From Acidocella sp. (GTDB taxonomy: Bacteria > Pseudomonadota > Alphaproteobacteria > Acetobacterales > Acetobacteraceae): DNA of 32,468 nt. The stretch is from contig NZ_JAQTZC010000018.1 in the NCBI RefSeq assembly GCF_028687955.1, positions 1-32,468 on the forward strand, in the 5' to 3' direction. The notes under the pieces were generated by a model. It did no database searches. It had not been told where the DNA came from and saw nothing but the letters and a program-made list of their open reading frames with translations. The stretch's first letter is position 1. Each line of letters begins with the position of its first letter. Shown one piece after another: positions 1 through 32,468 of the stretch. A program made the position numbers and the translations under genes.

Positions 1-120
1 ACCCTGAAGCTCGCGCAACGGCAACTCCCCGTCGAGCGCATCCTAAAATGGTCAATATTCAGACGGAACCATCAAGCAATAGCAAGACGTGCTCACCTCA
101 AATCAAAAATGCAACTGTAG
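1..120 (+). pseudogene. C-terminal fragment of a transposase-like protein
   Basis: Frame 1 is open from the window edge to a TAG at 118-120 and encodes 39 residues ending in a very basic tail that includes WSIFRRNHQAIARRAH. A W-S-x-[FW]-R-R-x-H-Q-A-x-A-R-R-x-H tail is seen at the C-terminus of some DDE transposases; the exact IS family is not assigned here. The gene may be complete beyond the left edge. The truncated DUF1295 gene just downstream fits an insertion event at this site. Confidence 0.4.
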
Positions 121-125
121 AGCTA

Positions 126-157
126 AGTACCCTGCCGCATTCATGACGCAGGGTACT
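126..157. repeat. Perfect 10-bp inverted repeat hairpin
   Basis: AGTACCCTGC at 126-135 is exactly mirrored by GCAGGGTACT at 148-157, with a 12-nt loop. It lies 5 nt after the transposase-like stop codon. It has no T-run, so it may be part of the IS end rather than an intrinsic terminator. Confidence 0.6.
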
Positions 158-177
158 GCGCGCGGGTTGGCGCGGGG

Positions 178-351
178 GTGACGCTGGTTATGCGGGCGCC
201 TGTGCTGATGTGCCTGACACTGCGCTATGCTTCAGGCGTGCCGCCGCTGGAGGAAGCCATGCTGGCGAGCCGCGGGGATGCCTACCGGCGGTATCAGGCG
301 CGCACAGGGGCCATCATTTTGCCGCGCCTTGGCCGCGCGGCAAGGGGCTGA
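178..351 (+). pseudogene. C-terminal stub of a DUF1295-family membrane protein
   Basis: The frame read from about 178 to the TGA at 349-351 encodes a short hydrophobic stretch and then GVPPLEEAMLASRG followed by AYRRYQARTGA. This is the typical C-terminus of DUF1295 (steroid 5-alpha-reductase/isoprenylcysteine methyltransferase-like) proteins. Such proteins are usually about 250 residues; here only some 55-60 remain, because the same frame hits a stop (TAA at 124-126) beside the IS-like hairpin. The missing 5' part was most likely lost to the insertion or deletion at the left edge. It is too short to be functional. Confidence 0.6.
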
Positions 352-495
352 AGTCCGGCATGAGTGCGGGCCGCATGACCAGTATGCCCGGCGAGGGAGG
401 CTTATGACCGTGGCGCCTCTTGTCAGGGCGGACAAAACATCCGATTTAGGCTGCAACCGGACCTCACTGGTCCAGATTGGATCGAGAGCAAACAC
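352..495. other. Intergenic region before the NifU gene
   Basis: The stretch has no convincing complete gene. A good ribosome-binding site (GAGGGAGG) lies just before an ATG at 404, whose frame reads MTVAPLVRADKTSDL and then runs out of register into the NifU coding region. It may be the broken start of a gene that once followed the DUF1295 gene, or simply 5' leader sequence of the NifU gene. Confidence 0.3.
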
Positions 496-1050
496 ATGTT
501 TATTGAGACCGAAGGCACGCCGAATCCCGCTACGCTGAAATTTCTTCCCGGCCGGGAGATTTTGGGCGATCTGACAGCTGATTTCGCTGATGCCGACGAG
601 GCTCTGCTCTCGCCGCTGGCCGATGCGCTGTTTGGTCTGCCGGGCGTGGCGCGCGTGTTTCTTGGCGGGGATTTTGTCACCGTCACCAAAACCGCTGAAG
701 CCGATTGGGCCGGGCTGAAGCCGCAGGTGCTGGGGTTGCTGATGGAGCATCTGCTCGCCAACCGGCCGATTATGAGCGAGCATGCGGGGTTGCAGGCCGA
801 GGACGTTGATCCGGCGGATGCCGAGATTGTCGCCCAGATTAAGGAATTGCTTGATACCCGGGTGCGCCCCGCCGTGGCGGGCGATGGCGGGGATATCATC
901 TTCCGTGGTTTCCGCGACGGCGTGGTCAGCCTGAAGATGCAGGGGTCCTGCGCGGGGTGCCCATCCTCCACCGCCACGCTCAAGCATGGGATCGAGAATA
1001 TGCTGAAGCACTACATCCCTGAGGTGTTGTCTGTTACACAGGCGGCTTGA
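496..1050 (+). CDS. NifU family Fe-S cluster carrier protein (Nfu type)
   Basis: The 184-residue product has an Nfu N-terminal domain (about residues 1-88, starting MFIETEGTPNPATLKFLPG) followed by a NifU C-terminal domain. The C-terminal domain carries the CxxC motif SCAGCPSS, with cysteines at about 152 and 155, which binds a [4Fe-4S] or [2Fe-2S] cluster at the dimer interface in this family. It acts in the cytoplasm in transfer of Fe-S clusters to apoproteins. The two-domain layout and length match alphaproteobacterial and mitochondrial NFU1 proteins, not the three-domain nitrogen-fixation NifU. It is followed after 15 nt by the RutE-like gene and probably leads the operon running through rimI. 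Several Fe-S or flavin enzymes nearby (nth, reductases) could be clients, but that is only an inference. Confidence 0.93.
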   Translation: MFIETEGTPNPATLKFLPGREILGDLTADFADADEALLSPLADALFGLPGVARVFLGGDFVTVTKTAEADWAGLKPQVLGLLMEHLLANRPIMSEHAGLQAEDVDPADAEIVAQIKELLDTRVRPAVAGDGGDIIFRGFRDGVVSLKMQGSCAGCPSSTATLKHGIENMLKHYIPEVLSVTQAA

Positions 1051-1065
1051 AGAAAGGGAATAGTC

Positions 1066-1653
1066 ATGGCTTTGGACGATAATGCGCTCGATGTGCTCTT
1101 CCGCAGCGCCCGCACTAAGTGGGAGTTTACCGATGAGCCGATTACCGACGATGAAATCAAGGCTATCTACGACCTGGTGAAAATGGGTCCGACTTCGGCT
1201 AATTGTTCGCCCGCGCGCTTTGTGTTCATCCGCACGCCCGAGGGTAAGGAGAAGCTGAAGCCCGCGCTGAGCGCCGGGAATTTGGACAAGACCATGGCGG
1301 CGCCGGTGACCGTGATTGTGGCGCAGGACCCGGTGTTTTACATGGATTTGCCAAAGCTTTACCCGCCGGCGGATGCCAAGGGGTGGTTCTCGGGCAATCC
1401 GGATCTGGCGGAGGAGACGGCTTTTCGCAACTCCACCTTGCAGGGGGCGTATCTGATCATGGCGGCGCGGGCCTTGGGGATCGACTGCGGGCCGATGTCG
1501 GGGTTCGACAAAGCGGTCGTGAACCGGAATTTTTTCAGCCAGAGCGGTTGGAAGGCGAATTTTTTGATCAACCTCGGCCATGCCGTGCCGGGTGAACATC
1601 CGTTTGCGCGCCTGCCCAAACTCGATTTTGACGAGGCCGCGATTTTCGCTTGA
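1066..1653 (+). CDS. rutE: Malonic semialdehyde reductase RutE-like nitroreductase family protein
   Basis: This 195-residue FMN-dependent nitroreductase-fold protein begins [21 protein letters not shown] and includes [15 protein letters not shown]. Both stretches are characteristic of the RutE/HadB-type branch, which reduces malonic semialdehyde to 3-hydroxypropionate with NAD(P)H in pyrimidine catabolism. The length fits RutE (about 196 residues). No other rut gene adjoins it, apart from a RutF-like flavin reductase 13 kb away at 14466-14975, so a general aldehyde, quinone or nitro-compound reductase role is also possible. The tsaB ATG lies 2 nt after its stop, which suggests translational coupling. 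Confidence is high for the family and moderate for the substrate. Confidence 0.85.
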
Positions 1654-1655
1654 GC

Positions 1656-2291
1656 ATGCTGACAATTGACGCATCGGGCGCGCGGGCGGGGATTGCCGTG
1701 CTGGCGCAGGACGGCGCGGTGGCTGTTAAGCTTTTCGCGCCCGGCCGCCCTGGGCTGATAGAGGCACTGCCGCCGTTGCTGCAACAGGCGGTGGCGGGGC
1801 GGCGGATTGCCCAGGTGGCTGTCACCATCGGCCCGGGCAGTTTCACCGGGCTGCGTACGGCAATTTCCCTGGCGCAAGGCTTTGCCGAGGCGGCCGGCGT
1901 GCCGCTGCTGGGGGTGACGGTTGCGGAGAGTTATGCGGCGGCGTTTCCGGCGCTGCACCGGCCGCTCTGGGTGGCGATAAGGGCGCGCAGGAACCGGATT
2001 TTCCTGATCCGTGACGGGGCCGCCGAGGCGCTCGCCGATGCGGACCTGCCGCGGATCCGGCAACCCGTGGCAGTGGCGGGGGATGCCGCCAATGAGGTGG
2101 CGGCGGTTCTGGCCGCGGCCGGAGGGAATGTGATGCTGACCAACGCCAGGCGGTTGGACCCCGTGTGGGTTGCGCATGCCGCCCTGGCGCGCCAGGCGGC
2201 GGGTTTGCCGGCCCATGCCGCCCAGCCTGTTTATGTTGATCCGCCGGAGGCGAAGCTACCCGCCGCAGGCTTGCGGCCACCGCCGGTTTAA
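1656..2291 (+). CDS. tsaB: tRNA threonylcarbamoyladenosine biosynthesis protein TsaB
   Basis: The 211-residue product starts MLTIDASGARAGIAVL and carries IGPGSFTGLRTA at about residues 58-69, the hallmark of TsaB. TsaB is the inactive ASKHA-fold partner that works with TsaD and TsaE to make the t6A37 modification of ANN-decoding tRNAs. The ATG at 1656 is chosen because it gives the canonical N-terminus; a TTG two codons upstream overlaps the preceding stop. The stop codon overlaps the rimI start (TAATG), and tsaB-rimI is a common bacterial pair. The C-terminal third is alanine/proline-rich, as often seen in high-GC genomes. Confidence 0.93.
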   Translation: MLTIDASGARAGIAVLAQDGAVAVKLFAPGRPGLIEALPPLLQQAVAGRRIAQVAVTIGPGSFTGLRTAISLAQGFAEAAGVPLLGVTVAESYAAAFPALHRPLWVAIRARRNRIFLIRDGAAEALADADLPRIRQPVAVAGDAANEVAAVLAAAGGNVMLTNARRLDPVWVAHAALARQAAGLPAHAAQPVYVDPPEAKLPAAGLRPPPV

Positions 2292-2716
2292 TGATGGATG
2301 TGATAGAGGCAGGACCCGCCTATGTGGCGGTTCTGGCGCGGCTGCATGCGGCGGCGTTTCCGGATGATCCATGGGATGAGCGCAGCTTCGCGGCGCTGCT
2401 GGGGCAGCCCGGCGTGGTTTGTTTTGTCGATGAACGCGGCGGGTTCTTGCTGTTGCGAGTGGTGCTGGATGAGGCGGAGATTCTTAGCGTCGGCGTTACC
2501 GTGCCGCGGCAAGGCATTGGTGGAGCACTGATGCGTCAGGCGATTCGCGCGGCGGGCTGGCGGGGCGTTAAGACGATTCATCTGGAGGTGGCGACGGAAA
2601 ACGCGGCGGCACGGGCGTTGTATGCCACGCTGGGGTTCACGCAGACGGGGTTGCGCAAGGCCTATTACCCTAATGGCGGCGATGCGCTGACGCTTTGCCT
2701 GACGTTGGCAGACTGA
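2291..2716 (+). CDS. rimI: Ribosomal protein S18 N-terminal alanine acetyltransferase RimI (GNAT family)
   Basis: This 141-residue GNAT protein has the acetyl-CoA pyrophosphate loop RQGIGGALM at about 73-81. It is followed by HLEVATENAAARALYATLGF and a C-terminal R-K-A-Y-Y-P segment, both typical of RimI, which acetylates the N-terminus of S18 and sometimes other proteins. Its start overlaps the tsaB stop by 1 nt; a second ATG follows directly at 2294 and either could be used. Position after tsaB supports the RimI assignment over a generic GNAT. It appears to be the last gene of this operon, since a 149-nt gap follows. Confidence 0.88.
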   Translation: MMDVIEAGPAYVAVLARLHAAAFPDDPWDERSFAALLGQPGVVCFVDERGGFLLLRVVLDEAEILSVGVTVPRQGIGGALMRQAIRAAGWRGVKTIHLEVATENAAARALYATLGFTQTGLRKAYYPNGGDALTLCLTLAD

Positions 2717-2865
2717 ACGGCTTCGATACGTGCTTTATTTGCAACAGCTATGCGAAATATTCAATGCGGTGTGGCTATTCACTGGTCCAGCGGGTTAAAA
2801 TCTTGGTAGGTGGATTTTATCAGATCGTAAGAAAAAATTCGCTGATCTGTCTGGGAGACTTTGCT

Positions 2866-3336
2866 TTGCTTCGCTTTTTGCGCGGCTTTTGGCTGGCAGC
2901 CGCTGTGTTTTGCGGGGGTGGGGCAGCGTTTGCCGCTAGCGCCTCCGTTGCCGCCCCTGTTGGCAATTGGTTAACGGCTGACCATTCCGCCGTGATTCAG
3001 GTGGCGCCGTGCGGCGGTGAGCTTTGCGGCCGAATCGTTGGTATTGCGCTGAAACACCCCGGCGACCCGATGCCGGTGGATTGGCGCGGCCAGCCGCAAT
3101 GCGGCGAGGTGATTCTGCAAACGGCGCTGATGGGGAGCGATGGCGATGCCGCCGACTGGGTGGGCAGGGTGCTCGATCCGCGCAGCGGTAATGTCTACCA
3201 CGCCAGCATCGCGCTGGATGCGAACCATGATTTGCGGATGCGTGGGTATCTGGGGCTGCCGATCCTTGGCCAGACCCAGATATGGCAGCCCTATGAGGGG
3301 CAGATGCCCGTGGGCTGCAAGCTCGCGCGCCGTTAG
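2866..3336 (+). CDS. Secreted DUF2147 domain-containing protein
   Basis: The TTG start at 2866 is preferred over upstream in-frame starts because a purine-rich GGGAGA lies just before it and the product then begins with a classic signal peptide (LRFLRGFWLAAAVFCGGGAAFA). The mature part reads VGNWLTADHSAVIQVAPCGGELCGRIV and later GYLGLPILGQTQIW. That is the DUF2147 (PF09917) layout of a small lipocalin-like periplasmic or exported domain with a conserved C-x(4-6)-C pair. The family's function is unknown. The mature domain is about 130 residues, the family's usual size. Its TAG stop is the first triplet of a dispersed repeat that runs to 3437 (see that entry). Confidence 0.8.
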   Translation: MLRFLRGFWLAAAVFCGGGAAFAASASVAAPVGNWLTADHSAVIQVAPCGGELCGRIVGIALKHPGDPMPVDWRGQPQCGEVILQTALMGSDGDAADWVGRVLDPRSGNVYHASIALDANHDLRMRGYLGLPILGQTQIWQPYEGQMPVGCKLARR

Positions 3337-3437
3337 AGCGCGATCGTTTGAGGTTCGCTCAACCGGGCGAGCCGAAAGCGTGAATCGCCCTCAGAAAACG
3401 GCCAGAGCCTGATCACACTTAAACCAATCAGGCTCTA
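3334..3437. repeat. Dispersed repeat, copy A (about 104 bp)
   Basis: This segment reappears in reverse orientation at 21984-22088 with only a handful of differences (near AACCGGGCGAG, and at AAAACGGCC versus AAAAATAACC). It begins with the stop codon of the DUF2147 gene (TAGAGCGCGATCG) and ends with the hairpin AGAGCCTGAT-13 nt-ATCAGGCTCT (3404-3436). It looks like a REP or MITE-type element; the hairpin could also terminate transcription in both directions between the convergent DUF2147 and thiG genes. Confidence 0.85.
3404..3436. terminator. Hairpin inside repeat copy A, possible bidirectional terminator
   Basis: Perfect 10-bp arms AGAGCCTGAT and ATCAGGCTCT enclose a 13-nt loop between the convergent DUF2147 and thiG genes. 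There is no strong T-run directly after it on the plus strand, so termination is plausible but unproven. Confidence 0.45.
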
Positions 3438-3493
3438 GTGTCCTGCCGCTGAACTCCGCTGCATCTCGCAGACGTATATTGTTTTAAGATTTT

Positions 3494-4285
3494 TTAACGG
3501 ATTAGCCCCGTCATCGGGCTGGAGGCGCTGGCAAAGCCCCGGCGCGGGATGCGCCCGGCGCGGAAGGCCAAGCGCCCGGCTTTCACCCCCGCTTTCATCG
3601 CGCGCGCCATCAGCACCGGGTCATCGGCCATGGCGATGGCTGAATTCACCAGCACGGCGGCGCAGCCAAGCTCCATGGCGAAGGTGGCATCATAAGCGGT
3701 GCCGACTCCGGCATCCACCAGCACGGGCACTTTCGCCTGTTCGATGATCATCTGGATCATCAGCGGGTTCTGCACGCCGAGCCCGGAGCCGATGGGCGCG
3801 CCGAGCGGCATGATGGCGACGCAGCCCATCTCCTCCAGCCGTTTCGCGGCGATCGGGTCGTCAGAGCAGTACACCATGACCTCGAAACCGTCCTTGATCA
3901 GGGCTTTGGCGGCCTCGAAGGTGGCGGGCATGTCCGGGTAGAGCGTCGGCGCCGGGCCGAGGACTTCCAGCTTCACCAGATTCCACCCGCCCGCCTCGCG
4001 CGCCAGGCGCAGGGTGCGCACGGCTTCATCGGCCGTGAAGCAGCCGGCGGTATTGGGTAAATAAGTGTATCGCTGCGGGCTTACATAATCCTGCAACATC
4101 GGCGCGTTGCGGTCAGAGAGGTTCACGCGCCGCACCGCGACGGTCACCATCTCCGCGCCGGAAGCCTCGATGGCCGCCGCCGTGGTGGGCAAATCCTTGT
4201 ACTTTCCGGTGCCGACCACCAGCCGGGAGGCAAATTTGCGCCCGGCCACGGTCCACACATCGCCCGTACCTATGTGCGACCCCAT
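3494..4285 (-). CDS. thiG: Thiazole synthase ThiG
   Basis: The 263-residue TIM-barrel protein forms the thiazole ring of thiamine from 1-deoxyxylulose-5-phosphate, dehydroglycine and ThiS thiocarboxylate. Visible family signatures are RLVVGTGKY, the [10 protein letters not shown] segment with the Schiff-base lysine (about K105), [15 protein letters not shown], and the phosphate-binding end [13 protein letters not shown] plus VLVNSAIA. The length is normal. The ATG follows the thiS stop with no gap (TAAATG), so translation is probably coupled. The C-terminus [19 protein letters not shown] is typical. No thiO, thiE or thiC is in the window. Confidence 0.96.
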
Positions 4286-4507
4286 TTAACCGCCACCAAT
4301 AAAATGAACAATTTCAATTGCATCGCCCGGGGTGAGGCGCACGTCCGCATAGGTTGAGCGGGGCACGATCTCCATATTGCGCTCCACCGCCACTTTGCGC
4401 GTATCCAGCCCCAGCTGCCCGATCAGCCCGGCGACGCTCATGCCCGGCGCCACCGCCAGGGGCTCGCCGTTTACCGTTATGCGGGTTGCTTCGCTCGTCA
4501 CACTCAT
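4286..4507 (-). CDS. thiS: Sulfur carrier protein ThiS
   Basis: The 73-residue ubiquitin-like protein has the ThiS profile: [10 protein letters not shown] near the start, the middle stretch [13 protein letters not shown], and the end [14 protein letters not shown]. The C-terminal Gly-Gly is the residue pair that is adenylated and converted to a thiocarboxylate, the sulfur donor for ThiG. It is directly upstream of thiG on the minus strand. No TPP riboswitch could be recognised in the 91 nt separating it from the divergent aroQ gene. Confidence 0.95.
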
Positions 4508-4598
4508 GGCCGCATTATCGGCTGAGCCGCCCCCCCTCGCAAGGCCGCCGCCGCGTAAAATTTGGCGGCTACGATTTGGGTGTGCTAGCGGGGATAAA

Positions 4599-5048
4599 AT
4601 GACGACACCACTTATCTTTGTATTGAACGGCCCGAACCTTAATCTGCTGGGAACCCGCGAGCCCGAGGTCTATGGCACCGGCACGTTGGATGACCTGGAA
4701 ACCCTGTGCGCGGAAACGGCGGAGGGGCTCGGCGTCGCCATCGATGTCAGGCAGAGCAATCTGGAGGGAGAGCTGATCTCCTGGGTGCATGAGGCGCGCG
4801 CCCGCGCGGCCGGGCTCATCATCAATCCGGCCGGGTATTCCCATACCTCGGTCGCGTTGATGGACGCCATTCTCGCGCTCGACATCCCGGTGATCGAGGT
4901 GCATCTCTCCAACATCCATAAACGTGAGAGCTTCCGCCAGCACTCTTATGTGTCGCGCGCTGCCGACGGGGTCATTTGCGGCCTTGGGTTTGCAGGCTAT
5001 AGGCTGGCACTCATCGCCCTCTCGGACATTCTGGAAGAAGATCAATGA
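4599..5048 (+). CDS. aroQ: Type II 3-dehydroquinate dehydratase AroQ
   Basis: This 149-residue enzyme converts 3-dehydroquinate to 3-dehydroshikimate in the shikimate pathway. It shows [20 protein letters not shown] at the N-terminus with the catalytic Tyr (about Y25), [16 protein letters not shown], and [20 protein letters not shown] with the catalytic His. The ATG at 4599 is chosen because it gives the canonical N-terminus; an in-frame upstream extension reaches into thiS on the opposite strand and is not credible. The stop overlaps the accB start (ATGA). The order aroQ-accB-accC is common in Alphaproteobacteria. Confidence 0.96.
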
Positions 5049-5512
5049 GCCTTTCCTTCGATCCTAAAACCCTGCGCGACCTGGCGGAACTGCTGAGCGA
5101 CACCGGCCTTTCGGAAATCGAGCTGGCGGAGGGCGACCGTAAGGTCCGCCTGGTGCGCACGCTGCCGCAGGTGCATGCTCAGGTGATGGCGCCGCCGGCC
5201 GTGGCCCACGCACCGGTGCATGCCCCCGCAAATGTGCCGGAAGCCGCCGCCGAGCACAGGGCTGATCCGGCCAAGCACCCCGGCGTGGTGAAAAGCCCGA
5301 TGGTGGGCGTTGCGTATCTTTCCGCCGAGCCCGGCGCCGCCCCTTATGTGAGCGTTGGCCAGAGTGTTGAGGCGGGTGCGACGCTGCTGCTGATCGAGGC
5401 GATGAAGACCTTCAACCAGATCAAGGCGCCGCGCGCGGGCACCGTCAAGCAGATTTTCGTGGCGCCTGGAGCGCCGGTCGAGTTCGACGAGCCTCTGCTG
5501 ATCATCGAATGA
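5045..5512 (+). CDS. accB: Biotin carboxyl carrier protein of acetyl-CoA carboxylase (AccB)
   Basis: The 155-residue product has an N-terminal helical part, a linker rich in Ala, Pro and His (about 50-80), and a C-terminal biotinyl domain. The biotinylated lysine lies in EAMKTFNQI (about K121), the alphaproteobacterial version of EAMKMMN. The 'thumb' segment [19 protein letters not shown], typical of BCCP, is present. It carries CO2 from biotin carboxylase to the carboxyltransferase in the first step of fatty-acid synthesis. It overlaps aroQ by 4 nt and is followed by accC after 12 nt. Confidence 0.96.
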
Positions 5513-5524
5513 CCGGCGCATAGC

Positions 5525-6865
5525 ATGTTCAAGAAAATCCTCATCGCCAATCGCGGCGAAATCGCGCTGCGGATACAGCGGGCCTGCCGGGAACTCGGCA
5601 TCGCCACGGTGGCCGTGCATTCCACCGCCGATACCGACGCCATGCATGTCCGCCTTGCCGATGAGAGCGTGTGCATCGGCCCGCCGCTGGCGCGCGACTC
5701 CTACCTCAACATGCCGGCGATTATTTCCGCGGCGCTGATCACCGGCGCCGAGGCGATTCATCCCGGCTATGGGTTTCTCTCCGAGAACGCGGCCTTCGCC
5801 GAGATGGTGGAGGCGCATAACCTGGTGTTTATCGGCCCCACGGCGGCGCATATCCGCATGATGGGCGACAAGATCACCGCCAAGACCACCATGATGGAAC
5901 TCGGCGTGCCGCTGGTTCCAGGCTCGCCCGGCGAGATCGCGACGCTTGAGGAAGCGCATGCGATTGCCGAGAAGATCAAATTCCCGGTGCTGATCAAGGC
6001 GGCGGCCGGCGGCGGCGGGCGGGGCATGAAAGTGGCCTACAACGCTGATGAGCTGGCGGCGGCCTTCCATGAGGCCCGCGCCGAGGCCGGGGCGGCGTTT
6101 GGCAACAATGCCGTGTACATGGAAAAATACCTCGACAAGCCGCGCCACATCGAATTGCAGATCCTGGCTGATAACCACGGCGCCGTGGTGCATATCGGCG
6201 AGCGGGACTGCTCGTTGCAGCGGCGCCACCAGAAGGTGCTGGAAGAGGCGGGCAGCCCGGCGATCACCACCGCGCAGCGCGACGAGCTGGGCGCCACGGT
6301 GACCAGGGCGCTGAAGAAAATCGGCTACCGCAACGCCGGAACGCTGGAATTTCTGTACCAGGACGAGCAGTTCTCCTTCATTGAGATGAACACTCGTTTG
6401 CAGGTGGAGCATCCGGTCTCGGAGATGATCTCGGGGCTGGATCTGGTGCATGAGCAGATCCGCATCGCCGCCGGGGAGCCGCTGGGTTACAGTCAGAAGG
6501 ACATCCACCTCGCGGGCCATGCCATTGAATGCCGGATCACCGCCGAGGACCCGGAAACCTTTGCGCCATCGCCCGGAACGGTGGTGATGTATCATCCGCC
6601 CGGCGGGCTTGGCGTGCGCGTCGACTCCGCACTCTATGCCGGTTACCGTGTGCCGCCGCATTATGACAGTTTGATCGCCAAGCTGATCAGCTATGGGCGC
6701 ACGCGCGATGAAGCGATTGCCCGCATGCGCCGCGCGTTGCGGGAATTTGTCATCACCGGGATCAAAACCACGATTCCGCTGCATGAGAGGATTTTGGAGG
6801 CGCCGGAGTTTATCGATGGCGATTACACGATCCACTGGCTGGAGCGGTTTGTCGCCGGGCAATAG
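5525..6865 (+). CDS. accC: Biotin carboxylase subunit of acetyl-CoA carboxylase (AccC)
   Basis: The 446-residue protein has the full biotin carboxylase layout: N-domain start [16 protein letters not shown], the ATP-grasp glycine loop [12 protein letters not shown] (about 158-169), [32 protein letters not shown] with catalytic residues, and the C-terminal domain with [13 protein letters not shown]. It carboxylates biotin on AccB with ATP and bicarbonate in the cytoplasm. Length is standard (about 447). It is in one operon with aroQ and accB; the DUF167 gene follows after 8 nt. Confidence 0.97.
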
Positions 6866-6873
6866 GCGGGGCA

Positions 6874-7188
6874 TTGCGCTTCTGGCTTGATACACCCGCC
6901 GGGCTGGTTGTGGCGGTGAAGGCGCATCCCGGCGCGAAGCGGGTGGGCGTCGGCCCGGTGATTGCCGCTGCCCCAATTCCCGGCTGGCCGCAAGCGCGGT
7001 TGCGGATTTCAGTCGCCGCCCCGCCCGAGGATGGGCGGGCCAATGAAGCGATTATTCAAGCCCTGGCGGATTGGCTGCACATTAAACCCGCGGCCATCAC
7101 CCAGGAGGCGGGAGCCACCGCGCGGGATAAGAAATTCCGCATCGCCGGTGTGGCGGCCAGCGATTTTGCGGCGCTATTGCGGCTGTAG
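6874..7188 (+). CDS. DUF167 (YggU) family protein
   Basis: The 104-residue product contains VAVKAHPGAKR, RLRISVAAPPEDGRANEAIIQALADWL and the SGxxxRxKxxxI-like segment GATARDKKFRI. All are signatures of the small alpha/beta DUF167 fold, whose function is not known. A TTG at 6874 is the likely start because it lies just after a GGCGGGG purine stretch and 8 nt from the accC stop. The last 15 nt overlap the 3' end of the convergent gene at 7174-7758. Confidence 0.85.
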   Translation: MRFWLDTPAGLVVAVKAHPGAKRVGVGPVIAAAPIPGWPQARLRISVAAPPEDGRANEAIIQALADWLHIKPAAITQEAGATARDKKFRIAGVAASDFAALLRL

Positions 7189-7758
7189 AAGCGCCTGCAG
7201 GGCCCCTGGCGGGAGGGTTAGGTCGGAAAATCCCGCGGGCGGGGCAAAATCCTGCGCTGGTTGCGGGGCGTAGGCGACCGACAGCGCGGTTACCTCGGCT
7301 GAACCATGGGCATCGCGCCCGGCGAAATGCAGCACCACGCCATCGGGCGTGATGCAGGCGGTGCCCGAGCCATGGGCGTTTAGCACCAGGTATTTCTGGC
7401 AGGCCATGCCGGCATAATGCCCTGAGCCCAGCGGGGTGAACTGGGCGCCGCCGGCGGTGGAGATTTCCTGTGTCAGGGCCGAAAAATCGGGCGCCTGCAC
7501 GATGGCATGCAAGGCGGGCACCACCACCTGCGCCTGGCCCGAGGGCAGGTTGGCCAGGATATAGATGCCCTGGGCGGGGTTTTCGACCCGCGCCAGCTCC
7601 TGCGCGGCATCGTAATTCAGCAGGTAGTTCTGTGCCGTGCGGCCGGGGGCATCCAGCTCGTAGGTGATGGCGACATCGCGTGTGGGCAGAAACACGGGCG
7701 TTGCCAGGGCAGGGCCTGCGGCCAGCAGCGCGGGGAGTACGAAGGGTAAAATTTTCAT
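7174..7758 (-). CDS. Exported protein of unknown function
   Basis: The 194-residue product starts with a signal peptide (MKILPFVLPALLAAGPALA), with probable cleavage after AxA near residue 19. The mature part looks like a soluble beta-rich periplasmic protein: PTRDVAITYELDAPG, then AQELARVEN, QGIYILANLPSGQAQVVVP, and two cysteines (about C120 and C133) that could pair. I do not recognise the family. A protein of lipid- or ligand-binding type is possible but not shown. Its ATG overlaps the aat stop (ATGA), so the two genes are co-transcribed. It overlaps the DUF167 gene tail to tail. Confidence 0.7.
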   Translation of the reverse strand: MKILPFVLPALLAAGPALATPVFLPTRDVAITYELDAPGRTAQNYLLNYDAAQELARVENPAQGIYILANLPSGQAQVVVPALHAIVQAPDFSALTQEISTAGGAQFTPLGSGHYAGMACQKYLVLNAHGSGTACITPDGVVLHFAGRDAHGSAEVTALSVAYAPQPAQDFAPPAGFSDLTLPPGALQALLQPQ

Positions 7759-8420
7759 GGCGATTCTTTTCTCATGGCGTCAATTTCGCGCAGCAATACG
7801 GCAGGATCAGGGCTGGCGCTGAAGCGCGCGGGAGCTTCCACCGCTTGCGCGAGCAAGGCTTGATAGGCGGTGCGCGTAATCTCGACGGCGCCGAAGCGGG
7901 CCAGATGGGTGGTGATGAACTGTGTATCCAACAGGGTGAAGCCGCCCAGACGCAGCCGCGCAAGCAGATGCACCAGCGCCATTTTGGACGCGTCCGTCGC
8001 GGTGGAGAACATGCTTTCGCCGAAAAAAGCGCCGCCCAGGCTGGCGCCGTACAGCCCGCCAACCAGCGCGCCGTTCTCCCAGGTCTCCACGCTATGGGCG
8101 AAGCCGAGGTGGAACAGCGCGATGAAGAGCCGTTCGATCTCCTGGTTGATCCAGGTCTCCGGCCGGTTCTCCCGCGCCGCGGCGCAGGCGGCGATGGTGC
8201 CGGGGAAGTCAACATCAGCCGTGACGGTGAATTTGCCACTGCGCAGGGTTTTCATCAGGCTGCGGGGCAGATGGAATTTATCCAGCGGCAGCACGCCGCG
8301 CATCTCGGGGTCGAGCCAGTGCAAAGTCTGGCTCTTGCGCGATTCCGCCATGGGGAACAGCCCCAGCCGGTAGGCGCGGAGCAGCAGGTCTGGGGTGAGG
8401 TTGAATGGCCGGGCGGACAT
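7755..8420 (-). CDS. aat: Leucyl/phenylalanyl-tRNA--protein transferase Aat
   Basis: The 221-residue enzyme adds Leu or Phe from aminoacyl-tRNA to N-terminal Arg or Lys of proteins, marking them for ClpS/ClpAP degradation (N-end rule). Family signatures are LLRAYRLGLFPMAES near the N-terminus, WLDPEMRGVLPLDKFH, HSVETWENGALVGGLYGASLGGAFFGESMFS, and LLDTQFITTHLARFGA. Length is normal for the alphaproteobacterial form. It sits on the minus strand opposite the neighbouring accBC run, and its stop overlaps the start of the exported protein gene. Confidence 0.96.
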   Translation of the reverse strand: MSARPFNLTPDLLLRAYRLGLFPMAESRKSQTLHWLDPEMRGVLPLDKFHLPRSLMKTLRSGKFTVTADVDFPGTIAACAAARENRPETWINQEIERLFIALFHLGFAHSVETWENGALVGGLYGASLGGAFFGESMFSTATDASKMALVHLLARLRLGGFTLLDTQFITTHLARFGAVEITRTAYQALLAQAVEAPARFSASPDPAVLLREIDAMRKESP

Positions 8421-8476
8421 GGGTGCAAGTTGCCATGATTTCTCTGCCGTGGGAAATTCTGAAAGAAAAAGACAAT

Positions 8477-8504
8477 AAAAAACCCTGGGCGTAAGGACCC
8501 AGGG
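8477..8504 (-). terminator. Rho-independent terminator (minus strand)
   Basis: Read on the minus strand, CCCTGGG-8 nt-CCCAGGG is followed directly by six T residues (A-run at 8477-8482 on plus). It lies between the microprotein gene (8636-8827) and aat, so it should stop transcripts of the microprotein gene and insulate aat. It leaves an approximately 130-nt 3' untranslated region. Confidence 0.75.
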
Positions 8505-8595
8505 GTGTTCGCGGACGTTTCCTGAACAGGCTGCGCTTATGCGCTTATTTGTTTATTTTTGTTGGTATTTGAGAGTGATTCGCATCCCAAGTCAA

Positions 8596-8612
8596 GCCCG
8601 TTTGTGGCGGGC
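8596..8612. repeat. Small hairpin after the microprotein gene
   Basis: GCCCG and CGGGC arms enclose a 7-nt loop, 24 nt after the stop codon of the minus-strand microprotein gene. There is no T-run; it may stabilise the 3' end of the transcript. Confidence 0.35.
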
Positions 8613-8635
8613 AGGGCCTGGGGGCGCATAATTAT

Positions 8636-8827
8636 TCAGCGTTCCGGGGAGGACATGGCCCAGGCATGGGCATGGACCAGCCCGTCGTCATAATCCTGAG
8701 CGGGCGCGGTGGCCTTACGTTCACGCGATTCGCGAGCCCAGCCGTGGGAATGCACCAGGCCGTCATCATAGTCATGGCCCTGCATGGTTTCGATGGAGGT
8801 TTTGGCGGTGATTGTCTGGGTCTGCAT
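8636..8827 (-). CDS. 63-residue protein with two DYDDGLVHxHxWA repeats
   Basis: The product has a polar N-terminus (MQTQTITAKTSIETMQGH) and then two copies of DYDDGLVH[S/A]H[G/A]WA, at residues 19-31 and 45-57, separated by a basic linker. It ends SSPER. It has no signal peptide, membrane segment or cysteine. The start is set by a clear CAGGAG ribosome-binding site 8 nt before the ATG. The two repeats differ at six codons silently and at only two residues, so the peptide sequence appears to be under selection and the gene is real. I do not recognise the family. The Asp/His pattern suggests metal binding, and small size plus repeats also fits a precursor peptide, but no maturation enzyme is seen nearby. 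It is divergent from the ScfR-like regulator gene. Confidence 0.75.
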   Translation of the reverse strand: MQTQTITAKTSIETMQGHDYDDGLVHSHGWARESRERKATAPAQDYDDGLVHAHAWAMSSPER

Positions 8828-8870
8828 GGCGGGTCTCCTGGGTAGGCTGTGAATGGGCGTAACCCAGTTA

Positions 8871-8968
8871 ATAATTTACAATTCACCGCGAAGCATAGCG
8901 AAAACTCGGCCTGGACTCTCGAAATAAGTGTTTAACTTTACTGTAAAATTTTGCTATATGTAAATTAT
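8871..8968. promoter_or_regulatory. Divergent promoter region with inverted TGTAAATTAT motifs
   Basis: The 10-mer TGTAAATTAT occurs at 8959-8968 reading towards the regulator gene, and in inverted orientation at 8871-8880 upstream of the microprotein gene. A near-copy, TGTAAAATTT, lies at 8942-8951. The region is AT-rich compared with its surroundings. The arrangement would suit an operator for the adjacent ScfR-like regulator acting on both genes; this is inference from position only. Confidence 0.45.
8932..8960 (+). promoter_or_regulatory. Possible sigma-70 promoter of the ScfR-like gene
   Basis: TTAACT at 8932-8937 and TATATG at 8955-8960 are spaced by 17 bp and resemble -35 and -10 boxes. 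A start point 6-7 nt downstream would fall at or next to the ATG at 8967. There is no Shine-Dalgarno sequence before that ATG, so the mRNA may be leaderless. Confidence 0.45.
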
Positions 8969-10358
8969 GTCAAAAACTGCCATTGGTAAAACCATTCGCC
9001 GCCTGCGCATGGAGCAGGGGTATTCCCAGCAAGGTTTGGCACAAAAATTGGGAATTTCAACGAGTTATCTTAATCTCGTTGAGCATGACCAGCGCAATGT
9101 CACCGCCTCGCTCTTGTTCAAGCTGACGGATATTCTGCACGTGGACCTTGCGGCGCTTTCCGGCGTGCAGGAGCGCGAGTTCGAAGTGGCGTTGCGCGAA
9201 GTGTTCGCCGACCCGCAACTGGCCATAGAGCCGGTGCCCGAGGCCGAGATTCAGGCGCTGGCGGCCGCGCCCAACGGCGCGCGGGCGATTCTGGCGCTGC
9301 ATCGCGCCCTGGCCGGGGCACGTGAGGAGTCCTCGGGCATCACCTTGCCGTCGGGGCGCAAGATCATGCTGCCCAATGAGGAGGTGCGGGACTTCTTCCA
9401 TGACCATGAGAACCATTTTCCGGCGCTGGAGGCTGCCGCCGAGGTTATCAACGAGACCCTGAACGCGCAGACCATCGGCAGCAGCCACGCGCTGGCCGAG
9501 CGGTTGCGCCAGGTGCATGGGCTGATTGTGCGGGTGCAGTCGCTCCCTGGCGCGCTGCGGGTGTTTGACGCCAAAGCCCGGCTGCTCACGCTCTCGGAGG
9601 ATCTGCCGCGCGAGAGCCGGGGCTTCCAGATGGCGTTCCAACTTGCCTTGCTGGAAGCGCGCGATGCGATCGAGCCGATCATCAAGGCCGCCAACCCCTC
9701 GTCGCGCGATGCCACGGAGCTGTTGCGCATCGGCCTACTCAATTACATCACCGGCGCGATCCTGATGCCCTATGACGCCTTTTTGGAGACAGCGCGGCAG
9801 CTGCGCTACGATGTTGACGCCATCGCGGCGCGTTTTGGCGTGAGCTACGAGCAGGCGTGCCATCGGCTCTCCACCTTGCAGCGCAATGGCGCGCGCGGCG
9901 TGCCGTTCTTCTTTTTGCGGGTGGACCCGGCGGGCAATGTCAGCAAGCGCTTCTCGGCCGCCGGTTTTCCCTTCATGCGCTTTGGCGGCACCTGCCCGCG
10001 CTGGATCGTCCATTCCGCCTTCGCCACGCCGGGGACCATCCGCGTGCAGGTGGCGCAGCTTTCAGCCACGGAGACATTTTTGTGCTTTGCCCGCGCCATC
10101 GCCGGTCGGCCCGCGCGCTGGGGCGAGCCGCCGCCGGTGCGCGTTGTGGCCATGGGCTGCGATGTCAGCCATGCCGGGGAGCTGGTTTATGGCGATGGGC
10201 TGGACCTGGCCACCGCGGCGGTGGGCATTGGCCTCTCCTGCCGGTTGTGCGAGCGCCAGGATTGCCGCTCGCGCGCGTTTCCGCCGCTTGCGCACCGGCT
10301 CAGCATCGACCCGCTGACCACCAGCGCCAGCCCTTACAGGTTCGAGGCAAAGACATAA
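8967..10358 (+). CDS. ScfR-type short-chain fatty acyl transcriptional regulator (XRE family)
   Basis: The 463-residue product begins with an XRE helix-turn-helix (about 5-62; RRLRMEQGYSQQGLAQKLGIS then TSYLNLVEHDQRN). The middle section corresponds to the ImmA/IrrE-like DUF955 region (about 160-310), and the C-terminal DUF2083-type domain has RFGGTCPRWIVH and a cysteine cluster GLSCRLCERQDCRSRAFP. This is the layout of the RamB/ScfR family, which in characterised members senses acyl-CoA-type metabolites and controls short-chain fatty-acid or glyoxylate metabolism. The canonical HExxH of DUF955 proteases is not visible, as is usual in this branch. It probably controls its own promoter and perhaps the divergent microprotein gene. 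Confidence 0.88.
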   Translation: MSKTAIGKTIRRLRMEQGYSQQGLAQKLGISTSYLNLVEHDQRNVTASLLFKLTDILHVDLAALSGVQEREFEVALREVFADPQLAIEPVPEAEIQALAAAPNGARAILALHRALAGAREESSGITLPSGRKIMLPNEEVRDFFHDHENHFPALEAAAEVINETLNAQTIGSSHALAERLRQVHGLIVRVQSLPGALRVFDAKARLLTLSEDLPRESRGFQMAFQLALLEARDAIEPIIKAANPSSRDATELLRIGLLNYITGAILMPYDAFLETARQLRYDVDAIAARFGVSYEQACHRLSTLQRNGARGVPFFFLRVDPAGNVSKRFSAAGFPFMRFGGTCPRWIVHSAFATPGTIRVQVAQLSATETFLCFARAIAGRPARWGEPPPVRVVAMGCDVSHAGELVYGDGLDLATAAVGIGLSCRLCERQDCRSRAFPPLAHRLSIDPLTTSASPYRFEAKT

Positions 10359-10430
10359 GCGGCGGGCGCGTCACCCCGCGCCTGGCAAGGCGCTGGTTTT
10401 AATCCGCCGGGCGCGCACCAGATAAGCGCC

Positions 10431-11402
10431 ATGTCCTATCCCATCTCAGACCATTACGACGGCAGGCGTTTCTTCAATCCCGAGCCCACGGCCCGCGCAC
10501 CCGATGGCCGGCGGTTGAGTTTTTTCAGTATTTTGCGGGCGCGGCTGCGCAGAAACCCGGAGACCTGGGCCAGCTGGCCCAGGCATGTTGAGAACAATCA
10601 CCATCCCGTTCCCGCGGCTGAGCCGCCCACCGTCAGCTTTATCGGTCACAGCACGTTTCTGCTCCGCCTGCCGGGGTTGAGCATTCTCACCGATCCGGTG
10701 TTTTCCGCGCGTTGCTCGCCCTCGCAATTCGCCGGGCCAAAGCGTGTCCGCGCGTCGGGGGTCGCGTTGCATCATCTGCCGCATGTCGATCTGATTTTGC
10801 TGTCGCATAATCATTACGACCATATGGATATCATCTCGCTGCGCAAACTGCGGGCGCGTTTCCCGAAAGTGCATATCGTGACCACGCTGGGCAATGCCGC
10901 GTATCTGCGCAAAAAGGGAGTCTCCGGTGCGGTGGAGCTGGACTGGTGGCAGAGCCACACCCATGGCGAGGCGGTGCTGACCGTGACGCCGGCGCGGCAT
11001 TTTGCCGCCCGCACCTTGTATGACCGCAATGCGACGCTCTGGGGCGGGATGTTCATTGAACATCTGGGCCGGCGAATCTATTTCGCGGGGGATACCGGGG
11101 CGACCAAATTCTTTGCTGAAATCCGCGCCCGGCTGGGTGCGCCGGATCTGGCCTTGCTGCCGATCGGCGCGTATGAGCCGCGCTGGTTCATGGAGCCGGT
11201 GCATATGAACCCGCAGGACGCGGTGCAGGCCTTCGCGGCGCTGGAGGCGAAGCGGGCCATTGGCATGCATTTCGGCACGTTCCAGCTCACCGCCGAGGCG
11301 ATTGGCGCGCCGGAGCAGGATCTGGACGCGGCGCGGGAGGCGGCGGGGATTACGGAGGATATGTTCTTCACGCTGGATTGCGGCGAGACGATCAGGCTTT
11401 GA
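10431..11402 (+). CDS. Metallo-beta-lactamase fold hydrolase, NAPE-PLD/RomA-like
   Basis: The 323-residue product has the metallo-beta-lactamase metal motif LLSHNHYDHMD (HxHxDH), the preceding FIGHSTFLLRLPGLSILTDPVFS, the later ITPARHF-like segment VTPARHFAAR, IYFAGDTG, and the end region IGMHFGTFQLT. This layout matches the NAPE-phospholipase D/RomA/UlaG-like branch, often annotated as Zn-dependent hydrolase or outer-membrane-related RomA. The natural substrate cannot be read from the sequence. There is no signal peptide, so it is likely cytoplasmic. Its last 11 nt overlap the 3' end of the convergent nth gene. Confidence 0.85.
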   Translation: MSYPISDHYDGRRFFNPEPTARAPDGRRLSFFSILRARLRRNPETWASWPRHVENNHHPVPAAEPPTVSFIGHSTFLLRLPGLSILTDPVFSARCSPSQFAGPKRVRASGVALHHLPHVDLILLSHNHYDHMDIISLRKLRARFPKVHIVTTLGNAAYLRKKGVSGAVELDWWQSHTHGEAVLTVTPARHFAARTLYDRNATLWGGMFIEHLGRRIYFAGDTGATKFFAEIRARLGAPDLALLPIGAYEPRWFMEPVHMNPQDAVQAFAALEAKRAIGMHFGTFQLTAEAIGAPEQDLDAAREAAGITEDMFFTLDCGETIRL

Positions 11403-12063
11403 GGTTTTTCTGGCCATAGGTGCAATAGGCCGCGCCAGGGCAGCGCCAGCATTCCGGCGTGCGGGCCTTGCAAACATAGCGCCCGTGCAAAATCAGCCAG
11501 AGATGCGCGGGCTTGAGCATGTCCTTGGGGATGCGCCTGAGCAAGGCGTCCTCCACCGCGCGCGGGGTGGTGCCCGGCGCCAGCCCGGTGCGGTTGCCCA
11601 GGCGGAAGATATGCGTATCCACCGCCATCGCCGGCTGGCCGAAAACCTCGTTCAGCACCACGTTGGCGGTTTTGCGGCCCACGCCGGGCAGCGCCTCCAG
11701 CGCCGCGCGCTCGCCGGGCACCGCGCCGCCGTGGCGCTCCAGCAGCAGCTGCGAGAGCATGGCCACGTTTTTCGCCTTGGCCCGCCACAGGCCGATGGAT
11801 TGAATTCGCTGCGCGATTCCGGCCTCGCCCAGCGCCACCATAGCCTGCGGCGTGGGGGCATCGGCGAACAGGGTTCTGGTCACACGGTTGACCGAGACAT
11901 CAGTGGCCTGGGCCGAGAGTACGACCGCGACCAGCAGCTGGTAGGGGGTGGCGTAGTCCAGCTCGGTGCGCGGGTCGGCATTGCCGCCGGAAATCGCCTC
12001 CAGAAACGCCCGGATGTCCGCCCGTTTCATCATGCGTTGATTTTTTCCCTTGCCCGTGGCCAT
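11392..12063 (-). CDS. nth: Endonuclease III (DNA glycosylase/AP lyase) Nth
   Basis: The 223-residue enzyme removes oxidised pyrimidines and cleaves abasic sites in base-excision repair. It shows LLVAVVLSAQATDVSVN, the helix-hairpin-helix LPGVGRKTANVVL with catalytic Lys, AVDTHIFRLGNRTG with catalytic Asp, and a C-terminal [4Fe-4S] loop with four cysteines at about 198, 205, 208 and 214 (C-x6-C-x2-C-x5-C). The start could alternatively be the ATGATG about ten codons downstream; neither has a strong ribosome-binding site. It is divergent from the DUF2244 gene with only 20 nt between. Confidence 0.95.
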   Translation of the reverse strand: MATGKGKNQRMMKRADIRAFLEAISGGNADPRTELDYATPYQLLVAVVLSAQATDVSVNRVTRTLFADAPTPQAMVALGEAGIAQRIQSIGLWRAKAKNVAMLSQLLLERHGGAVPGERAALEALPGVGRKTANVVLNEVFGQPAMAVDTHIFRLGNRTGLAPGTTPRAVEDALLRRIPKDMLKPAHLWLILHGRYVCKARTPECWRCPGAAYCTYGQKNLKA

Positions 12064-12083
12064 GTCGATACGATTTATGCGGT

Positions 12084-12599
12084 ATGGACGCGCAGACCGC
12101 CAGTGCGGGGAGCAAAAATCTGATTTTCGAGGCCGTGATCAAACCTCATCGCAGCCTGTCATACCGTGCCATGTTCATGGTGATGGGCGGGATGATCGCG
12201 GTTTCATTGCTGATGACCAGCGAAATGGCGCATCTGGGCGCCTGGCCCGTCATCGGCTTCAACATCGCGGACATGCTCCTGGCGGTCTGCCTGTTCTGGC
12301 TGAATATGCGCGCGGCGCGTGAACGCGAGACGATCAGCCTGAGTGCGGAGCTGCTGGCGGTCACCCGCACGGATGTGCATGGCCGGCGCACCAGCTTCTC
12401 GGTGGTGCCGGATTGGTTGAATGTGGTGCTGGAGGAGCGCCCCGGCACCGTGCCGAGATTGTTGTTCTCCTCACGCGGCAAGAGCTTTGAGGTGGCGCGT
12501 GCGCTGGGCGAAGCGCAAAAGCGCGAACTGGCCGAGGCGCTGAGCCGGGCCATGCACCGCTGGCGCAACCCCCTCTTCGACAACCCGCAACTGCGCTAG
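12084..12599 (+). CDS. DUF2244 domain-containing membrane protein
   Basis: The 171-residue product has an N-terminal LIFEAVIKPHRSLSYRA segment, two closely spaced transmembrane helices (about 27-46 and 53-72), and a C-terminal cytoplasmic part with WLNVVLEE and FSSRGKSFEVARALGEAQKRELA. This is the DUF2244 family of integral membrane proteins, common in Alphaproteobacteria, sometimes beside nth or cytochrome oxidase genes. Its function is not known. The divergent arrangement with nth is often seen in related bacteria. A chain of hairpins follows its stop codon. Confidence 0.85.
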   Translation: MDAQTASAGSKNLIFEAVIKPHRSLSYRAMFMVMGGMIAVSLLMTSEMAHLGAWPVIGFNIADMLLAVCLFWLNMRAARERETISLSAELLAVTRTDVHGRRTSFSVVPDWLNVVLEERPGTVPRLLFSSRGKSFEVARALGEAQKRELAEALSRAMHRWRNPLFDNPQLR

Positions 12600-12605
12600 A
12601 TCAAT

Positions 12606-12645
12606 ATTGGTTTAGCTTGAATCGCCAGATTCAAACTAAACCAAT
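12606..12645. terminator. Long hairpin after the DUF2244 gene
   Basis: Arms of 18 nt (ATTGGTTTAGCTTGAATC and GATTCAAACTAAACCAAT) with a single mismatch enclose a 4-nt GCCA loop, 6 nt past the stop codon. There is no following T-run, but the stem is long and AT-rich; it may act as a terminator or an mRNA 3'-end stabiliser. Confidence 0.5.
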
Positions 12646-12668
12646 GAAATGGATCGCAAAGTAAAGGT

Positions 12669-12700
12669 AGAGCGTGATTGATGCAAGGCAATCACGCTCT
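12669..12700. repeat. Hairpin AGAGCGTGATT / AATCACGCTCT
   Basis: Perfect 11-bp arms at 12669-12679 and 12690-12700 with a 10-nt loop. It resembles the AGAGCCTGAT hairpin of the dispersed repeat at 3404 and 21985 and may be a relative of that element. Confidence 0.55.
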
Positions 12701-12701
12701 A

Positions 12702-12752
12702 ATACCAGCCCGCCAAGAGCTTGACTCTCTGGGTTTGGTGGCGGGCTGGTAT
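12702..12752. repeat. 51-bp palindromic repeat, copy 1
   Basis: The element starts ATACCAGCCCGCCA and ends TGGCGGGCTGGTAT (perfect 14-bp arms). The entire 51 bp is present without mismatch, in reverse orientation, at 14416-14466. The pair encloses ppx. Confidence 0.9.
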
Positions 12753-12826
12753 AAGCACTCCAGCACCGTTGGTTTTTCATGGAAGTGTGACTTAACCGGC
12801 GTGTCTAAATCTGCGAGACAGGAGCC

Positions 12827-14335
12827 ATGAACGAGATGACCGCCGCCCAATACGCCATCCCCTCCGGATTATCGCGCCGCGCGGTGGTTGACCTTGGGTC
12901 CAACTCTGTCCGTCTGGTCATCTATGAGGGCGAGGCGCGCAACCCGGTTCAGATTTTTAACGAAAAGGCGGTTATCCGCCTCGCCAAGGGCATGACCAAA
13001 ACCGGCCGGCTGGACGAGGCGGCTTTGGAGCAGACCGAGACGGTGCTGCGCCGTTATGCCGCCATCGCGCGCGCCATGGGGGCCAGCCCGTTTGATGTGC
13101 TGGCGACGTCGGCTGTGCGCGATGCTGAAAATGGCGCTGAATTCGTCAAGCTGATGACCCAGCGGCTGCCGGATATGCGGATCAATGTGCTCTCGGGCGA
13201 GCAGGAGGCTGCGCTCTCGGCGGAGGGCGTGCTCTGCGGCATTCCGGGGGCGGATGGTGTGCTGGCAGACCTCGGCGGCGGCTCGCTTGAGCTGGTACGG
13301 CTCGAATCGGGCCGTGTGGGCCAGGCGGCGACGATCCCGGTCGGTGTGATCCGCCTTGCGGACCGCTCCGGCGGCGACTTGCTGAAGGCACGCGCGATTA
13401 TGACCGCGGAGCTGGAGCGCACGCCCTTCATCGGCGAGGCGGCTGGGCGGGATCTGTATCTCTCGGGCGGCGCGTTCCGGGCGCTGGCGCGGATTCATAT
13501 TGCCCAGACCGGCTACCCGCTGAATATGGTGCATCACTACACCATCGGCCGGGAGGAGGCGCGCGATTTGGCCGGTGTTGTCTCCGAGGCGGGCCGTAAG
13601 CTGATCGAGCGGATGCCCGGCGTGCCGCGCCGGCGCATCGAGGATCTGCCCTATGCGGCGGTGATTTTGCGGCGGCTGCTGCGTGTCTCGGGGGTCAGCC
13701 GTGTGGTGTTTTCCGCCAACGGGCTGCGCGAAGGATGGTTCGACCGGCTGATGCCGCCCGAAATCCGCGGCGAGGACCCGTTGCTGGCGGCCGGGCGCGA
13801 CCTCACGCGCGGTACCATGCGCGACGCCAGCCTGCCGCCCGAACTCATAAACTGGACCAACCCGCTCTTCCCTGGCGAGACCGGCCCGCAGCGCCGCCTG
13901 CGCGAGGCCGCATGCTGGCTCTCCGACATCGGCAGCCATGAGCACCCGGAATACCGTGCCGAACAGGCGTTTTTGCGCGTATTGCGCCAGGCCGGAATTG
14001 GGCTGGACCACCACGCCAGAGCTTTTCTCGCGCTGACCATGGCGCTGCGCTACGAGGCGCCGCCGGATGCCGTGTTTCTCGCGCCCGCGCGCAGCTTGCT
14101 GGACATGCACGCAGCCCGCCGTGCGGAGACCTTGGGCATTGCGCTGCGCCTGGCCTACACGCTCTCGGCCGGGACGCCGCAACTGCTGGCCGGAACCAGC
14201 CTCGCCATCGCGCAAGACCGCTTGATTTTGGGCTTGACGGAGGCCACCGGCGTGTTCGCGGGAGACTCGGTGCTGCGCCGGTTGGACCGGCTGGCGCAGA
14301 TGCTGGGGGTTGAGGCGGAAACCGAACGGAAATAA
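12827..14335 (+). CDS. ppx: Ppx/GppA family exopolyphosphatase
   Basis: The 502-residue product has the ASKHA-fold signatures of Ppx/GppA: VVDLGSNSVRLVIYEG near the N-terminus, LATSAVRDAENGAEF, NVLSGEQEAALSAEGV and VLADLGGGSLELV. A C-terminal helical (HD-like) domain follows from about 310 (WLSDIGSHEHPEYRAEQAF). It degrades inorganic polyphosphate from the ends and/or hydrolyses pppGpp; the length fits the alphaproteobacterial exopolyphosphatase. A good ribosome-binding site (CAGGAG) precedes the ATG. No ppk is in the window. The gene is bracketed by a perfect 51-bp inverted repeat and followed by a 42-bp palindrome. Confidence 0.92.
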   Translation: MNEMTAAQYAIPSGLSRRAVVDLGSNSVRLVIYEGEARNPVQIFNEKAVIRLAKGMTKTGRLDEAALEQTETVLRRYAAIARAMGASPFDVLATSAVRDAENGAEFVKLMTQRLPDMRINVLSGEQEAALSAEGVLCGIPGADGVLADLGGGSLELVRLESGRVGQAATIPVGVIRLADRSGGDLLKARAIMTAELERTPFIGEAAGRDLYLSGGAFRALARIHIAQTGYPLNMVHHYTIGREEARDLAGVVSEAGRKLIERMPGVPRRRIEDLPYAAVILRRLLRVSGVSRVVFSANGLREGWFDRLMPPEIRGEDPLLAAGRDLTRGTMRDASLPPELINWTNPLFPGETGPQRRLREAACWLSDIGSHEHPEYRAEQAFLRVLRQAGIGLDHHARAFLALTMALRYEAPPDAVFLAPARSLLDMHAARRAETLGIALRLAYTLSAGTPQLLAGTSLAIAQDRLILGLTEATGVFAGDSVLRRLDRLAQMLGVEAETERK

Positions 14336-14377
14336 GTGCTCATACCAGTCAGCCTTAAGGCTGACTGGTATGAGCAC
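14336..14377. repeat. Perfect 42-bp palindrome directly after ppx
   Basis: Both 21-nt halves match exactly without a spacer: GTGCTCATACCAGTCAGC... mirrored about the TTAA centre at 14355-14358. It starts at the base after the ppx stop codon. Its outer ATACCAG/CTGGTAT resembles the ends of the 51-bp repeats. It may serve as a terminator for ppx. Confidence 0.9.
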
Positions 14378-14415
14378 GGGGCTGGTGGGGCGGCCGCGCG
14401 CAAAATCAAGAGCTG

Positions 14416-14466
14416 ATACCAGCCCGCCACCAAACCCAGAGAGTCAAGCTCTTGGCGGGCTGGTAT
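14416..14466. repeat. 51-bp palindromic repeat, copy 2 (inverted)
   Basis: Exact reverse complement of 12702-12752. Its last base is the final base of the stop codon of the minus-strand flavin reductase gene (TGATACCAG in minus-strand reading). It also forms its own hairpin with 14-bp arms. Confidence 0.9.
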
Positions 14467-14975
14467 CAGCCCTTCTCCGGGCCGACTTTGTGATAGGTCC
14501 GGCCGTGATAGATCAGGCCCGAGGCTGTGCCCCCCAGATGGATGGCCCGCACGGCGCAGAAGATGACGCTATGCGTGCCAACCTCCACAATCTGGTCGAT
14601 CGTGCAGTCAAACGCGGCGGTGGCGCTCTCCAGCACCGGGGCGCCGGTGGTCAGGCGCATCCATTGCGCGCGCGCGAAGCGTTCGGCCATCGGTATATGG
14701 CCCGCGCCGGCGAAGAGGGGCGAGAGCTCCTGATGCTCATGCGCCAGCACGTTCACACATAAAAAACCGGCGGCGAGAATGGCATCGTGCTTGCTGGCGG
14801 TTTTGTTCACGCAGACCAGCAGGGTCGGCGGGTCGTCGGTCACGCTGCACACCGCCGAGGCGGTGAACCCGGAGTCGCCCTCCGGCCCCGTGGTGGTGAT
14901 GATATTTACCGCGGCGCCCAGGCGGGACATGGCTTCGCGGAAATTCTGGCGGCTGGCGCTGGTGTTTTCGGTCAT
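14466..14975 (-). CDS. Flavin reductase family protein, RutF/HpaC-like
   Basis: The 169-residue product shows FREAMSRLGAAVNIITTTGP, GFTASAVCSVTDDPPTLLVCVN, FLCVNVLAHEHQELS and FDCTIDQIVEVGTHSVIFC. These closely follow the RutF/HpaC NAD(P)H:flavin reductases that supply reduced FMN to two-component monooxygenases. No monooxygenase partner (RutA, HpaB or similar) is in the window, although a RutE-like gene lies at 1066. It is the last gene of a minus-strand set with dinB, whose stop is 9 nt upstream of this ATG. The substrate partner is unknown. Confidence 0.88.
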   Translation of the reverse strand: MTENTSASRQNFREAMSRLGAAVNIITTTGPEGDSGFTASAVCSVTDDPPTLLVCVNKTASKHDAILAAGFLCVNVLAHEHQELSPLFAGAGHIPMAERFARAQWMRLTTGAPVLESATAAFDCTIDQIVEVGTHSVIFCAVRAIHLGGTASGLIYHGRTYHKVGPEKG

Positions 14976-14984
14976 TGGGCAAGT

Positions 14985-16247
14985 TTAACCGGTTCTGGGC
15001 GATTTGTGAAAGCCGCGCCCACGCTGCACGGCCGATGGCCCGAAACGTTCGCGCAGATGGTTGATGGCGTTTTGCCGGGCACGGCGGCGCGCGGCCCCGG
15101 CATCGGCCAGATCGCCCTGGTCGGCCAGGGCCTCGGCCACCAGAGGCGCCGCCCCGATGCCGATCAGGCGGAATGTGGTGCCGTCCGCCTCGCGTGCCAG
15201 CAGGCCGCGCGCGGCATCGAAGATGGTTTCGGGTAGCTGCGTCGGGTTTGCGAGCCGCTGGCTGCGGGTACGGTTGAGGAAACCGGCGGTCTTCAGCTTC
15301 AGCACAATCCCCGCCGCCGCCAGGGCCTCGCCGCGCAGGCGGCGGCCCAGCTTTTCGCACAGGTTCCACAGAGCCGCCTCCAGCTCGGGGCGTGTGCGCA
15401 GGTCCACGGCGAATGTGGTCTCGGCGCTGATGGACTTGCTCTCCCGCGCCAGCCGCACCGGCCTTGAGTCCTCGCCGCGCGCGCGCGCCACCAGGGCGGG
15501 GCCATCATCGCCCAGCTGTTGCACCGCCGTGCGCTCATTCAGCGCCGCCAGCTGCCCCACGCGCAAAATGCCCAGCGCCTGCAACCGGCGCACCTGCGCG
15601 GGGCCGACACCGGGCAGCAGCCCCACCGGCTCGGGCGCCAGCGCCGCCGCCGCCTCCGCGCCAAACACGGTGAAGCCGCGCGGCTTGTCCCGCTCCGCCG
15701 CCAGCTTGGCCAGCAGCCGGTTGCGCGCGAGGCCGATGGAAACGGTGATGCCCACCTGCGCTTCCACTTGGCGGGCAAAGCGGTTGAGCACCACCGCCGG
15801 CGGCGCATGGTGCAGTGCCTGGGTTCCCGCCAGATCGAGCGCCGCCTCATCCACCGAGAGCATCTGCACCAGCGGCGTCAGCGCCTCCATCAACCGGCGC
15901 ACATGCGCCGAGGCCGCCGCATATTTTTTCATGTCTGGCGCGATCACCACGGCCTTCGGGCAGAGAGCGCGCGCCTTGAACATCGGCATCGCGCTGCGCA
16001 CCCCATACAGCCGCGCCACATAGCAGCAGGTGCTCACCACACCGCGCGCGCCGCCGCCCACGATCACCGGCAGATCGCGCAGCTCAGGCCGGTCACGCTT
16101 CTCCACGCTGGCGAAAAACGCATCGCAATCGATATGCGCGATTGCCAGGCTGAACAGCTCATCGTGGCGCACCACCCGCGCGCTGCCGCAGGCCTCGCAC
16201 ACCGCCCCGGACACCTGCGCATCGCAGTCGCGGCAAATGGCGGGCAT
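14985..16247 (-). CDS. dinB: DNA polymerase IV (Y-family) DinB
   Basis: The 420-residue enzyme is a translesion polymerase. It opens with a zinc-ribbon-like extension (C5, C8, C17, C20) found in many alphaproteobacterial DinB proteins. Then come the palm motifs IAHIDCDAFFASVE (D40 metal ligand), VVSTCCYVARLYGVRSAMP, and MLSVDEAALDL with the catalytic Asp-Glu. The helix-hairpin-helix LLPGVGPAQVRRL and a C-terminal little-finger domain with SISAETTF follow. The second catalytic motif has Ala where SIDEAYLD has Tyr. The ATG abuts the ROK gene stop (TAAATG on the minus strand), so the two are coupled. Confidence 0.94.
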   Translation of the reverse strand: MPAICRDCDAQVSGAVCEACGSARVVRHDELFSLAIAHIDCDAFFASVEKRDRPELRDLPVIVGGGARGVVSTCCYVARLYGVRSAMPMFKARALCPKAVVIAPDMKKYAAASAHVRRLMEALTPLVQMLSVDEAALDLAGTQALHHAPPAVVLNRFARQVEAQVGITVSIGLARNRLLAKLAAERDKPRGFTVFGAEAAAALAPEPVGLLPGVGPAQVRRLQALGILRVGQLAALNERTAVQQLGDDGPALVARARGEDSRPVRLARESKSISAETTFAVDLRTRPELEAALWNLCEKLGRRLRGEALAAAGIVLKLKTAGFLNRTRSQRLANPTQLPETIFDAARGLLAREADGTTFRLIGIGAAPLVAEALADQGDLADAGAARRRARQNAINHLRERFGPSAVQRGRGFHKSPRTG

Positions 16248-17141
16248 TTATTCGGGCCAGAGCCAGGCGGCGCCGCGCACGCCCGAGGAGTCGCCATACA
16301 GGTTGCGGACGATGTGCGGGGTGCAGGTGTCGGAGAAGACATAGGGCTGCATCAGGGCCGGGAGGGTGGCGGCGAGGCTGGGCAGGTTGGAGAGGCCGCC
16401 GCCGAGCACGATGACGTCGGGGTCCAGTATGTTAGTGATGGCTGCCAGCCCGCGCGCGAGGCGGTTGGCGTGCAGGGCCAGCGCGGCGGCGGCTTGTGCA
16501 TCGCCGCTGGCGGCGCGGGCGGGGATCTGGCTGGCGTCGCGCGCGCCGGGGCCGTCGCATTCCATGGCCAGGGCGGGGCCTGAGAGATAGGTTTCCAGGC
16601 AGCCGGCGCGGCCGCACCAGCAGAGGCGCATCGGCATTTCGTCCATGCGCGGCCAGGGCAAGGAGATGTGCCCCCATTCGCCGGCGAGGCGGTGGCGGCC
16701 CTCCAGAATATGCCCGTTCACCACGATGCCGCCGCCGCAGCCAGTCCCCAGGATGACGCCGAAGACGACCCGCGCCCCGGCCGCCGCGCCGTCCGTCGCC
16801 TCCGAGAGGGCAAAGCAGTTGGCGTCGTTGGCGACACGGATTTCACGGTGGAGCAGGGCGCCGAGGTCCCGGTCAAACGGGTGGCCGTTCAGCGCGTTGG
16901 AATTGGCGTTTTTCACCAGCCCGGTGGCGGGGCTGATGCTGCCGGGGATGCCGATGCCCACGCTGGCGGTAGCGCCGATTTCCGCTTCGGCCTGGCGCAC
17001 GAGGCTTGCGATGGTATCCAGGGCTTGCGCATAGCCCGCAGGGGTGGCGGTGCGGCGGCGCAGAACCTCATTGCCTCCAGGCCCGAGGACCAGAATTTCA
17101 ATTTTTGTGCCGCCGAGGTCGACGCCAATGCGATAGCTCAT
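16248..17141 (-). CDS. ROK family sugar kinase (fructokinase-like)
   Basis: The 297-residue product has the ROK phosphate-1 motif GVDLGGTKIEILVL at its N-terminus, SVGIGIPGSISPATGLVKNANS, the catalytic-region ANDANCFALSEA, GVILGTGCGGGIVVNG, and the zinc motif CWCGRAGCLETYLSG. This matches bacterial fructokinase/mannokinase or N-acetylglucosamine kinase ROK enzymes. The ATG at 17141 is chosen since it gives the canonical MSYRIGVDLGGTK start; a longer upstream extension would run through the opposite-strand TusA-like gene. The sugar cannot be fixed from the sequence. Confidence 0.9.
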   Translation of the reverse strand: MSYRIGVDLGGTKIEILVLGPGGNEVLRRRTATPAGYAQALDTIASLVRQAEAEIGATASVGIGIPGSISPATGLVKNANSNALNGHPFDRDLGALLHREIRVANDANCFALSEATDGAAAGARVVFGVILGTGCGGGIVVNGHILEGRHRLAGEWGHISLPWPRMDEMPMRLCWCGRAGCLETYLSGPALAMECDGPGARDASQIPARAASGDAQAAAALALHANRLARGLAAITNILDPDVIVLGGGLSNLPSLAATLPALMQPYVFSDTCTPHIVRNLYGDSSGVRGAAWLWPE

Positions 17142-17204
17142 GGCCTCTATGTCGGATGATTCCCGGTCTTGCTCAAGACCGTCCAGGCGCGCATTCTCAA
17201 AACC

Positions 17205-17441
17205 ATGAGGGAGCGTGTGATCGATGCGCAGTTTCAAAAGTCGCCATTGCCGGTGTTGCGCGCCGCGCGGGTGTTGCGCGGCATGGCAGCGGGCGAGAAG
17301 CTGCGGATCCTGGCGACCGACCCCCAGGCGGTGGCCGATTTCAGGGATTTTTGCAAAGTCACCGGCCATGCGCTGGTCGCCGCTAGCGAGAGCGGCGGGG
17401 TGTTCAGCTTCTCAGTCAAGGTGAGAGCGGCTGTGCCATGA
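17205..17441 (+). CDS. TusA-family protein lacking the catalytic cysteine
   Basis: The 78-residue product follows the TusA/SirA fold closely: VIDAQFQKSPLPVLRAARVLRGMAAGE, then LRILATDPQAVADFRDFCKVTGH and a final beta-strand segment. In active TusA sulfurtransferases the N-terminal motif is CPxP and its Cys carries the persulfide; here it is SPLP (codon TCG at 17244-17246). The only remaining cysteine is in DFCKVTGH. The protein may therefore be a non-catalytic paralogue or use another thiol. The ATG at 17205 is preferred; a GTG at 17217 with GAGGGAG before it, or an upstream TTG at 17169, are alternatives. The stop overlaps the HDAC-like start (ATGA). Confidence 0.8.
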   Translation: MRERVIDAQFQKSPLPVLRAARVLRGMAAGEKLRILATDPQAVADFRDFCKVTGHALVAASESGGVFSFSVKVRAAVP

Positions 17442-18364
17442 GTGTTGCGTTGTTCACGCATCCGGCGGCATTGGCGCATGATACCGGGCAGGACCACCCC
17501 GAATGTGCCGAGCGGCTGCGCGCCGTGCTGCGCGCGCTGGAGGTGCCGATATTTTCCCCGCTGCTGCGCGAGGTCGCGCCGAAAGCCCCGGTTGCGGCAT
17601 TACAGCCCGCGCATACGGCGGCGTATGTCGCGGCCATGCTGGCGCTGCCGCCTGAGGAGACCACCTATATCGATGGCGATACGGTGTTTGGTCCCGGCAC
17701 GCTGGAAGCCGCTCTGCGCGCGGCGGGCGGCGCCATGGCGGCGGTGGACGCGGTGATGGAAGGCTGGGCCCATGCCGCCTTCGTGGCGATGCGCCCGCCC
17801 GGCCATCACGCGGAGCGAGACCGCGCCATGGGGTTCTGCTTTTTCAATAATGCGGCGGTGGCGGCGTATCATGCCCGCGCGCGCTGGGGGCTTAAGCGGA
17901 TCGCGGTGGTGGATTTCGATGTGCATCACGGCAACGGCACACAGGATATTTTCGGCCCCGATCCCGAATTGTTCTACGGCTCCTCGCATCAGCACCCGTG
18001 TTTCCCCGGTACGGGCATGGTGCGCGAGCAGGGGGTGGCGGGCAATATCATGAATGTGCCCCTTGCGCCCGGCTCCGGCGGGCCTGAGTTCCGCGCCGCC
18101 TGGGAGGGCGGGATCATCCCCGCCGTGGCCGCCTTCCGCCCGGAGTTGCTGATCATCTCGGCTGGGTTCGACGCGCATGTGGCCGACCCGCTGGCGCAGC
18201 TTCGCCTGCGTGAGGCGGATTTCGCCTGGGTGACGCGCGCGTTGATGGAGCTCTCCGACACCCATTGTCCTGGCCGTGTTATTTCATTGCTGGAAGGCGG
18301 TTACGACCTCGCCGCCCTGGCCGCCAGCACCGCCGCCCATGTGCGCGCGCTGATGCGGTTGTGA
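17438..18364 (+). CDS. Histone deacetylase-like amidohydrolase (AcuC/AphA family)
   Basis: The 308-residue Zn-dependent deacetylase shows FTHPAALAHDTGQDHPECAERL, AMRPPGHHAERDRAMGFCFFNNAAVAA, the zinc-site segment VDFDVHHGNGTQDIF, GSGGPEF, IISAGFDAHVADPLA and SLLEGGYDL. The GHH pair and the D-x-H plus D zinc ligands of the class II/AcuC-like family are present. Bacterial relatives deacetylate acetylpolyamines, acetyl-lysine or acetoin-related substrates; the target here is unknown. It is translationally coupled to the TusA-like gene. Confidence 0.92.
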   Translation: MSVALFTHPAALAHDTGQDHPECAERLRAVLRALEVPIFSPLLREVAPKAPVAALQPAHTAAYVAAMLALPPEETTYIDGDTVFGPGTLEAALRAAGGAMAAVDAVMEGWAHAAFVAMRPPGHHAERDRAMGFCFFNNAAVAAYHARARWGLKRIAVVDFDVHHGNGTQDIFGPDPELFYGSSHQHPCFPGTGMVREQGVAGNIMNVPLAPGSGGPEFRAAWEGGIIPAVAAFRPELLIISAGFDAHVADPLAQLRLREADFAWVTRALMELSDTHCPGRVISLLEGGYDLAALAASTAAHVRALMRL

Positions 18365-18395
18365 ATTTTCAAGTGAACCTGTAGGCAGCAAAACC

Positions 18396-18632
18396 ATGAC
18401 GGCAAAAAACGATATTTCGGCAATGTCCTTCGAGGATGCGCTGGCGGCCCTGGAGGCCATTGTCCGCAGCCTGGAGTCGGGCCAGCAAAAGCTGGAGGAC
18501 GCGATTACCGCCTATGAGCGCGGGGCCGCGCTGAAAAAACACTGTGAAGCCAAACTGGCGGAGGCCGAGGCCCGCGTGCAGGCAATCGTCGCCCGTGCCG
18601 ATGGCACTCTTGCCCTTAAATCCGAGGATTGA
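18396..18632 (+). CDS. xseB: Exodeoxyribonuclease VII small subunit XseB
   Basis: The 78-residue helical protein contains MSFEDALAALEAIVRSLESGQQKLEDAITAYERG and later KKHCEAKLAEAEARVQ, the typical XseB coiled hairpin. It assembles with XseA to degrade single-stranded DNA. No xseA is in the window. The order xseB-ispA-(dxs)-tlyA is conserved in many bacteria; ispA starts 3 nt after the stop. Confidence 0.95.
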   Translation: MTAKNDISAMSFEDALAALEAIVRSLESGQQKLEDAITAYERGAALKKHCEAKLAEAEARVQAIVARADGTLALKSED

Positions 18633-18635
18633 CCG

Positions 18636-19547
18636 ATGGCGTCTGATATTGTGTGCAACCCCAACGCCCTGGCCGAGGCGCTGGCCGAAACCGCCCGCGT
18701 GGTGGAAGCCCAGCTGGACGCGCTGCTGCCGGTGCCAGAGGGCGCGGAGGCCCGCGTCGTCGAGGCGATGCGCTATGCGGTGCTCAATGGCGGCAAGCGG
18801 ATGCGCGCGTTTCTGGTGATGGAGACGGCGCAGTTCTTCACGGTGAACCGCACCTGCGCGGCGCGCGTGGCGGCGGCGGTGGAAATGCTGCATGCCTATT
18901 CGCTGGTGCATGACGATCTGCCGGCGATGGACGATGATGATCTGCGCCGGGGCATGCCGAGCTGTCATAAACAATTTGACGAAGCCACCGCCATTCTCGC
19001 GGGCGATGCGTTACAGACCCGCGCCTTTGAGGTGCTGGCCGAGGAAGACACCCATGCCGACGCCGAGGCCCGCTGCGAGCTGGTGTTGGCGCTGGCCCAT
19101 GCCGCGGGCGCACGCGGTATGGTCGGTGGGCAGATGATCGACATGGCGAGCGAGGGCAAAAAGCTCTCAGGGCCGGAGATCACCCGTTTGCAGGCGCTTA
19201 AAACCGGACGGCTGATCCAGTTTAGCGCCGAGGCCGGTGCGATTTTGGGCCGTGCCTCGCAGCCGCAGCGGCATTTCATCGCCGCCTATGGCCGTGACCT
19301 GGGTGCCGCCTTCCAGATATACGACGATGTGCTGGACGAAACCGCCTCCGCCGAGGAGCTAGGCAAGACAGCGGGCAAGGACGCGGTGCAGGGCAAGGCC
19401 ACCATGGTCTCCGTGCTTGGCCTCGAACAGGCGAAGGCGCATGCCGAGCTGCTGGCCGAGCAGGCGGCGGGGTATTTGGAGAGTTTTGGCGAGCGTGCCG
19501 CGCTGTTGCAGGCGCTGGCCAAGTTTACGGTGACGAGGAAGAGCTAG
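18636..19547 (+). CDS. ispA: Farnesyl diphosphate synthase IspA (polyprenyl synthetase)
   Basis: The 303-residue enzyme condenses IPP with DMAPP and GPP to farnesyl diphosphate. It has LNGGKRMRAFLVME, the first aspartate-rich motif HDDLPAMDDDDLRRG, GDALQTRAFEVL, the second motif QIYDDVLDE, and GKTAGKDAVQGKATMVS. Length and motifs match bacterial short-chain prenyl transferases. It follows xseB after 3 nt and precedes tlyA after 20 nt; dxs, which often sits between ispA and tlyA, is not here. Confidence 0.95.
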   Translation: MASDIVCNPNALAEALAETARVVEAQLDALLPVPEGAEARVVEAMRYAVLNGGKRMRAFLVMETAQFFTVNRTCAARVAAAVEMLHAYSLVHDDLPAMDDDDLRRGMPSCHKQFDEATAILAGDALQTRAFEVLAEEDTHADAEARCELVLALAHAAGARGMVGGQMIDMASEGKKLSGPEITRLQALKTGRLIQFSAEAGAILGRASQPQRHFIAAYGRDLGAAFQIYDDVLDETASAEELGKTAGKDAVQGKATMVSVLGLEQAKAHAELLAEQAAGYLESFGERAALLQALAKFTVTRKS

Positions 19548-19567
19548 CGCCGGGGCGGGGGCCGCTC

Positions 19568-20308
19568 ATGGCCAGGCAACGCGCCGACCTTATGCTTGTG
19601 GCCACCGGGCTGGTGGAGTCGCGCGCCAAGGCGCAGGCGCTCATCATGGCCGGGCTGGTTTATGCCGGTACCGCGCGGGTGCAGAAGGCCGGTGATCTGT
19701 TGTCCGAGGATGCCGCCCTTTTCGTGAAAGGCCAGGATCACCCCTGGGTTTCGCGCGGCGGGGTGAAGCTGGCGCATGGGCTCGGCCATTTCGGCTTCGA
19801 CCCTTCAGGCCGGATATGCCTGGATGTTGGCGCCTCCACCGGCGGCTTCACCGATGTGCTGCTCACCCATGGCGCCAAACATGTCTATGCGGTGGATGTC
19901 GGCCACGGCCAGTTGGCCTGGAAACTCCGCTCCGACCCGCGTGTTACCGTGTTGGAAAAAACCAACGCGCGCCATCTCACCGCGCAGATCATCCCCGAGC
20001 CCATCGGCGCGCTGGTTTGCGACGCCAGTTTCATCGGGTTGCAGATTGTGCTGCCTGCCGGTCTCGCTTTGTGCGCGCCGGGGGCGTTCGCGGTGGCGCT
20101 GATCAAGCCGCAGTTCGAGGCTGGGTCCGAGCATGTTGGCAAGGGCGGGGTTGTGCGGGACCCGGAGATTCACGCCGCGGTCTGCGCGAAAATCCGGTTC
20201 TGGTGGGAGTCGCTCCCCGGCTGGCGGGTGCTGGGGGTGGAGAAAAGCCCGATCACCGGGCCGGAGGGGAATATTGAATTCCTCATCGGTGCGGTGAAGG
20301 AGGGGTAG
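19568..20308 (+). CDS. tlyA: TlyA family 2'-O-methyltransferase/hemolysin-like rRNA methyltransferase
   Basis: The 246-residue product has an N-terminal S4 RNA-binding domain (about 4-63; RADLMLVATGLVESRAKAQAL) followed by HPWVSRGGVKLAHGL and an FtsJ-like SAM-dependent methyltransferase domain starting CLDVGASTGGFTDVLL, with AVDVGHGQLAW, CDASFIGL and LIKPQFEAG. This matches TlyA, which 2'-O-methylates 16S and 23S rRNA in characterised members. It ends the forward operon, with only 2 nt before the convergent FMN reductase gene. Confidence 0.94.
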   Translation: MARQRADLMLVATGLVESRAKAQALIMAGLVYAGTARVQKAGDLLSEDAALFVKGQDHPWVSRGGVKLAHGLGHFGFDPSGRICLDVGASTGGFTDVLLTHGAKHVYAVDVGHGQLAWKLRSDPRVTVLEKTNARHLTAQIIPEPIGALVCDASFIGLQIVLPAGLALCAPGAFAVALIKPQFEAGSEHVGKGGVVRDPEIHAAVCAKIRFWWESLPGWRVLGVEKSPITGPEGNIEFLIGAVKEG

Positions 20309-20310
20309 TC

Positions 20311-20859
20311 TCAGGTGTGCAGTTTCACCCAGCCGGTGAATTTATCCATCCACCCCTGCAAAAACGCCCGGCTGCCCGGCCCGATATTTCCCGCATCGTC
20401 AAAGAGCCCATCCTTCGCCTGGATGAACACTTCCGGCCCGCCCAGCGTGGGCATGTCAAGGTAGGCCAGCACATTGCGCAGATGCTGCTGCGCCAGCGCC
20501 GTGCCGATCGCGCCGATCGACACGCCGAGCACCGCCGCCGGTTTCCCCGCCCAGGCGCTCTGGCCGTAGGGGCGCGAGGCATTGTCAATGGCGTTTTTGA
20601 GCACGCCGGGGATCGAGCGGTTGTATTCCGCCGTGACGAACAGAACCCCGGCGGAGCCCGCGATCTCGGCCTTCAGGCGTTTCACGCTGGCGGCCTGATT
20701 GGCGTCGTCATCCTGGTTGTAGAGCGGCAGATCATCGATCCGCACCGGGTTGAAGGAGAAATCCGCCGGCGCCATCCGGGCGATGCCGGTGGCAAGTTTA
20801 CGGTTGAACGAATCCTGGCGAAGGCTGCCGACAATCATAGCGATTTTATGCTGGCTCAT
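20311..20859 (-). CDS. NADPH-dependent FMN reductase (ChrR/ArsH-like)
   Basis: The 182-residue flavodoxin-like protein begins KIAMIVGSLRQDSFNRKLA (FMN phosphate loop) and contains FVTAEYNRSIPGVLKNAIDNASRPYG, PAAVLGVSIGAIGTALAQQHLRNVLAYLDM, and LGGPEVFIQ. This is the NADPH-dependent FMN/quinone/chromate reductase family. A role in quinone or oxidative-stress defence is likely. It stands alone on the minus strand, close to another flavin reductase gene (20928-21485) but separated by 68 nt. Confidence 0.9.
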   Translation of the reverse strand: MSQHKIAMIVGSLRQDSFNRKLATGIARMAPADFSFNPVRIDDLPLYNQDDDANQAASVKRLKAEIAGSAGVLFVTAEYNRSIPGVLKNAIDNASRPYGQSAWAGKPAAVLGVSIGAIGTALAQQHLRNVLAYLDMPTLGGPEVFIQAKDGLFDDAGNIGPGSRAFLQGWMDKFTGWVKLHT

Positions 20860-20927
20860 AATGCACTCCTGGAATGACTGGGAACCATGTTATGCGCGCG
20901 CAGGCTAGCACCGATTTGCCGCGCGTG

Positions 20928-21485
20928 TCATCGCATCTTTGAAGGCAGTTTCAGCACCTCGCCATCCACGGCGAACTTGCCGTAACCCTGGTGATGGATG
21001 GTCCGGCGGTCTGTTTGCGCGGGGTCAACCCAGGCCTTCACCACCTCCAGAATGAATATGTTATATTTGTTCACGAGTTTGGTATCGGTCACGCGGCATT
21101 CCAGATTGGCGAGGCATTGCGCGATCAGCGGTGCTTCCACCCGCAAGGCTGGCAGGGGTGTGATGCCGAAGCGGGTGAATTTATCAGTGTCCCGGCCGGA
21201 GCAATTGCCGATTTTTACCACCTGCGGGGCCATCGCCGCGCCGGGAATGGCGATTACGCATTGTTTGGTTGCCCGCAGCGCCGCGAAGCTGTGGTTGGCG
21301 GCGCTCACCACGCAGGAGATGAGCGGCGGCTCGAACGCGATCATCATGTGCCACGACATCGTCATGACATTGGCAATCCCCTTGCGCGCGGTTGTCAGCA
21401 GCACCACCGGGCCAGGTTCGATCCACTGATAGACTTTCGGCAGGGGTAAATTTTTCAAGGCGGCAACTCCTTGAGTCTGGAACAT
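20928..21485 (-). CDS. Flavin reductase family protein (FMN-binding split barrel)
   Basis: The 185-residue product has EPGPVVLLTTARKGIANVMTMSWHMMIAFEPPLISCVVS, ATKQCVIAIPGA, and NLECRVTDTKLVNKYNIFILEVVKAW, the flavin reductase-like split-barrel layout. It may reduce FMN or bind it as a stress protein; no partner monooxygenase adjoins it. The ATG at 21485 lacks a good ribosome-binding site, whereas an in-frame TTG at 21455 has AAGGAG 9 nt upstream and gives the start LKNLPLPKVYQW, so the true start may be there. Confidence 0.85.
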   Translation of the reverse strand: MFQTQGVAALKNLPLPKVYQWIEPGPVVLLTTARKGIANVMTMSWHMMIAFEPPLISCVVSAANHSFAALRATKQCVIAIPGAAMAPQVVKIGNCSGRDTDKFTRFGITPLPALRVEAPLIAQCLANLECRVTDTKLVNKYNIFILEVVKAWVDPAQTDRRTIHHQGYGKFAVDGEVLKLPSKMR

Positions 21486-21531
21486 TAACCTGTGAGATGA
21501 CGTCCGTTCACGGCTGGGTTATGCTGCGGTA

Positions 21532-21900
21532 ATGAGTAGAAGATTCGATACGGTGTCAATCTGGAGTGAGCGCCCGCGGTTGTGCGCCGGGTTGCTGGGG
21601 CTGGCGGTGGCTATGGTTTTGCCAGGTTGTGCCCTGCCGCCTGGCGGCCTGGCGCGAATGGACGGCTCTGCATCCGCCCAGGCTTTGCAGCAGGCTGAAC
21701 AGCAAGGCTATGCCAAGGGCTATGCCGCGGGCGAACTGGCGCAGGCGCTGCGTGACAAATCGCGCGAAATGGCGGAGGCGCCAAAGCAGGCGCCGTCTGC
21801 GCCGCCCGTGGCAACGCGCCCCGCAATTCCAGCCGTGCCGGATACGTCATTACCGGTGGGGACAAATTATAGTTCCAGCGGCCCGGCCGAACCGTTTTAG
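21532..21900 (+). CDS. Small putative lipoprotein
   Basis: The 122-residue product has a hydrophobic N-terminal stretch (about 18-32) ending in the lipobox LPGC (Cys at about 33). Cleavage before that Cys would give a lipidated protein of about 90 residues. The mature part has an alanine/glutamine-rich helical segment (ALQQAEQQGYAKGYAAGELA) and a Pro-rich tail. No family is recognised. It is divergent from the flavin reductase gene by 46 nt. Confidence 0.6.
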   Translation: MSRRFDTVSIWSERPRLCAGLLGLAVAMVLPGCALPPGGLARMDGSASAQALQQAEQQGYAKGYAAGELAQALRDKSREMAEAPKQAPSAPPVATRPAIPAVPDTSLPVGTNYSSSGPAEPF

Positions 21901-21983
21901 GTCCTGTCTGCATCAAAGCCACAAATGGAAACACGTAGTTAATGCAGATAATTGCTGCCGCAAAGATTACCGGGACGCGTTCC

Positions 21984-22088
21984 TAGAGCCTGATTGGTTT
22001 AAGTGTGATCAGGCTCTGGTTATTTTTCTGAGGGCGATTCACGCTTTCGGCCCGCCCGGCTGAGCGAACCTCAAACGATCGCGCTTTA
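21984..22088. repeat. Dispersed repeat, copy B (about 105 bp, inverted relative to copy A)
   Basis: Reverse complement of 3334-3437 with few differences. In minus-strand reading it starts TAAAGCGCGATCG, and the TAA is the stop codon of the CaiB-type gene, just as copy A begins with the DUF2147 stop. The hairpin AGAGCCTGAT/ATCAGGCTCT is at 21985-22017. It marks the boundary between core genes and the catabolic island. Confidence 0.85.
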
Positions 22089-23249
22089 GTCGATTGTCTC
22101 GGGGATTCCGGGCGCGGGCAAGTCCGAAACCATCCTGACCCCATCGATAACGATCGGGCTGGCGACGCCATGGCGGCCGTCACGCACGATCGCCATGCCG
22201 CGCGCGACGACCTGGGGGTTGGCAAAGACCTGATCCAGTTCATTGATCGGGCCAGCGGGGACACCGGCAGCTTCGAGCTGGTCAGCCAGCTCGTCCCGCT
22301 TCCAGGAGGCGGTGAGACTTTCCAACGCAGCGATCAGGTCAGCACGGTTGTGAACCCGGCTGGGATTGGTGGCGAAGCGTTCGTCCCGGTCAAGTCCGGT
22401 GTCCAGCACCCGGCACAGGTTCGCAAACTGGCTGTCATTTCCCACGGCGATGATCAGGGGGCCGTCGCCGGTCGGAAATGCCTGATAGGGAACCAAATTG
22501 GCATGGCCGTTGCCGACACGGCGCGGAACGATGCCCGACGTCATCCAGTTCATCGCCTGGTTGGCCATGACGCTGACCTGGGTATCAAGCAAGGCCATGT
22601 CGATGTGGGCGCCGACCCCGCTTTCGTTTCGCCGGTTGAGCGCCGCCAGCACTGCCACCGCGCTGTAGACGCCGGTGAAAAGGTCGGCTACGGCAATTCC
22701 GGCCTTCTGCGGTTCGCGTTGCGGTTCGCCCGTCATTGACATCAGGCCGCCCATGGCCTGGGCGATATAGTCATAACCCGCGCGGTGCGCATAGGGTCCG
22801 GTCTGGCCGAAGCCGGTAATCGAGCAGGTGATCAGGCGCGGATTGAGCAAGGCAAGCGCGGCATGGTCGAGCTTGTACTTGGCAAGCCCGCCTACCTTGT
22901 AGTTCTCGATCATGATGTCCGCATCGCTAGCCAGCGCGCGCACGATTTCCTGTCCGTCTGGAGTGGAAATATCGACCGCAAGCGATCGTTTGCCCCGGTT
23001 GGCCGAATGAAAATAGGCCGATCCCAGGTTCTCGTCCTGCTCCGACATCACGAATGGGGGCCCCCAGTGGCGGGTATCGTCGCCGCTGCCTGGCCGTTCG
23101 ATCTTGATCACTTCGGCGCCCAGATCTGCCAGCAGTTGGCCGCACCACGGGCCGGCCAGGATTCGGGCCACTTCGAGCACCCGCACGCCGTGCAGCGGCT
23201 TCATCGCCGCATCGTGGGCCGTCGCCGGATTCCATCCAGTCTTGGTCAT
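22086..23249 (-). CDS. CaiB/BaiF family (class III) CoA-transferase, probably 3'-truncated
   Basis: The 387-residue product has [94 protein letters not shown] (catalytic Asp about D160) and [10 protein letters not shown]. This is the formyl-CoA/carnitine CoA-transferase family that swaps CoA between carboxylic acids. The N-terminus has a 15-residue extension; the inner ATG at 23204 is an alternative, but the ATG at 23249 lies 3 nt after the hpaI stop. The usual C-terminal PPxLGxHTxxVL segment is missing: the frame ends inside the dispersed repeat, which supplies the stop. Some 25-35 residues seem lost; activity is uncertain. Confidence 0.87.
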
Positions 23250-23252
23250 GCT

Positions 23253-24041
23253 TCAATCCGTTGCCCGGTCGGAGCAGCGCTTTTGCCAGTCCTTCGCCAT
23301 GTCTCCGGCGGCCTGGGCCAAGGTGAAAGCATCGATCCCGAGTGCGAGGTAGCGCGCGCCGCCGTCCAGATATTGCTGCACCAGACGCTCATCGCGCGAC
23401 AGGATGCCGCAAGGAATGCCGGCAGCGCGGCTCCGCGCGAGTGCCGCCTCGGTCACCTTGGCGAGCGCCGGAAAATTGCCGGCACCCAGCAGCCCGAGCG
23501 ATGCGGCCAAGTCGGCTGGGCCGACAAACAGCGCGTCGATGCCATCGACCGCGGCGATCGCCTCGAGATTTTCGAGCGCAAGGCCGGTCTCAATCTGGAC
23601 GATGATGCACAGCTGCGCGTTGGCCTGTGCCACATAGGAGGGATAGCGGCCCCAGCGGGCGGCGCGGGCCCCGCCGATGCCGCGATCTCCCTGCGGGGGA
23701 TAGCGCGACGCGCTGACAATTGCTGCGGCCTGTTCCGCAGTCTCGACCATCGGCACCATGATCGTCTGGGCTCCGAGATCGAGGATTTGCCGGATGGCCA
23801 CCGGATCGTGGCCGGGCACCCGCACGATTGCCGAACAAGGCGGGGTGGCATCCACCGCGCGCAACTGTTCGGCAATCCCGGGGAGGGTCTGGGCGCCATG
23901 TTCGGCGTCGATCAACACCCAGTCATAACCCAGTCCAGCGCAGATTTCGGCGATGTTCGCATTGGCCAGGGCCAGCCAGAACCCCAGCTGGATCGGGCCT
24001 TCGCGCAATCCGGTCTTGAACCGGTTTTCGGGAATCTGCAT
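23253..24041 (-). CDS. hpaI: HpcH/HpaI aldolase (4-hydroxy-2-oxoheptanedioate aldolase-like)
   Basis: The 262-residue class II (metal-dependent) aldolase shows [113 protein letters not shown]. The metal-binding Glu (IQIET) and Asp (VGPADL) are present. Family members split 4-hydroxy-2-oxo acids to pyruvate and an aldehyde, e.g. in homoprotocatechuate catabolism. It has a clear AAGGAG ribosome-binding site and lies 11 nt after hpaH, so the two should act in sequence. Confidence 0.9.
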
Positions 24042-24052
24042 CGCCTTGCTCC

Positions 24053-24907
24053 TTACACGAATCGAAAGCCGATTGCCCCAAGGGGTCCGAAATCGGCATT
24101 GAATACATCACCCGGCTTCACTTCGACCGGGCGGGTGAAGGATCCGCCCAGCACGGTCTCACCCGCTTCGAGCGATTGCCCCCAAGGTGCCAGCCGGTTG
24201 GCCAGCCAGGCCACACCGTTGGCGGGGTTGTTGAGCACGCCCGCCGCGAGGCCCGTTTCCTCGATCACGGCATTGCGGCTCAGCATGGCACCGATCCAGC
24301 GCATGTCCACTTTATCGGGCCGCACCGGCAAGCCGCCAACGATGATCCCGGCATTGGCGGCATTGTCGCTGATCGTGTCCTGGACCTTGCGCCGCGTGCC
24401 GGTTTCGGGATCGACAGGGAAAGTCCGGCTATCAATGATCTCGACCGCGGGGATGACGTATTCAGTTGCCTTCAGGACGTCAAAGATCGTCACCCCGGGG
24501 CCTTCGAGTCTTTTGCCCAGCACGAAGGCTAGCTCGACCTCGACCTTTGGGGTGATGAACCGGCCGAACGGCACGTCGCCACCCTGTTCGAAGACCATGT
24601 CGTCGAGCAGGGTGCCATAGTCCGGCTCAGTGATCCCCGCGGCCTGCTGCATCGCGCGCGAGGTCAGGCCGATCTTGTGGCCGAAAACCGTCCGGCCTGC
24701 TGCGAGTTTGAAGTCGACCCATTGCTTGCTGATCCGATAGCCATCGGCAATCGTCAATCCCGGATACCGGACCGAGAATTGCCGGATTTGCTCGCGCGAT
24801 TTTTCAGCGTGGTGCAATTCCGCTGCCAGCGCATCGATCACCCCTGGATCGAGGGTCGGCACCGACTGGTCGGCGCCCTGGCCCCTGGCCTGATTGTTAA
24901 GTGTCAT
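24053..24907 (-). CDS. hpaH: 2-oxo-hept-4-ene-1,7-dioate hydratase-like protein (HpaH)
   Basis: The 284-residue product matches the HpaH/HpcG branch of the fumarylacetoacetate hydrolase-related hydratases: [84 protein letters not shown], and [21 protein letters not shown]. Metal ligands are expected at the Glu pair of VEVELAF. It hydrates 2-oxo-4-enoates (dioate substrates in characterised members) to 4-hydroxy-2-oxo acids, the substrate type of the next gene's aldolase. It is the first gene of the minus-strand hpaH-hpaI-CoA transferase operon and is divergent from the hydrolase gene. Confidence 0.92.
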
Positions 24908-25046
24908 AGCCTCTCCCCACGTTTGAATTTATTGGCCAAGGTATTGCACAATAGACAATTAAGGTCCATGGCCCTGGACTGATAATAGACCTGAATGGCA
25001 AGGGTGCCGCCGCCAGCAAGAGCGGCAAGTTAAGAGGAGAAACAGG
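24908..25046. promoter_or_regulatory. Divergent promoter region of the catabolic island
   Basis: This 139-bp AT-richer gap separates the hpaH and hydrolase start codons. It holds ATTG-CA-CAAT (24943-24952) followed by AGACAATTA, and GTCCA-TGGCCC-TGGAC (24964-24979), both inverted-repeat motifs of the type bound by MarR, GntR or IclR regulators. No regulator gene is next to it. A strong AGAGGAG ribosome-binding site precedes the hydrolase ATG. Confidence 0.45.
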
Positions 25047-25907
25047 ATGCAGACTGATACCAGCGTGAGAGCGGAAAAGATCACCGGACGGGGCCTGACC
25101 TCGCACACCCTGCTGGCGGGCGACCCCAGCAAACCGGCAGTGCTGCTGCTGCACGGGGCCGGCCCGGGCGCGCATGCCGGATCGAACTGGCTGCACCTGA
25201 TGCCGGATCTGGCGGAAAACTTTTTCGTGATCGCCCCCGACCTGATCGGGTTCGGCCAGTCGGTCATTCCGGAGCCGTGGCCGGACAATGTCATGGCCTG
25301 GATCGGCACCCGGGTCGAGCAATGCTTCGGTCTGCTCGACACCTTGGGAATTAAGAAGGCGCACGTTGTCGGCAATTCGATGGGCGGCGCGCTGACGCTC
25401 CAGATGATGAGCGAGGAACCGGACCGGATCGACCGGGTGGTGCTGATGGGCTCGATCGGTGCGCCCGGCCCGCGCACGCCGGAACTGGTGCGGCTGCTTT
25501 CGTTCTACTCCGATCCGCGCCCGGCCCGCTATCGCCAGTTGATGCACAGCTTCGCCCACGATGCCGACAAGTTCGAGGGCATGGAAGAGATCGTCAATAA
25601 CCGCTATAAAATCGCGACCGATCCCGAGATCATGAAGACTGCGGTGAAGATGATCGATTCGATGAAGCAGGGGATCGAAACGCTCAACATGCCGCCGTCG
25701 ATCCTGTGCAAGCTGCCGCACAAGGTGCTGATCTTCCATGGCCGCCAGGACCGGATTGTGCCGCTTGACACCAGCCTGTACCTGATCAAGCACCTTCAGC
25801 ATGCCGAGCTTTATGTGCTCGACCGTTCGGGGCACTGGTCGCAATTGGAACGCTGGGATGTGATGCGTCCGATGCTGGAAATTCACCTCGGGGCGCGAAC
25901 CTTCTGA
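25047..25907 (+). CDS. Alpha/beta hydrolase, meta-cleavage product (C-C) hydrolase type
   Basis: The 286-residue product has the oxyanion-loop motif LLHGAGPGAHAGSNW (about 35-48), FFVIAPDLIGFGQS, the nucleophile elbow VVGNSMGGALTL (Ser about 111), LIFHGRQDRIVPLDTS with the acid Asp, and DRSGHWSQLERWD with the catalytic His. HGAGPG plus GNSMGG is characteristic of BphD/TodF/CumD-like hydrolases that cleave the C-C bond of ring-fission products. Together with the divergent HpaH-like hydratase and HpaI-like aldolase it forms a meta-cleavage lower pathway. The ring-cleaving dioxygenase is not in the window. Confidence 0.9.
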   Translation: MQTDTSVRAEKITGRGLTSHTLLAGDPSKPAVLLLHGAGPGAHAGSNWLHLMPDLAENFFVIAPDLIGFGQSVIPEPWPDNVMAWIGTRVEQCFGLLDTLGIKKAHVVGNSMGGALTLQMMSEEPDRIDRVVLMGSIGAPGPRTPELVRLLSFYSDPRPARYRQLMHSFAHDADKFEGMEEIVNNRYKIATDPEIMKTAVKMIDSMKQGIETLNMPPSILCKLPHKVLIFHGRQDRIVPLDTSLYLIKHLQHAELYVLDRSGHWSQLERWDVMRPMLEIHLGARTF

Positions 25908-25943
25908 TCGACTTTCAAAAGGCGTGGTAGACGCGCCAGGCGG

Positions 25944-25980
25944 GCGGCAGAGCGAAGGTTTTGCCGCTCGTTCTTGTTTT
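25944..25980 (+). terminator. Weak hairpin followed by a T-rich tract
   Basis: GCGGCA (25944-25949) and TGCCGC (25962-25967) with a 12-nt loop are followed by CGTTCTTGTTTT. It lies 36 nt after the hydrolase stop and may terminate that transcript before the DUF2390 gene. Confidence 0.35.
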
Positions 25981-25995
25981 GGAAGCTAGCCGACG

Positions 25996-26553
25996 ATGAA
26001 CAGGCCGACATCTTCAGCCGATGCCGCTGCGTTCTGGCAATTCTCGCTGATGGTCTATTCCAGGCCGCAGGTCGCGGCTTGTTGTCTTGGCCTGCAGGAC
26101 GAATACGGCTTCGATGTCAATATCGTGCTGCTGTGCCTGTGGCTGGCGCAGACAAGAGGCCGGACTGTGGGTCGGACAGAAATCGAGGCTCTGCGCGCGG
26201 GCGTTGCGGATCTGAACGAAAATCTGGTCCGGCCGATCCGCTTGGCCCGCCGCAAGGCCCGCTCCATAATCGAGACTGCGCCCGATCCACAGGCAGGTGC
26301 CGAACGTAGAGAGCTCTACGCCGCGTTGAAGGCGATCGAACTGCGCGGCGAACGCCTCATCCAGGCAGCCTTGATCGAGTGCCTCGGCGGCGGTGATACG
26401 GACGGCGGGACTGAGGCACAAGCAGCGGCGCGGGCAAGTCTCGAAACCTACCGCAAATCCATCGGCGCGCCCGATGCGGCGGCGGCGATCCTGGCACAGC
26501 TGACCATCAGGGCTCTATGCCGCGCTGAAGGGCAATCAGGGCACATTACGTGA
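25996..26553 (+). CDS. DUF2390 (TIGR02444) family protein
   Basis: The 185-residue product begins with a segment typical of TIGR02444/DUF2390: AAFWQFSLMVYSRPQVAACCLGLQDEYGFDVNIVLLCLWLA. The rest is helical and charged (RPIRLARRKARSIIET, ELRGERLIQAALIE). It has no signal peptide. The family's function is not established. It lies between the hydrolase and ubiX-like genes, 88 nt after the former and tail to tail with the latter. Confidence 0.82.
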   Translation: MNRPTSSADAAAFWQFSLMVYSRPQVAACCLGLQDEYGFDVNIVLLCLWLAQTRGRTVGRTEIEALRAGVADLNENLVRPIRLARRKARSIIETAPDPQAGAERRELYAALKAIELRGERLIQAALIECLGGGDTDGGTEAQAAARASLETYRKSIGAPDAAAAILAQLTIRALCRAEGQSGHIT

Positions 26554-26601
26554 TGATGTTTTTGGCTCCCAGCACTTCACGCCGCCTGACGTTCCAGGTC
26601 A

Positions 26602-27219
26602 TCACGCCTGCCTTTCAATCGTTGCGGGAACCAGCGCGGGATCGGCGCCGTCGTTGGTCAGTCCTTGCCAGCGCTGCGCCACATTGCGGTGCACGCCGAA
26701 CAGGTCGAGAACCCGCATACAGGTGTGGTTGACGATCGCGTCGATGCCATCCGGACGGGCGTAGAATGCGGGCACCGGAGGGAAGACAACCGCGCCCATT
26801 TCGGTGCAGGCCACCATGTTGCGAAGGTGCGCCAAGTTCAGCGGTGTTTCGCGGGTCATCAGCACCAGCCGGCGGCGTTCTTTCAGCATGACATCGGCCG
26901 CGCGGGTAATCAGGTTGTCGGACAAGCCGTGCGCCACGGCAGCCAGGGTCCGCATCGAACAGGGGGCAATCACCATCCCGTCGCACAGGAATGACCCGCT
27001 GGCGATGCTGGCACCGACATTGCGGATGTTGTGCACGACATGAGCAGCCGACTCAATCAACTTGCGGCCATTGGGTATTTCCTCGCGAATGTTCAGCAGG
27101 GCCGACGACGACATCACCAAGTGAGTTTCCCACTCGCCCTGATCCGCCAGCAGCTCAAGCAACCGAAGTCCGTAGACCGAGCCGGTCGCTCCGGTGATGC
27201 CGACGACGATACGCTTCAC
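26602..27219 (-). CDS. ubiX: UbiX family flavin prenyltransferase
   Basis: The 205-residue product begins VKRIVVGITGATGSVYGLRLLELL and has GSFLCDGMVIAPCSMRTLAAVAHGLSDNLITRAADVMLKERRRLVLMTRETPLNLAHLRNM and VVFPPVPAFYARPD. These are hallmark UbiX/Pad1 segments. UbiX prenylates FMN to make the cofactor of UbiD-type decarboxylases. The GTG at 27219 is chosen because GGGAG lies 6-7 nt upstream and it gives the canonical N-terminus; an ATG at 27252 is an alternative. No UbiD-like decarboxylase is in the window. It lies in the accessory region, so it may serve an aromatic-acid decarboxylase rather than ubiquinone synthesis. Confidence 0.92.
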   Translation of the reverse strand: MKRIVVGITGATGSVYGLRLLELLADQGEWETHLVMSSSALLNIREEIPNGRKLIESAAHVVHNIRNVGASIASGSFLCDGMVIAPCSMRTLAAVAHGLSDNLITRAADVMLKERRRLVLMTRETPLNLAHLRNMVACTEMGAVVFPPVPAFYARPDGIDAIVNHTCMRVLDLFGVHRNVAQRWQGLTNDGADPALVPATIERQA

Positions 27220-27252
27220 CAGCCGCTCCCGATGTGCGCCACCCAAGCACAA

Positions 27253-27576
27253 CTCCCAATGTTTAGTTTGACGGGCATTTTAGCGTCATACTCATTTTCT
27301 TATTTTCAACGTTATTTTTCATCCGTCGGTATACAACACATTACACATCGAGCAAGGATAAAATGCGTCCCGCCGGTTCCTCTGGAAGGTTTTGCGGCGG
27401 ACAGGGTTTGCATGATCGGTCAGGGGATTGCCCTGCGTTGCCGTCAGTAGCCGGGTTGGTTTCTCACGGCGCGGCGGGCAGCCGGTGACGCCGGCCCATT
27501 GGAGCTTTGGCCAGCTCTGCGGATTGGTGGGAGTGCCAGCGGGCTATCTGCGCGAGCTGCCTGCGCGGCAGTCCCG
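27253..27576. other. AT-rich upstream region of the ubiX-like gene running into IS debris
   Basis: 27260-27360 is distinctly AT-rich and probably holds the promoter of the minus-strand ubiX-like gene. Beyond about 27370 the base composition changes to GC-rich sequence with no intact gene, leading into the insertion-sequence remnants. Confidence 0.4.
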
Positions 27577-27657
27577 CGGCAGGCGGAGCGCGACCGGGGG
27601 CTGCGGGCCGGCGCGACGAGCGAGGACCGGGAACGGATCAAGGCTCTTGAACGGGAG
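27577..27657 (+). pseudogene. Fragment of an IS3-family OrfA (helix-turn-helix/coiled-coil part)
   Basis: The plus strand encodes RQAERDRGLRAGATSEDRER followed by IKALERE, which closely matches the region of IS3-family OrfA just before the leucine-zipper-like ELRxANEILRKA segment. The sequence on both sides does not continue the protein: upstream the match is lost, and downstream it switches to an unrelated DCAPSPVRIMGG. No OrfB remnant is seen. It is a decayed piece of an insertion sequence. Confidence 0.6.
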
Positions 27658-27801
27658 GACTGCGCGCCGTCACCGGTCCGGATTATGGGCGGAGCTGTGA
27701 CCACGAATTGGTGACGGCGGTGATGTGCATCGCGGGCAACGGCACGGGCGACACGAATTGGAAAGTGCCGGGCGTGCTGGATTGGGCGACCATGACCTTC
27801 G

Positions 27802-28152
27802 GTTTTGAACCGCCCCATCTGGCTGGTGGACGCGGCTTCCTTCGTCACCACCCGGCTACCGGAGATCCAGCGCATCGCCGGATCATGGCCGAGGCGGTCG
27901 GCGTTGTTGACATCCTCGTACCCGGCAAGCCGGACAAACACCAATTGGCGAAACTGCGCCGTCAGGGTGTGGCGGTTGTTCTTGCCGGTCCGGCTGTCGG
28001 CCAGCACCTGCCAAGCCATCTCTGTCAGGCCGAGGGCGTCGTCCAGTTCGTAAACCGCCGTCCGAGGTCACCTTCGAGCCGTGGAATTCCAGCTTCAGCC
28101 GGCGGTCGAAAGCGACCCGCAAATCGGACGTTTCCGTTTCACCCACCACCAT
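27802..28152 (-). pseudogene. N-terminal fragment of an IS1380-family transposase, frameshifted
   Basis: In minus-strand reading the frame starts at 28152 with MVVGETETSDLRVAFDRRL and LKLEFHGSKVTSD, the N-terminus of IS1380 transposases. It then shifts near 28051-28055, where about 8 nt appear to be missing, and continues in another frame as YELDDALGL...MAWQVLADSRTGKNNRHTL, RLAGYEDVNNADRLGHDPAMRW and AASTSQMGRFKTE. The match ends near 27802, so only about 110 of some 450-500 residues remain and the DDE catalytic core is lost. It is an inactive relic. Confidence 0.8.
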
Positions 28153-28473
28153 CTCCAGGGTTGCCCTCTCAAATCGTCGTCATCACATTGATTTTTATAC
28201 AAAATTCTTTGCCAGGCGTCACGACACCGCCAAGCCATCTGGGAAATCCGGTATAAAACACCCGATTGCTCCAGTCGCCCCAAATATCTTGTCCCTCCGG
28301 TGATGGTGTGAAGAAATTATGCTTATCAAAACAAATCATTCAGCGATCCGGCTTCATTTGAAGAACACAAAACCAACTCGGATGCTGCCTGTAATGTAAA
28401 AATACAAAATTTTGTCTTGCTCGCGTGTTGGGTTAACGTCATACTGCACTGCACAATAGAGAGGCTAAGCAGC
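28153..28473. other. Non-coding region between the IS1380 relic and manC
   Basis: Only short, unconvincing reading frames are present. The part near the relic should include the IS end, but I could not define its terminal inverted repeat. The AT-rich part from about 28310 probably carries the manC promoter; GAGAGG at 28459-28464 is a likely ribosome-binding site for the manC ATG. Confidence 0.4.
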
Positions 28474-29943
28474 ATGGAAGAGCTCGCTAATCTCACTTCT
28501 GTCGCCTGCCAAAAGCTGGATTTAGCGTGTGCCGTGACTCCCGTTATCCTGTCGGGCGGCACCGGATCACGGCTCTGGCCGGTTTCGCGCGCCAGTTTTC
28601 CAAAGCAATTTTGGCCGCTTGTTTCAGAACGATCACTGATCCAGGAGGCTGCCCTGCGCTCCATTGGAGACGAATTGGCCGCCCCGATCGTGGTCTGCAA
28701 CGAAGAGCATCGCTTTCTCGTCGCGGAACACCTCCGAGATATTGGTGTGGGCGGGAGTCGGATCGTTCTGGAGCCGTTTGGCCGCAATAGCGCGCCCGCC
28801 ATAGCCGCCGCGGCTTTGCTGGCCGCCGAGGATGACCCATTTACCGTGTTATGGGTGATGGCGGCGGATGCCGCCATCCAGGATACCGCCGCACTACACG
28901 GCGCCCTGGCCAAAGCCTGTTCAGCGGCTCTTGCCGGCTATTTTGTGACTTTTGGCATCAAGGCGGACAAGCCCGAGACCGGATACGGCTACATAGAGGT
29001 AGGCATGGAGCTGGAGTCTCTCGCCGGCGTGTATGGCGTCGGCCGGTTTCTGGAAAAGCCCGAACGCGCGGGTGCCCTGGCCATGATCGAAGCCGGTGGG
29101 TATCTGTGGAATTCTGGCATGTTTGTTTTCACGGCGAAGACCTTGCTGGAGGAAATGCATATCCATGCGCCTGATATTCTGGCCACGGTGCGCCTCGCCT
29201 TGGCTGCCCGCCGCGCCGATCTCGACTTCATCAGGCTTGACCGTGATGCTTTCGCGGCCTGCCCTGCTGTCAGTTTGGATTACGCGATTGCAGAACGGAC
29301 TGAACGCGCGGCCGTGGTGCCCGTGGATATGGGATGGTCCGATGTTGGAAGTTGGAACGCGTTATGGGAGCTTGGAGCCAAAGACAACGCCGGAAATGTG
29401 ACGCATGGCGATGTGCTCCTGGAGAACGCCACCAATTGCTATGTACGCAGTGACGGCATGCTGACCGCCGTGATGGGCCTGACGGACGCCGTGGTAGTCA
29501 CGACTGAGGATGCGGTTCTTGTGCTGCACCGGGATCATGCACAGAATGTAAAGCAAATTGTTGAAAGGCTGAAGGCAGCGAAGCGCCCTGAGGGAATATC
29601 ACATAACCGGATTTACCGGCCTTGGGGATTTTACGAGCAATTAATCCACGGCGATCGGTTTCAGGTAAAGCGCATTGTTGTAAACCCTGGCAACAAACTG
29701 TCCTTGCAAAAACATTTTCATCGGGCTGAACATTGGGTGGTCGTTGCCGGAACCGCGATTGTGACACGGGGTGAGGAGCAATTGTTGCTGCGTGAAAATG
29801 AAAGCGTGTACTTGCCCTTGGGCTGTATCCACCGGCTCGAGAACCCAGGGAAGATTCCCTTGCTGCTGATAGAAGTTCAGTCTGGTGGATATTTGGGTGA
29901 AGATGATATAGTACGTATTGAAGATACATATGGCCGCCGTTAA
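28474..29943 (+). CDS. manC: Mannose-1-phosphate guanylyltransferase/mannose-6-phosphate isomerase (ManC/AlgA type)
   Basis: The 489-residue bifunctional enzyme has the nucleotidyltransferase signature VILSGGTGSRLWPVSRASFPK near residue 25. It continues with VLEPFGRNSAPAIAAAALLA, GYGYIEVG, FLEKPERAGA, YLWNSGMFVFTA and VDMGWSDVGSWNALWE. A C-terminal type II phosphomannose isomerase cupin begins about residue 350 (RPWGFYEQL) and has KLSLQKHFHRAEHWVVVAGTA. It makes GDP-mannose for exopolysaccharide, O-antigen or similar glycans. The ATG at 28474 is preferred over an upstream TTG. Its moderate GC content compared with the core genes and its IS-flanked position suggest acquisition. Confidence 0.93.
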   Translation: MEELANLTSVACQKLDLACAVTPVILSGGTGSRLWPVSRASFPKQFWPLVSERSLIQEAALRSIGDELAAPIVVCNEEHRFLVAEHLRDIGVGGSRIVLEPFGRNSAPAIAAAALLAAEDDPFTVLWVMAADAAIQDTAALHGALAKACSAALAGYFVTFGIKADKPETGYGYIEVGMELESLAGVYGVGRFLEKPERAGALAMIEAGGYLWNSGMFVFTAKTLLEEMHIHAPDILATVRLALAARRADLDFIRLDRDAFAACPAVSLDYAIAERTERAAVVPVDMGWSDVGSWNALWELGAKDNAGNVTHGDVLLENATNCYVRSDGMLTAVMGLTDAVVVTTEDAVLVLHRDHAQNVKQIVERLKAAKRPEGISHNRIYRPWGFYEQLIHGDRFQVKRIVVNPGNKLSLQKHFHRAEHWVVVAGTAIVTRGEEQLLLRENESVYLPLGCIHRLENPGKIPLLLIEVQSGGYLGEDDIVRIEDTYGRR

Positions 29944-30323
29944 TTTTACAGATGACATATGGTACTCTTCATAGTTTTTATGCATTTAAAAGAGTCGTTT
30001 GCCGATGGTGCCAAACATATAGTTTCAGGCCGAAGGTAGAGCTTCCTGCGTGATGATGCCAGGCGCGTGGCCTGTTCAAATCGTTCGTGGTTTCGTAATG
30101 CAAAGCGTGCCCGTGGAGGTGAAGCGTGCCAGGTAATATTGTTCATGGTGGCGGGGAGCATGGTAGCGGGCATAGGCTTGCCTACCTGGATGGTTGGCCG
30201 GGCTGCTCTTCTACCATATGTGGAGTGTCGGCACGGCGCTCCATTAATGAACGCTGGATGCGCCTCTTGTCACGGTATGTATCGGTGGTGCCCGTACCGG
30301 CACGACGAGAAGGCAGGTGAGTT
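29944..30323. other. Region between manC and the GH16 gene
   Basis: The first approximately 110 nt are AT-rich and have no gene. From 30126 a short frame with a good ribosome-binding site is listed separately. I see no clear terminator after manC. The region may be a scar of rearranged polysaccharide genes. Confidence 0.4.
30126..30320 (+). CDS. Hypothetical 64-residue protein (doubtful)
   Basis: A GTG start at 30126 is preceded by GGAGGTGA, an almost perfect ribosome-binding site. The frame ends in TGA 3 nt before the GH16 start. The product starts MPGNIVHGGGEHGSGHRLAY and ends in an Arg-rich tail (WMRLLSRYVSVVPVPARREGR). No family is recognised. It could be a real small protein coupled to the GH16 gene, a remnant of a larger gene such as a glycosyltransferase, or chance. 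Confidence 0.3.
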   Translation: MPGNIVHGGGEHGSGHRLAYLDGWPGCSSTICGVSARRSINERWMRLLSRYVSVVPVPARREGR

Positions 30324-31175
30324 TTGACTAGAATATCAAGACTTTTCATGTTCCGGTTCTTGACTTTCCTTACCGCTACCGTCCTGGGCGCGCTGGCGTT
30401 GAGCGGCAAGGCCGTGCCCGGCACGGTGGGTGTTGGCGCCGCGCCTGTGCTTGACCTCAGTGGCTACCGCATAAGTTTCGATGATGAATTTAAAAAATTT
30501 GATATCTCAGCGCAAGGTCCTGATCGTGTGTGGACGGCGCACACGCCATGGAATGGTGATTTCGGAGATGCCACCTTTGGCAATCCTGGACCGGGTGGGC
30601 CATTCTCACTCACCGCGCAGGGGCTGGCAATCACAGCTACGCGTCAGCCGAATGGTAAATGGGTCTCGGGGCTGATCTGTTCGGTTAACAAAGATGGGTC
30701 AGGACAGGTTGGATTTTCGCAACAATATGGCTATTTCGAGATGAAAGCGATGTTGCCGAGTGGCCCTGGAACCTGGCCTGCCTTTTGGTTGATCGGCAAG
30801 GACAAGTCCAGTTATGCTGCCGAGATCGATGTAATCGAATATTACGGAGGCTTTACAAAATATTTTCATACCACCGAACATGTTTGGGTGAACGGGAAGA
30901 ACAAACTCTTGCGCACGAAGATGGTAAAAGTTCCGGGCGGAAGCTTGTCGTCGAGCTACAATAAATTTGGTGTGCTTATCACCCCTGAGACGACAAGCTT
31001 TTATCTAAACCGTCATGAATATTGGCGCACGCCGACACCGCCGGAGTATAGGCAGCCGATGTATATTCTGGCTAATTTGGCGCTGGGTGGTGGCTGGTCC
31101 GTGGATGGGCTGATCTCACCGCAGGTAATGCGTATCGCCTATATTAAAGTATACCAAAAATTGCCCGCCCCCTAA
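30324..31175 (+). CDS. Glycoside hydrolase family 16 protein (secreted)
   Basis: The 283-residue product starts with a signal-peptide-like stretch (FMFRFLTFLTATVLGALAL). The GH16 jelly-roll follows: YRISFDDEFKKFDIS, YGYFEMKAMLPSGPGTWPAFWLIG, and the catalytic ExDxxE in AEIDVIEYYG (E167, D169, E172), with the terminal ILANLALGGGWS. GH16 enzymes cleave beta-1,3 or beta-1,4 links in glucans, galactans or the cell's own exopolysaccharide; relatives in EPS clusters trim the polymer. A TTG at 30324 with AGGTGAG before it is used as start; the in-frame ATG at 30348 is an alternative. It overlaps the sulfotransferase gene tail to tail by 4 nt. Confidence 0.9.
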   Translation: MTRISRLFMFRFLTFLTATVLGALALSGKAVPGTVGVGAAPVLDLSGYRISFDDEFKKFDISAQGPDRVWTAHTPWNGDFGDATFGNPGPGGPFSLTAQGLAITATRQPNGKWVSGLICSVNKDGSGQVGFSQQYGYFEMKAMLPSGPGTWPAFWLIGKDKSSYAAEIDVIEYYGGFTKYFHTTEHVWVNGKNKLLRTKMVKVPGGSLSSSYNKFGVLITPETTSFYLNRHEYWRTPTPPEYRQPMYILANLALGGGWSVDGLISPQVMRIAYIKVYQKLPAP

Positions 31176-32107
31176 AATCCCAGAGCGCGGCGCAGCTTCA
31201 TCACTGAGTGGCGCATTAGCTTGCGCGGCTTCAGCGCTGCTAATCCGCGCGCGAGGGAGTTCGACTTCGATGCGGGGCGCGAGAGGAGCGGGGTTGACGG
31301 GATTCCTGGGATGGAAAAAATACGTGTCATGTCCAGCGGAACTGGAGATTGCAGAATAACTGGGCGCAGCGCCGCATCCGCATAGAGAATCTGAAAATCT
31401 TCGTGGTAGAAGTCCATGGTGAAGTTGCGGATAATGTTGGAATTGAGCAGCGGCGCGAGACTGGCGGTCATCATGTTGAGCGGCTTGAGCGGCATTGTAG
31501 CCAGGCCAAGCCGTTCCAGCCCTTCGCGGCCAAAGTGCCCGTCGGCGAGAATCGGCAATACATGCTTTACTTTGCGCGTTGACCCCAGCGCAAGAAACCA
31601 GGATTGTGGCGAGAAATGCACATAGCGGAAATCTGCCTGGATACGCGGCAAGGTAAGTTCGTTGCTAACAAAAGTCTCGGCTATTTTAAGTTGAGAAGAG
31701 GCTGAGAGTTCAAAAAACTTCGTATCGGGCCGATATTGTTTGAAATGTTCACTGATGGCGGAGATGAGGCGTTGGAACGGATTGCGAACGAAAGCAACGG
31801 AATTATAGCTCTCAAGCAGAGCAACCAGGTCTGGGAATAAGGCGGCTAATTCCCAGAGTCGTAGATGTGCGTAATCAATATCACGCTGGAAATAGGGCTC
31901 ATGCTCGATCCCCCAAAAGCGCCGCGCATGGTCGTGATGCGCCTCGATCACAGCTCTGAAGGCTGTTCCCGCGCATTTCGGGTTATGGACAAAAATAAAC
32001 TTCTTCTCGTGAGAGACGATCAATAATCCCTCCAGATTTTTCCGCCGCGGATACAAAGCAGAGTAAAACATAATAGCAGTGCTATAGACAAGCAAATATG
32101 AAACCAT
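31172..32107 (-). CDS. Sulfotransferase family 2-like protein
   Basis: The 311-residue product has the PAPS-binding 5'-phosphosulfate loop FIFVHNPKCAGTAFR (about 37-51) and the 3'-phosphate segment NSVAFVRNPFQRLISAISEHF, the two motifs that define Golgi-type sulfotransferase family 2 and bacterial relatives. A stretch MVSYLLVYSTAIMFYSALY at the N-terminus may be a weak membrane anchor or reflect a too-early start; the ATG at 32071 is an alternative. It likely sulfates a surface polysaccharide, given manC and GH16 beside it, but the substrate is not shown. Confidence 0.83.
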   Translation of the reverse strand: MVSYLLVYSTAIMFYSALYPRRKNLEGLLIVSHEKKFIFVHNPKCAGTAFRAVIEAHHDHARRFWGIEHEPYFQRDIDYAHLRLWELAALFPDLVALLESYNSVAFVRNPFQRLISAISEHFKQYRPDTKFFELSASSQLKIAETFVSNELTLPRIQADFRYVHFSPQSWFLALGSTRKVKHVLPILADGHFGREGLERLGLATMPLKPLNMMTASLAPLLNSNIIRNFTMDFYHEDFQILYADAALRPVILQSPVPLDMTRIFSIPGIPSTPLLSRPASKSNSLARGLAALKPRKLMRHSVMKLRRALGF

Positions 32108-32286
32108 GCCGACTACGATTTATCGCCCTGGAACCGGAAGATAAAATGGCGCGGCGACAGCCTCAGTAGAAGCAAAATCACCAGTCCGGCGGCCATGACT
32201 TGCCTCAGCGGCACAATTCTCACGGGTTTTGCAGCGAAGCGGGTACACTTCGCCTATCGCTCGTCCCTTGCGGTCTGCTCTGTCCG
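32108..32286. other. Gap between the sulfotransferase gene and the IS1380 fragment
   Basis: No gene is supported here. It probably holds the sulfotransferase promoter and the outer end of the IS1380-type element, whose terminal repeat I could not delimit. Confidence 0.4.
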
Positions 32287-32468
32287 TCAGCATGGCGCTG
32301 GTTTTCGTGGCCGCAGATCGTCGATCATGTCGAGGATGCCGCGAAACAGGTCACGCGGTACAGCGACCTCGGCCATCTGGAACACGGCGTAGCGGGCATG
32401 GGCGATCACCTTCGCGCCGACTTTCACCACCTTCTCGCGGATGGTGGTCAGCGACCAGCTTTCCATTT
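32287..32468 (-). mobile_element. C-terminal part of an IS1380-family transposase, cut by window end
   Basis: In minus-strand reading the frame runs from the window edge through WSLTTIREKVVKVGAKVIAHARY, VFQMAEVAVPRDLFRGILDMI and ends DDLRPRKPAPC with TGA at 32287-32289. This is the conserved C-terminus of IS1380 transposases. The rest of the gene would lie beyond the right edge, so it cannot be said whether this copy is intact. It is in the same orientation as the broken N-terminal relic at 27802-28152, so they are two separate copies. Confidence 0.8.

Follow-up and report, generated by a model that had tools for sequence, protein, structure and literature searches.

The DNA analysed, hereafter the window, is the whole 32,468-nt stretch of contig NZ_JAQTZC010000018.1 from Acidocella sp. 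(assembly GCF_028687955.1). A short open reading frame (ORF) on its minus strand is the subject of this analysis, and the features of the locus are as follows.

7755..8420, minus strand: aat (leucyl/phenylalanyl-tRNA-protein transferase), the downstream gene in most Acidocella loci, outside the system
8483..8504, minus strand: terminator-like hairpin 3' of the ORF, not above shuffle expectation
8636..8827, minus strand: ORF of 63 residues, stop included, ATG at 8827, MQTQTITAKTSIETMQGHDYDDGLVHSHGWARESRERKATAPAQDYDDGLVHAHAWAMSSPER; almost certainly a core-less relic of aceA, i.e. a tail-only protein
8657..8695, minus strand: repeat 2, residues 45-57, DYDDGLVHAHAWA, with the motif match at 8666-8689
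8735..8773, minus strand: repeat 1, residues 19-31, DYDDGLVHSHGWA, with DDGLVHSH at 8744-8767
8835..8840, minus strand: Shine-Dalgarno-like (SD-like) CAGGAG, 5' of the ORF
8867..8884, minus strand: aceA-promoter-like element GAATTGTAAATTATTAAC, with 4 mismatches to GCAATGTGAATTATTSAC, the element preceding aceA in relatives
8967..10358, plus strand: ScfR/RamB-like regulator, the divergent neighbour (Pfam ScfRs, 5.8e-61)

The ORF carries, as the initial annotation had described, two 13-mers of the form DYDDGLVHxHxWA that lie 26 residues apart, and six silent and two amino-acid-changing differences separate the codons of the two repeats, the numbers counted before. The proposed CAGGAG ribosome-binding site was also present. 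A minus-strand terminator had been proposed as well; a hairpin was indeed found at 8504-8483, but one such site is about what chance gives (0.8 expected in shuffles). Repeat 2 is followed by MSSPER and the stop codon, to be compared with the WAVSSP[DE]R that ends some tailed isocitrate lyases (see below) and other small proteins.

The ORF gave no Pfam or NCBIfam match above cut-off, in agreement with the earlier statement that no named family with this motif is known; the only matches, to Pfam COQ9_N and to an NCBIfam nickel/cobalt-transporter model, were far under cut-off. It is not itself an isocitrate lyase (ICL), as neither a match to the Pfam ICL family (PF00463) nor the KKCGH catalytic barrel was found, and the sole part of a tailed ICL that matches it is ICL residues 432-454. 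A search of the solved structures in the PDB with the small-protein profile found no homologue, the best hit (NDUS5, E 0.096) being a chance match. AlphaFold2 with an alignment of 21 sequences, some of which begin one codon past the ATG, yielded no structure for the small protein (pLDDT 57, pTM 0.12), which suggests that it may be disordered, an absent predicted structure not being proof of disorder. Among the papers covered by the text search, none contains DDGLVH, DDGLVHSH, GLVHSHGWA or GLVHSHSWA. Among the matches listed, nothing on a tail peptide was found for ICL tails in Acetobacteraceae or ScfR together with ICL, for glyoxylate-shunt small proteins, or for ICL in Acidocella, Acidiphilium or Roseomonas.

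The divergent gene at 8967..10358 also matched the NCBIfam RamB model with 1.3e-121, yet this is under the cut-off of that model. In relatives, the ScfR/RamB-like gene adjoins either aceA, which encodes ICL, or the small gene. Neither the connection to ICL nor that to this regulator gene was part of the initial annotation.

The refutation check proposed earlier, a search for missing homologues or for frameshifts, was run; homologues were found with the reading frame intact, and no frameshifted copies were seen in L002-L006. The dN/dS values of the window against five relatives (5 pairs) were 0.04-0.14, and those of the other ten pairs among the relatives 0.08-0.43, the value of 0.43 coming from L002/L003 with 5 differences only. 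Over the 26 motif codons, the window differs from L004 or L006 by 7-8 synonymous changes and no amino-acid change, and from L005 by two amino-acid changes. We concluded that the ORF is a real gene under selection, as the earlier reading had held, and that the purifying selection is strong.

Occurrence and gene contexts of the motif

A scan of one genome per species (84,980 bacterial and archaeal species) detected 77 loci with the motif. Those named to genus belong to Acidocella, Acidisphaera and Roseomonas-type genera, all of which we take to be Acetobacteraceae; the remainder are MAGs with broader labels. With the strict DNA pattern DD-G-[LF]-V-H-x-H, 153 of 397 sampled Acetobacteraceae genomes were positive, an upper figure because chance matches occur (at least one, G225, is among the 153), and the backward control pattern matched twice. 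The chance matches identified were L134 outside the family, and G225 (L330) and the third match of G318 (L338) inside it. The strict pattern also misses variants such as DEGLVH and DHGIDH. When 385 genomes from the whole class were searched, five of them Acetobacteraceae, the pattern occurred in the genome that contains the window and in a single unrelated frame; there was no true strict-pattern match in the 380 alphaproteobacterial genomes outside Acetobacteraceae. Among the genomes searched, the motif was thus found only in Acetobacteraceae. A relaxed pattern (GAYGAN...) detected it in 32 of the 38 genomes of the window's genus and in 22 of the 23 near-complete ones; unrelated-frame matches in G010 and G025 (L294, L302) were excluded from the 31 small proteins counted for this genus, and G002 gave a similar match, which may likewise be unrelated.

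In several loci of relatives the motif forms the last residues of an ICL of 450-480 aa. The tailed enzyme of L056, for example, matches Pfam ICL with 2.9e-94, and the ICL tail HDHDDGLVHSHTWAVSSPDR (L051) and the standalone protein end HDHDDGLVHSHSWAVSSPER (L015), each directly before the stop, are nearly identical over the last approximately 20 residues. The alignment of solved bacterial ICLs of canonical size stops at profile positions 431-440 of 461, which puts the motif past their end. It comes after the segment corresponding to the C-terminal lid of the M. tuberculosis enzyme, which the relevant passages of PMC5430663 place at residues 411-428. The motif residues D, G, H, H, W and A are invariant across 33 tailed ICLs, and 21 small proteins share an unvarying DDGLVHxH in their first copy. 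An AlphaFold2 model of a tailed ICL, made with 33 sequences chosen from those at hand, was poor and uninformative on docking. A derived tail variant, D[DH]GIDHAH[DE]WAR, stands on the canonical ICLs of L204, L212 and L217; Leu-Val is changed in it, and both His and the Trp are kept.

To compare the gene arrangements, ScfR loci were sorted into four classes, and removal of loci with identical ScfR left 121 distinct loci. Class F (tailed ICL) comprises 33 of them, class D (ICL without a tail, with a separate small gene behind it) 52, class N (ICL with neither tail nor small gene) 11, and class C (small gene, no canonical ICL) 25. A tail and a small gene together were seen in none of the 96 distinct loci with canonical ICL; for the tailed loci, at least 300 nt past the stop could be read in 29 of 33 and only 25-152 nt in the other four. 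The fused and free forms of the motif are therefore mutually exclusive at the ICL locus. The tail is dispensable, as the 11 class N loci among the 96 have no tail and no small gene behind the enzyme; a motif gene lies elsewhere in the genome in 3 of these 11 (G298, G080, G127). One locus counted as D, L219, has a tail severed by an in-frame stop: in L219/L145 (G125) a TAA cuts the ICL tail and a short downstream frame keeps the motif. A second motif in the tailed genome G063 does not belong to a small gene; it closes a further tailed ICL that lies at the edge of a contig (L332).

In the D loci, the median gap from the ICL stop to the ATG of the small ORF is 29 nt; of 51 such ORFs, 42 are in a different frame from aceA and 9 in the same frame, and 47 are preceded by an SD-like sequence. 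These data indicate that the small ORF behind aceA is a gene of its own; readthrough from aceA was rejected on the same frame, gap and SD-like data. Two motif copies are present in 37 of these 51 separate small genes. Many single-motif small proteins end with TPS[ST]A[YVF][HR]DD at the place where the second copy otherwise stands (L061, L062, L068, L074, L179-L181, L224, L225). The ScfR locus L020/L183 has an expanded form, in which one frame contains a repeated IPEALVKRAM segment and four copies of the motif, the last of them truncated where the stretch ends.

ScfR is present in 148 of the 153 pattern-positive genomes, including those without canonical ICL, and in 174 of the 177 genomes with canonical ICL. 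Some motif genes are found away from this setting. Unlinked small genes of the type MTYAAPxCDxYDDGLVHSHxW... occur in L133, L067, L039 and L325, of which L133 adjoins the PHB regulator gene phaR and L325 adjoins cytochrome bd genes. Others lie beside a ribose-phosphate pyrophosphokinase gene (L036), beside what is presumably a RadA-like gene (L324) and beside other genes (L329).

Core-less aceA loci and a second isocitrate lyase

Where canonical ICL is missing, the small gene occupies the position of aceA, divergent from ScfR. Canonical ICL is absent from all 38 genomes of the window's genus; the matches listed for it there are partial, 33-47% identical and in the frames of other lyases, and two genomes gave none. 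The small genes of such loci also keep other parts of aceA. Mismatches to the promoter element GCAATGTGAATTATTSAC averaged 4.65 in class C, 1.0 in D, 2.5 in F and 6.6 in N against 7.8 in shuffles; only the core-less loci count here, as the consensus was picked by eye from aceA loci and the score there is circular for that reason. The element of the window has mismatches at 4 of 18 positions against about 8 for shuffles. Many of the N-termini are alike as well, as seen when the ICL of L222 (MRSSTPLYAPDGMAGSGRDPDRFAG) is set against the small protein of L178 (MASTPEYAPDGMLIAGRVTERFVG), and the ICL of L214 (MRPFTAPVRAPDGMNTPAGDPERFAG) against the small protein of L171 (MRPSTAPTRSPEGMSAPASQDTRRFAG). 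The ICL N-motif (FSPDGxGG or similar) occurs in 18 of the 31 small proteins of the window's genus, in one as SHDG, and its [AST]P[DE]G part is degenerate in 3 more. It is gone from the protein of the window and its clade, in which the C-motif is doubled. Judging from the C-terminal tail, promoter element and position, and from the N-motif in many species of its genus, it is nearly certain that the 63-residue ORF descends from an aceA gene whose catalytic core was deleted.

The history of the core-less state was followed on an unrooted ScfR tree (43 rows chosen from 136, LG+C20 mixture). Six changes to or from this state were obtained, of which at least five are forced by the starred branches, with a bootstrap range of 6-6; a quick tree of all 136 rows including repeats gave six as well. 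The nearly identical core-less genes of G057 and G202 were taken as one event, and the event counted as unforced was that at L020, a long branch. Four of the core-less cases have a tailed ICL in the row or rows nearest to them (L175-L202, L055-L193/L194, L171-L214 and L178-L222). Counts on an unrooted tree do not separate gain from loss; loss was preferred because regaining in place, between the same ends, an ICL core that is 71-85% identical is far less likely. On the sequences compared, core-less aceA has formed several times within one bacterial family. Further core-less copies are those of L258 and L259, from genus g19 as is L175, with SPDG and the DEGLVH variant. The two genomes G057 and G202 have different genus codes and near-identical small genes at their ScfR loci (L171, L174); G057 also has a C-terminal piece of ICL elsewhere (L185), and one of the two assemblies may be mixed.

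A second type of ICL, about 530 aa long and 27-32% identical to the canonical one, was searched for in 80 chosen genomes that are not phylogenetically independent. This long ICL was detected in 15 of 19 motif-positive genomes that lack canonical ICL, against 1 of 19 that have canonical ICL and none of 18 in which ICL, ScfR and motif are all missing. It was also present in 18 of the 24 ScfR-only genomes searched (of 32), all 18 being motif-less. The motif-only genomes in which it was not found are G057, G302, G180 (66% complete) and G213 (89% complete). The small gene of three g4 genomes is the direct neighbour of the long ICL gene and is not at ScfR. The place next to ScfR that canonical ICL otherwise holds is taken by the long ICL in G086 and G164, two genomes with unlinked motif genes, and in G116, which has a similar gene.

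The C-motif was not found as a tail of the long ICL itself in any of 42 loci, at least two of which are cut before the C-terminus. The [AST]P[DE]G N-motif was found in 24 of these 42, compared with 46 of 47 D, 34 of 36 F and 5 of 6 N loci; the long-ICL loci considered for this shared start include L187, L188 and L270-L288, and also L262-L264. Within the window's genus, 13 genomes have the N-motif in the small protein only, 4 in the long ICL only, 3 in both and 8 in neither, the window's own species being of the last type. This distribution is suggestive of complementarity; it is not independent of phylogeny and was given no weight.

The ScfR-only genomes, 32 by the strict pattern, go against a required tail. 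When 12 of their ScfR loci were opened, two (L258, L259) proved to be the core-less loci with the variant motif mentioned above, two (L260, L261) hold an ICL cut by the contig end, L251 holds an N-terminal ICL remnant only, and seven (L250, L252-L257) hold nothing recognisable. G015 is a third ScfR-only genome with the variant motif (DEGLVH). For the motif-less long-ICL genomes of genus g99, no core-less gene was found at ScfR in L250, L252 and L251.

Possible function and alternative explanations

As a whole, the best explanation of these data, which we regard as moderately probable, combines the origin from a core-less aceA, displacement by the long ICL and a tail peptide that acts on ICL. 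A different, longer ICL would have taken over catalysis from canonical aceA, so that the old core became dispensable and the tails remained useful; the old gene would then have shrunk to its tails, next to ScfR and with part of the promoter element. We infer that the DDGLVHxHxWA peptide acts on ICL, the fused form in cis and the free form in trans, because the motif is interchangeable between the two states and an ICL remains as target in most core-less genomes. It may be a disordered regulatory tail, whose likeliest docking place would be close to the active-site lid at the C-terminus, at the junction of canonical chain and tail. There it might inhibit or activate the enzyme and so tune the glyoxylate shunt on acetate or short-chain acids, possibly under the control of ScfR.

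Compared with the canonical ICL family (PF00463, about 430-460 aa), the 63-residue protein shares the C-terminal tail, the promoter element and the gene position, and part of its relatives share the SPDG N-motif; it differs in missing the entire catalytic core. The proposed control of an ICL by its tail may be compared with ICL2 of M. tuberculosis, in which the C-terminal domain is the sensor. That extra domain is folded, and the ICL2 chain has 766-786 residues in solved entries. Binding of acyl-CoA, accompanied by a rearrangement of the structure, governs the activity of ICL2 (PMC6788997). The regulatory setting of the small gene fits that of RamB in Paracoccus denitrificans, where the ramB gene lies upstream of and divergent from the glyoxylate genes and its product is an activator on acetate (PMC10370305); the likeness lies in the divergent ScfR/RamB gene next to aceA or the small gene. 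The difference is that malate synthase and icl genes follow in Paracoccus, and the passages of PMC10370305 that describe them do not mention a tail peptide.

A disordered enzyme regulator similar to CP12 may serve as a working analogy. To our knowledge there is no sequence relation between CP12 and the 63-residue protein, which by its sequence is not a member of the CP12 family. CP12 is disordered and has 78 residues, and its sequence also forms the approximately 30-residue tail of an enzyme that it regulates, GapB (GAPDH), as stated in the passages of PMC3838966 on CP12; the chloroplast GapB extension thus resembles our case in that a regulator-type sequence occurs on its own as well as at the end of an enzyme. 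Most CP12s have four conserved cysteines (same passages of PMC3838966), whereas the 63-residue protein has no cysteine and hence no cysteine pair. Moreover, GapB is thought to stem from a fusion, whereas the free form in Acidocella, and likewise in other lineages, would come from deletion of an enzyme core.

Several other explanations were weighed. The peptide might bind ScfR/RamB as a feedback arm that reports aceA expression, the ICL tail letting the enzyme titrate its own activator. ScfR is indeed a constant companion of the motif, also without canonical ICL, and the divergently oriented small gene and ScfR gene share one intergenic region. However, canonical ICL is equally strict with ScfR, so that the link between motif and ScfR may be inherited; the ScfR-only genomes lack the motif by the strict pattern (three having the DEGLVH variant and two a contig-cut ICL); and the small gene of g4 accompanies the long ICL, away from ScfR. 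We consider this explanation unlikely. Similarly unlikely is that the motif serves as a docking tag for a third protein (a glyoxylate-shunt or acetyl-CoA enzyme, a shell or a scaffold), recruiting ICL or bridging assemblies. The two copies in the window and in most small genes behind aceA would fit a bridge, and unlinked copies are found near phaR, but a free peptide cannot recruit an untagged ICL, yet the free and fused forms replace each other.

The suggestion in the initial annotation of a metal-binding microprotein would make the invariant Asp and His residues ligands of a divalent ion, with Mg or Mn being handed to ICL, for example, or metals being buffered in an acidic habitat. The invariance of the motif in tailed ICLs and small proteins agrees with this, but chelation leaves the invariant Gly, Leu and Ala unexplained, the motif is strictly tied to ICL and ScfR loci, and it is present in Roseomonas-type genera as well as in Acidocella, which live in different habitats. 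We judge this quite improbable. That the peptide is a RiPP precursor with two core units, as also suggested before, or a leader peptide is extremely improbable: it is short, repeated and rich in Trp and His, but the identical 13-mer is a permanent enzyme tail in relatives, and no maturation enzyme (radical SAM, YcaO or DUF692-type) was found in the 28 window ORFs scanned with Pfam. A decaying pseudogene without function can be given just as little credit; the small gene is a remnant by origin and several ScfR-only relatives have none at all, but the low dN/dS and nearly unchanged motif residues show that it is not decaying, and it is retained in nearly all near-complete genomes of the genus and repeatedly across separate lineages. 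What stands of the earlier reading is a real, selected and unrecognised peptide; the precursor does not.

Returning to a tail peptide acting on ICL, we tentatively propose, as a possibility that we rate below even chances, that recurrent 'coring' of aceA, on takeover of catalysis by a non-orthologous ICL, released from its disordered ends a free peptide regulating the newcomer ICL in trans, in about five separate lineages, with the tails kept by selection. If this is true, coring of an enzyme gene would be a route to new regulatory microproteins, and selection would have preserved the tails rather than the active site. Small ORFs whose origin is not known are frequent, and few have been explained; the present one is traceable to a central metabolic enzyme. 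Behind the label 'hypothetical protein' there may be what is left, for regulation, of an enzyme that has been displaced. Natural replicates of core loss exist within one family, and the same system can be compared directly in its tailed, split and core-less states. ICL is a key enzyme for growth on acetate, and the proposal predicts that the glyoxylate shunt in Acetobacteraceae would be under trans-acting control.
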